63,212 nucleotides of DNA, from assembly GCA_036403155.1 (NCBI GenBank), contig DASWRM010000066.1:1-63212 (forward strand), given 5' to 3'. Below are positions 1 to 63,212 of this stretch, in pieces; within the stretch, counting starts at the first letter, position 1, and the number at the start of each line of letters is the position of its first letter. The position numbers and the translations under genes were made by a program. The notes under the pieces are model-generated. The model did not search any database. It was not told the DNA's origin and worked only from the letters and a program-made list of their open reading frames with translations. Origin of the DNA: Gaiellales bacterium (GTDB taxonomy: Bacteria; Actinomycetota; Thermoleophilia; Gaiellales; JAICJC01).

Positions 1-504
1 GTAGCCGATCGCCAGCCCCATGCCGGACAGCAGGTCGTCGAGCAGCGAATAGCCGACGTAGCCCTCGAGGACGGCGAGCACGAGCAGCGTGACCCCGACG
101 GCGTGCGTCAGCTCGCGCGGCTTGCGAAACGCCCCGGTGAACACGACGCGCAGAAGGTGCAGCGTGATCGCGACGACGAACAGGAGCGCCGCCCAGTGGT
201 GCGTCTGGCGCATGAGCAGGCCGGCCCGCACGTCGAGCGAGAGGTGCACCGTCGATGCGTAGGCGTCGCTCACCTTCTGCCCCTCGAGCGGCGAGTAGCT
301 GCCGTGGTAGACCGTCGTGTGCAGGCTCGGCTCGAAGAACAGGGTCAGGTAGATCCCCGTCATGACGAGGATCACGAACGAGTAGAGCGCGATCTCCCCG
401 AGCAGGAACGACCAGTTCTCCGGAAACGGGTAGCGGAGCGCCCGGACGATCAGGGGCCCGACGCCGGTGCGCTCGTCGAGCGCTGAGGTCGTCTTTTCGA
501 TCAC
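1..504 (-). CDS. qcrB: Cytochrome bc1 complex cytochrome b subunit, N-terminal part
   Basis: Membrane subunit of the menaquinol:cytochrome c oxidoreductase that carries the two b hemes and the quinone sites. The 168 visible residues include a first membrane helix (around 38-60), the heme-binding helix with 'TRQTHHWAALLF'-style histidines (QTHHWAALLFVVAITLHLLR), the 'FRKPRELTH' segment and the following 'DDLLSG.GL' motif, all typical of actinobacterial QcrB. The gene runs off the left edge, so its C-terminal part is missing. The GTG start overlaps the qcrA stop by four bases (GTGA), indicating translational coupling as the last visible gene of the operon. Confidence 0.93.
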   Translation of the reverse strand, partial: MIEKTTSALDERTGVGPLIVRALRYPFPENWSFLLGEIALYSFVILVMTGIYLTLFFEPSLHTTVYHGSYSPLEGQKVSDAYASTVHLSLDVRAGLLMRQTHHWAALLFVVAITLHLLRVVFTGAFRKPRELTHAVGVTLLVLAVLEGYVGYSLLDDLLSGMGLAIGY

Positions 505-1496
505 GCGCGGGCCACCCCCCACCAGGACGGGCCGACCGGCCCCGACATCCCTCCCGCGGCCTCGAGCGACCCGTCCGGCCCCAGCCGCAGCGGCAGCTGT
601 GGGAGCGGCCGGCCGGCGGGGCCGAACTCGACCGCGGCGCCTCGCAGGACGTCGAACGTGGAGTAGTGGCACGGGCACACCAGCGCCGGGCCCGGCTCGC
701 TCGGCGCGTAGAGCGGATAGCGCAGCATCGCGACCGCGCACCCCGCGTGGGTGCAGATCTTGGAGAAGGCCTGGATGCCGTTCACGTCCCAGCCCTCTCG
801 CCCCTTCGGCGGACGGATCTCACGCGGATTGACGGCGCACACGACGACCGGCGACCCGAGCTCCCGCCGGTCGGAGCCTTTCGGGAACGCCGTCACGAAC
901 GAGCCGACCTCGACGTCCTCGGGCCGGATCGGGATCCCGTGCTCGTCGACGAGCTGCGTCCCGGCACGCCACGGCGAGGAGCCGGTTCCGCCGTGCACGC
1001 CTTCCGCCGGCGAGAGCAGCGGCGCGACGGCGGCTGCGCCGAGGCCGGCGACGGCGGTGGTGGCTGCGAGCCCGAGCAGACGGCGCCGGTCGATCCCCTC
1101 GCCGGCCTGCGCGATGCCCCCCTGCACGCGCTCCCCCACGCCCTCATGGGCGATCGGCGGGCGAGGCTCGGAGATCACCTCCTGGACCACCACCAGCCTC
1201 GCCGCGACCACTGCCGCGGCGGCCAGCAGCGCGAGGCCGGCTCCGAGCGTGACGCCGAAGGCCTGCGTCGACCACCCGAGCGCGTAGACGACCACGAAAA
1301 CTGCGAACGGGACCGCAGCGGCGAGCAGAAGCAGCGCCACCGCCAGCTCCCGTCGCCGCGTGGACGGCACGCGCCGTTCGAGCACCGTCTCGCCGGGCGG
1401 CTCCGCCTCCCGCTCTGCGGCGGCCGCTTCCCGTTCCGCCTCGCCGCGGACGGCCAGACCGGCCAGCGCAGCGGCAATCCGGCGCCTCCAGCTCAC
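501..1496 (-). CDS. qcrA: Rieske iron-sulfur subunit of the bc1 complex
   Basis: Electron-transfer subunit (331 aa) that passes electrons from menaquinol to the c hemes of QcrC. It has the actinobacterial layout: three hydrophobic helices (about 46-75, 78-104 and 132-160, the last preceded by Arg-rich DRRR) and then a C-terminal Rieske domain. The 2Fe-2S ligands are clear: CTHAGC at about 248-253 and CPCHYS at about 274-279. The GTG start at 1496 overlaps the qcrC stop by four bases; a longer reading frame upstream exists but would run into qcrC and adds no conserved sequence. Confidence 0.95.
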   Translation of the reverse strand: MSWRRRIAAALAGLAVRGEAEREAAAAEREAEPPGETVLERRVPSTRRRELAVALLLLAAAVPFAVFVVVYALGWSTQAFGVTLGAGLALLAAAAVVAARLVVVQEVISEPRPPIAHEGVGERVQGGIAQAGEGIDRRRLLGLAATTAVAGLGAAAVAPLLSPAEGVHGGTGSSPWRAGTQLVDEHGIPIRPEDVEVGSFVTAFPKGSDRRELGSPVVVCAVNPREIRPPKGREGWDVNGIQAFSKICTHAGCAVAMLRYPLYAPSEPGPALVCPCHYSTFDVLRGAAVEFGPAGRPLPQLPLRLGPDGSLEAAGGMSGPVGPSWWGVARA

Positions 1497-2254
1497 GTGC
1501 TGCGCTCCCCGATCAGCCGGGCAACGACGAGCAGCCCGCCGATGCCAAGAAACCACGCGACCATGCCCTCGGGGATCGGCCCGAGATGCCCGAGCGACCA
1601 GCCGCCGGCATCCCTGGGGTTCGTGCGCACCTCAACCACGTACCGCGCGATCGAGTCGATGTCGTGCTGGTCGAGCTGGCTCTCGCTGAACCGCGGCATC
1701 AGGTACGGCCCGATCCGGATCGCCTCGGCGATCTGCGTCGGCGTCGCGCTGTCGAGCGGCGGCACCGAGGCACCCGGGACGACGCCACCCGTCCCTGTGA
1801 TCTGATGGCAGCCGGCGCACGCGTCGGCGAACACCGTACGGCCATGCGAGAGCGACCCGGCGACCGGGTCGGCATGCGGCACCGGTGGGCCGCCGAGCGA
1901 CGCGATGTAGCTCACCAGCGCGCGGATCTGCCCGGGTGGATACGCCGGATGCGCGCGTCTCGGCGGGAGCCCTGGCGCCGTCAGCGGCATCCGCCCCGTG
2001 GACAGATAGAAATCGGCAGCCTGCGCTCCGACGCCGACCAGCGAGGGGCCGCGGCCCTGCACCCCGGTGGCGGACATGCCGTGGCAGCTCGCGCAGCCGT
2101 TGACGAACAGCCGGCGACCGAGCGCGACGTCGCTGGTCCGGGACACCAGCGTGCCGGCCCGGGGCGGAGTGTCGACCCACGCCAGGCCGACGACGAGCGC
2201 GCCCGCAAGCACGACCAGCGCCATGCCCACGATCCGGGCCACCCGGTCACGCAC
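1493..2254 (-). CDS. qcrC: Diheme cytochrome c subunit of the bc1 complex
   Basis: 253-residue membrane-anchored diheme cytochrome c. An N-terminal helix (about 8-27) is followed by two c-type domains with CASCH (54-58) and CAGCH (146-150), each with a plausible Met ligand downstream (GRMPL, YLMPRFS), and a C-terminal helix (about 231-247). This two-heme, two-anchor plan is that of actinobacterial QcrC, which wires bc1 directly to the aa3 oxidase instead of using a soluble cytochrome c. The GTG start at 2254 overlaps the preceding gene by eight bases. The order ctaC-ctaD-...-qcrC-qcrA-qcrB supports a bc1-aa3 supercomplex. Confidence 0.93.
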   Translation of the reverse strand: MRDRVARIVGMALVVLAGALVVGLAWVDTPPRAGTLVSRTSDVALGRRLFVNGCASCHGMSATGVQGRGPSLVGVGAQAADFYLSTGRMPLTAPGLPPRRAHPAYPPGQIRALVSYIASLGGPPVPHADPVAGSLSHGRTVFADACAGCHQITGTGGVVPGASVPPLDSATPTQIAEAIRIGPYLMPRFSESQLDQHDIDSIARYVVEVRTNPRDAGGWSLGHLGPIPEGMVAWFLGIGGLLVVARLIGERST

Positions 2255-2858
2255 GGCCGGCCTCCGCGCGCTCGCGCAGCAGCTGGTCGGCATGCTCGCG
2301 CCGCACAGCGCGCGCGCCAACGCCGAGCGCGGCCAGCCCCAGGGCCACCGATCCGGTGAACATGAGCGCGGCCGCCGCACGCTGGTCGCCCATCGAGATG
2401 CCGTGATAGGCGGGCCGGCCCGCGCCCATCAGCCAGAACGACAAGGCGTCGCCGGCCGGGATGGCGGCCAGCAGCACGGCGACCGGCCCCGCCGGCGACC
2501 GTGACGCGGGCCACGCGACCACTCCCGACCAGCACGTCACGGCCAGCAGGAGCAGGCACGCCTGCGTGATCCCGTGCAGCAGGCCGTGCCGCAGCTCGAG
2601 GTGCAGCAGCGCCGGCGCGTGGATCATGACCTGGGCGCCCGTGAGCGTGGCCCAGGCGAGCGCCAAACCGGCGACCGTCCACCGCCCCGCGGCAAATGGC
2701 GCCGGCCAGGCGAGGAGCGGTGCCGCGAGGTAGACGACCGCGACGAGCTCCGCCATGTGCACCGCGAGCGGCCGCGTTGCGTCGATGCGCTCGGGCGGAA
2801 CGGTCGCGACGGCGAGCACCAGCAGCCCGGCCACCATCGATGTCGCCCGCAGCCTCAT
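2247..2858 (-). CDS. CtaG-like cytochrome c oxidase assembly membrane protein
   Basis: 203-residue protein with about six predicted membrane segments. The spacing of helices, the 'VHMAEL' segment near residue 33 and the late 'GDQRAAAALMF' segment resemble the CtaG family (caa3-type oxidase assembly, thought to help copper delivery to CuB). The match is partial: the usual paired histidines of the first helix are reduced. It sits between the oxidase and bc1 genes and overlaps both neighbours (ATGA with the gene upstream), so a role in oxidase maturation fits. Identification is moderate; it could also be an unrelated accessory membrane protein. Confidence 0.6.
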   Translation of the reverse strand: MRLRATSMVAGLLVLAVATVPPERIDATRPLAVHMAELVAVVYLAAPLLAWPAPFAAGRWTVAGLALAWATLTGAQVMIHAPALLHLELRHGLLHGITQACLLLLAVTCWSGVVAWPASRSPAGPVAVLLAAIPAGDALSFWLMGAGRPAYHGISMGDQRAAAALMFTGSVALGLAALGVGARAVRREHADQLLRERAEAGRA

Positions 2859-3208
2859 CGCCGGGCATCCGACCGCTGGGCGAGCAGTTCCCGCACCACG
2901 CCGCCGAGACCGACGGCTATCACGCCGAGCGCGAGCAGCACCAGCCAGCGGCCTGCCGCGATCGCGGTCAGCAGGAGCAGCACGCCGAACGCCGTCAGCG
3001 TCGGCGCAAGGCTGACGTCGGGAATTGCGCGGACATCACGCTGGCGCGGCGCCGCGACGCCGACCGCCACCCCGGTGAGCACCGTCACGACCGCCGAGCA
3101 CGCGAGCAGGATCCAGGGGCTCCGCACGGAGCCCGACCACAGCAGGAGCCCGACGGCGAAGGCGGCGAGCGCCAAGCCCCAGCCGATCAGCGGTACAGCC
3201 GGCCTCAC
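2855..3208 (-). CDS. Small membrane protein of the oxidase operon
   Basis: 117 residues, almost entirely hydrophobic, with four likely membrane helices (about 6-26, 30-52, 69-84, 87-105) and a charged tail. I do not recognise the family by sequence. Its place directly after ctaD, with a GTGA overlap at its start and an ATGA overlap at its end, makes a small oxidase subunit (subunit IV/CtaF-like) or assembly partner the most likely role. No canonical subunit III gene is present in this operon, and this protein is too short to be one. Confidence 0.75.
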   Translation of the reverse strand: MRPAVPLIGWGLALAAFAVGLLLWSGSVRSPWILLACSAVVTVLTGVAVGVAAPRQRDVRAIPDVSLAPTLTAFGVLLLLTAIAAGRWLVLLALGVIAVGLGGVVRELLAQRSDARR

Positions 3209-4809
3209 GTCGGGGACTCCTCGCGCAGGTCAAGCAGCGGGGCGTGCGAGCGGATCGGCGGCAGCGAGTCGAAGTTGTGCCGCGGCGGCGGCGAAGTCGT
3301 CCACCACTCGACCGTCTGCCCGTTCCAGGGGTCGTTCCCGGCCGGCCGGCCGCTCATCCAGCTACGCAGGAGGTTGACGGCGAACACGACCATCGCCACG
3401 CCGACCACGTAGCTCCCGATCGTCGACACCAGGTTCCAGTCGGCCAGGTTGGCGACGCGAGGATAGTCCGCGACGCGGCGAACCATGCCATCCCACCCGA
3501 GGATGAAGAACGGGAAGAAGGTCAGGTTCGTCCCGATAGCGAGCACCCAGAAGTGCAGCTTCCCGAGGCCCTCGCCCAGCAGGCGGCCGGTCGCCTTGGG
3601 ATACCAGTGGTAGATCCCCGCGAAGAGGCCGAACAGGCTCCCCGCAAACAGCGTGTAGTGGAAGTGGCCGACGACGAAGTACGTGTCGTTGACGTGGTAG
3701 TCGAGCGGCGCGCTGGCGACGTAGATGCCGGTCAGGCCGCCCACCAGGAACTGCACGAAGAATCCGAGCGCGAAGAGGGTGGACGTGCGCAGCACCAGCG
3801 CGCCGCCCCACATCGTCATGAGCGCGTCGAAGTACTCGACCCCGGCGAAGATCAGGAGGGCAATGCTGGTCACGGAGAAGTACTCGTTGGTGACCTGGCC
3901 GGTCGTGAACATGTGGTGCCCCCACACGGCCATCGACGTCGCGGCGAACCCGAGGATGGCGACCACGAACACGCCGTACCCCGACATCCGCCGGCCGGCC
4001 GCCGTGGCGATCACCTCGAGCGAGGCGCCGACGAACGGAAAGAACATCACATAGACGACCGGGTGCCCGTAGAACCAGAACAGGTTCAGGTAGGTGTTCG
4101 GGTCGACCCCGATGCTGGTGTGGCGGGCGACGAACAGCAGGCCCATCGCGCCCGCCAGAGCCGGAAAGGCGAACAGGACGTTGAAGCACGTCGCCACCAT
4201 CGTCCAGGTGAACACCGGCACGCGCAGCATCGTCATGCCGGGCGCGCGTCGCAGGAGGACGGTCGCCAGGATGGTTCCCGCGAGGATCATCGAGCTGATC
4301 GCCTCGGCGGTCACCCCCGCCGTCCAGAGGTCGGTCCCGGTGCCCGGCGAGAACGTGTCGTTGGACATGGGCAGGAACTCCGTCCACCCGTCGCGGGGAT
4401 AGCCGCTGGTCGTGAACAGCGACGAGTACGACAGCACGCCGCCGCCGATCATCAGCCAGAGGGCGAACAGGTTCAGCCGCGGCGCCACCAGATCGGCGGC
4501 ACCGACCTGGAGCGGCACCAGGTACGCCCCGAGCGCCAGCGCCGCCGGCGTCATGACGAAGTAGATCATCGTCGAGCCGTGGAGCGAGTACAGCTCGTTG
4601 TAGCGGTCACGCGAGAGGAACTGGAGACCCGGCTGCGCGAGCTCGGTACGCATGGTCAGCGCGACCAGTCCTCCGGTCACCAGGAAGACGCCGCACATCC
4701 ATCCGAGGTGCGTCGCGATCCGCTTGTGGTCGGTCGCGCCGAGCCAGGAGAGGACGAGCCCGGGAGCGGGCCGGGGATCCGCGGTGGGGGCCGGCGTGGC
4801 CGCGCTCAC
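3205..4809 (-). CDS. ctaD: Cytochrome c oxidase subunit I (noncanonical proton-channel residues)
   Basis: 534-residue heme-copper oxidase catalytic subunit with twelve helices. Heme a ligands H77 (SLHGSTM) and H384, heme a3 ligand H382 (GHFHYT), and CuB ligands H249 (GHPVVY), H298 and H299 (GHHMFT) are all present, as is Y253 of the His-Tyr pair. Compared by eye with R. sphaeroides subunit I, D132 is kept as D106, but E286 is V251 and the K-channel lysine K362 is E325; the A2-type 'YS' alternative is also absent (YGHP). So the metal centres look intact while the proton paths differ. GTG start chosen because it overlaps the ctaC stop (GTGA). Confidence 0.95.
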   Translation of the reverse strand: MSAATPAPTADPRPAPGLVLSWLGATDHKRIATHLGWMCGVFLVTGGLVALTMRTELAQPGLQFLSRDRYNELYSLHGSTMIYFVMTPAALALGAYLVPLQVGAADLVAPRLNLFALWLMIGGGVLSYSSLFTTSGYPRDGWTEFLPMSNDTFSPGTGTDLWTAGVTAEAISSMILAGTILATVLLRRAPGMTMLRVPVFTWTMVATCFNVLFAFPALAGAMGLLFVARHTSIGVDPNTYLNLFWFYGHPVVYVMFFPFVGASLEVIATAAGRRMSGYGVFVVAILGFAATSMAVWGHHMFTTGQVTNEYFSVTSIALLIFAGVEYFDALMTMWGGALVLRTSTLFALGFFVQFLVGGLTGIYVASAPLDYHVNDTYFVVGHFHYTLFAGSLFGLFAGIYHWYPKATGRLLGEGLGKLHFWVLAIGTNLTFFPFFILGWDGMVRRVADYPRVANLADWNLVSTIGSYVVGVAMVVFAVNLLRSWMSGRPAGNDPWNGQTVEWWTTSPPPRHNFDSLPPIRSHAPLLDLREESPT

Positions 4810-5432
4810 GCGGCGCCCCCCGCCTGCCACGTCTGGAACTGCGAGGGCGCCAGCACTCGCACCGAGAAGCGCATGTAGGCGTGATTCCACCCGCAGAACT
4901 GGGCGCACTCGCCCAGGAACGACCCGGTCCGGTCGAAGCGCAGGTCGAACACGTTCGTGCGGTCGGGGTATGCGTAGCGCTTGAACCGCGAGGACGGGAT
5001 GAACATCGAGTGGATCACGTCCTGCGAGCGGAGCCGGAACTCGATCTCCTGGCCCGCCGGAACGACCAGGTCGCGCGATTGGCGGCCGTCCGGATACGTG
5101 AACGTCCAGCGCCACTGCGCGGCCAGTACGTCGACGGTCAGGGCCGGGTGCGACGAGACCGCGTCGACGCGGTCCTCCGTGCGGATCGTGCCGATGGCGA
5201 GACCGGCCGCGGCGACGACGAGGACGGCGACGTACGCAGCGGTCATGCCGTGGTGCTTTCCGGTCGGTGTCGCCGAGCGCCCGGGTCGCGCGCGGAAGCG
5301 CAGCACCGCCACCGCGTAGGCGGCCGTCACCAGCACGAAAGCGACGGCCAGCACCGCGACGTACGGCTTGAGCAGCGTTGAGTACTGACGTGCCGTGTCG
5401 CCGGCCAGCACCAGCGGGACGTGGGGGGACAC
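4806..5432 (-). CDS. ctaC: Cytochrome c oxidase subunit II
   Basis: 208-residue CuA subunit. Two membrane helices (about 23-44 and 61-82) are followed by the cupredoxin domain with the first histidine in VIHSMFIP and the ligand cluster GECAQFCGWNHAYM, which supplies the two cysteines, histidine and methionine of CuA. The usual Glu between the cysteines is Gln, a change also seen in ba3-type enzymes, where this residue binds through its backbone. It is the first gene of the respiratory operon and starts with GTG; a divergent promoter region of about 108 bases separates it from the ChaB-like gene. No clear ribosome binding site was seen. Confidence 0.93.
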   Translation of the reverse strand: MSPHVPLVLAGDTARQYSTLLKPYVAVLAVAFVLVTAAYAVAVLRFRARPGRSATPTGKHHGMTAAYVAVLVVAAAGLAIGTIRTEDRVDAVSSHPALTVDVLAAQWRWTFTYPDGRQSRDLVVPAGQEIEFRLRSQDVIHSMFIPSSRFKRYAYPDRTNVFDLRFDRTGSFLGECAQFCGWNHAYMRFSVRVLAPSQFQTWQAGGAA

Positions 5433-5540
5433 CGTCCGGCGATGTTACCCCGAGGCGCGCGCGCGAGAAACGCGGCGCAGCGCGATTCGGCGCGCGGCCT
5501 GGCGGGCATGGCGTTCGGGAGTCACACCAGGAGGTAGACG

Positions 5541-5930
5541 ATGCCGACACGCAAGGAAGACCTGCCGGGCACGCTCAAGCGTTCGCCGGCCAAGGTGCAG
5601 CGCACCTACGCCAAGACGCTCGACAGCGCGCACGAGGAGTACGACTCCGAGGAGCGCGCCCATCGCACCGCCTTCGCCGCCGTCAAGCACGTCGCGGAGA
5701 AGAAGGGCGACCACTGGGAGCTGAAGGATCGGAAGGGACCGTCCGACGAGCAGAGCGCCCAGTCGGGCGCCGCCGCCCGGAAGCATCCCAAGCCCACCGC
5801 CGGCGGCGTCGACGCGGCCGGGGCGAGCAAGCAGGAGCTCTACGAGCGCGCCCGGAAGCTCGGCGTGAAGGGCCGCTCGAAGATGGACAAGACCCAGCTC
5901 GGCCGCGCCATCGCCCGCCGCAACGGCTAG
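5541..5930 (+). CDS. ChaB-domain protein with C-terminal Rho_N/SAP-like segment
   Basis: 129-residue soluble basic protein. The first 60 residues match the ChaB fold (LKRSPAKVQRTYAKTLDSAH...YDSEERAHRTAFAAVKH), named after the neighbour of the E. coli cation/proton antiporter ChaA. A flexible Gly/Ala/Lys linker follows, then a short helix-extended-helix segment near 98-127 (KQELYERARKLGVKGRSKM) resembling the Rho N-terminal/SAP-like nucleic-acid-binding motif. Such ChaB-Rho_N proteins are common in actinobacteria and often associated with stress. A strong AGGAGG lies nine bases upstream of the ATG. The molecular function is unknown. Confidence 0.85.
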   Translation: MPTRKEDLPGTLKRSPAKVQRTYAKTLDSAHEEYDSEERAHRTAFAAVKHVAEKKGDHWELKDRKGPSDEQSAQSGAAARKHPKPTAGGVDAAGASKQELYERARKLGVKGRSKMDKTQLGRAIARRNG

Positions 5931-6025
5931 CAGCCTCACCGCCGGAGGTCGCCGCCCGGCGGCCTCCGGCGCAGCTGGGCTGCATCCCGTGTTCGGAACC
6001 GCCGGGGATCGGGCACTACCGGTCT

Positions 6026-6610
6026 ATGCCAGTGGAGCCCGCCCAGCAGGGGCGCGAGAGCCCCGGCGACGGAGACGGCCTGCGACCGCCGATCGGGCTC
6101 ACGCTTCCGCGGCATCGCGATCTCGAGGGGCGGATCTGGCCGTGGTCGGAGCGTGTCCGCCAGGCGATCACGCTGCTGCTGCTCGCGTTCGTGGTGGCCG
6201 CGCTCGCAAACGTCTTCGGACAGCGCCCGAGCACCGCCTCCGCGACCTCGGCAGCCGCCAGGCTGCGGGTGCAAACGCCGTCCGCCGTACGCGGCGGCCT
6301 GATCTACCAGACGCGGGTGGACGTCACCGCGACGCGGGCCATCGCACGCCCCGTCATCACGCTCGACCGCAGCTGGCTCGACGGCATGACGCTCAACTCG
6401 GTGCAGCCGTCGCCGGCGTCGCAGACGAGCGGCCGCGGCGGGGCCACGTTTCAGTACCCGGCCCTGGCTGCCGGTCAGACGCTGACCGTGTGGTTCGAGT
6501 GGTCGACCAACCCGACGCTCGTCGACTGGCGGCGGCCGCGCACCGTGACCGTGGGCGACGGCGGCCGTGAGCTCGTCCACGAGACGTCGACCATCACGGT
6601 GTTCCCCTGA
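6026..6610 (+). CDS. Membrane-anchored exported protein of unknown function
   Basis: 194 residues: a charged cytoplasmic N-terminus, one membrane helix (about 48-66) and an extracytoplasmic beta-rich domain of about 125 residues with several Trp (LVDWRRPRTV, WFEWSTN) that may be an immunoglobulin-like fold. The family is not recognised. The ATG at 6026 is preferred over a longer frame that would overlap the previous gene. Its stop overlaps the next start by one base (TGATG), so it is probably co-translated with the YetF-like protein and may act with it at the membrane. Confidence 0.75.
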   Translation: MPVEPAQQGRESPGDGDGLRPPIGLTLPRHRDLEGRIWPWSERVRQAITLLLLAFVVAALANVFGQRPSTASATSAAARLRVQTPSAVRGGLIYQTRVDVTATRAIARPVITLDRSWLDGMTLNSVQPSPASQTSGRGGATFQYPALAAGQTLTVWFEWSTNPTLVDWRRPRTVTVGDGGRELVHETSTITVFP

Positions 6611-7053
6611 TGGATCTCGTCCTTCGCTGCCTCGTGCTGTTCCCGCTGGTGCTGATCCTGATCCGCGTGATCAACCGGCGTGAGCTGACGTCGATGGAGC
6701 CCTTCGACGTGGTGCTGCTCGTCGTGGTGGGCGACCTCCTGCAGCAGGGGATCACGCAGAACGACTTCTCGGTGACGGGCGCGGCGATCGTCGTCACGAC
6801 CATCACCCTGCTGTCCGCCGGCACGGCGTACGTCAACTGGCGGTTTCCGGGGCTGCGCAGGGCGCTCGAGGGCGAGCCGGTGATCCTGCTCGAGGGCGGG
6901 CGGCCGATCGAGCGCAACCTGCGCCGCCAGCGGATCACGTTCGCGGAGCTCGAGGCGCAGGCCCGACAGCAGGACATCCCCAACCTCGAGCGCGTGGCGT
7001 ATGCGGTGCTCGAGACGAACGGCAAGATCAGCTTTCTGACGCGGCCGTCGTGA
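6610..7053 (+). CDS. YetF/DUF421-family membrane protein
   Basis: 147 residues. Three membrane helices (about 2-20, 32-48, 55-78) precede a cytoplasmic YetF-type C-terminal domain containing the characteristic 'GEPVILLEGGRPIERNL' segment and the 'ITFAELEAQARQQDIPNLERV.YAVLETNG.IS' pattern. This is the short form, typical of the family's basic length without extra domains. Members affect spore and stress physiology in Bacillus, but the biochemical role is unknown. Translational coupling with the upstream anchored protein (TGATG) suggests a two-protein unit. Confidence 0.9.
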   Translation: MDLVLRCLVLFPLVLILIRVINRRELTSMEPFDVVLLVVVGDLLQQGITQNDFSVTGAAIVVTTITLLSAGTAYVNWRFPGLRRALEGEPVILLEGGRPIERNLRRQRITFAELEAQARQQDIPNLERVAYAVLETNGKISFLTRPS

Positions 7054-7090
7054 GCGTTTCGGACGGCACGAGGGTGGGAACCCCGACCGC

Positions 7091-8080
7091 GTGAGCGACC
7101 TGCCCACCCAGATCGGCTATCACCTGTCCTGCGAGGAGCACGGCCCCGACCGCCTCGTGGAGTGGGGCAGGCGCGCCGAGGAGGCGGGGTTCGACTTCAT
7201 CACGATCTCCGACCACTACCATCCGTGGACACATGCGCAGGGGCAGAGCCCGTTCGTCTGGAGCGTGCTGGGCGCGCTCGCGCAGGTGACCGAGCGCGTC
7301 GAGATCGGGACGGCGGTGACGTGCCCCATGATGCGGATCCATCCGGCCGTGATCGCGCAGGCCGCAGCAACCACCGCCTGCATGCTGCCCGGCCGCTTCT
7401 TTCTCGGCGTGGGCACGGGCGAGGCGCTGAACGAGCACATCCTCGGCGACCGCTGGCCGTCGAGCGGCGTGCGGCGCGACATGCTGGAGGAGGCCGTCGC
7501 CGTCATCCGGCTGCTCTGGGAGGGTGGCAGCCAGTCGCACTTCGGGCGTCACTACACCGTCGAGCAGGCGGCCGTCTTCACGCTTCCCGATGACCTTCCG
7601 CCCATCATCGTGTCCGGCTTCGGGACCCACGCAACCCGCCTCGCCGCCCGCATCGGCGACGGCTACATGAACACGGCACCCGACGCGGACGCCGCCGCGC
7701 TGTTTCGGGCCGAGGGCGGAACCGGGCCCTGCTACGGCAAGCTCGACGTGTGCCTCGCAGACAGCGAGGCCGAGGCCCGCCGGATCGCGCTGCGGACGTG
7801 GCCCACCTCCGCCATCCAGGGTGAGGTGATGCAGATCCTGCCGCTGCCCGCCCACTTCGAGCAGGCGACGGCCAGGGTCACCGAAGAGCAGGTGGCCGAG
7901 AGCATCGTCTGCGATCAGGACATCCAGGTGCACGTCGACCGCCTGCGGGAGTACGCGTCGGCCGGCTACGACCGTGTGGTCGTTCAGCAGGCGGGCGACG
8001 ACCAGTGGCGGCTGCTGGACGCCTACCGCCACGAGGTGCTGCCCGAGCTCGCCCACGCATCGCGGGCAGGCTCAGCCTAG
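7091..8080 (+). CDS. F420-dependent oxidoreductase, G6PDH-like luciferase-fold family
   Basis: 329-residue TIM-barrel protein of the luciferase-like superfamily. The N-terminal half (IGYHLSCEEHGPDRLVEWGRRAEEAG, ITISDHYHPW, EIGTAVTCPMMRIHP, GVGTGEALNEHI) matches the group that includes F420-dependent glucose-6-phosphate dehydrogenase and related F420 enzymes. The catalytic-type His in SDHYHPW is present. The natural substrate cannot be told from sequence: the group includes sugar-phosphate and hydroxymycolate-type oxidations. GTG start follows the YetF-like gene by 37 bases with no strong ribosome binding site. Presence implies that the host makes coenzyme F420. Confidence 0.88.
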   Translation: MSDLPTQIGYHLSCEEHGPDRLVEWGRRAEEAGFDFITISDHYHPWTHAQGQSPFVWSVLGALAQVTERVEIGTAVTCPMMRIHPAVIAQAAATTACMLPGRFFLGVGTGEALNEHILGDRWPSSGVRRDMLEEAVAVIRLLWEGGSQSHFGRHYTVEQAAVFTLPDDLPPIIVSGFGTHATRLAARIGDGYMNTAPDADAAALFRAEGGTGPCYGKLDVCLADSEAEARRIALRTWPTSAIQGEVMQILPLPAHFEQATARVTEEQVAESIVCDQDIQVHVDRLREYASAGYDRVVVQQAGDDQWRLLDAYRHEVLPELAHASRAGSA

Positions 8081-8241
8081 ATCGCTGGCTGCGGGTCCTC
8101 GACCGGCAAGGGAATCGGCAGGTCGGGTGCGGGCGTCCCGGGATCGGGCTCCGTCGGCGGCATGGCCGGCTCGGGCGGTGGCACCGAAGGATCCGGCGGG
8201 CGCGGCGCGGGCGGCGCTCCTGGAGGCTGAGGCATGGACAT
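8077..8241 (-). CDS. Possible small proline-rich protein
   Basis: A 54-codon frame giving a peptide about one-third proline, with PPxP repeats and acidic spacing, starting at ATG 8241 (a second ATG at 8235). Its stop overlaps the stop of the convergent F420 oxidoreductase gene. There is no good ribosome binding site, and low-complexity frames arise easily in GC-rich DNA, so this may not be a real gene. Confidence 0.3.
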   Translation of the reverse strand: MSMPQPPGAPPAPRPPDPSVPPPEPAMPPTEPDPGTPAPDLPIPLPVEDPQPAI

Positions 8242-8319
8242 GGCGGACGCGGTACCCGCGCCGGGCCAGCGCCAAACGGGCCACGTTTGGCGGGGCGGCA
8301 CAGGGGTAGGGGTGCCGGG

Positions 8320-9225
8320 ATGCAACTCGCCGATCCGACGACCTTCGGGCTCCACCAGCCGTGGCCGACGGTGATCCGCGTGGCCGCCGCCCTCGCAGTC
8401 GCGGCGGCGGTGCTTGCCTGGTCAGACAACATCGCCCGCTGGTGGGTCGCGCGCGCCGACCGCAAGTACGACCTGACGGCCGACACCGCGGAGATCGCGA
8501 ACCTGAAGCGCCGGGAGACGGCGATCTCGGTCGCCCGGACGACGATCCGTTACGTCGCGATCCTGATCGCGGCCATCGTCCTGATCCAGGCGTTCGCCGG
8601 GGCGGGCAAGGTCACGGCGGTGGCCGGTGCGTCGCTCTTCGTCGTGCTGCTGGGGTTCGCCGGACAGCGGTTCCTGACCGACATCCTGACCGGCGCGTTC
8701 ATGCTCTTCGAGGGCTGGTACGCCGTCGGCGACATGATCATCATCGAGCCTTTCAAGCTCGAGGGCGTGGTCGAGGAGCTGTCCCTGCGTGCCACGAGCG
8801 TGCGCGCGGTCAACGGCGAGCTGATCCGGGTGCACAACTCGCAGGTGCTCGCGGTGCGCCGGCTGCCGCGCGGCGTGCGGGAGCTGGAGATCGAGCTGTT
8901 CTGCACGGATGCCGACCGCGGCCGGCGGCTGGTCGACCGCGTCTCGAGGATCATGCCGACCGGCCCCATGCAGTTCGTGCGCCGCCCGCGCGTGCTGGAC
9001 GCCGAACGGCTCGACGACGACCTGGTGCGGATCCGCGCGAGGTGTGCGACCGCCGCGGGCCGCGAGTGGCTGGCGCAGGACTTCCTGCCCGACGTGCTCA
9101 AGGAACGCGCCGACGCGGGGCTGATCGTCCACGGGCCGGTGGTGACCGAGGTCGACATCTCGAACGAGCCGTCGAAGTACTACGCGCGCATCTACGGCAG
9201 CGGCGCGGGCGCCCGCACCGCCTGA
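8320..9225 (+). CDS. Small-conductance mechanosensitive channel, MscS family
   Basis: 301 residues. Helices at about 15-32, 64-85 and 87-115 lead into the pore-lining helix and the beta domain signature (GFAGQRFLTDILTGAFMLFEGWYAVGDMI) that defines MscS, followed by the cytoplasmic alpha/beta domain. It would open under membrane tension and release solutes during osmotic downshift. The ATG at 8320 follows a weak AGGGGT-type site and removes an implausible Arg-rich upstream extension. The gene stands alone and converges on the MMPL exporter gene with a one-base gap. Confidence 0.92.
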   Translation: MQLADPTTFGLHQPWPTVIRVAAALAVAAAVLAWSDNIARWWVARADRKYDLTADTAEIANLKRRETAISVARTTIRYVAILIAAIVLIQAFAGAGKVTAVAGASLFVVLLGFAGQRFLTDILTGAFMLFEGWYAVGDMIIIEPFKLEGVVEELSLRATSVRAVNGELIRVHNSQVLAVRRLPRGVRELEIELFCTDADRGRRLVDRVSRIMPTGPMQFVRRPRVLDAERLDDDLVRIRARCATAAGREWLAQDFLPDVLKERADAGLIVHGPVVTEVDISNEPSKYYARIYGSGAGARTA

Positions 9226-9226
9226 G

Positions 9227-11452
9227 TCAGCGCGGCGTCGGGTCGGGCTGGGGCGGCGCCACGTTCCCGGACGACCATCCCGGCCGGCCCGGCCAGCCGG
9301 CGAACCGGCCCAGCACGGCGATCACCGCCGGCGCCAGCAGCGACCGCACCAGGAACGTCTCGAGCAGGATGCCGAGCGCCATCACGCCCGCGAGCTCGCG
9401 GAACGGACGGATGGGGATCAGCGCCACCAGCGCGAAGCTGGCCGCAAGCGACAGGCCCGCGGCGCGGATCGCGCGCGACGCCTGGGGAATGGCGATCGCG
9501 ATCGCCTCACGCATCGGGCGCCGCTCCGCCTCACGCCAGATCCTCCCGGCGATCAGGACGTTGTAGTCCGAGCTGAGCGAGACCAGCAGCACGGCGCCCG
9601 CGAACGGCACGTAGTACGTCAGATCGGGATAGCCGAGCTGGTGCTGGAACACCCAGACGGCCGCGCCCATCGTCGCCGTCACGCTGAGGGCGTTCACGAC
9701 CAGGAGCGCCACCGGCGCGACGAGCGCGCGCATGAACACGATCATCAGGAGCAGGTTGACCAGCAGCACGGCGACCGCGATGGTGATGGCGTCGCGCGTC
9801 ACGGCATCGATCGCCGCCTTCGCCAGCGCCGTCTGCCCGGCGACCTGCACCTCCGCCCCGCCCATCCCGGCCTGCCGGATCAGGCCCGGCATGGCGTCCT
9901 CGAGGTGCTCGAGATCCGAGACGGCGCCCGGTCCCAGCGGATCGCGGTCGGACACCAGGACGTAGCGGGCGGCACGGCGATCCGGCGTCAGGAACGGCTG
10001 CACCGGTGCTCCCGGGGGCTGCTCCGCCGGGCCCGCGACGCCGGCGATCCCCTGCTGCGAGCGAAGCGACCGCTCGAGCGAGGCGAGGCCCTCCGCCGGC
10101 AGGGCGCCCGAGCGGCTCTGGACGATCACCTCGGCCGGGGCGAGCACGCCGGGCGCAAACCCCTTCGCGGCGGCGCGCGCCGCGACCTGCGACTCGCTGC
10201 TCGCGGGCAGGCCGGTGATGACGTCGACGCCGAGGTGCATCGTGCGCAGCTCGAGCGCCGCGACGGTCAGCACGGCGGCGGTGAGGACGCCGATCAGCGC
10301 GGCGACCGGCCGCCCGGCGGCGATGTGCGCCACCCGCGCGCCGAGCCGGTTCCGGCGCTGCTGCGGATCGGGCCGCGCCGACGGCCATACGGCGAAGCGG
10401 CCGAGCATCGCGATCGCCGCGGGCACGAACAGCACCGAGACGAGCATCGCGATCGCGACCGTCGCAGCGAGCGCCGGTCCCAGATCGCGGAAGAAGCCGA
10501 GCGACGAGGCGCGCAGCGCGATCAGGCTGACCGACAGGATCAGGCCGCCGGTGAAGACGATCGGCGCAACCTCGGCGGCGGCGGCGAACGCACAGTCGCG
10601 CGGCGGCGACCCCGCGCGGAAGCGGTCGCGGAAGTCGGAGAGGAAGAAGACCGAGTAGTCGGTGACGACGCCGAGCAGCAGCGCGATCAGCAGCGGCTCG
10701 ATCTCCTGCGGCAGCGTCCCGCCGACCCGGTCGGACAGCTCCGTGAGCGCGTAGAGCGTGATCGGGAACGCCACGCCCATCGAGCCCATCGTGATCACCG
10801 CCGCCCCGGGCGACCGGAACACCAGGATCACGATCGCCGCCACAACGGCGACCGTGAGCACCTCGATCAGGTCGAGCCGGTCGAGGATCAGCGCGCCCTG
10901 CTCCATGCGCGCGGGCGTCACGCCGGTCAGCCCGACGGGGGCGTCCCCCGGCTGGTTCAGCCGGTGCAGGAAGGCGTGGCCCTGGATGGTCCGCTCGGCG
11001 GGCGTGTAGCTGGAATCGAAGGCCAGGTGGGTGATCGCGGTGGTGGAGTTGCCCTTCGACGCGGGCGCGCCGGGGACCGAGATCAGCGGCGTCGCCAGGC
11101 TCGCCCCGGTGCTGGTGTCGCGATGCCGGTCGATCGCGGCGGCCCGGTCGATGACCCGGTGCTGTGCGTCCTCCGACAGGCCGCCCGGTGCGTGCTGGAC
11201 GACGATCACGTCGCTGCCGGCGGGCGCGCGGAAGAGCCGCGTGGCGGTCTCCTCAGCGCGCAGGGCGGGTGCGTCCTTGGGCACCAGGTTGAGGACGCCG
11301 GATCCGGTCTCGAACGTCCGCATGTGCAGCCCCGAGTAGACCGCGGCGGCGACGAACGCCGGCACGATCAGGAACCAGAGCCGCACGGCCACCCAGGCGA
11401 CCGCGCGGGCGGGAAGCGACCGGCGAGGCGGCCGCCCGGCCGGCTCCGTCAC
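9227..11452 (-). CDS. MMPL/RND-family exporter
   Basis: 741-residue transporter with two repeated RND halves. Each half has an N-terminal helix, a large extracytoplasmic loop and five further helices (about 185-330 and 560-710). Family marks include 'VTDYSVFFLSDFRDR' in the first half and 'SSDYNVLIAGRIWREAE' in the second, matching the MmpL proton-relay helices with conserved Asp-Tyr pairs. Actinobacterial members export lipids, glycolipids or siderophores; the cargo here is unknown. The GTG start overlaps the upstream YihY-type gene by four bases (GTGA), so the two form an operon. Confidence 0.92.
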   Translation of the reverse strand: MTEPAGRPPRRSLPARAVAWVAVRLWFLIVPAFVAAAVYSGLHMRTFETGSGVLNLVPKDAPALRAEETATRLFRAPAGSDVIVVQHAPGGLSEDAQHRVIDRAAAIDRHRDTSTGASLATPLISVPGAPASKGNSTTAITHLAFDSSYTPAERTIQGHAFLHRLNQPGDAPVGLTGVTPARMEQGALILDRLDLIEVLTVAVVAAIVILVFRSPGAAVITMGSMGVAFPITLYALTELSDRVGGTLPQEIEPLLIALLLGVVTDYSVFFLSDFRDRFRAGSPPRDCAFAAAAEVAPIVFTGGLILSVSLIALRASSLGFFRDLGPALAATVAIAMLVSVLFVPAAIAMLGRFAVWPSARPDPQQRRNRLGARVAHIAAGRPVAALIGVLTAAVLTVAALELRTMHLGVDVITGLPASSESQVAARAAAKGFAPGVLAPAEVIVQSRSGALPAEGLASLERSLRSQQGIAGVAGPAEQPPGAPVQPFLTPDRRAARYVLVSDRDPLGPGAVSDLEHLEDAMPGLIRQAGMGGAEVQVAGQTALAKAAIDAVTRDAITIAVAVLLVNLLLMIVFMRALVAPVALLVVNALSVTATMGAAVWVFQHQLGYPDLTYYVPFAGAVLLVSLSSDYNVLIAGRIWREAERRPMREAIAIAIPQASRAIRAAGLSLAASFALVALIPIRPFRELAGVMALGILLETFLVRSLLAPAVIAVLGRFAGWPGRPGWSSGNVAPPQPDPTPR

Positions 11453-12444
11453 GCCTTCGCCTCCGGGACGAGGCCGCTGTTTGCCCGGATGCCACGGCGC
11501 AGCCCGCGGCTCCGCTCGGTCTCAGCGTTGATCTCGGCGCCGAGCAGGAGCGCGAGGCTCGAGAACCACAGCCACGTCAGCGTCACGATCACGGCGGCGA
11601 GCGACCCCCACGTCTTGTTGTAGCTGCCGAAGTTGTTCGCGTAGAGGGCGAACGCGCCGGACACGAGCAGCCAGGTGACGAGCGCGACCACGACACCGGG
11701 CGTGATGAACTGGAACTTCCGCTGCCGGACGTTCGGGCCGAGGTACAGGACCGCGGCGAACGTGCTCATCAGCGCGAGGACCAGCACCGGCCAGCGGCCG
11801 ACCGACCACAGGAGGGCGAACAGGCTCGACTCGCCGACGCGGTCGCCGATCCAGCCGCTGACGGCGGGGCCCAGGACGAGGGCGAGCACGACCGCTGCGA
11901 CGGCGACCACGCCGCAGAGCCCCATGATCACCGAGACCACGCGCGTGCGCACGAAGCCGCGCGTCTCGTCACATTCGTACGCCATGTTGAGCGACCACAT
12001 CACCGTCTGCATGGCGCCGCTCAACGAGTAGACCGCGAGCGCGGCGCCGGCGGCGATCATCAGGCCGCCCTGCTGGGAGGCGACGACGTTGCGCAGGCTG
12101 CCCCGCACGAGGTGGATGGCGTCGGAGGGGACGAACGTGCTGAGGTGGTCGAGGAGCGTGTTCACGGCCCCCGGGCCGGCGGCGGCGCTGAAGATGCCGA
12201 GCGCGAGGAGGAGCGTCGATGGGATCGCGAGGAAGGCGTTGAAGGCGACCGCCTGAGCCAGGTGCGTGACCTGGTCGTCCCGCGCCTTTTTCACGCCGCG
12301 CAGGCAGATCGCGCCGTAGTCGCGGGCGGTCAGATCGGTCAGCCCGGGGTCCGCGAGCGTCGGCTCATGCCGCTCGGGCTGCGGGCTCGGCTGGGGGGTG
12401 CGGGCAGACCCGGCTTCGATCCGCGCCGCCCTGGTGGATGCCAC
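11449..12444 (-). CDS. YihY/virulence factor BrkB-family membrane protein
   Basis: 331 residues with six membrane helices after a 40-residue charged N-terminus. Diagnostic segments are 'HLAQAVAFNAFLAIPSTLLL' in helix 1, 'YSLSGAMQTVMWSLNMAYE', 'WPVLVLALMSTFAAVLYLGPN' and 'LTWLWFSSLALLLGAEINAE' near the C-terminus. The family was once named ribonuclease BN, but that activity belongs to a different protein; its members are uncharacterised inner-membrane proteins, possibly transporters. Coupled to the MMPL exporter downstream (GTGA overlap). Confidence 0.92.
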   Translation of the reverse strand: MASTRAARIEAGSARTPQPSPQPERHEPTLADPGLTDLTARDYGAICLRGVKKARDDQVTHLAQAVAFNAFLAIPSTLLLALGIFSAAAGPGAVNTLLDHLSTFVPSDAIHLVRGSLRNVVASQQGGLMIAAGAALAVYSLSGAMQTVMWSLNMAYECDETRGFVRTRVVSVIMGLCGVVAVAAVVLALVLGPAVSGWIGDRVGESSLFALLWSVGRWPVLVLALMSTFAAVLYLGPNVRQRKFQFITPGVVVALVTWLLVSGAFALYANNFGSYNKTWGSLAAVIVTLTWLWFSSLALLLGAEINAETERSRGLRRGIRANSGLVPEAKA

Positions 12445-12547
12445 GAAGCGTGCTCCTCGAGGAGTTTCGACAGCACCACTACCGCGGTGGCGTACGGGTC
12501 AAACCACCCAGGTTTCGACGGATCGCGGCGTGGGGAAATCGGGTCGC

Positions 12548-12715
12548 ATGAACGGGAAGACGTTGGGCTACGACCCCTACGACCCGAATGGGATGGACGA
12601 GAACTGGATCTCGGAGTGGGTGGAGTTCGGCCTCCGCGAGATGGCGGTCTATCTGCGGCGCCAGGCCGCGTTCGAGGCGTACTACCAGCGGCGCCGGCTG
12701 CGGCCTGCCGGGTAG
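12548..12715 (+). CDS. Small hypothetical protein, 55 aa
   Basis: Acidic and aromatic N-terminal half (GYDPYDPNGMDENWISEWVEF) followed by a basic amphipathic helix (LRRQAAFEAYYQRRRLR). It is not low-complexity and has the composition of a folded or helical mini-protein. No family is recognised. It starts about 100 bases from the divergent YihY-type gene. No clear ribosome binding site was found, so the call rests on protein-like composition alone. Confidence 0.5.
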   Translation: MNGKTLGYDPYDPNGMDENWISEWVEFGLREMAVYLRRQAAFEAYYQRRRLRPAG

Positions 12716-12736
12716 CCGCGGCAGACCGCCGGGTAG

Positions 12737-14806
12737 TCAGCGAGCGGGCGACGCCGCCGGGGCCAGCTCGACCGTCTCGCGCAGGAACGGCATAGCGTCG
12801 GCGTCGTCCGCCGGCGCGTCCAGCTCCTCGGCGTAGCGCCGCCCGTCCCAGACGGCCTGGGCGATCGTGCCGGGGGCGAGAGCGTCGCCGACCGCCCGAA
12901 CGCTCGTGATTCCGAGCGCCTCGAGGTCGCGGGCGAGAGCGCCCTGCGGAAGGCGCGCGGTGACGGTCAGCAGCGCGTCGCACTCGAGCTCCCGCCCGCG
13001 GCCCGTGTAGGCGCACACCAGCTGCAGGCCGCCGGCCGTGCCGCCGACGACGGAGGCGTTCAGCTCGAGCTGAACGCCGAGCTCCAGCAGCCGCGCCTGG
13101 ATCCGCGCCTGCTCCATCGTGTGGTCGGTCCACTCCGACACCCGCGAGGCCGGCGTCACCAGCGTCACCCGGCGGCCCTCGCGCAGGAGCAGCTCGGCGA
13201 GCACGCCGCCCATGTAGTAATGGTCGTCGTCGAAGATGGCAACGTGCTCGCCCGCAGGGCGGCTGCCGGCCATCACGTCATCCGGCGTCAGGGTCTCGAG
13301 CTCCGGATCGAGCGCGATCGGCCGGGTGTGCCATCGCCCGACGCCGTCTGCTCGCCAGCGGGAGCCCGTGGCCACGGCCACGTGGTCGAACCCGTACGAG
13401 GCCACCTCCGCGGCGTCCAGCGGGCTCTCGAACGCGAGCTCCACGTTGGCCATGCGCTCCACCTGCGCCTTGCGGTAGTCGAGCACCCGGATCCAGGCCG
13501 CCAGGCCGGGGAGCCGGGCCTCGCTCGCGACACGGCCGCCGAGAGCGGCGCTCGCCTCGGCGAGGACGACCTCGTACCCGCGGCGGCCGAGCATCATCGC
13601 CGCCTCGAGCCCGGCCGGACCGGCGCCGACCACCAGCACCCGCGCATCGCTCCCCTTGGGACGGATCCGCTCGGGGTGCCAGCCGCGGCGCCACTCCTCC
13701 CCCATGCTGGGATTCTGCGTGCACCGGATCGGCGCCATCGTGAAGTCGCCCGATACGCAGATGTTGCAGCCGATGCACTCACGGATGTCCTCGTAGCGGC
13801 CCTGCTCGAGCTTGACCGGCAGGAACGGGTCGGCGATCGACGGCCTGGCGGCGCCGATCATGTCCATGACGCCGTCGCGGATCATCCGCACCATCGTGTC
13901 GGGAGAGGTGAACCGCCCCACGCCGACCACCGGCTTGGTCGTCAGGCGCTTGAGGCCGCGCACGTACGGCTCCTGGCCGCCCTCGTCCTGGAACCGGGAT
14001 GTGACCGAGTCGTCCGGCCACGAGCCGAGCATGAAGTCCCAGCAGTCGGGCAACTCGCCGACCAGTCCCAGCACCTCCTCGATCTCGCCGCGCTCGAGCC
14101 CGCGCTCCCCGATCAGCTCGTCCACCGCGATCCGGCACACGACCCCGGCGCGTCCCTCGCAGACCTCGGCCGTGTCCTCGAGCACCTCCCGCAGCAGCCG
14201 CGTCCGGTTCTCGACGCTCCCGCCGTACTCATCGGTGCGATCGTTGTACCGCCGGGACAGGAAGTGCTGCAGCACGCTCAGGTTGTGCCCGGCGTAGACG
14301 TAGACGATGTCGTAGCCCGCGCGCAGGGAGCGGTCGACCGCCTGGCGGTGCCATCGGCGGACGTCGGCGATGTCCGAGGCCTCCATGCGACGGGCCTGCA
14401 CCGGATCGTTCCACTTCACCGGCAGGTCGGAGGGCGCCATGGGCACGATCCGCGAGTACCGGTTGGACGCCGCGATGCCGTTGTAGCAGAGCTCGATCCC
14501 GGCCAGCGAGCCGTGCTCGTGCACCTCGTCGCAGAGCCGCTCGTGCATCGGGATGTCGCGGTCGTCCCAGATCCGCCCCTCGATGTACGGCGTCACCTCC
14601 GCCGACGGGTGGATCTCGACCTCCTCCGTGCACACCACCGCCCAGCCGCCCTCGGCCTTCACGCCCCGCATGCGCGCGTGCGCGCTCGGATCGCGGTAGC
14701 CCATGCCGTTGCAGTGCGGCACCTGGAAGAACCGGTTCCGTGCGGTCACCGGGCCGATCTGCACCGGCTCGAAGAGGAGGTCGAAGCGGGGCTCGCGCAT
14801 GGGCAC
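12737..14806 (-). CDS. Trimethylamine dehydrogenase-like FMN/4Fe-4S/FAD-type oxidoreductase
   Basis: 689 residues, same length and domain order as trimethylamine and dimethylamine dehydrogenases. The TIM barrel opens with '[21 protein letters not shown]' and carries C32 (PHCNGMG), aligned with the Cys that binds FMN covalently in TMADH. The barrel Tyr and His of TMADH's YGAH segment are kept as YAGH. The 4Fe-4S motif CIGCNIC...RC lies near 345-365, followed by two nucleotide-binding Rossmann regions ([14 protein letters not shown]). The Trp shortly after the third cluster cysteine, part of TMADH's aromatic substrate bowl, is replaced (VSGDFTMAP), so a different amine is likely. Stands alone, divergent from tdh. 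Confidence 0.85.
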
Positions 14807-14902
14807 TCCGTGGTGGTGGTCGGGGGCGCGCGAAGGCTACCAAGCCCCGTCGAAGCCGGCCCGTTCAGGGGCCGGCGAACCGCGGGACTACGATCCCATC
14901 CG

Positions 14903-15934
14903 ATGCGCGCGCTGGTGAAGACGACGGCGGAGCCCGGCCTCTGGCTCGAGGACGTCCCGGAGCCGGAGTACGGCATCAACGACGTCCTGATTCGGGTGCA
15001 CCGCACGGGCATCTGCGGCACCGACGTCCACATCTACCGCTGGGACGAGTGGGCGCAGCGGACGATCCCCGTGCCGCTCGTGATCGGTCACGAGTTCGTC
15101 GGCGAGATCGTCGCCGTCGGCGACAACGTCAGCGACTTCCACCCCGGCGACCTCGTGAGTGGCGAGGGCCACGTCGTCTGCGGCCGCTGCCGCAACTGCA
15201 TGGCCGGCAGGCGGCACCTGTGCGCCCACACGCAGGGCGTCGGGGTGAACAGGCCGGGGGCGTTCGCCGAGCTGATCGCCCTGCCGATGACGAACATCTG
15301 GCACCACTGGCCGGGCGTCGACCCTGAGATCGCCGCCATCTTCGACCCCTTCGGCAACGCCGTCCACACCGCGCTCGCCTTCCCCGTGCTCGGCGAGGAC
15401 GTCCTGATCACGGGCGCGGGCCCCATCGGCTGCATGGCGGCGGCGGTGGTCCGGCACGCCGGGGCGCGCCACGTCGCCGTGAGCGACCCGAATCCCTACC
15501 GCCTGGAGCTGGCCGGGCGCATGGGTGCGACGGTGACCGTCGACCCCACCCGCCGCGAGCTGGCCGACGTCCAGCAGGAGCTCGGCATGACGGAGGGGTT
15601 CGACATCGGGCTCGAGATGTCGGGCAACGGCGATGCCCTGCACGGCATGCTCGCCAACATGTCGCACGGGGGGCGCATTGCGATGCTGGGCATACCCACG
15701 CGCGAGATCGCCATCGATTGGACTCAGGTGGTGTTCAACATGCTCACGCTGAAGGGCATCTACGGGCGCGAGATGTACGAGACCTGGTACCAGATGACGG
15801 TGATGCTGCAGTCCGGCCTCGACATCTCGCCGGTGATCACGCACAGGTTCCGGTACGACGAGTTCGAGGTGGGATTCGAGGCGGCCGGCTCCGGCGAGTC
15901 CGGCAAGGTGCTGCTCGACTGGAGGGAGATCTGA
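14903..15934 (+). CDS. tdh: L-threonine 3-dehydrogenase
   Basis: 343-residue zinc alcohol dehydrogenase-fold enzyme that oxidises threonine to 2-amino-3-ketobutyrate with NAD. Catalytic zinc ligands C38 (GICGTDVH), H63 and E64 (GHEF) fall at the same positions as in E. coli Tdh; the structural zinc motif CGRCRNC...C is present, as is the Rossmann turn [10 protein letters not shown]. '[11 protein letters not shown]' is a family signature. The ATG at 14903 lies close to a possible weak ribosome site; a longer frame would overlap the upstream divergent gene. Its stop overlaps the kbl start (TGATG), giving the classic tdh-kbl pair. Confidence 0.95.
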
Positions 15935-17121
15935 TGGTGTCGTCCACCCTGCAGACGGACCTGCGGGAGCGGATGCGGGAGCTTCGCGACCAGGGGCTGT
16001 ACAAGCGGGAGCACGTCATCGACACGCCGCAGGCCGACATGGTCGAGGTCGAGGACGCCGGTCGGGTGCTGAACCTCTGCGCGAACAACTACCTGGGCCT
16101 CGCCAGCCATCCGGACATCGTCGCCGCGGCACACGATGCGCTCGAGCGCTGGGGCTTCGGCATGGCGTCGGTGCGCTTCATCTGCGGCACCCAGCGGATC
16201 CACCGCGACCTCGAGGAGCGGCTCAGCGCGTTCCTCGGCACCGAGGACACGATCCTCTACAGCAGCTGCTTCGACGCGAACGGGGGCCTGTTCGAGACGC
16301 TGCTCGGCGCCGAGGACGCGGTCATCTCCGACGAGCTGAACCACGCGTCGATCATCGACGGCATCCGCCTGTGCAAGGCACAGCGGCTGCGGTACCGCAA
16401 CCGCGACCTCGACGAGCTCGAGGCGCGCCTGCAGGAGTCGTCGGGGGCCCGGTACCGGCTGATCGCCACCGACGGCGTGTTCTCGATGGACGGCTACGTC
16501 GCCGAGCTGCGAGGCATCTGCGACCTCGCCGACCGCTACGACGCCCTGGTCATGGTGGACGACTCGCATGCCGTCGGCTTCGTCGGAGAGCACGGCCGCG
16601 GAACCCACGAGCTGCACGACGTGATCGGCCGGGTCGACATCATGACCGGCACGCTCGGCAAGGCGATGGGCGGTGCCAGCGGCGGCTACACCTCCGCGAG
16701 CCGCGAGATCGTGGAGCTGCTCCGCCAGCGGTCGCGACCGTATCTGTTCTCGAACAGCATCCCGCCGCCCGTGGCCGGCGCGACGATGACCGCCCTCGAC
16801 CTGATCGAACGCTCGAGCGACCTGCGGGCGACGCTCCGCCGCAACACGGAGCATTTCCGCGGGCGGATGACCGAGCTCGGTTTCGACATCCTGCCGGGCG
16901 ACCACCCGATCGTGCCGGTGATGGTCGGCGACGCGGCCCTGGCCGGCCGCCTGGGCGAGGGGCTGATCCGGCGAGGCGTCTACGCGGTCGCGTTCTCCTA
17001 TCCCGTCGTCCCCAACGGCACGGCTCGGATCCGCACGCAGATGTCGGCTGCGCACACCATCGAGGAGCTCGACTTCGCGGTCGACCAGTTCGCCGCGGCG
17101 CGTGAGGAGATGGGCCGGTAG
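15934..17121 (+). CDS. kbl: 2-amino-3-ketobutyrate CoA ligase (glycine C-acetyltransferase)
   Basis: 395-residue alpha-oxoamine synthase that converts 2-amino-3-ketobutyrate and CoA to glycine and acetyl-CoA. Family marks: NNYLGL near 48, '[15 protein letters not shown]', '[17 protein letters not shown]' and the PLP lysine in '[13 protein letters not shown]' near 242. The start overlaps the tdh stop by one base, so both enzymes are made from one message, completing threonine degradation to glycine. A G/C-rich inverted repeat (17138-17150) follows the gene and may help end transcription. Confidence 0.95.
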
Positions 17122-17137
17122 CGGCAATCTCCCGCCG

Positions 17138-17150
17138 CCGGGGGCCCCGG
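17138..17150. terminator. Possible weak terminator hairpin between kbl and oppF
   Basis: Six-base perfect arms CCGGGG and CCCCGG around a single G, in the 40-base gap between two convergent genes. There is no T-run and the loop is too short for a stable hairpin without opening the stem, so it is only a candidate. Confidence 0.3.
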
Positions 17151-17161
17151 CTCGGGCACCG

Positions 17162-18163
17162 CTAGCCGGCGGCCACCTGGGAGCGGGCAACCGAGAGCGG
17201 GTGATGGCACGCGGCAAGATGTCCGTCGCCGTGGAGGGTTAGAGGCGGCTCCACTCGGGCGCAGATCTCAGTGGCGTACCGGCAGCGCGGATGGAACCGG
17301 CATCCCGACGGCGGGGAGACGGGGCTCGGCACGTCACCTGTCAGCACGATGCGCTCACGCGCCGCCGCCGCCCGGGGATCGGGCACGGGCACCGCTGAGA
17401 GCAGCGCCTCGGTGTACGGGTGCACCGGCCGCGCATACAGCTCCTCCGCCGGCGACAGCTCCACCAGCTTCCCCAGGTACATGACCGCGATCCGGTCGGA
17501 GACGTGCCGGACGACGGCGAGGTCGTGTGCGATGAACACGTACGTCAACCCCAGGTCGTCCTGCAGGTCGTCGAGCAGGTTGATCACCTGCGCCTGGATG
17601 GACACGTCCAGCGCCGAGACCGGCTCGTCGCACACGACCAGCCGCGGGTTGACGGCAAGCGCGCGGGCCACGCCTATCCGCTGCCGCTGCCCGCCGGAGA
17701 ATTCATGCGGGTAGCGGTTGATGTGCTCGGGGCTCAGCCCGACCAGCTGCAGGAGCTCCTCCACCCGCCGGCGAGTGCCGTCGGGCGGCCCCATGCCGTG
17801 CACCTTCAGCGGGCCGCCGACGATCTGGCCGAGCCGGTGGCGAGGGTTGAGCGACGCATACGGATCCTGGAACACGATTTGGATATGGCGTCGCAGCGAG
17901 CGCAGCCTCGTGCCGCCGATCGCGGTGATGTCCTCCCCGTCGAACCTGATCGTTCCCGAGGTCGGCTGGTGGAGGCGAACGATGCACCGGCCGAGGGTCG
18001 ACTTTCCGCACCCCGACTCGCCGACCAGGCCGAGCGTCTCGCCTGCCTCGACGGCGAACGTCACGCCGTCGACCGCGTGGACGACCTTTCCCCGCGAGAG
18101 CACGCCCGCACCGGTCCGGAAGTGCTTCGTGAGATCCTCGACCTCGAGCAGGGGCCGCGTCAC
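17162..18163 (-). CDS. Peptide-type ABC importer ATP-binding protein, OppF/DppF-like
   Basis: 333-residue ATPase. Walker [10 protein letters not shown] (48-56), Q-loop '[14 protein letters not shown]', signature 'SGGQRQR', Walker B 'LVVCDEP' and the H-loop 'IAHD' are complete. The C-terminal oligopeptide extension has the usual cysteine cluster (CRFHPRC...C). GTG start overlaps the oppD-like gene (GTGA). It must serve the two permeases encoded on the other side of the LacI-type operator (26196-28147), since neither half of the locus has a full transporter on its own. It is the last gene of the leftward operon. Confidence 0.93.
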
Positions 18164-19188
18164 CGCGCGGCCTCCGGCGCTCCGCCCAGCTGCCCCGCGC
18201 GAGCATCCTCGCGGCTTGCCTGAGGCAGCAGGCAGGCGTCGAGATGCTCTGCCCCGACCCGCGCTTCCAGCGCGGGAACCAGTTCCGTGCAGCGATCGAA
18301 GCGGTTCCCGCACCTCGGCGCGAACGCACATCCGGTCGGGAGGTCGATCAGCGACGGCGGCTGTCCAGGGATCGCCGCCAGCCGTGCCGGCTTCGGGCCG
18401 TCGAGCCGCGGCACCGAGCCCATCAGGCCCCAGGTGTACGGATGCTGCGGGCGGTCGAACAGGTCGAGCGTCGTGGCCCGCTCCACCGCGCGGCCCGCAT
18501 ACATGACCATGACGCGATCGGCCAGACCGGCGACCACGCCGATGTCGTGGGTGATCAGGATCACGGCCGCACCGGACTCAGCGCGAAGGCGGTCCAGCAA
18601 CTCGAGGATCTGTGCCTGAATCGTCACGTCGAGGGCGGTCGTCGGCTCGTCGGCGATCAGCAGCGCGGGACTGCATGAGAGCGCCATCGCGATCATCACG
18701 CGCTGCCGCATGCCCCCCGAGAACTGGTGCGGGTAGTCGCGGGCACGGTGCTCGGGCTCCGGTATGCCAACGCTGCGCAGCAGCTCGACCGCGCGTCGGG
18801 CGGCGGCCCGCCGCGTGACCTGCTCGTGCGCGCGGATCTGTTCGGCGATCTGCCAGCCGATTCGGTGCACCGGGTTGAGCGACGTCATCGGATCTTGAAA
18901 GATCATCGCCGCCTCACGGCCGCGGATCTCCCGGAGCCTGCGCTCGGGGAGCGTGAGCAGGTTGCGGCCGCGGAAGACCGCCTCGCCCTCGATGACGACG
19001 TTCGGGTCGTCGATCAGCCCGAGCATCGCCAGCATGCTGACGCTCTTTCCCGAGCCGGACTCGCCCACCACGCCGAGCACCTCGCCGGCATGCAGGTCGA
19101 GGTCGAGATCATCCACCGCGCGCACGAGCCCGGCCTCGGTGCGGAAGGTCACGCGCAGGCCGCGGACGGAGAGGAGCGGCTCGCTCAT
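18160..19188 (-). CDS. Peptide-type ABC importer ATP-binding protein, OppD/DppD-like
   Basis: 342-residue ATPase, partner of the OppF-like protein. Walker A 'GESGSGKSV', '[14 protein letters not shown]', signature 'SGGMRQR', Walker B '[13 protein letters not shown]' and 'ITHD' are present, with the C-terminal Cys-containing peptide-transporter extension ([15 protein letters not shown]). ATG at 19188 chosen because it overlaps the M20 stop (ATGA). OppD and OppF form the heterodimeric motor of Opp/Dpp-type importers, which move peptides, nickel, or modified amino acids and sugars. Confidence 0.93.
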
Positions 19189-20318
19189 GCGGCTTCTCCA
19201 CAGAACGATCGCGCCGCCCGTTCCAGCACCGCTGCGCAGGTTTCGAGCGACTCGATGTCGACCCACTCCTCGGCCGTGTGCAGACCGGCGCCCTGCGGCC
19301 CGAACACGGCACAGGGGATACCGGCCTCGACCAGCACGCCCGAGTCCATCCATCCGTAGTCACTGCGGACGACGGGGGCGCGCCCGAGCACCTCCCCCGC
19401 AGCGCTGCTGAGCAGGGCGACGATCGGAGCATCCCGCCCGAGCATGACCGGCTCGCGTGCGATGACGACGTCGAAGCGCCCGCGAAAGCGGTCGTCCACG
19501 GCACGCGCGCCCTCCAACAGCCGCGCCATCTCCGCATGCGACTGCGCAACCGACTCGCCCGGCATCAGACAGCGTTCCACGCCGACCACGCATTCGGCCG
19601 GGTAGCTGGGATAGCTTTGGCCGCCCCGGATCGTGGACGCGTGGACGTTGGGCCGGCCCCATTCGGCGGTCGCACGCCCCGCCAGCTCACGGTCGAGCTG
19701 GAGGATCCCGGCGAGCAGCGGCCCCGCCAGCGCGATCCCGTCGACCCCCTGCTCCGGCTCACCTCCCGCAGACTCGCGCCCCTCGCTGGTCACGTCGTAC
19801 CAGACGAACCCACCATGCGCGAACACCACGTCGAGATCCGTCTGCTCCGGCAGCACGGCCGCGTCAGCGTGGTACCGCGCGACCAGCGACTCCGCTCCCA
19901 GGCTCGCCCATTCCTCGTCGATCACCCAGGCGAGCAGGAGGTCGCCCCCCAGCCGAGCACCGGCGGCGAGCCGCTCGGCGGCGACCACCGCAGCCGCAAT
20001 CCCGCCCTTCATATCGTTCGTGCCGCGCCCGTACATCCGGCCGCCACGAATTTCCGGGCGGAACTGGTTCGCCAGGCCGCCGACGACGTCCGTGTGGCCG
20101 CACACCATCAGCGCCGGGCCGCCGGCGCCGCGCAGGCGGCCGACGACGTTCGGGCGCCCCGGAGCCGCCTCCCAGACCTCGACCTCCAGCCCGGCCGTCT
20201 CCATGCGCGCCGCCAGCAGCCGAACGACCGCTCCCTCGCCCGCACCCCCGGGAACGAGCGAGGGGTTGGTCGAATCGACCGCCACCAGTTCGGCCAGCAG
20301 CTCGGCGACAGCGCTCAT
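19185..20318 (-). CDS. M20-family metallohydrolase (ArgE/DapE/carboxypeptidase G2-like)
   Basis: 377-residue zinc amidohydrolase. The metal and catalytic residues are visible: H75 and D77 (GHTDVV), D102 (GRGTNDMKGG), the Glu pair near 135-136 (IDEEW) and a late His (GAGLHTAEEW). An inserted dimerisation domain occupies about 180-290. Members cut N-acyl amino acids, dipeptides or similar amides. In this locus it could release an amino acid from a larger imported compound, such as a glycated dipeptide, before or after deglycation; that is inference. It overlaps both neighbours by four bases. Confidence 0.88.
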   Translation of the reverse strand: MSAVAELLAELVAVDSTNPSLVPGGAGEGAVVRLLAARMETAGLEVEVWEAAPGRPNVVGRLRGAGGPALMVCGHTDVVGGLANQFRPEIRGGRMYGRGTNDMKGGIAAAVVAAERLAAGARLGGDLLLAWVIDEEWASLGAESLVARYHADAAVLPEQTDLDVVFAHGGFVWYDVTSEGRESAGGEPEQGVDGIALAGPLLAGILQLDRELAGRATAEWGRPNVHASTIRGGQSYPSYPAECVVGVERCLMPGESVAQSHAEMARLLEGARAVDDRFRGRFDVVIAREPVMLGRDAPIVALLSSAAGEVLGRAPVVRSDYGWMDSGVLVEAGIPCAVFGPQGAGLHTAEEWVDIESLETCAAVLERAARSFCGEAA

Positions 20319-21307
20319 GGAGCAGCCCCGCAGGAACCGCGCACGATCAGGTGCGTGTCCAGGCGCACGCGCCGCCGGGGCCCGTCGTCACCCGCGATGC
20401 GAGCAAGCAGCCGCTCGCCTGCGATGCGGCCGAGCTCGCCGACCGGCTGCGACACGACGGTGAGCGGCGGATCCACGAGGGTCGTCCAATCCAGGTCGTC
20501 GAACCCGACGATCGCCACGTCCGCCGGGATCTGCAGCCCCAGCTCGCGGCATGCGAGAACGGCGCCGTACGTCATGAAGTTGTTGGCGGTGAACAGGGCC
20601 GACGGCCTGTCACGGCGGGCGAGCAGCGACCGCGCCGCCCGCACACCGTCCGCCTGGCTCGACCCACCGATGGACACCAGCGACTCGTCGAGCAGCCCTG
20701 CCTCCCGGAGCGTCCGGCGGTAGCCGGCGAGGCGTTCGGCCGAGGAGCTGATGGCCGGCGTGTCCGAGATCATCCCGATGCGGGCATGACGGAGGGAGAG
20801 CAGGTGCTCCACGGCCCGTCGCGCACCGGCGGTGTTCCGCGCGAGCACCGCGTCTGCGTCGACGCCGGGGACGGTGCGGTCGAGCAGCACCAAGGGCGGT
20901 GAGCCGCTGAACGATCCGGAGCCCGCGCCGGGAGCCGGCACCACCACGAGACCGTCCACGCGCCTCGCCCGCAGCGCCTGCATCGCCCGGCGCTCGCGGG
21001 CAGGGTCCTCGTCGGCATTCGCGAGCAGCACGGTGTAGCCGCGCGGCTCGAGGGCATCTGCCAGTCCGCGCGCCACACCGGCGAAGAAGGGATTGTCGAT
21101 GTCGCCGACGATGAGGCCGACCGTGTGCGTTGCGCGCGACACGAGCGCACGTGCGACGCCGTTTGGCGTATAGCCCAACGCGGTCGCCGTCTCCGTGACC
21201 CGCACCCTGGCATCGGCGCTGGCATAGCCGTAGTTCCCCAGGACGCGGGCGGCGGTGGCCTGCGACACGCCGGCGGCGCGCGCAACGTCCCTCACGGTGA
21301 CAGCCAT
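20315..21307 (-). CDS. LacI-family transcriptional regulator
   Basis: 330-residue repressor. The N-terminal helix-turn-helix and hinge (TVRDVARAAGVSQATAARVLGNYGYAS...R..V...A..LGYTPN) are typical, followed by a periplasmic-binding-type sensor domain (VGLIVGDIDNPFF, VGFDDLDW). The ATG at 21307 is ten bases from a LacI-type near-palindrome (21317-21330), so it probably controls its own operon and the divergent catabolic operon. Its ligand is probably the Amadori compound or a phosphorylated intermediate (inference). It is the first gene of the leftward operon, followed by the M20 and ATPase genes. Confidence 0.92.
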   Translation of the reverse strand: MAVTVRDVARAAGVSQATAARVLGNYGYASADARVRVTETATALGYTPNGVARALVSRATHTVGLIVGDIDNPFFAGVARGLADALEPRGYTVLLANADEDPARERRAMQALRARRVDGLVVVPAPGAGSGSFSGSPPLVLLDRTVPGVDADAVLARNTAGARRAVEHLLSLRHARIGMISDTPAISSSAERLAGYRRTLREAGLLDESLVSIGGSSQADGVRAARSLLARRDRPSALFTANNFMTYGAVLACRELGLQIPADVAIVGFDDLDWTTLVDPPLTVVSQPVGELGRIAGERLLARIAGDDGPRRRVRLDTHLIVRGSCGAAP

Positions 21308-21316
21308 GACGCCGCA

Positions 21317-21330
21317 TGATAGCGTTATCA
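21317..21330. promoter_or_regulatory. LacI-type operator between divergent operons
   Basis: TGATAGCGTTATCA is a 14-base near-palindrome with the central CG typical of LacI-family sites; only the pair flanking CG is imperfect. It lies in the 56-base gap between the LacI start (21307) and the frlB-like start (21364), where a bound repressor could block both promoters. Confidence 0.75.
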
Positions 21331-21363
21331 GGTCGTTGGCAAACCCCGGCCGAGAGGAATGGC

Positions 21364-22419
21364 GTGGATCACCTTGACGAGCTGGTGGAAGGGGCGAAGA
21401 GCTCCGAGTTGTTCTCGGCGCCGCACCTCGAAGCGGATGCCGGCCGCTTCCTCGCCGAGCAGGCCGACGGCGTTCTCGAGCTGGCGGCGGACGCACGATC
21501 ACGCGGGCGGCGAGTGTTCTTCGTCGGCAGCGGCGGATCGTGGGCGAGCATGTACAGCGGCAAATGGCTGTGCGACCGCCTGACGGGCGCGATCACCGAC
21601 GTGCTGCCGTCCTACGAGCTGGTCTGGCGCCGGCCGGCCGCTCTCGACTCGGACGCGCTGGTCATCCTCGCCAGCTACTCGGGCCGTACCGAGGACACGA
21701 TGGAGGCCCTGCGCTTCGCTCGCAGCCGCGGCGCCGAAACCGTCGCCGTGACCCGCAGCGCCGACTCGCCGCTCGCGGCCCAGGCCGCCCATGTCCTTGC
21801 ATATGACTCACCCGGCCTGTACTGCCTCCCCCTCCTCGCCGTCACGCTGTTCGCCTCACGCTGGGGAGAGCTGGACGGGAACGGCGAGGCGGCGGAGCTG
21901 CTCGAGGCGGTGCACGAGGTGCCCCGACAGGTGGGCGACGCGTATCGGTCCCAGGCCGAGCGCGGGCGTGAGCTCGCTGAGCGGTTCCGGGACTCCGATC
22001 TCCTCTACTGCATAGGCGCGGGGCCGCTGTTCGGACTCGCCTACAAGTTCGGCCTGACCGTGTTCATGGAGAACATGCGAATCCACGGATCGGTGATCGA
22101 AAGCGCTGAGTTCCGGCACGGGCCGGCCGAGATGCTCGACCGCCGCGGCGCGGACATGGCCGTTGTCGTCGGCACCGACGAGTCGCGCGAGATGACGCTC
22201 CGAACGCTGCACTTCGCCGAGCAGCACGGCGCGCGCACGGCCGTGTTCGACGCCGCCGATTTCGCAGGCGTCCACCCCCTGCTGACGCCATTCGTCCTGA
22301 AGGTGGCGCTCCAGTGGTTCATCGTCTACGCGACCCTCATGCGCGGCATCGACGACCTCGACGACCGCGCCTACATGGGACGTCAGGTGCTCGCGAAGGA
22401 GGGCTCGACCTGGCCCTGA
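21364..22419 (+). CDS. frlB: FrlB/FraB-like SIS-domain deglycase (Amadori phosphate deglycase)
   Basis: 351 residues with two sugar isomerase (SIS) domains (about 46-150 and 213-330). The second half follows E. coli fructoselysine-6-phosphate deglycase closely in a by-eye comparison: GAGPL...YK.G..V.ME, HGSVIES.EFRHGP, GTDESR..TLR, HPLLTPF and a late D.R.YMG. E246 and H252 correspond to the acid/base residues reported for the FrlB/FraB group. The reaction would split a fructosamine 6-phosphate into glucose 6-phosphate and a free amine or amino acid. The GTG start has GAGAGGAAT just upstream and sits 33 bases after the operator. Confidence 0.85.
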   Translation: MDHLDELVEGAKSSELFSAPHLEADAGRFLAEQADGVLELAADARSRGRRVFFVGSGGSWASMYSGKWLCDRLTGAITDVLPSYELVWRRPAALDSDALVILASYSGRTEDTMEALRFARSRGAETVAVTRSADSPLAAQAAHVLAYDSPGLYCLPLLAVTLFASRWGELDGNGEAAELLEAVHEVPRQVGDAYRSQAERGRELAERFRDSDLLYCIGAGPLFGLAYKFGLTVFMENMRIHGSVIESAEFRHGPAEMLDRRGADMAVVVGTDESREMTLRTLHFAEQHGARTAVFDAADFAGVHPLLTPFVLKVALQWFIVYATLMRGIDDLDDRAYMGRQVLAKEGSTWP

Positions 22420-23204
22420 GCGCCGCCGCCGTCGGTGACAACTGCGTGGACCGCTACGTCGACGCCGGTCTCGCCCTGGCCGGGGGGAATGCTCTCAACG
22501 TCGCGGTCGGCCTCGCGGGCGCCGGTATTGAGAGCCACTACCTGGGGGCGGTCGGCCGCGACGAGGACGGCCATCTCGTCCTGCGCACCGCATCCGCGGC
22601 GAGCGTCGACGTCTCGCGCGTACGACGTCTCGACGCTCCGACCGGCGTGACGCTCGTGCGCCTCTCGCACGATGGCGAGCGCAGTTTCGTCGAGGAGCGG
22701 CTCGGGGCGAGCGGCGAGTATCGCGTCACAGACGGCGATATCGCCTTCATGCGCTCGTGCGGGTGGGTGCACATGGCGAACCTGGCCGAGGCGGATCGGG
22801 TCGCGGCGCACCTGCGCGGCGTTCCGGTGTCCTACGACTTTGCGCTCGACCACACGCAGGCGGCGATCGAACGGTACGCACCCCGCCTCGCAATCGCATT
22901 CTTCTCCGGTGCCGGGCTGGCACGCGACGAAGCGGTCGCCCTGGCGGGGCGCGCGATCGATGCCGGGGCAGAGGAGGTGATCGTCACGCGCGGTCGGGGG
23001 GGCAGCATGGCGGTCAACAGCGCTGTGACGGAGGTGCCCGCGCAGCCGGTGGAGGTGGTCGACACCCTGGGCGCGGGTGACGCGCTGATCGCCGCGGTGA
23101 TCTCGGCGCGAGTACGAGGGCTCGATCTCGAGGAGGCTCTGGAGGCGGGAAGCGCAGCCGCCGCCAGGGCGTGCACGCATCACGGCGCATGGGAGCAGAC
23201 ATGA
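22410..23204 (+). CDS. frlD: FrlD-like PfkB-family kinase (fructosamine 6-kinase)
   Basis: 264-residue ribokinase-fold kinase. The start VGDNCVDRY, the GGNA.NVAV segment and the ending 'HHGAW' match E. coli fructoselysine 6-kinase, and the catalytic DTLGAGD (Asp 224) is present. It would phosphorylate the imported Amadori compound at C6 for the deglycase. No ATG, GTG or TTG is available near the conserved N-terminus; CTG at 22410 lies seven bases after a strong AAGGAGGG (22396-22403), making a rare CTG start likely (CTG 22416 is an alternative). It overlaps the end of frlB, so the two are coupled. Confidence 0.85.
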   Translation: MALSAAAVGDNCVDRYVDAGLALAGGNALNVAVGLAGAGIESHYLGAVGRDEDGHLVLRTASAASVDVSRVRRLDAPTGVTLVRLSHDGERSFVEERLGASGEYRVTDGDIAFMRSCGWVHMANLAEADRVAAHLRGVPVSYDFALDHTQAAIERYAPRLAIAFFSGAGLARDEAVALAGRAIDAGAEEVIVTRGRGGSMAVNSAVTEVPAQPVEVVDTLGAGDALIAAVISARVRGLDLEEALEAGSAAAARACTHHGAWEQT

Positions 23205-24559
23205 TCACGACTCGTTCGCAGCAGTTGTTCGACCAGGCAGCACGCACGCTCGTCGGCGGCGTCGGCTCAGGGACACGTTCTCCACGGTCGGGGTGGCTTC
23301 CGGCGCCCGTCTTCGTCCGGTCGGGGGACGGCGCCTGGCTGACCGATGAGGACGGGAACCGCTACCTCGACTACGTGATGGGCCAGGGGCCGCTGATCCT
23401 GGGCCACCGCCCGCGGACGGTGATCGAGCAGGTGACGCGGACGCTCGAGGAGCGCGGCTCGCTGGTCTCGCTCGCCCACGACCTCGAAGGACAGGCCGCC
23501 GAGGCGATCGTGTCGCGCATGCCGGCGGTCGACCTGGTGCGCTTCTCGAGCAGTGGCACGGAGGCCGCGATGTACGCGCTGCGGTTTGCGCGGGCCTTCA
23601 CCGGCCGAGACCTGATCCTGCGGTTCGAAGGGCACTACCACGGCTGGTCGGATGCGATCCACTGGTCGGCCCACCCATCGCCCGAGTCGTGGGGCCCGGA
23701 CGACGCACCGACGGTCACGCCCGGATCGACCGGGATGCCCGCCGCCGTCGGCGACACGCTGGTGGTCGAGCGGTGGAACGACACCGCCGCGCTCGAGCGA
23801 GCGTTTGCCGCACACGGCGACCGCATAGCGGCCGTGATCACCGAGCCCATCCTGGGAAACTGCGGCGGCCTCATGCCGGCGGACGGCTACTTGGAGCGCA
23901 TGCGCGAGCTTGCCACACAGGCCGGGGCACTGCTGATCTTCGACGAGGTCCTGACCGGCTTTCGAATCGGGTCCGGAGGCGCACAGCAGATGCTCGGCAT
24001 CGAGCCGGACCTGACGGTCCTGGCCAAGGCGATCGGGGCGGGGTTCCCCGTCGCGGCGCTGGGCGGACGGCGCGAGGTGATGGAGCAGGCCGCCGACGGC
24101 CGGACCATGCACGGCGGTACCTACAACTCGAACATGCTGGTCTGCGCAGCGGTCATCGCCGCCTGCCGAGAGACCGGCGCGGAGGGGTTCTATGACCGTC
24201 TCAACGCGCGCGGCGCGCGACTCGCGAACGGTCTGGTTGAGGCGGCCCAAAACGCCGGCATGGACGCGTGCTGGAGCGGCGTCGGCGCCCTCTTCCAGCT
24301 CTGGTTCTCGGCCGATCCGCCCCGCGACTACCGAGAGGCGCACGCCATCGCCGCGCGTAGCCCGTTCTTCTCCCTCTACCGGGAGCTACGCGACCGCCGG
24401 GTGCTGATCCAGCCTCCCCAGGAGGGATTGTGGTTGATCTCAGGCGCGCACAGCGACGACGACGTCGACCGCACGCTGGAGGCGGCGGTGGACGCCATGC
24501 CCGCGGTGGCGCAGGCGCTCGCCGACGGTACCGTCGGCCCGATGGGCGGCCTGCGATGA
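23201..24559 (+). CDS. Class III PLP-dependent aminotransferase/aminomutase, GSA-AM-like
   Basis: 452-residue fold-type I PLP enzyme resembling glutamate-1-semialdehyde aminomutase. The PLP lysine is K276 (LAKAIGAGFP), the cofactor-ring Asp is in IFDEVLTGFR, the phosphate segment is SSGTEA near 117-122, and the TEPILGN segment is present. It is unlikely to be the tetrapyrrole enzyme, because it sits inside a sugar-amine catabolic operon and overlaps the kinase stop (ATGA). Class III members also include amino-acid racemases and omega-aminotransferases. It may racemise or deaminate the amino acid freed by the deglycase (inference). Confidence 0.85.
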   Translation: MITTRSQQLFDQAARTLVGGVGSGTRSPRSGWLPAPVFVRSGDGAWLTDEDGNRYLDYVMGQGPLILGHRPRTVIEQVTRTLEERGSLVSLAHDLEGQAAEAIVSRMPAVDLVRFSSSGTEAAMYALRFARAFTGRDLILRFEGHYHGWSDAIHWSAHPSPESWGPDDAPTVTPGSTGMPAAVGDTLVVERWNDTAALERAFAAHGDRIAAVITEPILGNCGGLMPADGYLERMRELATQAGALLIFDEVLTGFRIGSGGAQQMLGIEPDLTVLAKAIGAGFPVAALGGRREVMEQAADGRTMHGGTYNSNMLVCAAVIAACRETGAEGFYDRLNARGARLANGLVEAAQNAGMDACWSGVGALFQLWFSADPPRDYREAHAIAARSPFFSLYRELRDRRVLIQPPQEGLWLISGAHSDDDVDRTLEAAVDAMPAVAQALADGTVGPMGGLR

Positions 24560-26199
24560 GCGCGGCGCGAGTGGCAGCCACGATGGCGGCGCTCTGCACG
24601 GTGCTCGCAGGCTGCGGCGGGGGCAGCGGTTCCGCCGGCGGCTCGGGTGGGGGCACCCCGGTGAACGGCGGCATCCTCCAGGCGGGCATCCCGGGAAACC
24701 CGGACCACCTCGACCCGGCGCTGTCCTACACCAACGAAGGCTGGGAGATCCTCGAGGCGACGAACAACGGGCTGCTGACCTTCAAGAAGGTGGCGGGCGG
24801 GGCCGGCGCACAGGTCGTTCCGGACATCGCGAGCGCCATGCCGACGGTCGGCGACGGCGGCACCACCTACACGTTCCACCTCCGGTCAGGCGTGATGTTC
24901 TCGTCGCCCGTGAACCGCGAGGTCAAGCCGTCCGACTTCAAGTTCTCGATCGAGCGGCTGTTCCGAGTGGACTCCGGCGGCGTCGGATTCTTCACGGGGA
25001 TCGCGGGCGCGGAGCAGTACGCGAAGACGCGAAAGGGCGGAATCCCCGGGATCGTCGCGGACGACAAGGCGATGACGATCACGTTCCATCTGACGAAGCC
25101 TGACGGCACCTTCGATGACTACATCGCGACGCCGTTCGCCTTCGCCCTGCCGGTGGGCACGCCCGACAAGGACATCTCCACGATCGCGCAGTGGCGCGTC
25201 GCGACGGGGCCTTACCGGATCACGGACTACGTGCCCCACCAGACGATCGCGATCCGGCGCAACGCGACGTTCCACTCGTGGACGGCCGACACGCCGAATG
25301 GCCACATCGACGGCATCGACGTGCACATCGGCGTGACGCCGGAGCAGTCGGTCAACGAGATCGCGGACGGGCAGTTGGACTGGTATTTCGAATCGGTCCC
25401 GCCGGACCGGTTGACGGCCCTGAAGGCGCAGTACCCCGACCAGGTCTTCCCCTTCACCCGAAACAACACGACCTTCTTCGTCATGAACGAGCGCAAGTAC
25501 CCGTTCACGAAGCTCGCGGTGCGCCAGGCGGTCAACTATGCGATCGACCGCAACGCCCTGGTCAAGATCTACGGCGGCCAGGGCACGCCGACCGAGAACA
25601 TCGTGCCCCCCGGGTTCGGCGGCGCATACAAGCCGCACCACCTGTACCCGCACGATCTCGACCGGGCGCGGAAGCTGATCCAGCAGGCGGGGGTAGAAGG
25701 AGCGCAGGTGACAGTGTGGGGCCACAACACGGAGCCGACGCCGGCCGCCGTGCAGTACCTGGCGGGCGTGCTCAACCAGATCGGGCTCAAGGCCACCGTG
25801 AAGACGTTCGACGAGTCCGTCTACTGGGACACGATCGCCAGCGAGAAGGGAGATCCCCAGATCATGTTCAACGACTGGAACGAGGACTATCCCGAGGCTC
25901 AGGACTGGATCGACGTGATGCTGAACGGCGAGCATATTGTCAATGTCGGCAACAACGACATCTCGAATACCAACGTCCCGGCGTACAACAAGCTGATCGA
26001 CAGGGCGAAGGCGATGCCGCTCGGCCCGGCCCGCAACGCCATCTGGGCGAAGCTCGACGAGCTGTTCATGAAGAACGACGCCGGCTGGGCGCCGTTCATG
26101 AACCGCGAATGGCCCAAGTTCGTGTCCAAGCGGCTGCACGGGCTGGTGTTCAACGGCACCTACTTCGAGTTGTTCCCGTCGATGTGGTTGAGCAAGTGA
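24556..26199 (+). CDS. Peptide/sugar-amine-type ABC substrate-binding lipoprotein 1
   Basis: 547-residue family 5 solute-binding protein (DppA/OppA type). A short signal ends in the lipobox LAGC near residue 18, followed by a Gly/Ser linker. Family marks include 'HLDPALSYTNEGWEILEATN', 'SIERLFRVDSGG', 'ATGPYRITDYVPHQ' and 'AVRQAVNYAIDRNALVKI'. It captures the substrate outside the membrane for the two permeases directly downstream. The ATG overlaps the aminotransferase stop (ATGA). It is closely related to the second binding protein at 28155-29792, so the locus carries two receptors for one transporter. Confidence 0.93.
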   Translation: MSAARVAATMAALCTVLAGCGGGSGSAGGSGGGTPVNGGILQAGIPGNPDHLDPALSYTNEGWEILEATNNGLLTFKKVAGGAGAQVVPDIASAMPTVGDGGTTYTFHLRSGVMFSSPVNREVKPSDFKFSIERLFRVDSGGVGFFTGIAGAEQYAKTRKGGIPGIVADDKAMTITFHLTKPDGTFDDYIATPFAFALPVGTPDKDISTIAQWRVATGPYRITDYVPHQTIAIRRNATFHSWTADTPNGHIDGIDVHIGVTPEQSVNEIADGQLDWYFESVPPDRLTALKAQYPDQVFPFTRNNTTFFVMNERKYPFTKLAVRQAVNYAIDRNALVKIYGGQGTPTENIVPPGFGGAYKPHHLYPHDLDRARKLIQQAGVEGAQVTVWGHNTEPTPAAVQYLAGVLNQIGLKATVKTFDESVYWDTIASEKGDPQIMFNDWNEDYPEAQDWIDVMLNGEHIVNVGNNDISNTNVPAYNKLIDRAKAMPLGPARNAIWAKLDELFMKNDAGWAPFMNREWPKFVSKRLHGLVFNGTYFELFPSMWLSK

Positions 26200-27179
26200 C
26201 CGCGAGCGCGCCGCTGGCGTCCGGCAGCTTCCGGACCGCATGGCGGCGGCTGCGCCGCAACCCCGCGGCGATCCTCTCCGCACTCGTGTTGATCGGCGTG
26301 GTGTTCGCGTGCTTCCCCGGTGCGCCGCTCTGGGTCTCGCACGCCTGCAACCACGGGCCGGACGACCAGAACATCCAGGGCACCGTGTCGAACGGTGGGC
26401 GTCGGGTGCCGGTGGTCGCAAACGACGGCACGCCCATCGGCCCGGGGCTCCGCGCCTGTTACCTGCTGGGCGCGGACAGCAACGGGCGCGACCTCTTCGT
26501 GCGGCTGCTCTACGGCGGACGGGTCTCGCTCGAGGTCGGGTTCAGCTCAGCCGTCGCGTGCGTCGGGATCGCCCTCATCCTTGGCATTCTCGCCGCCTAC
26601 GCGGGCGGGCTCACCGACTCGCTGATCTCGCGAGTGCTGGACCTGATCTGGTCGTTCCCGGTGTATCTGCTGGCCGTTGCGCTCGCCACGGTGCTCGCCG
26701 TGAACGGGCTGTCGGTGGGGCCGGTGCACGTGGCGTCGACCTCGCTTCTGATACCCATCGTCGTCATTGCGGTGGTGTACATCCCGTACGTCGCACGTCC
26801 GATCCGCGGGCAGGTGTTGACGCTGCGGCGCATGGAGTTCGTCGAAGCCGCCGTGGCGAGCGGCTACAGCCCGATCCGCATCATGCTGGTCGAGCTGCTG
26901 CCCAACGTCGCATCGATGGCGCTCGTGTTCCTGACCCTGATCGTGGCGACGAACATCCTCACCGAGGCGGCGCTGTCGTTCCTCGGCGTGGGCGTCCCGC
27001 TGCTCACGCCGAGCTGGGGCAACATCATCGAGCAGGGATACCAGACGATCGTCACGGCGCCCTGGCTGACCGTGGCGCCCGGCCTGGCGATCATGCTCAC
27101 CGTCGTCTCGCTGAACGTGCTCGGCGACGCGCTCCGCGACGCACTCGACCCGCACGCCCGCCTCAGGATCCGGGGCTGA
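26196..27179 (+). CDS. ABC importer permease, DppC/OppC-like
   Basis: 327 residues, six helices. An N-terminal helix (about 26-44) is followed by a periplasmic insert leading to 'YLLGADSNGRDLFVRLLYGGRVSLEVG', the DppC signature. The EAA-type loop is 'VEAAVASGYSPIRIMLVELLPN'. GTG at 26196 is preferred because it overlaps the preceding stop (GTGA); another GTG lies 12 bases upstream. Pairs with the DppB-like protein encoded next and with the two ATPases on the far side of the operator. Confidence 0.93.
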   Translation: MTASAPLASGSFRTAWRRLRRNPAAILSALVLIGVVFACFPGAPLWVSHACNHGPDDQNIQGTVSNGGRRVPVVANDGTPIGPGLRACYLLGADSNGRDLFVRLLYGGRVSLEVGFSSAVACVGIALILGILAAYAGGLTDSLISRVLDLIWSFPVYLLAVALATVLAVNGLSVGPVHVASTSLLIPIVVIAVVYIPYVARPIRGQVLTLRRMEFVEAAVASGYSPIRIMLVELLPNVASMALVFLTLIVATNILTEAALSFLGVGVPLLTPSWGNIIEQGYQTIVTAPWLTVAPGLAIMLTVVSLNVLGDALRDALDPHARLRIRG

Positions 27180-28147
27180 TGGCTCGCGCCCTGACAGGAC
27201 GGATCGCAGGTCTTGCCGCGGTGCTGGCCGCCATCTCGCTCGGCGTCTTCTTCATCTTCAACGTGATTCCGGGCGGCGACCCCGCGCTGCGGCTGGCCGG
27301 GCGCCACCCGACGCAGGAGAACATCCGCCGGATCCGGCACGACTGGGGCTTCGACCGCCCGCTCTACGTCCAGTACGGCGACATGATGAACCGGCTCTTC
27401 CTGAAGCGCGATCTGATCAGCTACCAGGATCAGACGCCGGTCGTCCCGGCCATCCGGCGCGGCATCCCGCGGACGCTGTCACTCGCCGTCGGGGCGGCGG
27501 CGATCTGGCTGTTCTTCGGCACCCTGGTCGGGGTGCTCTCCGGGCTGCATCAGGGGCGTTGGCTCGACCGCGTGCTGACGGTGGTGGCGCTGGCCGGCGT
27601 CTCCATCCCGATCTTCTGGCTCGGCGCTGTTGCGCTGTACCTGCTGACCTTCAAGTGGCACTCGAATCCACTGTTCTCATGGATTCCGGCCGGCGGCTAC
27701 GTCCCGCTGACGCAGAACCCCGCGGCGTGGGCCAGCCATCTGGTGCTGCCGTGGATCACGCTGGCCGTCGTGTCGATCGGGTTCTACGCGCGCGTCGTAC
27801 GGAACTCGCTACTCGAGACGCGCCACCAGGACTACATCCGCACGGCCCGGGCGAAGGGCCTCTCCCCCGCCCGCGTCCTGCTCCGCCACACCCTGCGTAC
27901 CTGCCTGATCCCCGTCGTGACGCTGTTCGGCCTGGACTTCGGCGCGGCCGTCGGTGGCACGGTGATCCTGATCGAGCCCATCTTCGGCCTGGAGGGCGTC
28001 GGCCAGTACGCACAGGAATCGGTGGCGCACCTCGACCTGCCGCCGTTGATGGCGCTGACGCTCTACGGCGCGTTCTTCGTCGTCCTCTTCAACACGCTGG
28101 CGGATCTTGCCTACCTCTGGCTGGATCCGCGCAGCCGAACCGCGTGA
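27179..28147 (+). CDS. ABC importer permease, DppB/OppB-like
   Basis: 322 residues with six helices. N-terminal 'FFIFNVIPGGDPALRLAGRHPT' and 'IRHDWGFDRPLYVQYGDMM' are DppB marks; 'IPRTLSLAVGAAAIWLFFG' starts the core and the EAA-type loop is 'DYIRTARAKGLSPARVLLRHTL'. The ATG overlaps the DppC stop by one base (TGATG). The order DppC before DppB is the reverse of the usual one. Together with the DppC-like subunit it forms the membrane channel of the importer. Confidence 0.93.
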   Translation: MARALTGRIAGLAAVLAAISLGVFFIFNVIPGGDPALRLAGRHPTQENIRRIRHDWGFDRPLYVQYGDMMNRLFLKRDLISYQDQTPVVPAIRRGIPRTLSLAVGAAAIWLFFGTLVGVLSGLHQGRWLDRVLTVVALAGVSIPIFWLGAVALYLLTFKWHSNPLFSWIPAGGYVPLTQNPAAWASHLVLPWITLAVVSIGFYARVVRNSLLETRHQDYIRTARAKGLSPARVLLRHTLRTCLIPVVTLFGLDFGAAVGGTVILIEPIFGLEGVGQYAQESVAHLDLPPLMALTLYGAFFVVLFNTLADLAYLWLDPRSRTA

Positions 28148-28154
28148 GGTGCCC

Positions 28155-29792
28155 ATGCGCTGCACGGTGATCGTCACGACCCTGGTACTCGCCCTCGCCG
28201 CGGGGTGTGGATCGGGCAACAGCACGTCCGCGGGCGCTGGTGGATCGCCGGTGAACGGCGGCGTGCTGCGCGGCGGCATCCCGGACAATCCCGACCATCT
28301 CGACACGGGGATCTCGTTCGCGGTCGAGGGGTGGGAGCTGCTCGAGGCGACGAACAACGGGCTGCTCACGTTCAAGAAGGCGGGTGGTGGCCAGCAGGCC
28401 GTGATCCTGCCCGACATCGCGACGGCGATGCCCACCGTCTCCGCCGACGGGCGCACGTACACGCTCCACGTCCGCCCGAACGTCCGCTTCTCGCCACCGG
28501 TGAACCGTCCCGTGCGACCGTCGGATTTCCAGTATGCGATCGAGCGGCTGTTCCATGTCGGCTCGCCGGGCGTCGGCTTCTACACCGACATCGTTGGCGC
28601 GGACGCGTACGCGGCGCACCGGGCGTCGCACATCACGGGCATCGTCGCCGACGATGCGGCCGGAACCATCACGTTCCATCTGGTCAAGCCCGACGGCGCG
28701 TTCCTGGACGATCTGGCGATCCCGTTCGCATTCGCCGTCCCGGCCGGAACACCGTACCGGGACATCTCGACCGACCCCCGGTGGCGCGTCGGCACCGGCC
28801 CGTACATGGTGTCGAGCTACGTCCCCCGCCAGAAGGTCGTGCTGACGCGCAACCCGAACTTCCACCAGTGGACGCCCAACTCGCCGGACGGCCACGTCAA
28901 CGAGGTGGACATCACGATCGGCGTGACGCCCGAGCAGGCCGTGAACGAGACCATCCAGGGATCGCTCGACTGGTACATGGAGGCGGTTCCCCCCGACCGG
29001 TTCACCGCACTGCGGCAGCAGTACCCGGCGCAGACCTTCCTGTTTCCCCGCAACAACGTCACCTACTTCTCGATGAACCAGCGCAAGCCGCCGTTCGACA
29101 AGCTGGCGGTGCGCCAGGCCGTCAACTACGCGATCGACCGCAACGCCCTGGTCAAGATCTTCGGCGGGCAGGGCATCCCCTCCGAAACAGTGCTACCGCC
29201 CGGATTCGGGTCGAGCTACAGCGAGCACCACCTGTATCCGCACGCGCTCGCGAAGGCCAAGCAGCTGGTAGCACAGGCGGGTGCGACGGGCTCGCCGGTG
29301 CAGGTGTGGACGACGAACTCCCCGCCCGCCCCCGCAGCCGCCCAGTACCTCGCATCGGTGCTCAAGCAGATCGGGCTGGTCGTGACAGGCGTCAAACAGG
29401 TCGACGACTCGGTCTACTGGGACACCCTGCTCACGCAGTCCGGCGACCCGCAGATTGCATTCAACCACTTCGACCAGGACTTCCCCGAGGGCGAGGACTT
29501 CATCGACACGACGCTGAACGGCGAGCACATCGTCAACGTCGGCAACAACGACGTCTCGAACACCAATGACCCGACGCTCAACGCCATGATCGACCGCACC
29601 AAGCTGATGCCGCTGGGGGCCGCACGGAACGCACAATGGGCCAGGATCGACGCCTACTTCATGCAGCACGACGCCGGCTGGGCGCCGTTCCTGCACCTTG
29701 AGCAGGCCACGTTCGTGTCGTCCAGGCTGCACGGGCTCGTCTTCACCGGGTCGTACTTCGAACTGATCCCGGAGATGTGGCTGTCGAAGTGA
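28155..29792 (+). CDS. Peptide/sugar-amine-type ABC substrate-binding lipoprotein 2
   Basis: 545-residue paralogue of the lipoprotein at 24556-26199. The signal ends in the lipobox LAAGC near residue 18. Identical or near-identical blocks run along both proteins (ATNNGLLTFKK, AVRQAVNYAIDRNALVKI, NGEHIVNVGNND), showing a duplication within the operon, while the middle and ligand-facing regions have diverged. It starts seven bases after the DppB stop, after a weak GAGGTG site, and is the last gene of the rightward operon. The second receptor may widen the range of imported compounds (inference). Confidence 0.93.
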   Translation: MRCTVIVTTLVLALAAGCGSGNSTSAGAGGSPVNGGVLRGGIPDNPDHLDTGISFAVEGWELLEATNNGLLTFKKAGGGQQAVILPDIATAMPTVSADGRTYTLHVRPNVRFSPPVNRPVRPSDFQYAIERLFHVGSPGVGFYTDIVGADAYAAHRASHITGIVADDAAGTITFHLVKPDGAFLDDLAIPFAFAVPAGTPYRDISTDPRWRVGTGPYMVSSYVPRQKVVLTRNPNFHQWTPNSPDGHVNEVDITIGVTPEQAVNETIQGSLDWYMEAVPPDRFTALRQQYPAQTFLFPRNNVTYFSMNQRKPPFDKLAVRQAVNYAIDRNALVKIFGGQGIPSETVLPPGFGSSYSEHHLYPHALAKAKQLVAQAGATGSPVQVWTTNSPPAPAAAQYLASVLKQIGLVVTGVKQVDDSVYWDTLLTQSGDPQIAFNHFDQDFPEGEDFIDTTLNGEHIVNVGNNDVSNTNDPTLNAMIDRTKLMPLGAARNAQWARIDAYFMQHDAGWAPFLHLEQATFVSSRLHGLVFTGSYFELIPEMWLSK

Positions 29793-29812
29793 CGGACATG
29801 GGCGCCACGCCG

Positions 29813-31021
29813 TCAGGCGGGCGCCGGACGATGCACCGACGCTGCGGCGACGACCACCGCTGCGAGCGCCCCGCCGATCCCGAGCGCCAGCGACGCGCTC
29901 GTGCCCACGCCGGTGATCAGGCTGCCGCCCAACGCGGCGCCCGCCGCCACCCCGATCACGATCGCCGTGCTCAGCCAGCCGAACACCTCGGCCTGGGTCC
30001 CGGGCAGCGCGGCCGCCTGCACCATCCCGTAGGTCAGCGCAAAGCTGGGCGCGATCGGCAGCCCGGCAAGGAACATGACGACCGCCATCGCAGGCACCGA
30101 CCACGCGAGCAACGGCAGGAGCAGCCCGGCGGCGAACAGCGCGCTGATCAGCCGCAGACGGCGCGGCGGATCGACCGGCCGGTGACCCGCGGCGAGCAGG
30201 CCCCCGGCCAGGCTGCCGGCCGACCAGGCCGCCAGGCAGACGCTCCCGAGCGAGCGCCCTCCGTGATCCTCGGCGAACGCCGGCATCGCCACCTCCACCG
30301 CGCCGAACGCCAGCCCGTAGCAGACGCTGAACGCGACGACTCGCCGCACGGCGGGCGGCGTGAGCGCTCGCAGCAGGTGCCCGGCGTGGTGCTCGCCGTG
30401 ATGGTGGCGATGGCGCCGCACCGGTGAGGTGGCCGCGAAGCCGAGCACGCCGACCAGCGAGACGCCCGCCGCGGCCAGGACGCCGGCCTTAGGCCCGGCG
30501 ATCCCCGCCAGCGCGCCGACGACCAGCGGCCCGGAAACGAACAGCACCTCCTGCAAGGTCGCCTCCAGAGCGAACGCCGAGGGCTGGAGTTCTGGCCCCA
30601 CCAGGGACGGCCAGAGCATCCTCACGGTCGGCGCGATCGGCGGGAACACGATCCCGGCGCATGCCGCCGCGCCCATGATCGCCCAGAGCGGCGCGTTGGA
30701 GACGACCAGTCCCATCACGGCGACCAGCGCGACTGGGAACGCGATGCCGTAGGCGGCGAGCACGAGCGCGGGCGTGCGGCGGTCGATCAGCCGGCCGGAG
30801 ATCGGCGACGCAACGGCGAACGCGACCGCCTCGGCCGCGGACACCAGGCCGGCATCGGCATAGCTTCGGCCCTCGCCGCGGAGCAGCAGCACCATCGCCA
30901 GCGCGACCATGCCGATCGGCGCGCGGGCGATCAGCCCCCAGCCGACGACACGGGCGACGCCCGGCTCGACGAGCAGATCACGGTAGCCGCGGAGCCCGCG
31001 GGTGATGGTGGAACCGGCCAC
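29813..31021 (-). CDS. MFS transporter
   Basis: 402 residues with twelve predicted helices in two halves joined by a histidine-rich loop (RRHRHHHGEHHAGH) near residue 198. The first-half motif between helices 2 and 3 reads 'SGRLIDRRTP', as in drug/sugar MFS carriers. The His-rich central loop could bind metal, but no substrate can be assigned. GTG at 31021 is chosen because longer frames enter the divergent gene; an ATG at 31063 would put the start seven bases from the neighbour's ATG. Converges on the second binding-protein gene. Confidence 0.82.
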   Translation of the reverse strand: MAGSTITRGLRGYRDLLVEPGVARVVGWGLIARAPIGMVALAMVLLLRGEGRSYADAGLVSAAEAVAFAVASPISGRLIDRRTPALVLAAYGIAFPVALVAVMGLVVSNAPLWAIMGAAACAGIVFPPIAPTVRMLWPSLVGPELQPSAFALEATLQEVLFVSGPLVVGALAGIAGPKAGVLAAAGVSLVGVLGFAATSPVRRHRHHHGEHHAGHLLRALTPPAVRRVVAFSVCYGLAFGAVEVAMPAFAEDHGGRSLGSVCLAAWSAGSLAGGLLAAGHRPVDPPRRLRLISALFAAGLLLPLLAWSVPAMAVVMFLAGLPIAPSFALTYGMVQAAALPGTQAEVFGWLSTAIVIGVAAGAALGGSLITGVGTSASLALGIGGALAAVVVAAASVHRPAPA

Positions 31022-31069
31022 CGCCGCATGATGCCCGACGACCGCACGGCGGCGCTCTATCATCGCGAC

Positions 31070-31768
31070 ATGGCGCCTGTGCGACTGCTGGTGGTCGGCG
31101 ACCACGACACGCGGATCGAGACGCACCGCGGGATCGACCACACGCTCACGCTGCTGCCCGCCGACGTGGACGCGCGATGGCAGCGCACGGACGAGCCGTT
31201 CTCCGCCGCCGACGCCGACGCCCTGTGGTTCGCGCCGGGGACGCCGTATCGCGACGACGGGGCCGTCTACACCGCGATCGAGCACGCGCGATCGGCCGGC
31301 ACCCCGATGTACGGGACGTGCGGCGGGCTCCAGTACATGGCGATCGAGTTCGCGCGGAACGTCGCCGGGATCGGCAACGCCGCCCACGCCGAGACCGATC
31401 CGGATGCCGAGCAGGCCGTCGTCGCCCCGCTCTCCTGCAGCCTGGTCGGACAGCGCCGGACGATCCACCCGGTGCCGGGCACGCGTCTGGCGGAGATCGT
31501 CGGAGACGCGCCGTTCTCGGGCTTCCACTACTGCAACTACGGGATCAGCCCGGCGTTCCGCTACCGGCTCGAAACGGCCGGCCTGGTCGTCTCGGCCACG
31601 GCGCAGGACGCCGGTATCGAGGGCATCGAGCTGCCGAACCACCCGTTCGCGATGGCGACGCTGTTCCAGCCGCAGATGGAGTCGCTCGAGACGGGCATGC
31701 TGCACCCCCTGCTCGAGGCGCTGGTCGGCGCGGGACGAGCGGCTGCAGGCACCGTCTCGCCCACGTAG
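31070..31768 (+). CDS. Class I glutamine amidotransferase-like protein (CTP-synthase C-terminal type), active site degenerate
   Basis: 232 residues with the class I amidotransferase fold. The nucleophile elbow GTCGGLQ (C84) is intact, but the partner histidine and glutamate of the canonical 'FHPE' are both glutamine (LFQPQ, 200-202), so ordinary glutamine hydrolysis is unlikely. It resembles the stand-alone group that NCBI, as I recall, calls CTP synthase C-terminal region-related (seleno)protein. A second cysteine sits in 'FHYCNYG' (C155, TGC codon, not UGA). ATG 31070 fits the start of the Rossmann-like strand (VRLLVVGDHD). Function unknown. Confidence 0.75.
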   Translation: MAPVRLLVVGDHDTRIETHRGIDHTLTLLPADVDARWQRTDEPFSAADADALWFAPGTPYRDDGAVYTAIEHARSAGTPMYGTCGGLQYMAIEFARNVAGIGNAAHAETDPDAEQAVVAPLSCSLVGQRRTIHPVPGTRLAEIVGDAPFSGFHYCNYGISPAFRYRLETAGLVVSATAQDAGIEGIELPNHPFAMATLFQPQMESLETGMLHPLLEALVGAGRAAAGTVSPT

Positions 31769-31828
31769 CCGCCGCGGCGCGGCCGAGCCGCTACCGTCTC
31801 GCCTGCACAGTCGAACGAAGGGACGAGC

Positions 31829-32161
31829 ATGGACGAACAACGCGCACGCGAGCTGCTCGAGGCCGAGCGGCAGCGGATCACCGAGGAGGCCTCGAACCTG
31901 GGGTTCCAGACGACGGACGAGCTGTCGACGCTCGACCCGGGCGACACCGCCTCGGAGCTGTACCAGGAGGAGCTCGACCAGGGACGCCTTCAGGACCTGC
32001 AGACGCAGCTGGCCGCGCTGGAGCGCGCCGAGCAGCGCCTCGAGGACGGCACCTACGGCGTCTCGGTCGACAGTGGCGAGCGCATCCCCGACGAACGGCT
32101 CGAGGTGCTGCCGACGGCGGAGCGAACGGCCGAGGAGCAGGCCCGCTTCGAGGGTCGCTAG
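31829..32161 (+). CDS. DksA/TraR-like protein lacking zinc-finger cysteines
   Basis: 110 residues. A coiled-coil hairpin (about 3-72, with 'TLDPGDTASELYQEELDQ' at the turn side) is followed by a C-terminal segment in register with the DksA/TraR zinc finger (YGVSVDSGERIPDERLEVLP). All four zinc cysteines are replaced (Ser, Ser, Thr, Glu), as in cysteine-poor DksA relatives. Such proteins bind in the secondary channel of RNA polymerase; whether this one does is untested. A GAAGGGACGAGC site precedes the ATG. The stop abuts the convergent GlcG/HbpS-like gene. Confidence 0.8.
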   Translation: MDEQRARELLEAERQRITEEASNLGFQTTDELSTLDPGDTASELYQEELDQGRLQDLQTQLAALERAEQRLEDGTYGVSVDSGERIPDERLEVLPTAERTAEEQARFEGR

Positions 32162-32608
32162 CTACCCGGCGTCCGGGGGCGCCAGGCCGACCGCCTCGAG
32201 GGCGAGGCGCGCGCAGGTCTCGTCCTGCTCGCCGGTGCCGCCACTGACGCCGACGGCGCCGGCCAGGCGGGCGCCGTCGAACACCGGCAGGCCGCCTGCG
32301 TACACCACGATCCGCCCCTCGGTGGTCGTGGTGAAGCCCCAGTCCTCGCCGCCCGGCTGGGTGCTCTCCATGAAGTAGCCGGTCGGCGTCTGCCACAGCA
32401 CCGCGGTGTACGCCTTGTCCACGGCGAGCTTCATCGCGCCGAGCGCCGCCCCGTCCATCCTCGCGCTGGCCACCACGTGGCCGCCGGGGTCGACGACAGC
32501 GCAGGCGACCGCCAGCGACTCGACCACCGCAGCGCGGCGCACCTCGTCCAGCAGCCGCAGCGCCAGGTCGAGGCCGATCTCCGCGCGATCAACGATTCCG
32601 TCCGCCAT
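32162..32608 (-). CDS. GlcG/HbpS-family (heme-degrading/cobalamin-adenosyl-like fold) protein
   Basis: 148 residues of the GlcG/HbpS (DUF336) family: 'LALRLLDEVRRAAVVESLAVACAVVD..GHVVASARMDGA', 'AVDKAYTAV', and the Gly-rich end 'LPVFDGARLAGAVGVSGGTGEQDE'. HbpS of Streptomyces binds heme; other members sit in glycolate or aromatic-compound operons, so the name is structural. There is no signal peptide. It follows the PotC-like permease gene by 12 bases and is likely the last gene of that operon, hinting at a link to the imported substrate. Confidence 0.85.
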   Translation of the reverse strand: MADGIVDRAEIGLDLALRLLDEVRRAAVVESLAVACAVVDPGGHVVASARMDGAALGAMKLAVDKAYTAVLWQTPTGYFMESTQPGGEDWGFTTTTEGRIVVYAGGLPVFDGARLAGAVGVSGGTGEQDETCARLALEAVGLAPPDAG

Positions 32609-32620
32609 CTCCGCTCCTCG

Positions 32621-33466
32621 TCAGGCGCCGACGGCGAACGCCGGCGCGGTGTCGCCCTTCCTGCCCTCCAGCCGCCCCTCCCACCAGCGCCGCACCAGCT
32701 CGGCGCCGACCACCAGCACCAGCGACGCGATCACCACGATGCTGCCGATGGCGATCACCTCCGGCTGCAGCAGCGGCGTGCGCGCGCCGGTGTACACGAA
32801 CACCGGGAACGTGGGCGAGCCGGCCGGTGCCAGGAACGACGCGATCGCGAACTCGTCGAAGCTGATCGTGAACGAGATCAGGAACGACGAGACCAGCGCC
32901 GGCATCAGCAGCGGCAGCGTCACCAGCACGAACGCCCACAGCTCCGACGCGCCCAGGTCGCGCGCGGCCTCGTTGATCGACGCGTCGAGCAGCCGCAGGC
33001 GCGGGAGGATGACGAGCACCGAGTAGGGCAGCGAGATGACGATGTGCCCGGCGAGCACCGCGGTCAGGGAGGTCGTGATGCTGAGCTGGTGGAGCAGGAT
33101 GACGAGCCCGACCGCGAGCACGATGTACGGCACGACCAGCGGGAGCAGCAGGACGGTCGTGATGACGCTGCGCAGGAACACCCGGCGAGCGGCGAGCCCC
33201 GCGGCGGCCAGCACCCCGAGCGCCGTCGCCAGCACGCCGTCGAGCGCCGCCAGCTCGAGGCTGCGGCGCGCCGAGCCGGTCAGATCGGCGTTGCCGAACG
33301 CCTGGCGGAACCAGTGCGTCGTGAAGCCGCTCAACGGCAGGGTGGGCACCGAGCTGTCGTTGAAGGCGAAGATCACGAGCACCACCAGCGGCGCGTACAG
33401 GAAGATCGCGAGAATCACGAAGTAGCCGTGCATCAGCCCGCGGCCGAGGCGCCCGATGCCGGTCAT
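32621..33466 (-). CDS. potC: Polyamine-type ABC importer permease, PotC-like
   Basis: 281 residues with six helices. The N-terminal segment 'LAIFLYAPLVVLVIFAFNDSS' and the EAA loop 'INEAARDLGASELWAFVLVTLPLLMPAL' are PotC/YdcV marks, as is 'TISFDEFAIASFL'. It pairs with the PotB-like protein (ATGA overlap at its start). Substrate may be a polyamine or a related small organic compound; Pot-type transporters also take opines, mannopine and other amines, so polyamine specificity is not proven. Confidence 0.88.
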   Translation of the reverse strand: MTGIGRLGRGLMHGYFVILAIFLYAPLVVLVIFAFNDSSVPTLPLSGFTTHWFRQAFGNADLTGSARRSLELAALDGVLATALGVLAAAGLAARRVFLRSVITTVLLLPLVVPYIVLAVGLVILLHQLSITTSLTAVLAGHIVISLPYSVLVILPRLRLLDASINEAARDLGASELWAFVLVTLPLLMPALVSSFLISFTISFDEFAIASFLAPAGSPTFPVFVYTGARTPLLQPEVIAIGSIVVIASLVLVVGAELVRRWWEGRLEGRKGDTAPAFAVGA

Positions 33467-34389
33467 GTCGCCTCCGGCTCCTGCAGGTCGGCGCTCAGAT
33501 ACCGGCCGAAGACGATCATCAGGACGACGACCACGGCCACCAGCCACAGGGCGAGCACGGAGCCGTAGTTCCAGTCTGCGGTGCTCGCGAACAGGCTCTG
33601 GATCGCGTTGCCGAACATGTAGTTGGACGGGCCGCCGACGAGCAGGGGCGCGATGAACTCCCCCGTGGTCGGGATCAGCACGAACACGAACCCGGCCATC
33701 ACGCCGGGGAGGCTGAGCGGCAGCGTCACACGCAGGAAGGCGGTGAAGCTGGTCGCACCGAGATCCTGTGCGGCCTCGAGCACCCGGCGATCCATGTTCT
33801 CGAGCACGACGAAGATCGGCAGCGCCACGAACGGCACCCAGGTGTAGAACAGCACCAGGCCGACCGAGAAGTTCGAGAAGATCAGCCAGGAGGGCGGGTG
33901 GCCCTTGTCGGTGAGGTGCACGTGCCAGAGGATCCAGTCCACCACGCCGTTGTTGCTGAGGATGATCCGCCAGGCGATCACGCGCAGCAGGTAGCTCGTG
34001 AAGAATGGCGCGAGGATGAGCAGGAGCAGCGTGTAGCGCCGTGCCCGGGCGACGAACGCGAGGTAGTACGCGAGCGGGTAGGCGGCCAGCACGCACCCGA
34101 CCGAGACGATCAGCGTCACCTTCATCGAGTAGATGAAGCGGGCGCGGAACACGTTGTGTGCCCCGCGCAGGAAGTCGTGCCAGTCGGTCGTCGAGAACGC
34201 GGTCGGCATGCCCGGGTACTGCGTCTTCAGGTTGAAGCTGTAGAGCCCGATCAGGACGATCGGGCCGAGCAGGAGCGCGAGCACATACAGCGTCGGCGGG
34301 ATGGCGAGCAGACCGCGCGGAAGCCGCATCCGGCGCCGGCGGCGCCCGGCCGGATGCGGCATGGTGCGGGTCTGCGAGGTCGCGCTCAC
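33463..34389 (-). CDS. potB: Polyamine-type ABC importer permease, PotB-like
   Basis: 308 residues. A basic N-terminus (GRRRRRMR) is followed by six helices with PotB marks: 'LLLLILAPFFTSYLLRVIAWRIIL', 'VPFVALPIFVVLENMDRRVLEAAQDLGATSFTAF' in the EAA region, and 'IPTTGEFIAPLLVGG'. The GTG start lies 28 bases after the binding-protein stop. No PotA ATPase gene is present between or beside these genes, so the transporter must borrow an ATPase from elsewhere. Confidence 0.88.
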   Translation of the reverse strand: MSATSQTRTMPHPAGRRRRRMRLPRGLLAIPPTLYVLALLLGPIVLIGLYSFNLKTQYPGMPTAFSTTDWHDFLRGAHNVFRARFIYSMKVTLIVSVGCVLAAYPLAYYLAFVARARRYTLLLLILAPFFTSYLLRVIAWRIILSNNGVVDWILWHVHLTDKGHPPSWLIFSNFSVGLVLFYTWVPFVALPIFVVLENMDRRVLEAAQDLGATSFTAFLRVTLPLSLPGVMAGFVFVLIPTTGEFIAPLLVGGPSNYMFGNAIQSLFASTADWNYGSVLALWLVAVVVVLMIVFGRYLSADLQEPEAT

Positions 34390-34417
34390 CCAGCCAGGAG
34401 GAGGAGAGCGGCCCCGG

Positions 34418-35566
34418 TCAGGCCGCCTTCACCTCTTCCCAGGCCAGGTCGTATGCCGACCGGTTCTTCTCCCACGCCTGCAGGTGCACGTTGGAGGCGG
34501 CGATCGCCTTCGGGTTGCCCAGATCGAGCGCCTGGGCGAGCGCCTGGTCCTTGATGTCCGATGCAGACACCTGCGTGTTCGCGTTGCCGTAGTAGTAGAT
34601 GTTTGTCATGTCCGCGCAGGCCTTCTTGTTGATGAAGGACTCCACGTAGGCATGGGCGTGGCGGTAGTTCTTGGTGTTCGCGCCGAGCATGAACCCACAG
34701 AACCAGCTGAGGCGTCCCTCCTTGGGATCCATGAACACGAACTTGTGCGAGCTGCCGTTCAGGAGCGGTGGAACGTCCTGCCAGGAGTACGCGATCCAGA
34801 TCGTCTCGTCCTTGAGGCGTGGCTGCATGTCGCTGTACTCGCTCTGCCAGTAGAACTTGTTCAGCGGCTTCTGTTCGATCAGGGCCTGCTTCGCCTGATC
34901 GAGCTGGTCCGGCGTCATGTCGTCCATCTTGGGGAAGCCGAGCTTGAGAGCGGCCACCTCGAGGTTCGACGCGGCGCCGTCCCAGAGCGCGATCTTGCCC
35001 TTGTACTTGGGATTCCAGGCGAGGCCCCAGCTGTCGGCGTCCGCCGCGTCGACGTGGTCCGAGTTGTACGTGAGGCTGGCATAGCCCCAGTCCCACGGGA
35101 TCATGTACTGCTCGCCGTTGACCTTCGCCCTGTCGACCAGGTACGGATTGAGCTCGCCGAAGCTGGGGAGCAGGTTGGTGTCCCAGGGCTGCACGAGGCC
35201 GCGCGTGACGTAGTCCGGCGTGTTCTCGTTGCAGGGATGCATGATGTCGAACGGAACCTGGCTCGACTTCTGCAGCGCCTGGCTGTCGTTGACGATGTAG
35301 GTGTAGGTGATCCCGTCGGCACCGAACTTGTCGGTGTAGTCCTTGCCGGGAATCTTCCAGTACTTCTGCGCCTTGGTGCCGGCCGCCTCGTATCCGCCCC
35401 ATTCGAGAATCGACAGATTCCCGGGCTCGGAGCTGATCGCGGGATGCGACGCCTTCGTCGACCCGCCGGAGCCCGAGCCGGAGCCGGAGCCGCAGCCGGA
35501 GAGCAGGACTGCGCCGCTGAACAGGCCGGCAGACTTCAGAAACTCGCCACGATCCATACGCCGCAT
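34418..35566 (-). CDS. potD: Polyamine-type ABC substrate-binding lipoprotein, PotD-like
   Basis: 382-residue binding protein. The signal ends at the lipobox LSGC near residue 25 and is followed by a Gly-Ser linker. 'LSILEWGGYEA', 'YNSDHVDAADADSWGLAWNPKYKGKIAL' and 'WQSEYSDMQPRLKDETIWIAYSWQ' fit the PotD/SBP type 1 pattern. First gene of the operon potD-potB-potC-glcG-like. TGGAGGATTTC lies upstream of the chosen ATG, and a conserved Arg-rich start (MRRMDRGEFLKSAG) supports it. The family binds spermidine, putrescine and related amines. Confidence 0.88.
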   Translation of the reverse strand: MRRMDRGEFLKSAGLFSGAVLLSGCGSGSGSGSGGSTKASHPAISSEPGNLSILEWGGYEAAGTKAQKYWKIPGKDYTDKFGADGITYTYIVNDSQALQKSSQVPFDIMHPCNENTPDYVTRGLVQPWDTNLLPSFGELNPYLVDRAKVNGEQYMIPWDWGYASLTYNSDHVDAADADSWGLAWNPKYKGKIALWDGAASNLEVAALKLGFPKMDDMTPDQLDQAKQALIEQKPLNKFYWQSEYSDMQPRLKDETIWIAYSWQDVPPLLNGSSHKFVFMDPKEGRLSWFCGFMLGANTKNYRHAHAYVESFINKKACADMTNIYYYGNANTQVSASDIKDQALAQALDLGNPKAIAASNVHLQAWEKNRSAYDLAWEEVKAA

Positions 35567-35630
35567 TACGAAATCCTCCAGGTGAGGAGCAGGATGGCTG
35601 ACTGTACAGGGCGGAGAGACGGGAAGTAAA

Positions 35631-36233
35631 GTGCGGAGGGTGACACACTCCACAGCCCGCCGGCGTGCCGTCCGCACATTGCTCGCGGCCGGGATCGCGG
35701 CGGCCGTCGGGGCGGTCGCCTTTCAGACGCTGGGCCGGGCGGACTCGCGGCCGTCGCCGGCGGCGCCCCCCGTGCTGCCGGCATCCGCAGTCGCCTACCT
35801 TCCCAGCCACGGCTCCCGCCTGACGGCCGAGGGCCTTGCGAAGGACGCCGACCTCTCCACCACGGGGGCAACGCTTTCCCGCCTCGGGTTCGTCTCCGGC
35901 GGTCAGCGCCTGTTCCAGGGGCCCTCGAAGCGCAGGCTGCAGGTCGTGGTCTCGCGCACGCTGCGGTTCCGCACGGCGGACGGTGCACGCGGCTTCGTCG
36001 CGTTCATGCACGACCACGCGGGTGCCTTCGTCGGCGATATCCCGACGCTCGAGCCGCTTCGGTCGCAGGGGCGCGGCGGCTGGCTGATCGTCGCACCGCT
36101 CTGCGCCTGCCACATGGCGCAGCCGAACCTGCTGGCCGTGGTCAGCGGCGGCCGCGACGTCACCTGGCTCATGGTCAACGGCCCCGGCGCAACGCCGCCG
36201 GTGCTGCGCAGCCTGCTCGCCCGCGCGCCGTGA
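35631..36233 (+). CDS. Exported or membrane-anchored protein of unknown function with a CxC motif
   Basis: 200 residues with an N-terminal export or anchor segment (about 15-33, twin-Arg style start TARRRAVRTLLAAG), followed by a soluble domain of about 160 residues. A 'PLCACHMAQ' motif near 158-166 could bind metal or heme-like ligands, but it is not a CxxCH heme site. No family recognised. GTG 35631 is used; GTG 35640 is equally possible. The gene is divergent from potD and converges on tetR. Confidence 0.65.
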   Translation: MRRVTHSTARRRAVRTLLAAGIAAAVGAVAFQTLGRADSRPSPAAPPVLPASAVAYLPSHGSRLTAEGLAKDADLSTTGATLSRLGFVSGGQRLFQGPSKRRLQVVVSRTLRFRTADGARGFVAFMHDHAGAFVGDIPTLEPLRSQGRGGWLIVAPLCACHMAQPNLLAVVSGGRDVTWLMVNGPGATPPVLRSLLARAP

Positions 36234-36283
36234 CGGCGCAGCCATGCCGCCGTCATCGGCGGGCGCCGCCCGGGCTGTACGGC

Positions 36284-36898
36284 TCAGGCGGCGATGTCGA
36301 CCCCCAGCCGGGTCTCCAGAAACCGCTCCAGCGAACGCTCGGCGAACCGCATGTCGATGTCCTCGACCACCAGCGCCACCGACAACCCGTCGAACAGCGC
36401 CAGGAACTCGGTGGCGAGCTCGGCCGGGTCGTCGACCGTGAACTCGCCCGCTTCGCCGCCGGCCGCCAGCACCCGGGCGATGTAGCGATGGTACGCGCCG
36501 TAGCGCCGCCGGCGCCAGGCCCGCGCCGAGGCGACGTGGATTGCACGCGGCCAGTACTCGAGCCAGATCACGCACTGCTCGTAGAGATCCGGCGACGCGA
36601 AGTGGTCGCGGATGAGGACGCGCAGCCGGTCGACCGCGGTCGCGTCGGCCGGCATGCGCCGTCGCCGTGGGCGGTAGAAGTCGCGCAACGTCACGCTCAG
36701 CACCTCGGTCAGGAGCTCGTCGATGGTCGCGAAGTGGTAGGTCACCGTGCCGAGCGAGACGCCCGCCGCGCGCGCCACCTCGCGGACGCTGGTCGATGCG
36801 AGGCCGCGCTCGAGGATGGACGCCCGCGCCGCCCGCACGATCTGCTGGCGCCGCCGCTCCGGTGTCAGGCGTGGGTGGCTGCTGGTCTGCCGGCGCAT
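36284..36898 (-). CDS. TetR-family transcriptional regulator
   Basis: 204 residues. The N-terminal helix-turn-helix is standard (RRQQIVRAARASILERGLASTSVREVARAAGVSLGTVTYHFATIDELL), and the C-terminal ligand domain has the 'EYWPRAIHVASAR' and 'LFDGLSVALVVEDID' pattern of the AcrR/BetI-like groups. It is divergent from the acyl-CoA dehydrogenase gene, and a perfect palindrome lies in the shared promoter region (36913-36928), so it likely represses both genes. The effector may be an acyl-CoA (inference). Confidence 0.92.
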   Translation of the reverse strand: MRRQTSSHPRLTPERRRQQIVRAARASILERGLASTSVREVARAAGVSLGTVTYHFATIDELLTEVLSVTLRDFYRPRRRRMPADATAVDRLRVLIRDHFASPDLYEQCVIWLEYWPRAIHVASARAWRRRRYGAYHRYIARVLAAGGEAGEFTVDDPAELATEFLALFDGLSVALVVEDIDMRFAERSLERFLETRLGVDIAA

Positions 36899-36912
36899 CG
36901 CACTCGATAGTA

Positions 36913-36928
36913 TCGTACGATCGTACGA
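36913..36928. promoter_or_regulatory. Palindromic operator for the TetR-type regulator
   Basis: TCGTACGATCGTACGA is a perfect 16-base palindrome, made of two copies of the 8-base palindrome TCGTACGA. It lies 15 bases from the regulator start and 20 bases from the acyl-CoA dehydrogenase start, a typical position for TetR autoregulation. Confidence 0.8.
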
Positions 36929-36947
36929 AACACTCAGGGGAGACGAC

Positions 36948-38132
36948 ATGACGGCGGCAGATCGCGCGCGGGACATCGGAATCGACCTGACGGAGGAGCA
37001 GCTGGCACTCGTCGGGCTTGCGCAGGACTTCGCCCGGCAGGAGATCCGGCCGGTGGCCGCAGAGGTGGACGAGCACGGCGAGGCGGAGGTTCGGTGGGAC
37101 CTGGTCGAGAAGGCGCATGCGCTCGGCTTGACCACGTACATGCTGCCCGAGGAGGTCGGCGGCGGCGGTATCCGCGACTGCTTCACGCAGTGCCTCATCA
37201 CCGAGGAGCTGTCATGGGGCGACGGCGGCCTCTCCGGGATGATCTCCTCGGCCGGGTTCTTCGGCACGACGATCTTCGAGATCGGCACGCCGGAGCAGCA
37301 GCAGCGGTTCCTCGCGCCGATCTGCGCTGAGGGCAGGCCGCCGTTGACCGCGTTGGCGACAACCGAGCCGGACTTCGGAAGCGACGCGGCCGGCATGCAG
37401 GCGCTGGCGACCCGGGTCGAGGGCGGTTACCGGTTGTCCGGGCAGAAGACATGGGTGTCGAACGGCGGCGTTGCCGAGTGGTACATGGTCTTCGCGCAGA
37501 CGACGCCGGGAAGCCGGAGCAAGGGGATCACCGCGTTCGTGCTGCACCGGGACGATCCCGGACTCACGACCGGCGCGCCGATGCGCAAGCTGGGCGACCG
37601 CGGAATCATCAACTCGGAGCTGTTCCTCGACGACGTGTTCGTGGCCGACGACCGCCGCATCGGCGAGGAGGGACAGGGGTTCTACGGGCTGATGGGCACC
37701 TTCGACGAATCCCGCATCACGCTGGCCGCCGGCTGCGTCGGGATCGCGCGCGCCGCGACGGAGTACGCCATCGCGTACGCGCGGGACCGCGAGCAGTTCG
37801 GCAAGCCGATCATCGAGCACCAGGCGGTCGGGTTCCGGCTGGCCGACATGCAGACGCGCCTGGACGCAGCGCGGCTGCTGACCTGGCGTGCAGCACGGCG
37901 CTACGACAGCGGCAAGCGGTCGTCCAAGGAGGCATCGATGGCGAAGGTCTACGCCAGCGAGGCGGCCATGTTCTGCACCTGGGGGGCGGTTCAGACGCTC
38001 GGCGGCTGGGGGTACTCGCGCGAGTACCCGGTCGAGAAGTGGTTCCGCGACGCCAAGCTCGAGGAGATCTGGGAGGGCACCTCTGACATCCAGCGGCTGA
38101 TCATCGCACGGCATCTGCGCGACGGCGGTTGA
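36948..38132 (+). CDS. Acyl-CoA dehydrogenase
   Basis: 394-residue flavoenzyme. Typical marks: 'ALATTEPDFGSDAAGMQ' for FAD contact, 'KTWVSNGG', 'GFYGLMGTFDESRI.LAAGCVG', 'YARDREQFGKPI.EHQAV.F.LADM', and the C-terminal 'AVQTLGGWGYSREYPVEKWFRDAKLEEIWEGTSDIQR', with the Glu of EGT as catalytic base. It oxidises an acyl-CoA to the 2,3-enoyl-CoA; chain length and branching cannot be told. CAGGGGAGA precedes the ATG. Probably controlled by the neighbouring TetR-type protein. Confidence 0.95.
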   Translation: MTAADRARDIGIDLTEEQLALVGLAQDFARQEIRPVAAEVDEHGEAEVRWDLVEKAHALGLTTYMLPEEVGGGGIRDCFTQCLITEELSWGDGGLSGMISSAGFFGTTIFEIGTPEQQQRFLAPICAEGRPPLTALATTEPDFGSDAAGMQALATRVEGGYRLSGQKTWVSNGGVAEWYMVFAQTTPGSRSKGITAFVLHRDDPGLTTGAPMRKLGDRGIINSELFLDDVFVADDRRIGEEGQGFYGLMGTFDESRITLAAGCVGIARAATEYAIAYARDREQFGKPIIEHQAVGFRLADMQTRLDAARLLTWRAARRYDSGKRSSKEASMAKVYASEAAMFCTWGAVQTLGGWGYSREYPVEKWFRDAKLEEIWEGTSDIQRLIIARHLRDGG

Positions 38133-38158
38133 GCCGTCCGGCGCCGGGGCGTGCGCGC

Positions 38159-39958
38159 CTAGCGAGCCGCGAACGTGACCGCCGTCGTGAACGCCGCGGC
38201 TCCCACCAGCATCCATGCAACCTGATCGCCGGTGCGGCCCGTGTACGGGGCGCGCAGGAGCCGGACGGCCGCGCGGCCGAGCGAGAGCTCCCCCAGCCGC
38301 CGGGCTCCGAGCAACGACGCGGCCGCGACGGCGAGTGCGCCGGCCGTCGCTGCGAACCCGAGCGCCCAATCCTTCGGCTTGAGGCCCGGCACCTCCGGAA
38401 GCGGCACGTGCTGAGGGGTGCCGTCGAGGACGTGCGCCGCATAGCTCGACCGGTCGGTGACGTGCTCGGCGGCGCGGTGCGACTCGGCGGTCAGGTCGGG
38501 CACGAGCGGCATCAGGAACGCGGCCGCCAGCAGGATCCCCGGCAACAGGAGCACCACGCCGGGCCGGCGTGAGCCTGACGGCTCCCCGCCGTCACCCTCG
38601 CGCGGTCGCGTCGGGACGGGCACGCCGATGCCGAGAAAGACCCGCCCGCCGGCGGCGAGCAGCGAGCCGCCGACGAGGGCGGAGACCGCCAGCAGCAGGT
38701 AGGGCACCCACGGATCCCCGGCCGTCTCCGCGGCGGCATCGACGACCGACTTGCCGACGAAGACGCCGGTCGGCGGAACCGCCGAGACGACGAGCGCCCC
38801 GAGCGCGAAGAGCACCCCGGCCGCCGGCAGCGTGCGCCCGCGCCCGTGAAGCATGCCGATGTCCGCGGTGCCGAACGATCGCAGCACGTGGCCCGCCACG
38901 ATGAAGAGCGCCGCCTTCGCGAACGCGTCCCCCACGACCCATATCGCGGTGCCGCTCAGGCCCTCTGGGTCGAGCAGCCCGATGCCCACCATGAACGCGC
39001 CGATGTGCGCGACGGTCGCAAAGGCGATCAACCGCTTGAGGTGCTGCTGCACCAGGCATCCCACCGCCCCGACCACCGCCGTGACGGCACCTCCGGCCAG
39101 CAGCACGTCCGACATCGCAGACGCGTGGGCGTTCAGCGTCGCGCCCGTGGCCAGGTGCATGACGCGCACGAACCCGAGCAACCCCAGCTCGCACATCACT
39201 CCCGGGAAGACGACCGCGACGGGAGCGGGCGCCGCCGCGTAGGCGTCGACGAGCCAGAAGTGGAACGGGGCCAGTCCGGCCTTGGTGAACAGCCCGACGC
39301 CGATCACGGCCAGCCCCACCACGACGGCGGCCGCGTCGGGATCCGCGGCCGTGGCCCGGCCGATCTGTGCCAGGTTGAGCGCCCCGGTGTGGCCGTAGAG
39401 CAGGCCGATCCCGACAAGGATCATGATGGCGCCGGCGGCGTTCGCGACGAGGAAGTTGACGGCGCCCTGGATCGGCGCCTCCTCCTCGTTCTGGTGCACC
39501 GTCAGCGCGATCGCCGTCACGTTGACCACCTCGAAGAACCCGAACATGTTGAACAGGTCGCCGCTCAGCGAGAAGCCGACGATCCCCGCGAGCAGGATCA
39601 GCATCAGCCCGCTGAACAGGACCTGTCCCAACCCCTCGAAGTACCGGATCCCGGCGATCAGTCCGGTCGTCACCAAGAGCGCCGCCAGGAGGGCGAACCC
39701 CGCACCGAGCGGATCGACGGCGAAGTCGACGCCGATCGCAACCCCGTGGCGCGGGTGCCATCCCCCGAACCAGTAGACCACCGCGTCGGTACGCGACGTG
39801 TGCAGGAGCACGGCACAGAGCACTGCCGTCGCAGCAGCGGCCGCAATCGCGATCGCCTGCGCTGCCCGCTGGGCCTTGAGGCTGACGAGGGCCGCAACGC
39901 CGGCCGAGGCCAGCAGCGGCACGGCGACGGCGAGCGGGGCTGCGTCCGCGCTGGTCAT
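38159..39958 (-). CDS. mnhD: Mrp/Mbh-type cation/proton antiporter subunit D (NuoL/M/N-like)
   Basis: 599 residues, about fourteen or more helices, the only large ion-pumping subunit in the operon. Marks of the proton-translocating family are 'SGDLFNMFGFFEVVNVTAIALT', 'LFTKAGLAPFHFWLVDAYAAAPAPVAVVF' with its buried Lys, and 'LIAFATVAHIGAFMVGIGLL'. A C-terminal extension with two helices follows a soluble stretch near 480-540. It corresponds to MbhH/MnhD. ATG at 39958 overlaps the mnhC stop (ATGA). It is the last gene of the operon. Confidence 0.93.
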   Translation of the reverse strand: MTSADAAPLAVAVPLLASAGVAALVSLKAQRAAQAIAIAAAAATAVLCAVLLHTSRTDAVVYWFGGWHPRHGVAIGVDFAVDPLGAGFALLAALLVTTGLIAGIRYFEGLGQVLFSGLMLILLAGIVGFSLSGDLFNMFGFFEVVNVTAIALTVHQNEEEAPIQGAVNFLVANAAGAIMILVGIGLLYGHTGALNLAQIGRATAADPDAAAVVVGLAVIGVGLFTKAGLAPFHFWLVDAYAAAPAPVAVVFPGVMCELGLLGFVRVMHLATGATLNAHASAMSDVLLAGGAVTAVVGAVGCLVQQHLKRLIAFATVAHIGAFMVGIGLLDPEGLSGTAIWVVGDAFAKAALFIVAGHVLRSFGTADIGMLHGRGRTLPAAGVLFALGALVVSAVPPTGVFVGKSVVDAAAETAGDPWVPYLLLAVSALVGGSLLAAGGRVFLGIGVPVPTRPREGDGGEPSGSRRPGVVLLLPGILLAAAFLMPLVPDLTAESHRAAEHVTDRSSYAAHVLDGTPQHVPLPEVPGLKPKDWALGFAATAGALAVAAASLLGARRLGELSLGRAAVRLLRAPYTGRTGDQVAWMLVGAAAFTTAVTFAAR

Positions 39959-40293
39959 CCGCGCAGCTCGGCGATCCGGTCGGGGTCGACCGAGCCGTAG
40001 CGCTTTCGAGCCTGCACCGCGAGCGCCAGGATCAGGGCCGTCACGACCGCCTCGACCACCACGTCGACGAAGGTCAGCGCCTGGACGATGGGATCGGCGG
40101 TGCGCGCGTGCGGCGACACGCCGACCAGCACGGGAGCGGACGATCCGCTGTGGTAGCCGATCGCCAGGAGCAGGACGTAGGTGCCGGACTGGGCGACGGA
40201 CAGGCAGACCGCGAGGTGGACCAGATGGCGGCTGGTGACGACGCCGTAGATTCCGATCGCGAGCAGCCACGCGGCGACGACGTACGGGATCAC
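39955..40293 (-). CDS. mnhC: Mrp/Mbh-type antiporter subunit C (NuoK-like)
   Basis: 112 residues, three helices, NuoK fold. The 'VHLAVCLSVAQSGTYVLLLAIGY' helix and the 'DPIVQALTFVDVVVEAVVTALILALAVQ' helix match the family, with a membrane Glu in the last helix. Corresponds to MbhG/MnhC. GTG start overlaps the preceding gene (GTGA) and the stop overlaps mnhD, so all subunits are translated as a coupled chain. Confidence 0.9.
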   Translation of the reverse strand: MIPYVVAAWLLAIGIYGVVTSRHLVHLAVCLSVAQSGTYVLLLAIGYHSGSSAPVLVGVSPHARTADPIVQALTFVDVVVEAVVTALILALAVQARKRYGSVDPDRIAELRG

Positions 40294-41054
40294 GGCGTCG
40301 GCTCCTCGTCGTCGAGCAGCACCAGCGAGCGGTCCCGGAGCTCCGACCAGACCAGCAGGAACGCCGACGCCACCTCGAAGCTGACGGCAACGTTCGCGAC
40401 CGGTATCACGCCGCCGGACAGCAGGTGCGACACGGTGCCGCTCGGGAGCCAGTTGTGGAAGAAGGCGCCCCCCGCGATCAGGCCTCCAACGCCGATCAGC
40501 GCATATCCGGCGGCGCCGGCCGATTCCAGCCACTCGAGCGCTGCGAGCGGACGGAGCCGCCTCGTCAGCAGGGATGCACCGCACACGTCCGCGAGCAGCA
40601 CGCCGGATGCGAGGATCACGCCGCCCTGGAAGCCGCCACCGGGGGTGAGGTGACCATGCAGGACGATGTAGCCGCCCAGCACGATCGCGGGCGCGACGAG
40701 CAGCGCCGCGAGCAGGCGCGTCGCCTCGCCGGGGCCGGCCTGCGGGAAGGCGTCCGACACGGTCTCAGGCGGCCTGCCCTCGGGCTCCCGCCCAGAGCGC
40801 ACGATCAGCGCCATCGCAAGTGCGGAGGAGAACAGGATGAACTCCTCCGCGAGGGTGTCGATCGCCCGCAGGTCGAAGTTGACCGCCGTGGGCACGTTCG
40901 TGACGTGGCGCCGAAGCTCGGCCTGCTCGGCCGCCAGGCGTCCGTACGCATGCGCGTAGTGGCCGAAGCCGGGCAGGCCGGACAGCCCCCAGATCAGCTC
41001 GGCCGCGAGCACAGACCCGGCGATGACCAGCGCAACGAGCCGCCAGCGGCTCAA
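40290..41054 (-). CDS. Fused MbhE-like/MnhB antiporter subunit
   Basis: 254 residues. An N-terminal part (about 1-85) with 'VNFDLRAIDTLAEEFILFSSALAMALIV' matches MbhE, the piece that in MnhA lies near the C-terminus; the remaining part is an MnhB domain (PAIVLGGYIVLHGHLTPGGGFQGGVILASGVLLA). So two subunits separate in Pyrococcus Mbh are joined here. TTG at 41054 is chosen: it overlaps the upstream stop as TTGA, and there is no ATG or GTG nearby that keeps the first helix. Confidence 0.88.
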   Translation of the reverse strand: MSRWRLVALVIAGSVLAAELIWGLSGLPGFGHYAHAYGRLAAEQAELRRHVTNVPTAVNFDLRAIDTLAEEFILFSSALAMALIVRSGREPEGRPPETVSDAFPQAGPGEATRLLAALLVAPAIVLGGYIVLHGHLTPGGGFQGGVILASGVLLADVCGASLLTRRLRPLAALEWLESAGAAGYALIGVGGLIAGGAFFHNWLPSGTVSHLLSGGVIPVANVAVSFEVASAFLLVWSELRDRSLVLLDDEEPTP

Positions 41055-41290
41055 CGGTCCTCCTCGCGGATGCGAGACAGCGCGAAGAGGATCATGGCGG
41101 GCAGGCCGACCATGCCTATCACGACCTCCGAGAGCGCCACCTCCGGCGCCTGGAACACCACGAAGAGGGCCGCCAGCGCAACGGCGTAGACGCCGCCGAC
41201 GATCGCCTGCCGGAACGGATCGCGGGTCAGCACGGTTGCCGTGCCGCTGACGGCAACGAGCGCCAGCGCGACGAGCTGCACGGCGATCAC
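41051..41290 (-). CDS. MbhD-like (DUF4040) antiporter subunit
   Basis: 79 residues with two to three helices. The segment 'GGVYAVALAALFVVFQAPEVALSEVVIGMVGLPAMILFAL' is the DUF4040/MbhD signature, with its membrane acidic pair (APEVALSE). In standard Mrp systems this sequence is part of the large MnhA protein. Here it is a separate gene, as in Mbh modules. GTG start overlaps the mnhG stop (GTGA). Confidence 0.88.
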   Translation of the reverse strand: MIAVQLVALALVAVSGTATVLTRDPFRQAIVGGVYAVALAALFVVFQAPEVALSEVVIGMVGLPAMILFALSRIREEDR

Positions 41291-41583
41291 GGGGGTTGCT
41301 CCTCGTCGAGGGCGGCGACCGCCCGCGCGGTCGCATGCACGAGGATCGGGCCGGTGGCGATCGTGACGGCGGCGGCGCAGAACGCCTTGAGCGCCGTCTG
41401 GTGCAGCGAGTCGTGCACGACCACGGCCAGCGCGAGAAGCAGCGGACACACGGTGGAGATGGCCGACACGAAGTGGAGGCGATCGAGCGCCGATCGCGTC
41501 CTGACGAGCCCGAGGGTCGCGACGCCGGCGACCGCGACCGAGAGGGCGACGATCGCGTAGGAGACGGCGGTCCCCGTGCTCAC
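41287..41583 (-). CDS. mnhG: Mrp/Mbh-type antiporter subunit G
   Basis: 98 residues with three helices. 'GVATLGLVRTRSALDRLHFVSAISTVCPLLLALAVVV' is the MnhG/PhaG signature, normally reading 'GLLRLPDVYTRLHAA'. The C-terminal helix leads to an acidic tail. Corresponds to MbhC. GTG start overlaps mnhF (GTGA). Confidence 0.9.
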   Translation of the reverse strand: MSTGTAVSYAIVALSVAVAGVATLGLVRTRSALDRLHFVSAISTVCPLLLALAVVVHDSLHQTALKAFCAAAVTIATGPILVHATARAVAALDEEQPP

Positions 41584-41831
41584 AGCCCGCGGTCCAGGTA
41601 GCGAACGAAGAGCAGGCTGCCCGGAAGCTGCAGGAACGCGACCACGATGGCCAGGTCCCACACGTACGACTCGCCGAATCCCTCGGCGGCGAGGCCGAGT
41701 GCCAGCACCGCCAGCGCGCCGGCCGCCTCGAGCGCCACGACCGCGTCGGCCACCGGCGCCCGCACCGCGACGGCCATGCAGGGCATCAGCAGTACGAGGA
41801 CGCAGCAGGCCGCCCAGAGCCAGCCGTTCAC
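41580..41831 (-). CDS. mnhF: Mrp/Mbh-type antiporter subunit F
   Basis: 83 residues, three helices. 'APVADAVVALEAAGALAVLALGLAAEGFGESYVWDLAIVVAFLQLPGSLLFVRYL' fits MnhF/MbhB ('DRVVALDLL...F..VALVLALLGFLGTVAFARYL'). GTG start overlaps the mnhE stop (GTGA) and the stop overlaps mnhG. Confidence 0.88.
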   Translation of the reverse strand: MNGWLWAACCVLVLLMPCMAVAVRAPVADAVVALEAAGALAVLALGLAAEGFGESYVWDLAIVVAFLQLPGSLLFVRYLDRGL

Positions 41832-42229
41832 GGCGTCATGCGGTGTTCGACGACCTCCTCGCCTCCCGCCTCGACCACGAAGAGGTCGGGCGCGAGCGAC
41901 CCCGCCCACACCTCGATCAGGCGACCCGGTCGATCTGGCGCGTGGCGGCGGCGGTGCTCGATCGCGCCGGGCGACCGGCGAGCGGCACCGCGAAGCACCA
42001 CTGCGGTGCCGCGAACGACCTGCCAGGGGAGCGGCCGCGCGGCCCGCAGCAGCTGCAGGCGGCCGAACCGCACGCCCTCACCACCCATGACGCGAACGTG
42101 CACCGCCGTCGCGACCGCGACCACCGCGATCCCGGCCGCGACCTCCTGGCGGTTGAGCTTGGCGACGACGAGGATCCAGAGCAGGAGGAGCGGCGCGGCG
42201 ACGGTGATGAGGCGTTCCAGCCGGCTCAC
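41828..42229 (-). CDS. mnhE: Mrp/Mbh-type antiporter subunit E
   Basis: 133 residues with two N-terminal helices and a cytoplasmic ferredoxin-like tail (LFVVEAGGEEVVEHRMTP). Corresponds to MnhE/MbhA. First gene of the operon; the GTG start lies 45 bases after the stop of the NhaP-type antiporter gene, so both antiporters may share a transcript from upstream. Confidence 0.85.
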   Translation of the reverse strand: MSRLERLITVAAPLLLLWILVVAKLNRQEVAAGIAVVAVATAVHVRVMGGEGVRFGRLQLLRAARPLPWQVVRGTAVVLRGAARRSPGAIEHRRRHAPDRPGRLIEVWAGSLAPDLFVVEAGGEEVVEHRMTP

Positions 42230-42273
42230 TCCGGCGATCTACCTCCGGGCCGCCTCGCGCAAACGCCGCCGGC

Positions 42274-43722
42274 TCACCGATCCGACTCGTAGATCCCCGA
42301 CTCGTCCCCGGCGTCGAGCAGCAGCACCTCGTCGCCCGCGTGGAGCACCGTGTCGCGATGCGGCGTGAGCGGCGCGCCATCGCGGATGACCATGCTGACC
42401 CAGGCGCCGTCGCCGTCGAGGTCGCGGATGGCGGTGCCGTCGGCCGGAGCGCCGGGCTCCACCGTGTAGCGGCGGACGCCCTGCGGCTCCTCGGTGAAGC
42501 GCAGCGAAAGATCCCACGGCTCCTGCTCGACCGGCGTCATCACGATGCCGAGCCGCCTGGCGGCGAACTCGATGGTCGTCCCCTGAAGGAACACGGACAT
42601 GACCACGACGACGAAGATCATGCCGTACAGCCGCCGCGCGTCGGGACCCTGCTCGAGCAGGACGAACGCCCCCAGCAGGATCGGCACGGCGCCCTTCATT
42701 CCGGCCCAGGCGGCGTACACGCGCTCGGCGCGGGACAGCCCGGCGCGCAGGAGCAGCAACGCGACCACCAGTGGGCGTGCCACGAGGGTCACGACCAGCG
42801 CGATCAGTGCTCCGTCCAGCAAGACGCTGCGGACGTCGAGCGTGCCGAGCGCGATCGTGAGCCCCAGCGCCGTGAACACGACGATCTCGGCCATCGTGCC
42901 GAGCGACGTATGGAATCGCTCGATGGCGGCCTTGTACGGCGCCCGGGCGTCCCCGATCAGGACGCCGGCGACGAAGACGGCAAGGAAGCCGGAGCCGTGC
43001 AGCACGGAGGCGAGCCCGTAGACGACCCCGGCGCCGGCGAGCGTCCGCAGCGGGTAGAGCTCCTCGTCGGGGAGTGCGAACCGGCGGATCGCCTGACGCA
43101 ATCCGAGGCCGCCGAGCACCCCGACCGCCAGGCCCACGACCATCTCCAGCCCGAAGCTGCCCGCAACGCCGAGCGCGGGGCTCGACGCATCGCGATACGC
43201 AAGCACCCCGAGCACGAGGGCGATGCTGACGGGGTCGTTCGCCCCGGACTCGCCCTTGACGATGTCGCCCGCGGGACTGTGGATGTCGCGCCCGCCGAGC
43301 ACCGAGAACATGACGGCGGGATCGGTGGGAGCGATCGCGCCACCCAGGAGCAATGAGGGCGTCCACGGCAGGCCGAGGAGGCCGTGGGCGGCACAGGCGA
43401 CGATGCCGGCGACGAGCAGCGTCCCCAGCACGCCGAGCAGGAGCACCGGCCAGATGACGCGGCGCAGCCGCTCGAGCCCGATCGCGATGCCCCCGTCGAA
43501 CAGGATCAGGATGATCGCCACGACGCCGACGCGCTCGACCTCCTGCACGGACAGCACGCGGCCGAGCGGGTCGTAGGCGGCCGATGCGACCGCCGCCCCC
43601 ACGAGGAAGAGCCCGGGCGCCGGAACGCGCACCCATTCGGTGATGCGCCTGCCCGCCACGGCCAGCGCAAAGGCGGCCGCAACGATCAGCACGATCCGGC
43701 CAAACTCGGCTGATTCGGTCAC
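42274..43722 (-). CDS. Cation/proton antiporter with C-terminal TrkA-C domain (NhaP2/CvrA-like)
   Basis: 482 residues. Twelve or thirteen helices (about 8-390) have CPA1-type marks: 'ILILFDGGIAIGLERLRRV', 'GAIAPTDPAVMFSVLGG', 'GESGANDPVSIALVLG' with the ion-binding Asp-containing ND motif, and 'WAGMKGAVPILLGAF'. A cytoplasmic TrkA-C (RCK-C) domain follows near 400-480, as in potassium/proton antiporters of the NhaP2/CvrA group, where it binds regulatory ligands. GTG start is divergent from the EamA gene. It may act with the Mrp-like operon downstream in cation and pH balance. Confidence 0.92.
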   Translation of the reverse strand: MTESAEFGRIVLIVAAAFALAVAGRRITEWVRVPAPGLFLVGAAVASAAYDPLGRVLSVQEVERVGVVAIILILFDGGIAIGLERLRRVIWPVLLLGVLGTLLVAGIVACAAHGLLGLPWTPSLLLGGAIAPTDPAVMFSVLGGRDIHSPAGDIVKGESGANDPVSIALVLGVLAYRDASSPALGVAGSFGLEMVVGLAVGVLGGLGLRQAIRRFALPDEELYPLRTLAGAGVVYGLASVLHGSGFLAVFVAGVLIGDARAPYKAAIERFHTSLGTMAEIVVFTALGLTIALGTLDVRSVLLDGALIALVVTLVARPLVVALLLLRAGLSRAERVYAAWAGMKGAVPILLGAFVLLEQGPDARRLYGMIFVVVVMSVFLQGTTIEFAARRLGIVMTPVEQEPWDLSLRFTEEPQGVRRYTVEPGAPADGTAIRDLDGDGAWVSMVIRDGAPLTPHRDTVLHAGDEVLLLDAGDESGIYESDR

Positions 43723-43803
43723 GCGCGTCCCCTACCCGGCGGGGCCGCCGGCCACGCGGCCGGCACCGTGAGCGGCGGCGCTGTCAGCGCCTATCCTGGC
43801 GCG

Positions 43804-44706
43804 ATGCCGCGAACGACAACAGCCCGGGCCGACCGCGTGGCCGGCCTGATGCTGCTGACCACCCCCGTGATCTGGGGGCTCACCTTTCCGGCGGCGAAGC
43901 TGGCCCTGAAGCACACGAACGCGTGGACGTTCACCGCGTGGAGCCGGGTGCTCGGGCTGCTGGCGCTGATCGCGGTGCTCGCCGTCGTGAGGCCGCCGCG
44001 CGATGCCTGGCGATGGGGGCTGGTGCCCGCCGGTGCGCTGCTCGGCTTCCTCATGTTCGCGGCGTTCGCGCTGCAGTCAGTGGGCCTCCGCTCGACGACG
44101 GCGACGAACGCCGGCTTCATCACGGTGCTGTACGTCGTCTTTGCGCCGCTCGGGGCGGCACTCGTGGCCCGGCGCCGGCCGCCGCGCGTCGCGGCGGTGT
44201 GCCTGCCGATGGCCTTGGCCGGCCTGGCGCTGCTCTCGCTCCACGGCCTCGACCTGCACCGCGGCGACGCACTCGTGCTCGCATGTTCGATTGCGATCGC
44301 CGGCCACATCGTGGCGGTCTCGCTGTTCGTCGCGCGCTACTCGGCGATCGGCCTGGCGGCCGCCCAGCTCGCGGCGACCACGGTGATCCACACGGCATTC
44401 GCGCTCCCCCACGGACTCGATGCGGGCCAGGTCGCAGGCGACTGGCGGCTGTACCTCATCACCGGGGTGCTCGGCTCGGGCGCGGCGTTCTCGATCCAGG
44501 TGCTTGCCCAGCAGCAGCTGACGCCGCTTCGGACGAGCGTCCTGCTCGCGGGCGAGGCGCTGTTTTCTGCGCTCGCATCGGCTGTCTGGCTGGGTGAGCG
44601 TCTGGACGCGCGAGAATGGTGCGGCGTTGCGCTGATGCTGGGCGCGATCGCGGTGTCCGAGGCACAGGCCTGGCGCGGGGCGCCGGAGCCGGCCTCCGCG
44701 GCCTAA
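43804..44706 (+). CDS. EamA-family (DMT superfamily) transporter
   Basis: 300 residues with ten helices in two EamA repeats. 'TTPVIWGLTFPAAKLALKHTNAWTFTAWSRVLG' opens the first repeat and 'PLRTSVLLAGEALFSALASAVWLGERLDAREWCGVALMLGAI' closes the second. Family members move amino acids, metabolites or nucleotide sugars; the substrate here is unknown. ATG 43804 is the first in frame after the divergent promoter region of about 80 bases. Its last four bases overlap the convergent kinase-like gene. Confidence 0.9.
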   Translation: MPRTTTARADRVAGLMLLTTPVIWGLTFPAAKLALKHTNAWTFTAWSRVLGLLALIAVLAVVRPPRDAWRWGLVPAGALLGFLMFAAFALQSVGLRSTTATNAGFITVLYVVFAPLGAALVARRRPPRVAAVCLPMALAGLALLSLHGLDLHRGDALVLACSIAIAGHIVAVSLFVARYSAIGLAAAQLAATTVIHTAFALPHGLDAGQVAGDWRLYLITGVLGSGAAFSIQVLAQQQLTPLRTSVLLAGEALFSALASAVWLGERLDAREWCGVALMLGAIAVSEAQAWRGAPEPASAA

Positions 44707-45329
44707 GCGAGGCCGAGCATCCGGCCGACGTCGTCAGCCGCCTGACCGGCGGTCAGGCAGCCGTCGACTTCCACCGTCCTCGCACCCACGGCAGCGGCCT
44801 GGCGTCTCAGCTCGTCGGTGAAGAGCGCGTCACGTTCCAGCAGGTTGCGCAGTGCCCGCGGGGGATCGCCGGTCCTGCCGGCGATCGCCCACGTCGAGCC
44901 GCGAGCGCCGAAGGCGGCCCGCCGGAATGCGGGCGTCGGCAGCAGCCAGACCGCATGAGACGCATCGGCAAGCAGCGGCACCACGAGCCGCGGCAGCAGG
45001 CTGAACCCCTCGACGATCACCGTCTCGCGGGGGCGCGCGAGCAGATCCTCGACCACGAGCTCGAACGACTCGCCCTGGAAGGCGTGGAACGTCTCCATCA
45101 TCTCCCGGGGCGAGCGCTGCACCCATCGCTCGTCCATGGTCATGGCCGCGAACGCGTGACGCAGCGGCGCCGACTCGGACGTTGTGCGACGCGTGTACCG
45201 CGACGGCGGCTCGACGTGGTACAGGGCGGCACCGTGGCGCCGCGCCAGCTCCTCGGCGACCGTCGACTTGCCGGCGCCGCTACCGCCACCGATCCAGCGA
45301 ACGTGTCCGAGGTCGGCCGGCAGCGTCAC
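44703..45329 (-). CDS. P-loop NTPase, small-molecule kinase-like
   Basis: 208 residues. Walker A is GGGSGAGKST near residue 14-23; a likely lid with several Arg (RYTRRTTSES) and 'TVIVEGFSLLPRLVVPLLAD' as the second strand suggest an AAA_33/uridine-kinase-like fold. The substrate is unknown. GTG at 45329 places the P-loop close to the N-terminus as usual, whereas longer frames would read through the strong hairpin at 45356-45391. Confidence 0.75.
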   Translation of the reverse strand: MTLPADLGHVRWIGGGSGAGKSTVAEELARRHGAALYHVEPPSRYTRRTTSESAPLRHAFAAMTMDERWVQRSPREMMETFHAFQGESFELVVEDLLARPRETVIVEGFSLLPRLVVPLLADASHAVWLLPTPAFRRAAFGARGSTWAIAGRTGDPPRALRNLLERDALFTDELRRQAAAVGARTVEVDGCLTAGQAADDVGRMLGLA

Positions 45330-45355
45330 GCCGCCCAGCGTATCGCGCTCGCGCA

Positions 45356-45391
45356 GGGGAGCCGGCGCCGGTCGGCCGGCGCCGGCTCCCC
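45356..45391 (-). terminator. Strong hairpin after the FAD oxidase gene
   Basis: Perfect 16-base inverted repeat (arms 45356-45371 and 45376-45391, GGGGAGCCGGCGCCGG and its complement) around a TCGG loop. It begins six bases past the stop of the minus-strand FAD oxidase gene and before the next gene's start. No T-run follows, so it may be an I-shaped terminator typical of GC-rich actinobacteria. Confidence 0.7.
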
Positions 45392-45396
45392 GCTCG

Positions 45397-46764
45397 CTAC
45401 GGCGCGATGTTGTGGTTGAGGTGGAACACGTTGCCCGGGTCGTAGCGTCGCTTGACCTCGCGCAGCCGCTCGTAGTTCGGCCCGTACGCAGCGCGAATGG
45501 CGTCGTCCGCCTGGTCGTCACCAAGATAGTTCAGCCAGCGTGCGTTGCGAAGCTGCTCGGTCACCGCGGCATACGTGTCCTTCGTCCACTCGATGTTCCG
45601 CTCGGTGTCTGCGGGATCCATCCACTCGGACGGAAGCAGCAGGTTGAAGCCCGGGTCGCGGTGCGGCACCGCCGTGGCGGTCGGATCGATGCGCGTCACC
45701 TCGCCGTGGAAGTGCTCGAACAGGATTCCGCTCATGGGCGAGGGCACCGACTCGAATCGCTGCACGACCGTCTCGATCAGCTCGTCCGAGATGCCCTCAG
45801 TGAAGCTCGACATCCAGTAGTTGAGGGCACCCGCCGGGTAGCCACCGTCGAGGAGGGTGTTCATCACCGGGTAGGGCATCGGCCCGACCTCGGTCATGAT
45901 CGGTGGCCCCCACTCCAGGAACGGGGCCAGGTCCGAGTCGGCGCGGTCAGGGTCGGTGTGGCAGGCGAGCATCCCGGCCACCTTCATCCCGGAGCCGTCC
46001 GGGGCATGGACGAGCGCCCCGAACACCGTCAGCTCGTCAGGGCAGCCTGCGGCCGCGTCCCGGTAGAAGCGCAGCATCTCGGCGCCCCGTTCGATCGGGT
46101 GGACGATGAACCCGCCGACGACCATCGGTTGGTGCCGCAGGCGGAACGTGAGGGAGACGGCAACGCCGAAGTTCCCTCCACCGCCCCGCAGTGCCCACAT
46201 CAGGTCGGGATGCGACTCGTCATCGACGTCCAGCACGTCGCCGGTCGCGGTCACGAGCTGTGCCGCGACCAGGTTGTCCGCGGCCAGCCCCTGGGTGGAC
46301 ATGAGCCATCCGAGCCCGCCACCGAGCGTGTAGCCGCCCACGCCTGTCGTCGAGATGGCGCCGCCCGTCACCGCCAGTCCATGCTCGTGCGCTGCGCCGT
46401 TCACGCCCGCCCACAGCGCCCCACCCTGAGCTCGCGCCGTCTTCGCCTCTGGATCGACCTCGACGGCGCGCATGCGCGAAAGGTCGATCATCACCCCGCC
46501 CTCGCAGACGCAGCGGCCGGCCACGTTGTGGCCGCCCCCGCGCACCGCGATCTCGAGCCCCGACTGGGTCGCGAACCGCACCGCGGCAGCCACGTCGGCA
46601 GGTGTTGCGCAGCGGGCGATCAGCGCCGGCCGCTTGTCGATCAGCCCGTTGTGCACGCGTCGCGCAGGCTCGTAATCGGCGTCCTCCGGGAGCAGCACCT
46701 CACCGGTGAGCCGGTCACCGAGATTCTTGACCGCGGTCATGTCCAGCACGTCCATGTCAGCCAT
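45397..46764 (-). CDS. FAD-binding oxidoreductase, berberine-bridge/VAO type
   Basis: 455 residues. An N-terminal FAD domain (PCMH type) has 'ALIARCATPADVAAAVRFA' and 'AVRGGGHNVAG', whose H79 would bind FAD covalently. The second linkage cysteine of bicovalent enzymes is replaced by Ser/Thr (ISTTGVGGYTLGGGLGW), so a single covalent bond is expected. The C-terminal BBE motif is present (NYLGDDQ...YDPGNVFHLNHNI). These enzymes oxidise sugars, alcohols or alkaloids with oxygen; the substrate is not inferable. GGAGGGAG precedes the ATG. Confidence 0.9.
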   Translation of the reverse strand: MADMDVLDMTAVKNLGDRLTGEVLLPEDADYEPARRVHNGLIDKRPALIARCATPADVAAAVRFATQSGLEIAVRGGGHNVAGRCVCEGGVMIDLSRMRAVEVDPEAKTARAQGGALWAGVNGAAHEHGLAVTGGAISTTGVGGYTLGGGLGWLMSTQGLAADNLVAAQLVTATGDVLDVDDESHPDLMWALRGGGGNFGVAVSLTFRLRHQPMVVGGFIVHPIERGAEMLRFYRDAAAGCPDELTVFGALVHAPDGSGMKVAGMLACHTDPDRADSDLAPFLEWGPPIMTEVGPMPYPVMNTLLDGGYPAGALNYWMSSFTEGISDELIETVVQRFESVPSPMSGILFEHFHGEVTRIDPTATAVPHRDPGFNLLLPSEWMDPADTERNIEWTKDTYAAVTEQLRNARWLNYLGDDQADDAIRAAYGPNYERLREVKRRYDPGNVFHLNHNIAP

Positions 46765-46867
46765 CGCGTCTCCCTCCAGGTGTCTCGCGCCGGGTCGGCA
46801 GCGCTCGTGGCGATCTTCTCAAACACCTCGCGCGCCCGCCAGGGCGGAGAGCGGCGGCAGTTCGCCA

Positions 46868-46896
46868 TTGAACGCACCGGACGCTAGCTTTACGCT
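46868..46896 (+). promoter_or_regulatory. Candidate promoter for gabD
   Basis: TTGAAC at 46868-46873 and TACGCT at 46891-46896 are separated by 17 bases, close to a primary sigma factor consensus, and lie 33 bases upstream of the gabD start. The call is based on motif match only. Confidence 0.45.
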
Positions 46897-46928
46897 GCTG
46901 TCGACATCAGCCAGACGAGGGAGCCACT

Positions 46929-48308
46929 GTGAACGCCACCTTGACGGAGTACGCCGTCGTCAACCCGGCCACCGGGGAGACACTCAAGACCTACCCGACG
47001 ATCGGCGACGAAGATCTGAAGGACGCGATCGCGCGCGGGGACAGCGCGCACCGCGTATGGGGCCAGACCACGTCGGTTGCCGAGCGCGCGGCGATCGTCC
47101 GGCGCATCGGGGAGCTGCACGAGGAGCGCAAGCAGGAGCTCGGCGAGATCATCGTCCGCGAGATGGGCAAGCCGATCAGCCAGGCGGTCGGTGAGGTCGA
47201 GTTCTGCAAGGCGATCTACGACTTCTACGCCGACAACGCCGAGATGCTGACGGCCGACGAGCCGATCGACCTGCTCGAAGGCGAGGGCAAGGCGTTCGTG
47301 CGGCGCAGCTCGCTGGGCGTGCTGCTCGGCATCATGCCGTGGAACTATCCGTACTACCAGGTGGCCCGGTTCGCCGGCCCGAACCTGGTCATCGGCAACA
47401 CGATCCTCTTGAAGCACGCGCCGCAATGCCCGGAGTCCGCCGAGGCGATCGAGCGGATCTTCCACGAGGCCGGGGTGCCGAAGGACGTCTACATCAACAT
47501 CCGCGCGAGCAACGAGCAGGTCGCCGAGATCATCATCCCGCACCCGCGCGTGATGGGCATCTCGCTGACCGGCTCCGAGCGGGCGGGGGCGGCCGTCGCC
47601 GAGGTCGCCGGCCGCAACCTGAAGAAGGTCGTGCTCGAGCTCGGCGGCTCCGATCCGTTCATCCTGCTGAAGACGGATGACCTCGACGCCGCGGTCGAGG
47701 CGGCGGTGGGCGCCCGTCTGGAGAACACGGGCCAGGCGTGCAACGCCGCAAAGCGGTTCATCGTGATGGATGACCTGTATGACCCCTTCGTCCAGAAGTT
47801 CACGGAGGCGCTGAGCGCGGTGAAGCCGGGTGACCCGTCGTCGCCCGACACGAGCATCGGCCCGCTGTCCTCATCGCTCGCCACCGAGCGGCTGGCCGAC
47901 CAGGTGCAGCGCGCGGCGGAGGGCGGCGCGAAGATCGTCGGCGGCGACCACGACGGGAACTTCTTCTCGACCACCGTCATGACGGACATCAGCCCCGACA
48001 ACCCGGCGCGCCGTGAGGAGTTCTTCGGGCCCGTGGCGCAGGTCTACAGGGTGTCGTCGGAGGAAGAGGCTATCGAGCTCGCAAACGACACCCCGTACGG
48101 GCTCGGCTCGTACGTGATGACGAGCGACGAGGAGCAGGCGATGCGCGTCGCCGAGCGGATCGAGGCCGGGATGGTGTTCATCAACGCGGTCGGCGCGGAG
48201 GGCGCGGAGCTGCCGTTCGGCGGCGTCAAGCGCTCCGGCTTCGGCCGGGAGCTCGGGCGCTTCGGTGCCGACGAGTTCGTGAACAAGAAGCTGATCCGGA
48301 TCGTCTGA
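46929..48308 (+). CDS. gabD: Succinate-semialdehyde dehydrogenase (GabD1-like)
   Basis: 459-residue aldehyde dehydrogenase. It follows mycobacterial GabD1 in many blocks: 'NPATGETLKT', 'IMPWNYPYYQVARFA', 'LLKHAPQCP', 'VLELGGSDPF' with the general base Glu, and the catalytic Cys in GQACNAAKRF near 275, then 'EEFFGPVAQVYR' and 'LPFGGVKRSGFGRELGRFG'. It oxidises succinate semialdehyde to succinate, probably with NADP. GTG start follows GAGGGAGCCACT. Strong hairpin downstream (48319-48349). A related aldehyde substrate cannot be excluded. Confidence 0.88.
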   Translation: MNATLTEYAVVNPATGETLKTYPTIGDEDLKDAIARGDSAHRVWGQTTSVAERAAIVRRIGELHEERKQELGEIIVREMGKPISQAVGEVEFCKAIYDFYADNAEMLTADEPIDLLEGEGKAFVRRSSLGVLLGIMPWNYPYYQVARFAGPNLVIGNTILLKHAPQCPESAEAIERIFHEAGVPKDVYINIRASNEQVAEIIIPHPRVMGISLTGSERAGAAVAEVAGRNLKKVVLELGGSDPFILLKTDDLDAAVEAAVGARLENTGQACNAAKRFIVMDDLYDPFVQKFTEALSAVKPGDPSSPDTSIGPLSSSLATERLADQVQRAAEGGAKIVGGDHDGNFFSTTVMTDISPDNPARREEFFGPVAQVYRVSSEEEAIELANDTPYGLGSYVMTSDEEQAMRVAERIEAGMVFINAVGAEGAELPFGGVKRSGFGRELGRFGADEFVNKKLIRIV

Positions 48309-48318
48309 GAGCGGTCGC

Positions 48319-48349
48319 GGGTGGGCGGGCCACGGCGGCCAGCCCACCC
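48319..48349. terminator. Bidirectional terminator between gabD and a convergent gene
   Basis: Eight-base perfect arms GGGTGGGC (48319-48326) and GCCCACCC (48342-48349) with a further GGCC/GGCC pairing inside the loop. It lies in the 47-base gap between two convergent genes; there is no clear T-run. Confidence 0.6.
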
Positions 48350-48355
48350 CCACGA

Positions 48356-48970
48356 TCACGCCTGCCCCGGGACGCCGACGCCCGCCTCGACCGGCGTCAC
48401 GGTCAGATACGTGGGGCCGGTCTTCGAGCACGCTGCCAGCCGGAACGGGACATCGACCGCGCGAACGCCGCCGGGCGGGTACACGCGCAGGCTGCTCGCC
48501 CGTGCGGGCGCGCAGGTTCCGGGCGCAAAGTTCGCCACGTCGACCAGCTGGAGGACTGCGTGCGCCGTCGCGCCGGCGGCCAGCGTGACCGTGCGCTCCG
48601 GCACGGCCGGGCTCCGGCCGGCGGCCGAGCCCAGCTGGCGATCGGAGCGCGCGGAGGCGCCCGGGTACCCGTGGAGCGAGCACGCCCGGCGGGAGTGGTT
48701 CGTGAGCTCGAGCGGGAGATAGCTCGAGCCCGCGGCGGCGCCGCCCGATCCCACGCCGACCCACACGGTGAGCGCCGCGGCGCGGCAGCGCGGCGCCGCC
48801 GAGGGTGTTCCGGCGGCCGACCCGTTCGAGAGCGTGGTTACCCCACCCGTCGACGATCCGGAGCCGGCCGCGGCATCCGGAGTCGTCGAGGAAAGAGAGC
48901 CGGCGATCAGCGCAGCTCCGGCGGCCATCGCGATGACGGCCGCTGTACCCATGAGTCGACGTCCATGCAT
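48356..48970 (-). CDS. Exported DUF4232 protein
   Basis: 204 residues. A signal peptide (about 1-30) and a Ser/Gly/Thr-rich linker are followed by a beta-sandwich-like DUF4232 domain of about 140 residues: 'PRCRAAALTVWVG', 'YLPLELTNHSRRACSLHGYPG' and 'LRVYPPGGVRAVDVPFRLAACS', with four cysteines that could form two disulfides. The family is common in actinobacteria, is secreted, and has no known function. A GAGGTG site precedes the ATG. Confidence 0.88.
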   Translation of the reverse strand: MHGRRLMGTAAVIAMAAGAALIAGSLSSTTPDAAAGSGSSTGGVTTLSNGSAAGTPSAAPRCRAAALTVWVGVGSGGAAAGSSYLPLELTNHSRRACSLHGYPGASARSDRQLGSAAGRSPAVPERTVTLAAGATAHAVLQLVDVANFAPGTCAPARASSLRVYPPGGVRAVDVPFRLAACSKTGPTYLTVTPVEAGVGVPGQA

Positions 48971-49060
48971 TGCACACCTCGCAAGTCTGAAAATGCCCTG
49001 GTGACAGGCTACGGACGCGAGGTGGCGATGCGGTGTCGGCTGTGTAACGGTTTCGCTATA

Positions 49061-49252
49061 TCACGCCCGTTCGAGGTTGTGGAGGTTGCTCTGTGGCATC
49101 TCCAGCAGTTCGTCGTCCTCCTCGGCGCGGAGGTGGGCGGTGGCGTTGCCCGCCGCGTCCTCCCCCTCGCCGATCAGCGTGTAGACCTTTCCGTCGACGA
49201 GGTACCGGGCGTCGCCCTCGACGCTCGAGCCCTCGGGATCGATCGTGCTCAT
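49061..49252 (-). CDS. Small acidic hypothetical protein, 63 aa
   Basis: Compact protein with an N-terminal extended part (ARYLVDGKVYTLIGEGEDAAG) and an acidic C-terminal half (HLRAEEDDELLEMP). GAGGGGAG lies six bases before the ATG, supporting translation. Function not recognised. It sits alone between an exported DUF4232 gene and the glyoxalase-type gene, with hairpin 49309-49340 separating it from the latter. Confidence 0.7.
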   Translation of the reverse strand: MSTIDPEGSSVEGDARYLVDGKVYTLIGEGEDAAGNATAHLRAEEDDELLEMPQSNLHNLERA

Positions 49253-49308
49253 GTCAGCTCCCCTCGAAGTGTTGGTAGGGCCTCACAGGACATGAAAGCA
49301 CGAACGCC

Positions 49309-49340
49309 GACGGCCCGTCGGGCGCGCCCGACGGGCCGTC
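49309..49340 (-). terminator. Perfect palindromic hairpin after the VOC-family gene
   Basis: A 32-base sequence identical to its own reverse complement (starts GACGGCCCGTCGGG), 11 bases past the stop of the minus-strand gene at 49352. As RNA it folds into a 14-base stem with a 4-base loop. No T-run follows. Confidence 0.65.
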
Positions 49341-49351
49341 TTCGCGTGGTT

Positions 49352-49780
49352 TCACACGCCTGCCATCGTCACCTGGGTCAGGCGGATGTGGTTGCCCGAC
49401 GGGTCGCGGAACGCGGTGTCGATGCCGTACGGCCGCTCTTCGGGCGCCTCGGTGAACTCGACGCCGCGACTCCGAAGCTCCTCGTAGTCCGCGCGGACAT
49501 CGTCCGTGGTGAGAAACACCGTCCCGGCGAAGCCCTTCGCCATGAGGGTGCGGACCTGCTCCTGGCTCTCGGCGTCCATCACCGGCTCGCCGGGGATCGC
49601 CATCAGCGTGATCGAGACCTCGTCCTGACCGGCCGGGCCGACGGTCACCCAGCGGAAGTCCCCCATCTCCGGCAACGTGACGTCGGCTCGCACCTCCAGA
49701 CCGACCTTGGTCGTATAGAACTCGAGCGCCTCGTCCTGGTCGTTCACCCACAGCTGCACGTTTGCGATCCTGATCATCAT
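49352..49780 (-). CDS. VOC/glyoxalase-fold family protein
   Basis: 142 residues. 'RIANVQLWVNDQDEALEFYTTKVGLEVRAD' opens the first beta-alpha-beta-beta-beta module, 'VFLTTDDVRADYEELRSRGVEFTEAP' the second, and 'AFRDPSGNHIRLTQ' carries the usual metal-side histidine position. Members include glyoxalase I, dioxygenases and resistance proteins; the reaction is not known. AGGAGG lies just before the double ATG. Spaced 32 bases from the AraC-type gene upstream, so the regulator likely controls it. Confidence 0.88.
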   Translation of the reverse strand: MMIRIANVQLWVNDQDEALEFYTTKVGLEVRADVTLPEMGDFRWVTVGPAGQDEVSITLMAIPGEPVMDAESQEQVRTLMAKGFAGTVFLTTDDVRADYEELRSRGVEFTEAPEERPYGIDTAFRDPSGNHIRLTQVTMAGV

Positions 49781-49812
49781 CGTCCTCCTCGGTTTCATCG
49801 GTCGGAGGGATG

Positions 49813-50247
49813 CTATGTGCGGGTCGCCGCTCCGTCTTCTCGAAACGTGCGCCGTCTCGGGCGTGCGTACGCGCGCACGACGCACGTCGGCACGCGCGCG
49901 TGCTGTGCCGCCGGCGGGTGAGCGGCACGGTAGGCGGTGGGCGACATGCCGTAGGTGCGCGTGAAGGAGCTCGAGAACGAGCCGATGCTGTGCAGCCCGA
50001 CGGCGAAGCAGATGTCGGTCACGCTGCGGTCGGTCATGCGCAGCATGGCGGCGGCGCGCTCCAAACGGCGCGTCAGGAGGTATGCGTGCGGCGACTCGCC
50101 GAACGCATCGCGGAAGGCCCGGCTGAAGTGCGCGCGCGACATCGACGCGGCACGCGCCATGTCGTCCACTCCCAGCCGCTCGGAGTAGCGTGCGTCCGCG
50201 AGATCCTTCGCTCGCAGCAGGTGCCGTTCGGATGGGGCAAACGCCAT
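49813..50247 (-). CDS. AraC-family transcriptional regulator (DNA-binding domain only)
   Basis: 144 residues consisting almost only of the double helix-turn-helix of AraC/XylS proteins (about 18-112): 'DMARAASMSRAHFSRAFRDAFGESPHAYLLTRRLERAAAMLR' and 'TDICFAVGLHSIGSFSSSFTRTYGMSPTAYRAA'. No sensor domain is present, and a basic tail follows. It is transcribed into the VOC-family gene and probably regulates it. Such short AraC proteins act like SoxS/MarA, controlled by their own abundance rather than by a ligand. Confidence 0.9.
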   Translation of the reverse strand: MAFAPSERHLLRAKDLADARYSERLGVDDMARAASMSRAHFSRAFRDAFGESPHAYLLTRRLERAAAMLRMTDRSVTDICFAVGLHSIGSFSSSFTRTYGMSPTAYRAAHPPAAQHARVPTCVVRAYARPRRRTFREDGAATRT

Positions 50248-50384
50248 GCTTCAAGGGTATCGCGGAGCGCAATCCGCGTAGCCCTCTCCGCCGTCGTACG
50301 GGACGCACGATCCCGCTTCGGGCGTAAGGACGGTGATGCAACGGGGAACCAACAGGCGCCACACGGCGTCCAGGTGATCACCGG

Positions 50385-50911
50385 ATGGACGAATCCGTTC
50401 ACCATGGCGTAACGGCAACCCGCGCATGTGCGATTCTCGCGTTGCTCGTCAGCGTGGTTGCGTTCGCGCAGTTGCGAGCCAGCGCGGCCCGTGCGTCCCG
50501 ACGGCGGTTCGCTACGACGCCAACAGCATCTTCCCGGCGAGCGTCCGGAGCGTCCCATACGTTGCCGTGAGATCGAGCGGCACACTGCTCGCTGGACACC
50601 TCTTCTACTACGGGAACGTCCCGGGATGGCAGCCCCACCCCTCTCTCTTCCGCGTGATCACGCACGGACAGGTGCCGCACAGCCGGCTTCACATGAAGAT
50701 CCTCTGGACGCTCCACGGTGGGGATCCCGTCCGCGGGCTGACGATCCGTGGCGTGAGCAGCGACGGGAGCGACTCGTTCCGACAGTTCCTCCCCGGAGGC
50801 ACCGAGTTTCCGTCATATCTGAACGTTCCCAGCGCCGGGTGCTGGCAGATCTTCGTCAACGCCGGCAGCCTGAACGGCCGGCTCGGCGTCGTCGCCGTCG
50901 ACGGGACGTGA
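50385..50911 (+). pseudogene. Exported protein gene with probable frameshift
   Basis: A signal-peptide-like start (from ATG 50385: ATRACAILALLVSVVAFAQLRASAARAS) lies in one frame, while the body of the protein (CVPTAVRYDANSIFPASV... to ...CWQIFVNAGSLNGRLGVVAV, stop at 50911) lies in another. The frames change near 50490-50505, just after the predicted signal cleavage site. The body has the regular composition of a secreted beta-rich protein of about 130 residues with a late Cys. Either a true frameshift mutation, a sequence error, or programmed slippage explains it. The family is not known. Confidence 0.55.
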
Positions 50912-50937
50912 CGTCGGCCGCCGCCTGAGGGACTCTT

Positions 50938-51768
50938 GTGGCAGGCGCGACAAGGAACCGCGTATGCCGCGGTGAATACGGCGACATGATCGACACTCTG
51001 CGCCGCCTGGTAGACGGCGCTCGCGCGGGCTCCGTCGCGGACTCCGAGCACCGGCCAGACACGAGCATCGGGTACGAGCGAACGTCGGGATGGGCCGGCG
51101 ACCGCCTCTGGATGATGACCCGATACGCACTCGAGGAACGCGGCGAGGCCGTGCAGCTGAGCGGCGCCGACCCGGCCGAGGCGGACGCCGCCGTGGGGGG
51201 ATTCTCAGATCTCACCGGCCGTGCATACCAGCCGCTTGCCGCGCTGATCTGCGCGTGCGGAGAGCTCCGCCTGTGCGTCGTGATGTACGGCGACACCTAT
51301 CCCAAGCTGAAGGCCGTGCTGGTCGACGAGCGGGACCGCCCGCTCTGCGGCACCGAGCCGTTTCGCCTGCCGGCGTTCCATTGGACGACCGGAAGCTGGG
51401 AGCGGCTCGGAAGGCCGATGCGCCCGCGGCAGCGGCGGGCCTACCGCGACTCGGTCCGCCATCAGTTCGCGGCGCTTACGAACGCCGTCCGGCAATGGCA
51501 CCAGACCTGGGAGGCCTGGGGCGCCGCGAGCAACGACGAGGCGTTCGCCCATGCCGAACGGACGGCCCGCGAGCAGGCGGAGCAGGAAGCGGCGAACCGG
51601 CTGGCCGCGGAGGAACAACGGCGAGAGGCGGAGCGCCGCCGGCTCGAAGCGGAATCGCGCGCGATCCACGAGCGGCTCGAGCTCTACGTCTCGGCCGGCG
51701 TCGCGCCGCCTGCGGAGCTCGTGGAGAAGGCGCTGCACGCGGATGCCGCGCTGTCCCGGACGGCCTGA
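50938..51768 (+). CDS. Hypothetical protein with C-terminal coiled coil
   Basis: 276 residues, soluble. A folded N-terminal part (about 20-190, with 'RLWMMTRYALEERGEAVQL' and 'GELRLCVVMYGDTYPKLKAVLVDE') leads into a long charged helix (about 200-250, REQAEQEAANRLAAEEQRREAERRR) likely to form a coiled coil. No family recognised. GTG 50938 has a good TGAGGGA site upstream; ATG 50986 is an alternative. It may be co-transcribed with the membrane protein at 51894. Confidence 0.75.
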   Translation: MAGATRNRVCRGEYGDMIDTLRRLVDGARAGSVADSEHRPDTSIGYERTSGWAGDRLWMMTRYALEERGEAVQLSGADPAEADAAVGGFSDLTGRAYQPLAALICACGELRLCVVMYGDTYPKLKAVLVDERDRPLCGTEPFRLPAFHWTTGSWERLGRPMRPRQRRAYRDSVRHQFAALTNAVRQWHQTWEAWGAASNDEAFAHAERTAREQAEQEAANRLAAEEQRREAERRRLEAESRAIHERLELYVSAGVAPPAELVEKALHADAALSRTA

Positions 51769-51893
51769 ACGACGGGCACCGGCTAGCCCCGCGCGCCGCG
51801 CTCAGCGGGGCGTGCACGCCGTGGGGTTTGCCCCCGACGGGACGCCTGCTGGCCCCAGGGCTGGTTCCGCCTCGTCATGCGACCCTTGTCCGC

Positions 51894-52643
51894 ATGACAT
51901 ATCTCACCCCTTCCCACTCCACGCCAAGCGACTCGCCGATCCCGAGCGCCGCAGCCGACCTGCCGCCAACCGGGGGCACGTCCAGGCGCCGGGTGTTCCT
52001 GCTCGCCGGTGCGGGGATCTCTCTGCTGCTCGCCATCCTGCTCATGGCCGCCGGAACCACCGGGCTCTGGCAGCTCACGAAGCGCGACAGCGCTGGGTTC
52101 TTCACGTCCAACACGACGACGCTCTCCACGCACTCATACGCCATCACGTCCGACACCCTCGAGATCGGTCCCGACACTCCGCGGCTGTTCGGCGACCGCC
52201 TCGGCACCGTGCAGATCCGGGTCAGATCCGACAAGCCGGTCTTCGTCGGGATCGCCAAGACGAGCAACGTCGAGCGCTATCTCGCCCAGGTGAACCATCA
52301 GGCGGTGACCGACTTCGGGCTCGATCCGTTCTCCGTCACCTTGGCCAACCGGCCGGGCACCGCCCGCCCGGAGCGGCCGGCCCTCCAGAGCTTCTGGCGG
52401 GCGGAGGCAACAGGCACCGGCACCCAGACGGTCCGCTGGCCGCTCGAGAAGGGCAACTGGAGCGCCGTGGTCATGAACGCCGACGGCTCACGCCACGTGG
52501 TCGCCCAGACATCCGTCGGTGCGCGCATCCCCGCGCTTCGCTGGGTGGTGCTGGGGGTGCTGGTCGCCGGTGTGATCCTGCTGCTGGTCGGCGCAGGCCT
52601 CGTGTGGTCGGGCACCGGCCTCAGCTCCACCGGGCGTCGCTGA
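51894..52643 (+). CDS. Membrane protein with large extracytoplasmic domain, two helices
   Basis: 249 residues. Helix 1 (about 37-58) and helix 2 (about 218-241) enclose an extracytoplasmic beta-rich domain of about 155 residues ('LEIGPDTPRLFGDRLGTVQIRV', 'VFVGIAKTSNVERYLAQVNHQAVTDF', 'TVRWPLEKGNWSAVVMNADGS'). The pattern resembles actinobacterial hypothetical proteins with a twice-anchored domain; the function is unknown. ATG 51894 has no strong ribosome binding site but is the first in frame. Confidence 0.8.
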   Translation: MTYLTPSHSTPSDSPIPSAAADLPPTGGTSRRRVFLLAGAGISLLLAILLMAAGTTGLWQLTKRDSAGFFTSNTTTLSTHSYAITSDTLEIGPDTPRLFGDRLGTVQIRVRSDKPVFVGIAKTSNVERYLAQVNHQAVTDFGLDPFSVTLANRPGTARPERPALQSFWRAEATGTGTQTVRWPLEKGNWSAVVMNADGSRHVVAQTSVGARIPALRWVVLGVLVAGVILLLVGAGLVWSGTGLSSTGRR

Positions 52644-52761
52644 GGGGCATTTCGGCATGCTGAGACTCGCCGGTTGTGCCGGGAGTGTTCGGGACACGCC
52701 CCCGTACGTCCAACCGCAGCCCCGCTGCGCGAAAGCCGCCCAACCAGGCGGCTTCCGCGGA

Positions 52762-52847
<86 letters not shown>

Positions 52848-53029
52848 GAGGGCTTGCGGAGTCTACCGCAGGAACGCTCGCGCCTCGGAACCAGCGGATC
52901 CCCGCACGTGAGGCAGACGCGCGCTCTTGGCACTGCGCGCATTCAGGAGCCGCTGCAGGAGCCCCAGCGGTCACAGAGAAGGTGCCCACTGCGCGTGTTG
53001 GCACGTCCACCACCGACGGGGAGGTCACG

Positions 53030-53596
53030 ATGGGTCGGCTCTTTGGAGCATTCCGGTACGCGAACGTGGTTTCAACAGCTGCGATCGTGGTCGCGCTGAG
53101 CGGCACCGCCTATGCGGCCGGCATCACCGGCAACGAGATCGCAGATGGGACCGTCACGAATCTGGACCTCCAGGATCGCACCATACGCGGCAAGGACATC
53201 CACCTCGGCACCATCCGCGCCGAAAACATCACGGCTCTCGGTCGCGCACTGCTTCACGTCAGGGCTGCTCCCCCCGCCATCAGCGACTACCACGACCTCT
53301 CGCCGATCGTGAAGCGCAGGCTGCGCTACCGCGGCTACTACGTCGTCTTCACAGAGTTCCTCGCCACGAACACCGGGAGTACGGACGACTCGCTCAACTG
53401 CGCCTACAAGCTCGGCGGGACAGTCAGTCCCGCGGCAGGGGTTCAGGCCGCGTCGGAGCAGAGCAGCAAGGCCCAGTCGGTGACGGTCATCCACGCGACC
53501 GTCCGCCACGAACTGGTGCGTTTCGCGTGTCAACGCAACGATTCCAGTAGCTTCACGCTCTCTCACATCCGCTTCGCAGCATTCCGGTTCGGCTAG
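53030..53596 (+). CDS. Exported protein of Thermoleophilia type with repeat-like N-terminus
   Basis: 188 residues. The signal peptide (FGAFRYANVVSTAAIVVALSGTAYA) is followed by 'GITGNEIADGTVTNLDLQDRTIRGKDI', the short repeat style seen in many exported proteins of Solirubrobacterales and Gaiellales, and then a beta-rich domain with two Cys (LNCAYKLG, VRFACQRN). Function unknown. GGGGAGGTCACG precedes the ATG at 53030, which I prefer over an upstream start. The TAG stop is part of a small hairpin (53596-53608). Confidence 0.8.
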   Translation: MGRLFGAFRYANVVSTAAIVVALSGTAYAAGITGNEIADGTVTNLDLQDRTIRGKDIHLGTIRAENITALGRALLHVRAAPPAISDYHDLSPIVKRRLRYRGYYVVFTEFLATNTGSTDDSLNCAYKLGGTVSPAAGVQAASEQSSKAQSVTVIHATVRHELVRFACQRNDSSSFTLSHIRFAAFRFG

Positions 53597-53608
53597 GGGC
53601 ACTGCCCC
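53596..53608 (+). terminator. Small hairpin at the stop of the exported-protein gene
   Basis: Six-base perfect arms GGGGCA and TGCCCC around one C, starting at the last base of the TAG stop codon and lying just before a convergent gene end. Short, with no T-run; plausible as a weak bidirectional terminator. Confidence 0.4.
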
Positions 53609-53609
53609 G

Positions 53610-54005
53610 TCATCCCGAAGCGGACTGACCGACGCGCTGGAAGACCCGGCGCCACGTCAGGCCGTCGCCGAGGATCAGCGTCGCGCCGCTGATGCGAAAC
53701 GGCCGGGTCGGATCGGCGGTCATCATCTCGGGCATGGAGCTGGCAACCACCTCATGGCGCACAACCCCGACCACATCGCGGTTCTCCTCGATGGCCGTGG
53801 AGATTGAGAACCGTCCGAAGTAGGCGTCGAACCGGCTGCCGTCCGCCTCGCAGACCTGAATCGAGAGCCAACCGGTCGTGTCATAGATCGCGAGGCCGAG
53901 CGGTTCCGCACCGTACGTCTCCGTCCAGTCGACATGGACCGAGTCCCGATCGTCGTACGCAGTCAGGCGCCAGGCGCCGTGGAGACGGAGGCTCGCTTCC
54001 GTTAC
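53610..54005 (-). pseudogene. Lipocalin-like domain without a recognisable start codon
   Basis: An open frame of about 130 codons gives a lipocalin-like domain: 'LHGAWRLTAYDDRDS', 'PLGLAIYDTTGWLSIQV', 'FDAYFGRFSISTAIEE', 'VVRHEVVASSMPEMM' and 'FRISGATLILGDGLTWRRVFQR'. This matches the pattern of lipocalin-like family 5 proteins, but there is no ATG, GTG or TTG in frame upstream of the conserved start. The frame reaches back to the secG stop (54002-54004), where the first sensible codon is GTA. Either an unusual start is used or the 5' end has been lost, making this a pseudogene. Confidence 0.55.
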
Positions 54006-54223
54006 AGCAGGAACCCGAGCACGATCCCGTTGGCGACGAACAGGGCCGCAACGAGGATCGTCAGGCGGTTCAGGTTCCGCTCCATCACCGCGGTGCCGCC
54101 GAAGCTGCTCTGACCGGGGTTGAACATCCCCGAGAGCCCCGAATCCTTGCCCGAGTGCATCAGCACAAGCACGACCAGGATCGCCGAGAGCAGCAGCTGC
54201 GTGAACGAGAACACGAACGTCAT
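54002..54223 (-). CDS. secG: Preprotein translocase subunit SecG
   Basis: 73 residues with two helices (about 5-22 and 53-72) and the conserved cytoplasmic loop 'LVLMHSGKDSGLSGMFNPGQSSFGGTAVMERNLNRLT'. It is an accessory subunit of the SecYEG channel. It lies seven bases after selD and likely shares its transcript, an unusual neighbourhood, since secG often follows the glycolytic gap-pgk-tpi genes in actinobacteria. Confidence 0.93.
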   Translation of the reverse strand: MTFVFSFTQLLLSAILVVLVLMHSGKDSGLSGMFNPGQSSFGGTAVMERNLNRLTILVAALFVANGIVLGFLL

Positions 54224-54230
54224 CGCCCGC

Positions 54231-55244
54231 TCAGTCTACCAACACGGTGCCCGCCGGCCCGTCGGCCAGCTCCCCCACCACCGGCCATCCCAGCCGCTCG
54301 GCGACCTCGCGTGGCACGGCCGCAAGCAGCCCGCCCGACGTCTGCGCGTCGCACGCGACCAGCCGCTCGGCCTCGCCCAGCTGCTCGGCAAACGTCGCGT
54401 AACCCGCGGCCAGCTCGAGATTGGTCCGCGTGCCGCCCGGCACCACGTCGGCCTCCACCAGCTCCCGCACCCCGGGCAGCAGTGGCACATCGGCGAACCG
54501 CAGCCGCGCCTGCAGCCCGGCACCCGCCGCCAGCTCGCGCGCATGCCCGACCAGTCCGAACCCGGTGACGTCGGTCACCGCATGCGGCTCCATCTCCGCA
54601 AGCTGCGCAGCCGCCCGGTCGTTCAGCGTCGTCATGGACTCCACCGCCGCCTCGACCGCCTCGTCGCCGGCCTGTCCGCGCTTGATCGCCGTCGCGACGA
54701 TTCCCGTCCCGATCCGCTTGCTGAAGACGAGCGCGTCCCCCGCCCGTCCTCCGGTGTTCCTCCAGATGCGGTCCGGATGCGCGAATCCTGTCACCGCCAT
54801 CCCGTACTTGGGCTCGGCATCGTCGATCGAGTGCCCGCCCGCGATCGCCACGCCGGCCAGCTCCGCCACCGCAGCGCCGCCGCGCAGGATCTCGCCCAAG
54901 AGCTCCATCGGCAGCGTCTTTGGAAACGCGACCACGTTCAGCGCGAACGCCGGTCTCGCGCCCATGGCATAGATGTCCGAGATCGCATTCGTCGCCGCGA
55001 TCCGCCCGAACGTGTAGGGGTCATCGACGATCGGCGTGAAGAAGTCGATCGTCGTCACGAGCGCGAGGTCGTCGGACACGCGCCACACTGCCGCGTCGTC
55101 CAGCGACTCGTTCCCGACCAGCAGCTCGGGCGGCCGGGCCGCCGCCGGCATGCCCGCCAGGACCTCCGAGAGGGAGCCGGCCGGCAGCTTGCAGGCACAG
55201 CCGGCCCCGTGTGAGAGCTGCGTCAGTCTGACCTGGGTCGCCAC
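54231..55244 (-). CDS. selD: Selenide, water dikinase (selenophosphate synthase)
   Basis: 337 residues. It makes selenophosphate from selenide and ATP for selenocysteine or selenouridine. The active segment 'LSHGAGCACKLP' places C16 (TGT codon, so Cys and not Sec) and K19 at the positions of E. coli C17 and K20; 'VGNESLDDAAVW', 'TTIDFFTPIVDDPYTFGRIAATNAISDIYAMGARP' and 'VTDVTGFGLVGHARELA' are ATP- and metal-binding marks. The GTG start overlaps the upstream gene by 22 bases. No selA, selB or selC is in the window. Confidence 0.95.
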   Translation of the reverse strand: MATQVRLTQLSHGAGCACKLPAGSLSEVLAGMPAAARPPELLVGNESLDDAAVWRVSDDLALVTTIDFFTPIVDDPYTFGRIAATNAISDIYAMGARPAFALNVVAFPKTLPMELLGEILRGGAAVAELAGVAIAGGHSIDDAEPKYGMAVTGFAHPDRIWRNTGGRAGDALVFSKRIGTGIVATAIKRGQAGDEAVEAAVESMTTLNDRAAAQLAEMEPHAVTDVTGFGLVGHARELAAGAGLQARLRFADVPLLPGVRELVEADVVPGGTRTNLELAAGYATFAEQLGEAERLVACDAQTSGGLLAAVPREVAERLGWPVVGELADGPAGTVLVD

Positions 55245-56209
55245 AGAGGGAGCGTACCGCGGCGCACCAGGGCGACCGCGACCGCCGCGCCCAGCGCGGC
55301 CGCGAGCACGCCGGCCACCACACCCCACGGCGTCCCCGACGGCGAAGGCGCCGACGCGGCTCCGGACTTCGAGACGGTCGGCTGCCGCACCACCGGCGCC
55401 ATCACGTACGTCCGCGTGTCGATCGTTTGGAACGGCCGCCCGTCCTCGGTCACCGTCAGCACCGCGTCGTCCGGTGAGAGCGCGAGCCCGGGCATGGTCC
55501 CGGGCGACACCCGCGGCAGGTCGATGCAGAGCGCCGTGCCGTGCACCGTGTCGAGCGCGTGGATGAACGTGCGGCCCCTGCCCTCGTCGTACAGCGTGTA
55601 GGCGCGGGTGCCGTCGACCGGGCCGACCCGCGACATGGCGACGCCGTGCATGACCGGGCCCCACCGGGTCGGGTCCGTGATCGCCTTCTCGAGCAGGCGG
55701 CCGTGACGGACGTCGTACGCCCGCACCTTGTAGCTGAGCGCGCCCGGCTGCGGATGCTGGATCAGGTAGAGGGTGCGACCGTCCGGTGAGATCGCGTCGA
55801 AGCTGAAGTCTCCGGGGAGGGTGACCATCCGCCGTACGCGGAAGCTGCGTGTGAGGAGCACCGCGAAGCGCGTGACCCGGGCCGGATAGGTCGCGCTGAT
55901 CTGCTGGACGACAACGGTGCGCCCATCGCCGGAGACGCCGCCGGTGGCGCCCTGGAAGGTGACCTGTGGCGTGCCCCAGAAGCCCGGCAGCGTGGACCAG
56001 TGCGTCGCCGCGCCCGTGCGGTCGAGCGCGACCAGCGTCGTCGGGCTACCGGCGAGCGCCACGTACCGAGCGCCGCCCGCCGGGGCCGAAGCACCCGAAC
56101 CGCCGGAGACCGGCCCCACCGTGGAGCCGCAGTCACACCCGAAGGCAGGCTGCGCGCCGCCCGCCACCGCTCCCACAAGCACACACCCGATCACCAGCAG
56201 CCGTCGCAT
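55223..56209 (-). CDS. Exported, membrane-tethered beta-propeller-like protein
   Basis: 328 residues. A signal peptide (about 1-24, ending AFGCDCGS) is followed by a domain with repeated short strands (VALDRTGAATHWSTLP, GGVSGDGRTVVVQQ, FDAISPDGRTLYLIQHP, LALSPDDAVLTVTEDG) that resemble blades of a seven-fold propeller, and a C-terminal helix (about 298-320) as an anchor. The N-terminal 'CDC' could be a lipidation or metal site. Function unknown. The gene overlaps selD by 22 bases, so co-translation is likely. Confidence 0.78.
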   Translation of the reverse strand: MRRLLVIGCVLVGAVAGGAQPAFGCDCGSTVGPVSGGSGASAPAGGARYVALAGSPTTLVALDRTGAATHWSTLPGFWGTPQVTFQGATGGVSGDGRTVVVQQISATYPARVTRFAVLLTRSFRVRRMVTLPGDFSFDAISPDGRTLYLIQHPQPGALSYKVRAYDVRHGRLLEKAITDPTRWGPVMHGVAMSRVGPVDGTRAYTLYDEGRGRTFIHALDTVHGTALCIDLPRVSPGTMPGLALSPDDAVLTVTEDGRPFQTIDTRTYVMAPVVRQPTVSKSGAASAPSPSGTPWGVVAGVLAAALGAAVAVALVRRGTLPLWRPRSD

Positions 56210-56282
56210 CGTTCCTCCCAGGGGTCGTCGCGCTGTCTACGCGGGATGGCCCCCGCCGCGTCCCGCCCGGTATTCTCAGCGC

Positions 56283-56501
56283 GTGGCTGCGATCGACCCG
56301 GAACAGGCCGCCGAGCGCGTCAAGAAGCTGATCATCGTCGGCGACAACCGGCTGAAGCAGGGCGGCGTCGACAAGTTCGCCAAGGCGCGTGGCACCTTCG
56401 AACAGGCACTGCGCCTGGCCGAGGAGGCCGGGGTCGCGGACCGCTTCCGCCCGTTCATCGAACGGCGGCTGGAGAGCATCGACCAGCTCTCTCACGACTG
56501 A
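56283..56501 (+). CDS. Small hypothetical helical protein, 72 aa
   Basis: Basic-acidic helical protein: 'DPEQAAERVKKLIIVGDNRLKQGGVDKFAKARGTFEQALRLAEEAGVADRFRPFIERRLESI'. It resembles a single TPR-like pair of helices. Its last 47 bases overlap the convergent thioredoxin-like gene. No strong ribosome binding site was seen, but the protein-like composition is convincing. Confidence 0.65.
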   Translation: MAAIDPEQAAERVKKLIIVGDNRLKQGGVDKFAKARGTFEQALRLAEEAGVADRFRPFIERRLESIDQLSHD

Positions 56502-56883
56502 CGGGAGCCGGTCCAAGCAGCTCGGCCAGCTCCTGCCGCGCCGGCGGACGGGACCAGCGGCGCAGCACCGTGCCGGTACGGTCGACGTAGACGACCGTCG
56601 GCATGCCGACGGCGCCCGCGGGCCGCTCGTGCAGCTCGATCACCGTCGCGCGGCCCCGGTGGCGAGCCACCTCGGCCGCCAGGCGGTTCAGCGAGACGCG
56701 GCAGGCGGGGTTCGCCGGCGCGGAGTACTGGACGAACGCGCCGAGCGGCGGGATCGTCTCCAGACCGAGTTCCTCGGGCCGGATCCGCGCCCGGCCGCGG
56801 GCCCCCCGGCGCGTGCGGGCCCCCGCCATGAGCAGGGCGCCGGCGCCGAGGCTTCCCGCCAGCACGATCCCCGGATCAGCCAT
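56455..56883 (-). CDS. Thioredoxin-fold protein lacking a CxxC motif
   Basis: 142 residues. An N-terminal membrane anchor (about 6-22) is followed by a thioredoxin-like core: 'FVQYSAPANPACRVSLNRLAAEVARHRG' is in register with the active-site helix, but only one Cys is present where CxxC is usual, and 'GMPTVVYVDRTGTVLRRW' is the cis-Pro segment. It may be a one-cysteine reductase or a non-redox relative. It lies seven bases from the glycosyltransferase gene. The 3' end overlaps the convergent small gene. Confidence 0.72.
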   Translation of the reverse strand: MADPGIVLAGSLGAGALLMAGARTRRGARGRARIRPEELGLETIPPLGAFVQYSAPANPACRVSLNRLAAEVARHRGRATVIELHERPAGAVGMPTVVYVDRTGTVLRRWSRPPARQELAELLGPAPVSRERAGRCSPAAVR

Positions 56884-56890
56884 TGTCCGC

Positions 56891-57877
56891 TCAGGATACC
56901 TCCGTGAGCAGGCGCTCGATGCGCGCCGCCGAGACGGCGATCGAATGCCGCTCGGCGACCTCGCGCGCCGCCCGGCACGGCACCGGGAGAGCCGCCGCAC
57001 GGCGCATGCCCGCGGCGATGTGATCGGCGTCCAGCGGATCGACCAGCACGCCGCACGCGTCGGTGACGTACTCGGGCGGACCGCCCACCTGGGTGGCGAC
57101 CACCGGCCGCGCGCTCGCGAGGGCCTCCAGCAGGGCCTGTCCCTGTGGCTCCACCAGGCTGGTCTGGCAGTAGACGTCGTGCTCGCCGTAGAGGTCGACG
57201 ATGCGCTCGGGTGGCACGCGCCCCAGGAAGGTGACGTTCGGCGGCGCCGCGGCGCGCAGCTCCTGCTCGAGCGGGCCCGAGCCCACGACCGTGAGGGTGC
57301 CGGCTTCCAGCCGGCCGAAGGCCTGCAACAGGCGCGCGACGTTCTTGCGCTCGATCAGGCTCCCGACCGTGAGGTAGCGCGGCCCATCCCCCGGCGCGCG
57401 CGGCGCGGGCGCGAACAGCGACGTGTCGACGCCGCAGTCGATCACCTCGAGCCGCCGCGGGCGCGATGGCAGGCGCTCCGCGAGGTACGCCGACACACAG
57501 ATCACCCCGCGAGCCCGGCGGATCACGCGTCGGGTGAGCACGCCCACGAACGGGATGGTGCCGACATTGGCAACATCGCGACCATGCGCCGTGACGACAT
57601 AGGGCGCGCCGCCCGCCAGGGCGACGAGCCCCGTCGGTACCAGGTAGTGGGCGTAGACGATTTCGGGACGGCGCGTGCGCACCAGCCTGCGGGTGCGCCG
57701 CAGCAGGCGCAGGTAGGCAAGCGGCGTCGCGACCGCGCCGCGGGCGCCCGGCCCGAGCACCGACTCGTCGACCTCGTGCCCACGTTCGCGCAGCGCGTCG
57801 GCGAGCCGCTTGACGAAGACACCGTAGTCCGGCCGCTCCGCGGACGGATACATGTTCGAGAGCAGCAGGATGCGCAC
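56891..57877 (-). CDS. GT4-family glycosyltransferase
   Basis: 328 residues with the GT-B fold. 'LLLSNMYPSAERPDYGVFVKRLADALRERGHEVD' begins the N-terminal domain; 'AHGRDVANVG' and 'GVICVSAYLAERL' are acceptor-side marks, and 'LTVGSLIERKNVARLLQAF', 'LYGEHDVYCQTSLVEPQGQALLEALASARPVVATQVGGPPEYV' form the nucleotide-sugar-binding C-terminal domain with the EX7E-like Glu pair. Donor and acceptor are unknown; cell-envelope or extracellular polysaccharide synthesis is plausible. GTG start. Confidence 0.92.
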   Translation of the reverse strand: MRILLLSNMYPSAERPDYGVFVKRLADALRERGHEVDESVLGPGARGAVATPLAYLRLLRRTRRLVRTRRPEIVYAHYLVPTGLVALAGGAPYVVTAHGRDVANVGTIPFVGVLTRRVIRRARGVICVSAYLAERLPSRPRRLEVIDCGVDTSLFAPAPRAPGDGPRYLTVGSLIERKNVARLLQAFGRLEAGTLTVVGSGPLEQELRAAAPPNVTFLGRVPPERIVDLYGEHDVYCQTSLVEPQGQALLEALASARPVVATQVGGPPEYVTDACGVLVDPLDADHIAAGMRRAAALPVPCRAAREVAERHSIAVSAARIERLLTEVS

Positions 57878-57886
57878 CGCGAAAGC

Positions 57887-59047
57887 CTAGACCTGCGCCG
57901 GCCGGCGCGGCCCGGACGCGCGGACGACCGCGCTCCCGACCGCGAAGCTGAGCACGACGAGCGTGGCGTAGGCGGCGCGGTCGCCGAAGGCGTCGGCGAT
58001 CCCCGAGCCCACCACCGGCCCGAGCACCGCGCCGAGCCCCCAGAGCAGGTTCACCATGCCGAGCACGAGGCCGTGCCCCAGCCCGGCACGGTCGGCGCCG
58101 TCCGCGCCGAGCGGATAGCCCACGCCGTAGAGCACCGACTGCACCGGCGCGATCGCGACCAGCATGGCAGCGAACACCGTCGTCCCCAGGGGCAACAGCA
58201 GCGCGGCGACGGCCAGGCCGAGCGCCGGACAGGCAACCCGCGCGATCGGCAGCCGACCGTGCCGGTCGCCCAGGCGCCCGGTCAGCGTGATGGCGACGGC
58301 GCCGAGCACCGCTCCTCCCGCGTAGAGCCAGCCGAGAGTCGACTGCGAGACGCCGTTGTGCCCCAGGTGCAGCGGCATGAGCACCTGCAGGGTGCCGCCG
58401 ACCAGCGCCACCAGCAGGATCACCGCCAGGCTCACGGCGATCAGCCGGCTGGCGGCCGCGGCGCGGATGGCGGCGCGGAAGCTGGCCTCGCGCTCGTCGT
58501 GCGCCCGGGCATCGTGCTCGACCGCCCCCCACACCGCGAACCCGACGGACACAGCGGCGGCGGCGAGGAACGTCTCGCGCACCCCCACCGCGCTCGCCAC
58601 CGTCCCCCCGAGCAGCGGCCCGGCGATCATGCCGCCCGTCGCCGACGCATTCGCCACCGAGATGGCGCCCCCGCGGCGCTCGGGCGGAGTCCGGGCGGCC
58701 AGCCAGGCCAGACCGGCGCTCCAGGCGATCGACGATGCGAGCCCCTGGGCGATGCGGGCGACCACGAGCAGGGCAAACGAGTCGCCCACCGCGAAGACGG
58801 CCGTCGCGGCCGCCATCAGCAGCGACCCGGCGACGGTCACGGCGCGCATGCCGGCACGATCGGCGAGGTGGCCGACCGGCACCGCGAAGACCAGCACCGA
58901 TGCGCTGTAGGAGCCGAGCAGGATCCCGGACTCGAACTTCGACAGGTCGAGCCGCTCGGCGATGTCCGGGAGCAGCGGCACGATCGCCGAGAACAGGGCC
59001 AGGTCGATGGCGACGAGGCCCGAGACGTACGCCGTCAGCCGCGTCAC
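57887..59047 (-). CDS. MFS transporter
   Basis: 386 residues, twelve helices. 'GHLADRAGMRAV' and 'GRLGDRHGRLPI' are the helix 2-3 motifs of the two halves, and 'SAPERRGGAISVANASATGG'-like text (TPPERRGGAISVANASATGG) is typical of drug-efflux MFS carriers. Substrate unknown. GTG at 59047 overlaps the 2'-5' RNA ligase-like stop (GTGA), and a longer reading frame would run into that gene. Confidence 0.92.
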   Translation of the reverse strand: MTRLTAYVSGLVAIDLALFSAIVPLLPDIAERLDLSKFESGILLGSYSASVLVFAVPVGHLADRAGMRAVTVAGSLLMAAATAVFAVGDSFALLVVARIAQGLASSIAWSAGLAWLAARTPPERRGGAISVANASATGGMIAGPLLGGTVASAVGVRETFLAAAAVSVGFAVWGAVEHDARAHDEREASFRAAIRAAAASRLIAVSLAVILLVALVGGTLQVLMPLHLGHNGVSQSTLGWLYAGGAVLGAVAITLTGRLGDRHGRLPIARVACPALGLAVAALLLPLGTTVFAAMLVAIAPVQSVLYGVGYPLGADGADRAGLGHGLVLGMVNLLWGLGAVLGPVVGSGIADAFGDRAAYATLVVLSFAVGSAVVRASGPRRPAQV

Positions 59048-59559
59048 AGCGGCGCCGCCTCCCCGGTGAGGGAGTCGGTCAGCCTCGGCTCGTGCAGGCG
59101 CGTCCCAGTCGGCAGGCCGCCGTGGAGGCACGACGCCACGGCGTCGCCGAGCCGGTCCACCGGCACGCCCATCGAGAGCGTGCAGTGCGGCATCCAGTGC
59201 GCCGGCCGGTAGTGCGGCCACCGGTCGATGGAGTGGTTCTCCATGACCGCGTCGACGGCCCGATGTACGGACAGGAGCGCCGCGGTCGGGCCGACCGACA
59301 GGTACATGATGGCGGGGTCGGTCGCGAAGAACGCGGGCCCGACCAGCTCGACGTCGACCGGCTCGACCGCCTCGCGCAGCCGCGGCCGGACCCGCCGCAG
59401 CCCCTCGTAGTCGTCGGTCACCGTGAGGGTGACGTGCGGCCGGATCGCCGGTACGTGCGTTGCCAGGGAGGGCACCGAGATCCGCTCGAGCGATTGCCAT
59501 AGCTCCCGCACCAGGAGCTCGGCGTCAGTCGAGAGGCCCAGCTCGAGCGCCAGAGCCAC
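59044..59559 (-). CDS. 2'-5' RNA ligase-like (2H phosphoesterase) protein
   Basis: 171 residues with the two HxTL motifs that define the 2H family: HVTL at about 42 and HCTL at about 125, each followed by hydrophobic strands. Bacterial members hydrolyse cyclic phosphodiesters or ligate RNA; substrate unknown here. GTG start lies three bases past the SDR stop. Part of a minus-strand run of five tightly packed genes. Confidence 0.85.
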   Translation of the reverse strand: MALALELGLSTDAELLVRELWQSLERISVPSLATHVPAIRPHVTLTVTDDYEGLRRVRPRLREAVEPVDVELVGPAFFATDPAIMYLSVGPTAALLSVHRAVDAVMENHSIDRWPHYRPAHWMPHCTLSMGVPVDRLGDAVASCLHGGLPTGTRLHEPRLTDSLTGEAAPL

Positions 59560-59562
59560 GGT

Positions 59563-60321
59563 CTACCAGGTGCTTCCGAGGGCGACGGTGACCGCCTCGC
59601 CGTTGATCCCGCTCGACCCCTCGCTGCTCAGGAAGGCGATCGTCTCGGCGACCTCGCGCGGCGTCACCACGCGGCCGATCGGATACGTCGCCGCCCGCTC
59701 CGTCCAGATCTGCTCGGCGTCGATGCCGCGCCGCTCGGCCTCCTCCCGTGCGGACACCTCGGCCATCTCGGTTCGCACCCATCCCGGCAGCACGGCATTG
59801 GACGTGACGCCGAAGGGGCCGGCATCCTGCGCAACTCCGCGCATCAGCCCCAGCAGACCGGCCTTGGATGCGCAGTACGCAGTCATCCGGGCCTCCGCGA
59901 CCACCCCCGCCGTGGAGCTGACGAACACGCAGCGGCCGTAGCGCTGCTCGACCATGCCGCCCACCGCGGCACGGCACAGGTGGAAGGGCCCGTCCAGGTT
60001 CACGGCGAAGCTGCGCCGCCACGCGTCGAGGTCCTGCTGCCAGATCTCCCGCTCGGCGGCCGAGCCGAAACCGGCATTGTTGACCAGCACGGAGACGGGA
60101 CCGAGGCGCTCCCGGGTCGCCGCCACGATCCGCTCGCAGTCGGCCGGATCGGAGACGTCCCCCGTCACATGGTCGAGCCCAAGCGCGGCCAGCTCGTCCT
60201 CCGACCGCGCCGTCGCCATGACCCGGAACCCGCGCTCCGCGAGCAGCAGCGCCGTCGCCTTTCCGATGCCGCGCCCGGCGCCCGTGACGAGCGCGACGCG
60301 TCCTGCGTCAGCAGAGGTCAC
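59563..60321 (-). CDS. Short-chain dehydrogenase/reductase
   Basis: 252 residues, classical SDR. Cofactor motif 'GAGRGIG' near 14-20, 'NNAG' near 88-91, catalytic Ser in 'VFVSSTAG' and the YxxxK in 'YCASK' near 150; the end 'GINGEAVTVALGSTW' is typical of 3-ketoacyl reductase-like members. Reduces or oxidises an unknown alcohol/ketone with NAD(P). GTG 60321 overlaps the end of the hydrolase gene by 14 bases. Confidence 0.92.
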   Translation of the reverse strand: MTSADAGRVALVTGAGRGIGKATALLLAERGFRVMATARSEDELAALGLDHVTGDVSDPADCERIVAATRERLGPVSVLVNNAGFGSAAEREIWQQDLDAWRRSFAVNLDGPFHLCRAAVGGMVEQRYGRCVFVSSTAGVVAEARMTAYCASKAGLLGLMRGVAQDAGPFGVTSNAVLPGWVRTEMAEVSAREEAERRGIDAEQIWTERAATYPIGRVVTPREVAETIAFLSSEGSSGINGEAVTVALGSTW

Positions 60322-62329
60322 GGGGGATCCTCTTCGTCCAGCGGCGCTCGCGCACCGTCTCCCCCCGCTCGGTCGCGAGCAGGGTGTGCTCGAGCAGGAA
60401 GCTCTCACGGTCGCACGTCATGCGGCCGCGCGCCTCCACCCGCACATGGTGCTCATCCCGCTGGTACTCGATCGCCTGGAAGCAGCGAACCTCCGCCGAC
60501 AGCGGGTCCCCCTCGACGATCGAGTAGACCGCCTCGTTCTCGGCCAGCTCCCGCATCCCGTGCGGGTACACGATGTGGCCGCCGGAGTCCCAGAGGAAGT
60601 GGAGGTCGGTGCGGCCGGTCTGGACGTCTCGCACGATCTGCCGGGCGGTCTCGCCCTCGGCCAGGCGCTCGATCGGCAGCGGCTCGGCGAGCACCGGCGG
60701 TTCGAACGGCGGCGCGTCGCCGCCGGCGGCGGCCGGGATGACCGGAAGCTCGATGCGGGAGCCGGCGCCGGTGGCCACCGTCAAGGTGACCGGTTCGGGC
60801 GACGGCCACGCCCACGGCCAGTAGGTCGGCGACACGCCGAGGCGAAGACGGTTGCCTGCCGCGACGACATGGCCGATCGAGTCGAGCTCGATCGTGACGG
60901 AGTACGTCCGCCCCGGCTCGAGCGGCTCCGGATGCTCGTGCGAGTCCCGGTGGCAGAGGTTCAGGATCTGCCGGGTGACGAGCTTCGAGGCGCCGTCGGG
61001 GAACACCTCGCAGAGCCGCACGCACACGAGCGCGACCGGCCGGTCGCTCGACAGCTCGAGCACGGCGCGCGGGAAGCCCAGGACGTGCATGTCCGCTGCG
61101 AGCGGGGCGGAGTCGAATTTGAGGGACATGCCGTCGTCGGCCCGCTGGTCGTCGGGATCGTCGGACGTCTCCCCCTCTCCGCACCACGCGCCGCTGTCGA
61201 GGCCGCATGTCTGCCGCCCGCGGATGCTGCGCTCGGCCCGTTCGCCGGCGTCGGCGGTGAGGCCGTACCGCCCGAGGTGAAACGTCTCGACCGTGCCTTC
61301 CGGCGGCCACCCGCCCGCCGCCACCCACCGTCCGGGACGCTCCGCGTGGGTCGGCGACGGGCGCACGGAGTCCTGCACCCAGGCGCGCAGCATCGGCTCG
61401 TCGGCAATGCCGGTGTCCTCCCCCTTGAGCCAGTGATCCCACCAGCGCACGCTCTCCTGGAGGAAGCCGATGGCCGGGGCGGGCGACCCGGACTGCGGCC
61501 ACGTGTGGCCCCACGGCCCGATCAGGCCCTTGCGTGGGCAGCTCAGCCCGGCGAGCAGCCGCGGAACGGCGTTCGTGTAGCCGTCCTGCCACCCGCCCAC
61601 GGCGTAGACGGCGCACTCGATCGCCGCGTGTTCCTCGATCACCGAGCCGTGCTTCCAGTAGCCGTCGCGCCGCTGGTGCGAAAGCCAGATCTCACCGAGC
61701 GGCTCGGACGCGTCGATGCGGGACACCCAGAGGTCGCGCCAACGGTCGTCGCCCACGATCGCCGGGTCCGGCGGCTCGGCGTTTGCGAGCAGCATGTACG
61801 TACCCCAGTGCAGCATGTCGAGGCCCAGCGGCAGGCCGCCCTTGTAGTGGACGTCGTCGGCGTAGCGGTCGTCCGTCGAGCACAGCGTGATGATCGCCTT
61901 CAGCGCAGGAGGACGCAGCGCGGCGATCTGGAGGGCGTTGAAGCCGCCCCATGAGATGCCGTGCATGCCCACGGACCCGGTGCACCATGGCTGCTCGGCG
62001 ATCCACGCGATCGCCTCAACGCCGTCAGCCTGCTCCTGGGCCGAGTATTCGTCCTCCGGCACCCCGTCGGAGTCGCCGTGCCCGCGGAGGTCGACGCGCA
62101 CACCGGCGTAGCCGTGCCCGGCGAGGTAGGGGTAGAGCAGCTCGTCTCGCACAGCGGTGCCATCCCGCTTGCGGTAGGGCAGGAACTCGAAGACGGCCGG
62201 AACGGGGCGCTCCTCGGCGTCGTCGGGCAGCCAGATCTTGGCAGCCAGGCGGGTTCCGTCGGACAGCGGCACCCACAGGTTCTCGATCACCCTCACGGAG
62301 CGCGGGTAGTCGCGCACGGTCGTCGCCAC
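60308..62329 (-). CDS. CocE/NonD-family alpha/beta hydrolase
   Basis: 673 residues. An N-terminal alpha/beta hydrolase domain has the nucleophile S126 (GMHGISWGG), the Asp in 'GWQDGY' and the His in 'GPWGH'; a C-terminal jelly-roll beta domain begins near 430 ('LSSDRPVALVCVRLCEV', 'VVAAGNRLRLGVS'). This is the X-Pro dipeptidyl-peptidase/cocaine esterase family, which cuts esters or amides. A C-terminal extension of about 90 residues (from 580, 'DLHFLWDSGGHIVYPHGM') goes beyond the usual length. GTG start; substrate unknown. Confidence 0.92.
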   Translation of the reverse strand: MATTVRDYPRSVRVIENLWVPLSDGTRLAAKIWLPDDAEERPVPAVFEFLPYRKRDGTAVRDELLYPYLAGHGYAGVRVDLRGHGDSDGVPEDEYSAQEQADGVEAIAWIAEQPWCTGSVGMHGISWGGFNALQIAALRPPALKAIITLCSTDDRYADDVHYKGGLPLGLDMLHWGTYMLLANAEPPDPAIVGDDRWRDLWVSRIDASEPLGEIWLSHQRRDGYWKHGSVIEEHAAIECAVYAVGGWQDGYTNAVPRLLAGLSCPRKGLIGPWGHTWPQSGSPAPAIGFLQESVRWWDHWLKGEDTGIADEPMLRAWVQDSVRPSPTHAERPGRWVAAGGWPPEGTVETFHLGRYGLTADAGERAERSIRGRQTCGLDSGAWCGEGETSDDPDDQRADDGMSLKFDSAPLAADMHVLGFPRAVLELSSDRPVALVCVRLCEVFPDGASKLVTRQILNLCHRDSHEHPEPLEPGRTYSVTIELDSIGHVVAAGNRLRLGVSPTYWPWAWPSPEPVTLTVATGAGSRIELPVIPAAAGGDAPPFEPPVLAEPLPIERLAEGETARQIVRDVQTGRTDLHFLWDSGGHIVYPHGMRELAENEAVYSIVEGDPLSAEVRCFQAIEYQRDEHHVRVEARGRMTCDRESFLLEHTLLATERGETVRERRWTKRIPRDLC

Positions 62330-62338
62330 ACGGGCCTC

Positions 62339-62827
62339 CTACAACGTCAGAACGTACGACAGCAGCTGCAGCTGGTCCTCGACCATCATGTCGAACTCGG
62401 GCGCACGCCGGAAGCCGAACCGTTCGTACAGCCGGTGCGCCGCGACCATGCCGTTGGTGGTGTAGAGCGTCACCTCCCGCTTGCCGTCCCGTCGCGCGCG
62501 GTCGATGCACGCATCCACCAGCGCGGTGCCCGCGCCGTGGCCCTGCAGATGCGGCCGCACGGCCAGCATGCGAAAGCCGGCCTGGTCGTCCCCGTCGAAC
62601 TCGGCGTAGGGGTTGTCCGGCCCGGGGACGTAGGTGACGCCGCCGAGCAGCGTGCCGTCGTCGTCGATGGCGACGAGCACCGCGGCGTCCCGGTCACGGC
62701 CGGCGACGTCACGGAGCACCGCCTCGTAGCCCGGTGAGAGCGGCGTGCCGGGCAGTGCCCGGTACGCGGCAACCGTGAGGTCGGCGAGCTCGCGGTACTG
62801 GTGCTGGGCGATCGGCTGCACGCGCAC
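62339..62827 (-). CDS. GNAT-family N-acetyltransferase
   Basis: 162 residues. The acetyl-CoA-binding motif A is 'MLAVRPHLQGHGAGTALVDACIDRARRDG', with motif B 'AAHRLYERFGFRRAPEF'. GTG 62827 is chosen because it starts at the first strand (VRVQPI); an upstream ATG would lie inside the palindrome at 62883-62911 and adds a low-complexity extension. Acetylates an amine of unknown identity. Spaced nine bases from the CocE-type gene. Confidence 0.9.
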   Translation of the reverse strand: MRVQPIAQHQYRELADLTVAAYRALPGTPLSPGYEAVLRDVAGRDRDAAVLVAIDDDGTLLGGVTYVPGPDNPYAEFDGDDQAGFRMLAVRPHLQGHGAGTALVDACIDRARRDGKREVTLYTTNGMVAAHRLYERFGFRRAPEFDMMVEDQLQLLSYVLTL

Positions 62828-62882
62828 GGACGGACGGTAGCCGCCGCCCGGTCCGGCGGTACGGGGCACTCGACCGGCCGGT

Positions 62883-62911
62883 GAAAAAAAGGTGCCAGGC
62901 ACCTTTTTTTC
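62883..62911. repeat. AT-flanked perfect palindrome, possible bidirectional terminator
   Basis: Perfect inverted repeat of 14-base arms (GAAAAAAAGGTGCC and complement) around one A, giving a hairpin flanked by A7/T7. It fits a rho-independent terminator on both strands between the minus-strand acetyltransferase and the TadE/G-like gene. Its AT-rich arms stand out from the GC-rich surroundings, and similar GGTGCC-type palindromes recur as intergenic repeats in some genomes (recollection), so mobility is possible. Confidence 0.7.
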
Positions 62912-62943
62912 AGCCTGCAATTCACCCGAACTGGTGGCGAACT

Positions 62944-62972
62944 ATCCCCGCCCGGGTCATGAGATCGGGGAT
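62944..62972 (+). promoter_or_regulatory. Hairpin upstream of the TadE/G-like gene
   Basis: Seven-base perfect arms ATCCCCG (62944-62950) and CGGGGAT (62966-62972) enclose a 15-base loop, about 70 bases before the pilus-assembly gene start. It could be a leader hairpin, or a cyclic-di-GMP or other control element, but I see no match to a known riboswitch. Confidence 0.3.
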
Positions 62973-63039
62973 GCCGCCGGCCGATGGTAGGACAGAGAAG
63001 GGCTGGGGCGCCCTTCCGGGGTCTACAAGGGGTGTGACG

Positions 63040-63212
63040 ATGGGGTCTGCTCGGCGCAGCGAGCAAGGTCAGGCGCTCGTCCTGATCGTCGTCTTCATGT
63101 TCGTGCTGTTGGGGATGTGCGGTCTGGCGATCGACGTCGGCCTCTGGTACCAGGACAAGCGCGCGGTGCAGGCCTCGGCAGACGCTGCCGCTCTGGCCGG
63201 CGCGTCGGTGCT
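63040..63212 (+). CDS. TadE/TadG-like pilus-assembly protein, N-terminal part
   Basis: The 57 visible residues begin SARRSEQGQALVLIVVFMFVLLGMCGLAIDVGLWYQDKRAVQ and continue ASADAAALAGASVL. This is the Flp pilus-assembly TadE/G-like domain: a prepilin-like start (Gln-Gly-Gln-Ala), one helix (about 13-32) and the 'D.A...AA' stretch after it. It belongs to the minor pilins or scaffold proteins of tight-adherence (Tad) pili. The gene runs off the right edge. AAGGGGTG precedes the ATG. Confidence 0.85.
   Translation, partial: MGSARRSEQGQALVLIVVFMFVLLGMCGLAIDVGLWYQDKRAVQASADAAALAGASV

Follow-up and report, generated by a model that had tools for sequence, protein, structure and literature searches.

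A candidate Amadori-conjugate locus in Thermoleophilia: an FrlB/FrlD-type gene pair with a LacI-family regulator, an M20 hydrolase, an aminotransferase and an Opp-type importer

The window analysed here, a stretch of 63,212 nucleotides of a Gaiellales genome, carries genes for a FrlB/FraB-type SIS-domain protein and a FrlD-type PfkB kinase within a larger set of genes that, judging from gene maps, is conserved in the class Thermoleophilia. We consider it most likely, with a probability of about 0.66, that these genes form a catabolic regulon, induced by its substrate, for an Amadori (1-amino-1-deoxy-ketose) conjugate; the individual reactions, the order in which they occur and the kind of substrate are all predicted from sequence. 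The gene families, the conserved linkage, the confinement of an operator pattern to genes of the system and the conserved catalytic positions are the parts supported directly by the sequence comparisons. The locus appears to vary an established nutrient pathway rather than to represent a novel kind of system; its newer part is the surroundings of the gene pair, namely the LacI-family regulator, the M20 enzyme, the class III aminotransferase and the Opp-type importer set.

The SIS-domain protein (351 aa, positions 21364–22419 on the plus strand) is a predicted ketosamine-6-phosphate deglycase on the basis of family scores, tree position and alignment. Its Pfam domain is SIS, and its best NCBIfam family is fructoselysine 6-phosphate deglycase (FrlB) with 160 bits, followed by GlmS with 64 and NagB-II with 59 bits; family scores, identities and the tree agree that GlmS, NagB-II and AgaS are not its best match. 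The score remains below the equivalog cut-off of 430 bits of NF008481, the model for the E. coli-type fructoselysine 6-phosphate deglycase. In a scan of the same genome with the FrlB model, the window protein scored 160 bits and the runner-up 36 bits. The best PDB sequence match, 3eua, which we take to be a B. subtilis protein, is labelled "putative fructose-amino-acid-6-phosphate deglycase"; the most similar plasmid proteins are annotated as frlB (34.7% identity), and the identity to E. coli K-12 FrlB is 32.5%. Structure prediction from a two-row alignment gave a poor model (mean pLDDT 53.4, pTM 0.50).

The 3' end of the SIS gene overlaps the start of the gene for the PfkB kinase (262 aa, 22416–23204), the two being arranged head to tail on the plus strand. 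The start codon assigned by homology is CTG (22416) in the window and GTG in three relatives. The kinase has a PfkB domain in Pfam, and its best NCBIfam family is fructoselysine 6-kinase (FrlD) with 152 bits, as against 74 bits for the next family and an equivalog cut-off of 247 bits (NF007321); its identity to E. coli FrlD is 34.4%. The FrlD model retrieved it from its own genome with 151 bits, followed by a runner-up with 66 bits. Weak matches to the FrlB and FrlD models were obtained in all 14 control genomes, and such a match alone is not diagnostic; none of the 14, E. coli included, exceeded the FrlB/FrlD cut-offs, so this control does not show that the cut-offs separate true members from others.

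The preliminary description had placed an FrlB-like SIS protein and an FrlD-like kinase at 21364–23204, and both genes are indeed found there with FrlB and FrlD as their best families. The profile comparison with other families and the reciprocal check that it proposed, the latter run with family models against the own genome, both single out this pair by far. Its statement that the motifs match those of E. coli holds for the order of the three SIS segments and for the two ends of the kinase, while the letters are similar rather than identical: SAEFRHGP, GTDESR and HPLLTPF in the window SIS protein correspond to SGEFRHGP, GNDESR and HPWLAPF in FrlB, and the kinase starts with VGDNCVD and ends with HHGAW(EQT), where E. 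coli FrlD has IGDNCVD and YHGAW. The motifs had also been called specific rather than generic, which is true of HPxLxPF, present in 8 of the 28 SIS rows (only six Thermoleophilia proteins and two enterobacterial FrlBs), but not of HGP, a generic feature of SIS families found as AGELKHGP in GlmS, GFRHGP in AgaS and AQFRHGP in an own-genome paralogue. GDNxxD is missing in both RbsK rows and in three of the 20 FrlD-like rows (G614, G481 and pTiA47a_K), whose starts are cut or doubtful; the N termini of the G614 and G481 kinases were cut off by the gene calls, and the G614 motif was located upstream.

Residues E236 and H252 of the window SIS protein align with E214 and H230 of an annotated FraB and with E233 and H249 of FrlB. 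We take E214 and H230 to be the catalytic Glu and His of FraB, a role for which a literature search gave no published account; since GlmS also keeps both residues, the pair does not discriminate between families. The C-terminus reads RAYMGRQVLAKEGSTWP and lacks the RRY(M/Y)...Y tail of the FrlB/FraB-type rows, a feature read from our own alignment and not a published definition: the tail ends in ...WP in all eight close clade members and in Y in all 15 FrlB/FraB-type comparison rows. The amine side of the pocket may therefore differ.

The tree of 28 SIS rows unites the window protein with seven further proteins from Thermoleophilia in a single clade (support 100/99), to which the G481 protein is joined (92/90). 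The 24 deglycase-type rows are split with 100/99 support from GlmS, AgaS, an own-genome paralogue and a Deinococcus SIS protein, an outgroup side of four rows, three of them long-branched, that includes no NagB-II row; the order of the main inner branches is unsupported, and the own-genome paralogue L002 was left out. In the kinase tree of 22 rows, 20 FrlD-like proteins are split from two RbsK proteins (100/100), with 9 of the 19 inner branches unsupported, and a Sinorhizobium/Rhizobium kinase (L051) groups with the window kinase in a set of 11 rows (100/98). Readings of the two proteins as a generic SIS isomerase or deaminase and a ribokinase were rejected on the basis of family scores and trees. 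Judged by these comparisons, the SIS protein is a distant member of the FrlB/FraB-type deglycase family, predicted to split ketosamine 6-phosphates, and the kinase classifies as FrlD-type rather than as a ribokinase.

The kinase gene is followed on the plus strand by genes for a class III aminotransferase of the GSA-aminomutase subfamily, distinct from housekeeping HemL by family scores and clade (23201–24559), a family 5 extracellular solute-binding protein (24553–26199), an OppC/DppC-type permease (26184–27179), an OppB/DppB-type permease (27176–28147), and a second family 5 solute-binding protein (28107–29792). Divergently, on the minus strand, lie genes for a LacI-family regulator (20315–21307), an M20 metallohydrolase of the ArgE/DapE family (19185–20318), an OppD/DppD-type ATPase (18160–19188), and an OppF/DppF-type ATPase (17162–18163). 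The regulator and the hydrolase were assigned with Pfam and NCBIfam, the permeases with Pfam and the gene map, the ATPases with NCBIfam and the gene map, and the binding proteins, whose starts are uncertain, with all three. Between lacI and the SIS gene, at 21317–21330, there is an operator-like palindrome, TGATAGCGTTATCA, with a central CG.

A SIS match at E ≤ 1e-25 was found in 13 of 399 genomes drawn from the class Thermoleophilia, a sparse distribution, and a single-protein contig search led to one locus, L032, encoding a 78% relative. In gene maps, for which a simple GC-frame caller was used, the SIS protein, the kinase, the aminotransferase, a binding protein, OppB/OppC, LacI and M20 occur together in the window, L033, L034, L036, and L038 combined with L043. 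In L038, the SIS and kinase genes are about 7 kb apart: the SIS gene stands at the distal end of the kinase operon, is encoded on the opposite strand and has a promoter region of its own. L037 carries the SIS protein, the kinase, the aminotransferase, LacI and two M20 genes; its contig stops inside the binding protein, and the permeases alone are missing. In G755, the pieces are scattered over short contigs (SIS with LacI, aminotransferase with permeases, and M20), and in the 82%-complete genome G641 (L035) the SIS protein and kinase are present, with the aminotransferase, M20 and LacI not found in the whole genome at the thresholds used. Related SIS genes of G698 (L039) and G481 (L040) have different contexts, the L039 kinase being nearer to the IolC type (120 bits) than to FrlD (61 bits).

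An aminotransferase with at least 60% identity is encoded in 8 of the 399 genomes, and seven of these are among the ten with a SIS identity of at least 43%, both thresholds having been chosen after the lists were seen and leaving out G481 (37%), G632 and G646 (32%) from the SIS set and G404, G407 and G410 (45–47%) from the aminotransferase set. The exception, G610, is an 86%-complete genome with the aminotransferase on a 3.5-kb contig and no SIS match. A probability calculated for this overlap counts related genomes as if they were independent and is no more than a rough guide. The G433 gene is partial and located at a contig end, and the G224 aminotransferase (L142) sits on a 3.3-kb contig outside the maps. 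Relatives of the M20 enzyme at E ≤ 1e-90 were found in 14 of the 399 genomes. In a phylum-wide sample of 396 genomes, 14 matched the SIS protein at E ≤ 1e-20; the 12 of them outside the class have 26–32% identity and may represent other SIS families.

LacI-family operators are usually palindromes with a central CG. A scan for palindromes is weak by itself, with about four matches per kb of the window; therefore, a degenerate pattern derived from the sites in the window, L033, L034 and L038 was run on ten whole genomes. Exact matches were found at eight distinct sites in six of the ten genomes, every one upstream of genes of the system, while the reversed pattern used as a control gave none and a rough composition-based expectation was 0.26 sites in 33 Mb. 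The 3.2-Mb window genome has a single exact match, the palindrome described above. Seven of the eight sites, including both G614 sites and those of G718 and G755, are located at promoter regions of SIS or kinase operons; the eighth, in G551, precedes another binding-protein gene by about 100 bp, and the product of this gene is 61% identical to that of the window. The sites of G718 and G755 and the second site of G551 are independent of the writing of the pattern. LacI relatives are encoded in seven of the ten genomes, six with exact sites and one, G208, with two look-alikes only, beside the SIS gene and lacI and within the range of chance palindromes; the three genomes without LacI have no exact site. 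A two-mismatch scan of the window alone gave two matches against 1.08 expected, a result so near expectation that the operator argument is carried by the whole-genome confinement. Because all pattern sites lie upstream of genes of the system, the deglycase pair, the importer, the hydrolase and the aminotransferase probably constitute one regulon, and we infer that LacI regulates it through the candidate operator at 21317–21330. This probable linkage is found in an understudied bacterial class.

For the proposed Amadori-conjugate pathway, the following course can be envisaged. A sugar-amine conjugate, whose amine part is probably an amino acid or a small peptide, would enter through the Opp-type importer with its family 5 binding proteins, and LacI would let go of its single operator, with both divergent operons being expressed. 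The M20 enzyme would cleave an amide within the conjugate, the FrlD-type kinase would phosphorylate the ketosamine at C6, and the SIS enzyme, with E236 and H252, would split the ketosamine 6-phosphate into glucose 6-phosphate and the free amine, from which the class III aminotransferase may remove the amino group. Nothing points to lysine as this amine. Among the established routes for glycated amino acids, the main differences concern the importer and the fate of the amine. The substrate question is testable, since the ligand can be sought directly with the binding proteins and the LacI protein.

Relatives of the M20 enzyme and of the aminotransferase also occur with other sugar enzymes. A YgeY-type reading of the M20 enzyme may be considered, as its relatives adjoin a gene for diaminopropionate ammonia-lyase in five of the six plasmid stretches examined, the exception being Mesorhizobium; against it, the window cluster shows no lyase of this kind, and the enzyme itself scored 186 bits with the DapE-ArgE family versus 77 bits with YgeY. 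L108, from another family of the class, combines relatives of the M20 enzyme (56% identity) and the aminotransferase (45%) with an FGGY kinase, a permease of the amino-acid-transporter type and a SIS protein whose nearest families are GlmS and NagB-II. L109–L111 resemble it by eye, the kinase, permease and lyase names in these loci and in L117 having been assigned by eye from protein starts; the sister-locus proteins scanned were those of L108, L112 and L144. In L144 of G361, a member of another class of the same phylum, the M20 (38%) and aminotransferase (47%) relatives are accompanied by an FGGY kinase, a NagB-type protein (218 bits, cut-off 237) and a LysA-like enzyme scoring over its cut-off. 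The G073 stretch (L143) carries an aminotransferase relative (48%) beside an Opp-type importer and a ROK-family gene, with no match to the SIS protein or M20 in the stretch.

The contexts of L108 and L144 imply either that these loci deal with a similar conjugate whose sugar part is different, or that the window pathway, too, is directed at an aminosugar. In the latter case, the substrate would be a 2-amino sugar conjugate, from which the M20 enzyme frees the aminosugar by splitting an amide, the PfkB protein would be an aminosugar kinase, and the SIS protein an aminosugar-phosphate deaminase. We consider this unlikely: the recurrence of M20 and aminotransferase genes with an FGGY kinase and a GlmS/NagB-II-type (L108) or NagB-type (L144) partner speaks for it, but both scores and trees place the window SIS protein and kinase with the FrlB/FraB and FrlD types (59 bits for NagB-II versus 160 for FrlB), and the sister loci, using other enzyme families, may serve another sugar. 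The Amadori reading is kept at its probability on account of the FrlB/FrlD type of the enzymes in the window itself. One could tentatively suppose, with the odds against it, that M20 and the GSA-type aminotransferase, joined in several loci by a LysA-like decarboxylase, form a core for undescribed sugar–amino-acid conjugates that is coupled across actinobacterial lineages to swappable, non-homologous cassettes of a kinase and a C–N-splitting enzyme: FrlD with FrlB in the window, an FGGY kinase with a GlmS/NagB-II-type SIS protein in L108 and its look-alikes, and an FGGY kinase with a NagB-type protein in L144. That related M20 and aminotransferase genes recur next to other aminosugar enzymes suggests that sugar-amine nutrients form a broader class that has yet to be named.

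The aminotransferase is closest to models of glutamate-1-semialdehyde aminomutase, the best score being 394.5 bits with a cut-off of 398, and scored 367 bits with TIGR00713 (HemL; cut-off 527). It differs from HemL in a longer loop and forms a separate clade; identity with HemL was rejected, as a separate copy in the genome (G000:C10) reaches 573 bits, over the TIGR00713 cut-off. Glutamate-1-semialdehyde aminomutase moves an amino group from C2 to C1, and the likeness to its models would be in line with an enzyme that converts a 2-amino aldose into a 1-amino-1-deoxyfructose for subsequent phosphorylation by FrlD and splitting by FrlB. Such a role is very improbable, given that relatives of the enzyme occur with NagB-type deaminases, for which an aminomutase step is needless, and that the SIS protein and kinase of L035 (G641) do without an aminotransferase. 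Moreover, an arginine position that presumably binds the substrate carboxylate in GSA aminomutase appears to be kept, so that an amino-acid substrate is likelier.

Equally little can be said for the fructoselysine pathway proper, as in E. coli, to whose fructoselysine enzymes the preliminary description had matched the pair. Motif order and best family names favour it, but fructoselysine is unsupported as the substrate, because the equivalog cut-offs are missed by both proteins, identity is low, the importer is of the peptide type, and the FrlA permease, the FrlC epimerase and the GntR-type regulator FrlR are absent among the window neighbours, where M20 and the aminotransferase are found instead. 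Like the window, the E. coli frlABCDR locus (L042) combines the FrlB-type SIS gene and the FrlD-type kinase gene in a single operon and has the aligned Glu/His pair; it differs in having FrlA, FrlC and FrlR where the window has the LacI regulator, M20, the class III aminotransferase and the Opp-type importer, and in the SIS tail. That the pair serves intracellular glycation repair rather than nutrient uptake is the least probable explanation: FrlB/FrlD-type chemistry is able to reverse the glycation of free amino acids, but linkage and a common operator pattern with an ABC importer and binding proteins, as well as the sparse distribution of the SIS gene in the class, argue against it.

The preliminary description had regarded an actinobacterial pathway as an extension of the known range; this novelty does not stand, since frlD hits in Actinobacteria "to a lesser extent", with Collinsella named, are already given in the available text of PMC9749803. 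In the open literature, the papers listed by one search contain neither Thermoleophilia nor Solirubrobacter, and among those listed by another none is presented in its title or opening as an account of a gene set of the window type, which is no proof of absence. Among known systems, pTiA47a (L050) resembles the window in having a SIS protein (34.7% identity), a "fructoselysine 6-kinase", a family 5 binding protein, Opp-type ATPases and permeases, and LacI, while hydantoinase/oxoprolinase genes replace M20 and the aminotransferase; we infer that it handles a deoxyfructosyl opine. Deoxyfructosyl-glutamine, an Amadori compound of decaying plants and tumours, is catabolised by agrobacteria (available text of PMC4231840). 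The FraB/FraD system for fructose-asparagine (fraB annotated in L074) shares the SIS and kinase superfamilies and the catalytic E214/H230, but differs in SIS identity (27.8%), a C4-dicarboxylate-type transporter and a GntR regulator, and the annotation of its 10.7-kb stretch includes neither an M20 enzyme nor an aminotransferase. The fructosamine pathway encoded by B. subtilis frlBONMD-frlP includes an ABC importer, as in the window, which is however the type I importer FrlONM with the FrlP/MsmX ATPase and not of the Opp type; the available text of PMC12632257 does not name an M20 enzyme or aminotransferase.

By identity, the fetched plasmid kinases nearest to that of the window are from Sinorhizobium and Pukyongiella (about 42%). 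The closest of them, annotated as "fructoselysine 6-kinase" (42.7%), belongs to L051, one of the Sinorhizobium/Rhizobium pairs (L051, L056), in which, unlike in the window, the SIS protein is distant (25–26%) and a GntR regulator and an amino-acid-type ABC transporter are nearby. Further plasmid SIS and PfkB genes with other transporters and accessory enzymes were found in Sinorhizobium, Pukyongiella, Deinococcus, Rhizobium, Priestia and Klebsiella; it is therefore a known theme that the genes accompanying FrlB/FrlD-type pairs vary. Among the Thermoleophilia loci, LysA-like genes adjoin the M20 genes in L043 and L037, where they score over the LysA cut-off. In G551, the gene row continues with a LysA-like decarboxylase (230 bits, cut-off 298), a VOC protein and an aldose-1-epimerase-like protein, the last being in keeping with a sugar substrate.

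The codon at position 22416 in the reading frame of the window kinase, which overlaps the SIS stop codon, is CTG, where sequence comparison places a GTG start in three relatives; the CTG represents either a true start codon or a sequence error. Among the operator sites, only that at L127:4413-4426 (genome G551) does not adjoin SIS or kinase genes; instead, an additional binding-protein gene begins roughly 100 bp downstream of it.

A threonine dehydrogenase-like gene followed by a glycine C-acetyltransferase gene occupies positions 14903-17121 of the window; the former was named by eye, and the glycine C-acetyltransferase scored 632 bits, above the model cut-off. This gene pair was not seen in the fetched Thermoleophilia stretches carrying relatives of the window SIS gene (L033-L038). 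In one of these, from G208, a Pfam T6SS_HCP match (L036:10649-11116) lies between lacI and the SIS gene.

A parallel locus from another family of the class, L108, combines M20, a GSA-type aminotransferase, a GlmS/NagB-II-type SIS protein and an FGGY kinase. L109, L110 and L111 were likened to it by eye, M20 being absent from the contig of L110, and some of the four add an amino-acid-type permease, a GntR-like gene or a family 5 binding protein. Outside the class, consecutive M20, amino-acid-type permease, GSA-type aminotransferase, FGGY kinase, NagB-type and LysA-like genes (L144:5758-13186) are preceded by Opp-type importer genes.

Relatives of the window M20 gene adjoin diaminopropionate ammonia-lyase genes in L057, L058, L059, L060, L061, L112 and L117, the lyase scoring over one NCBIfam cut-off in L112 and being named by eye in L117. 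Such neighbourhoods were found in Deinococcus, Streptomyces and Paenarthrobacter plasmids.
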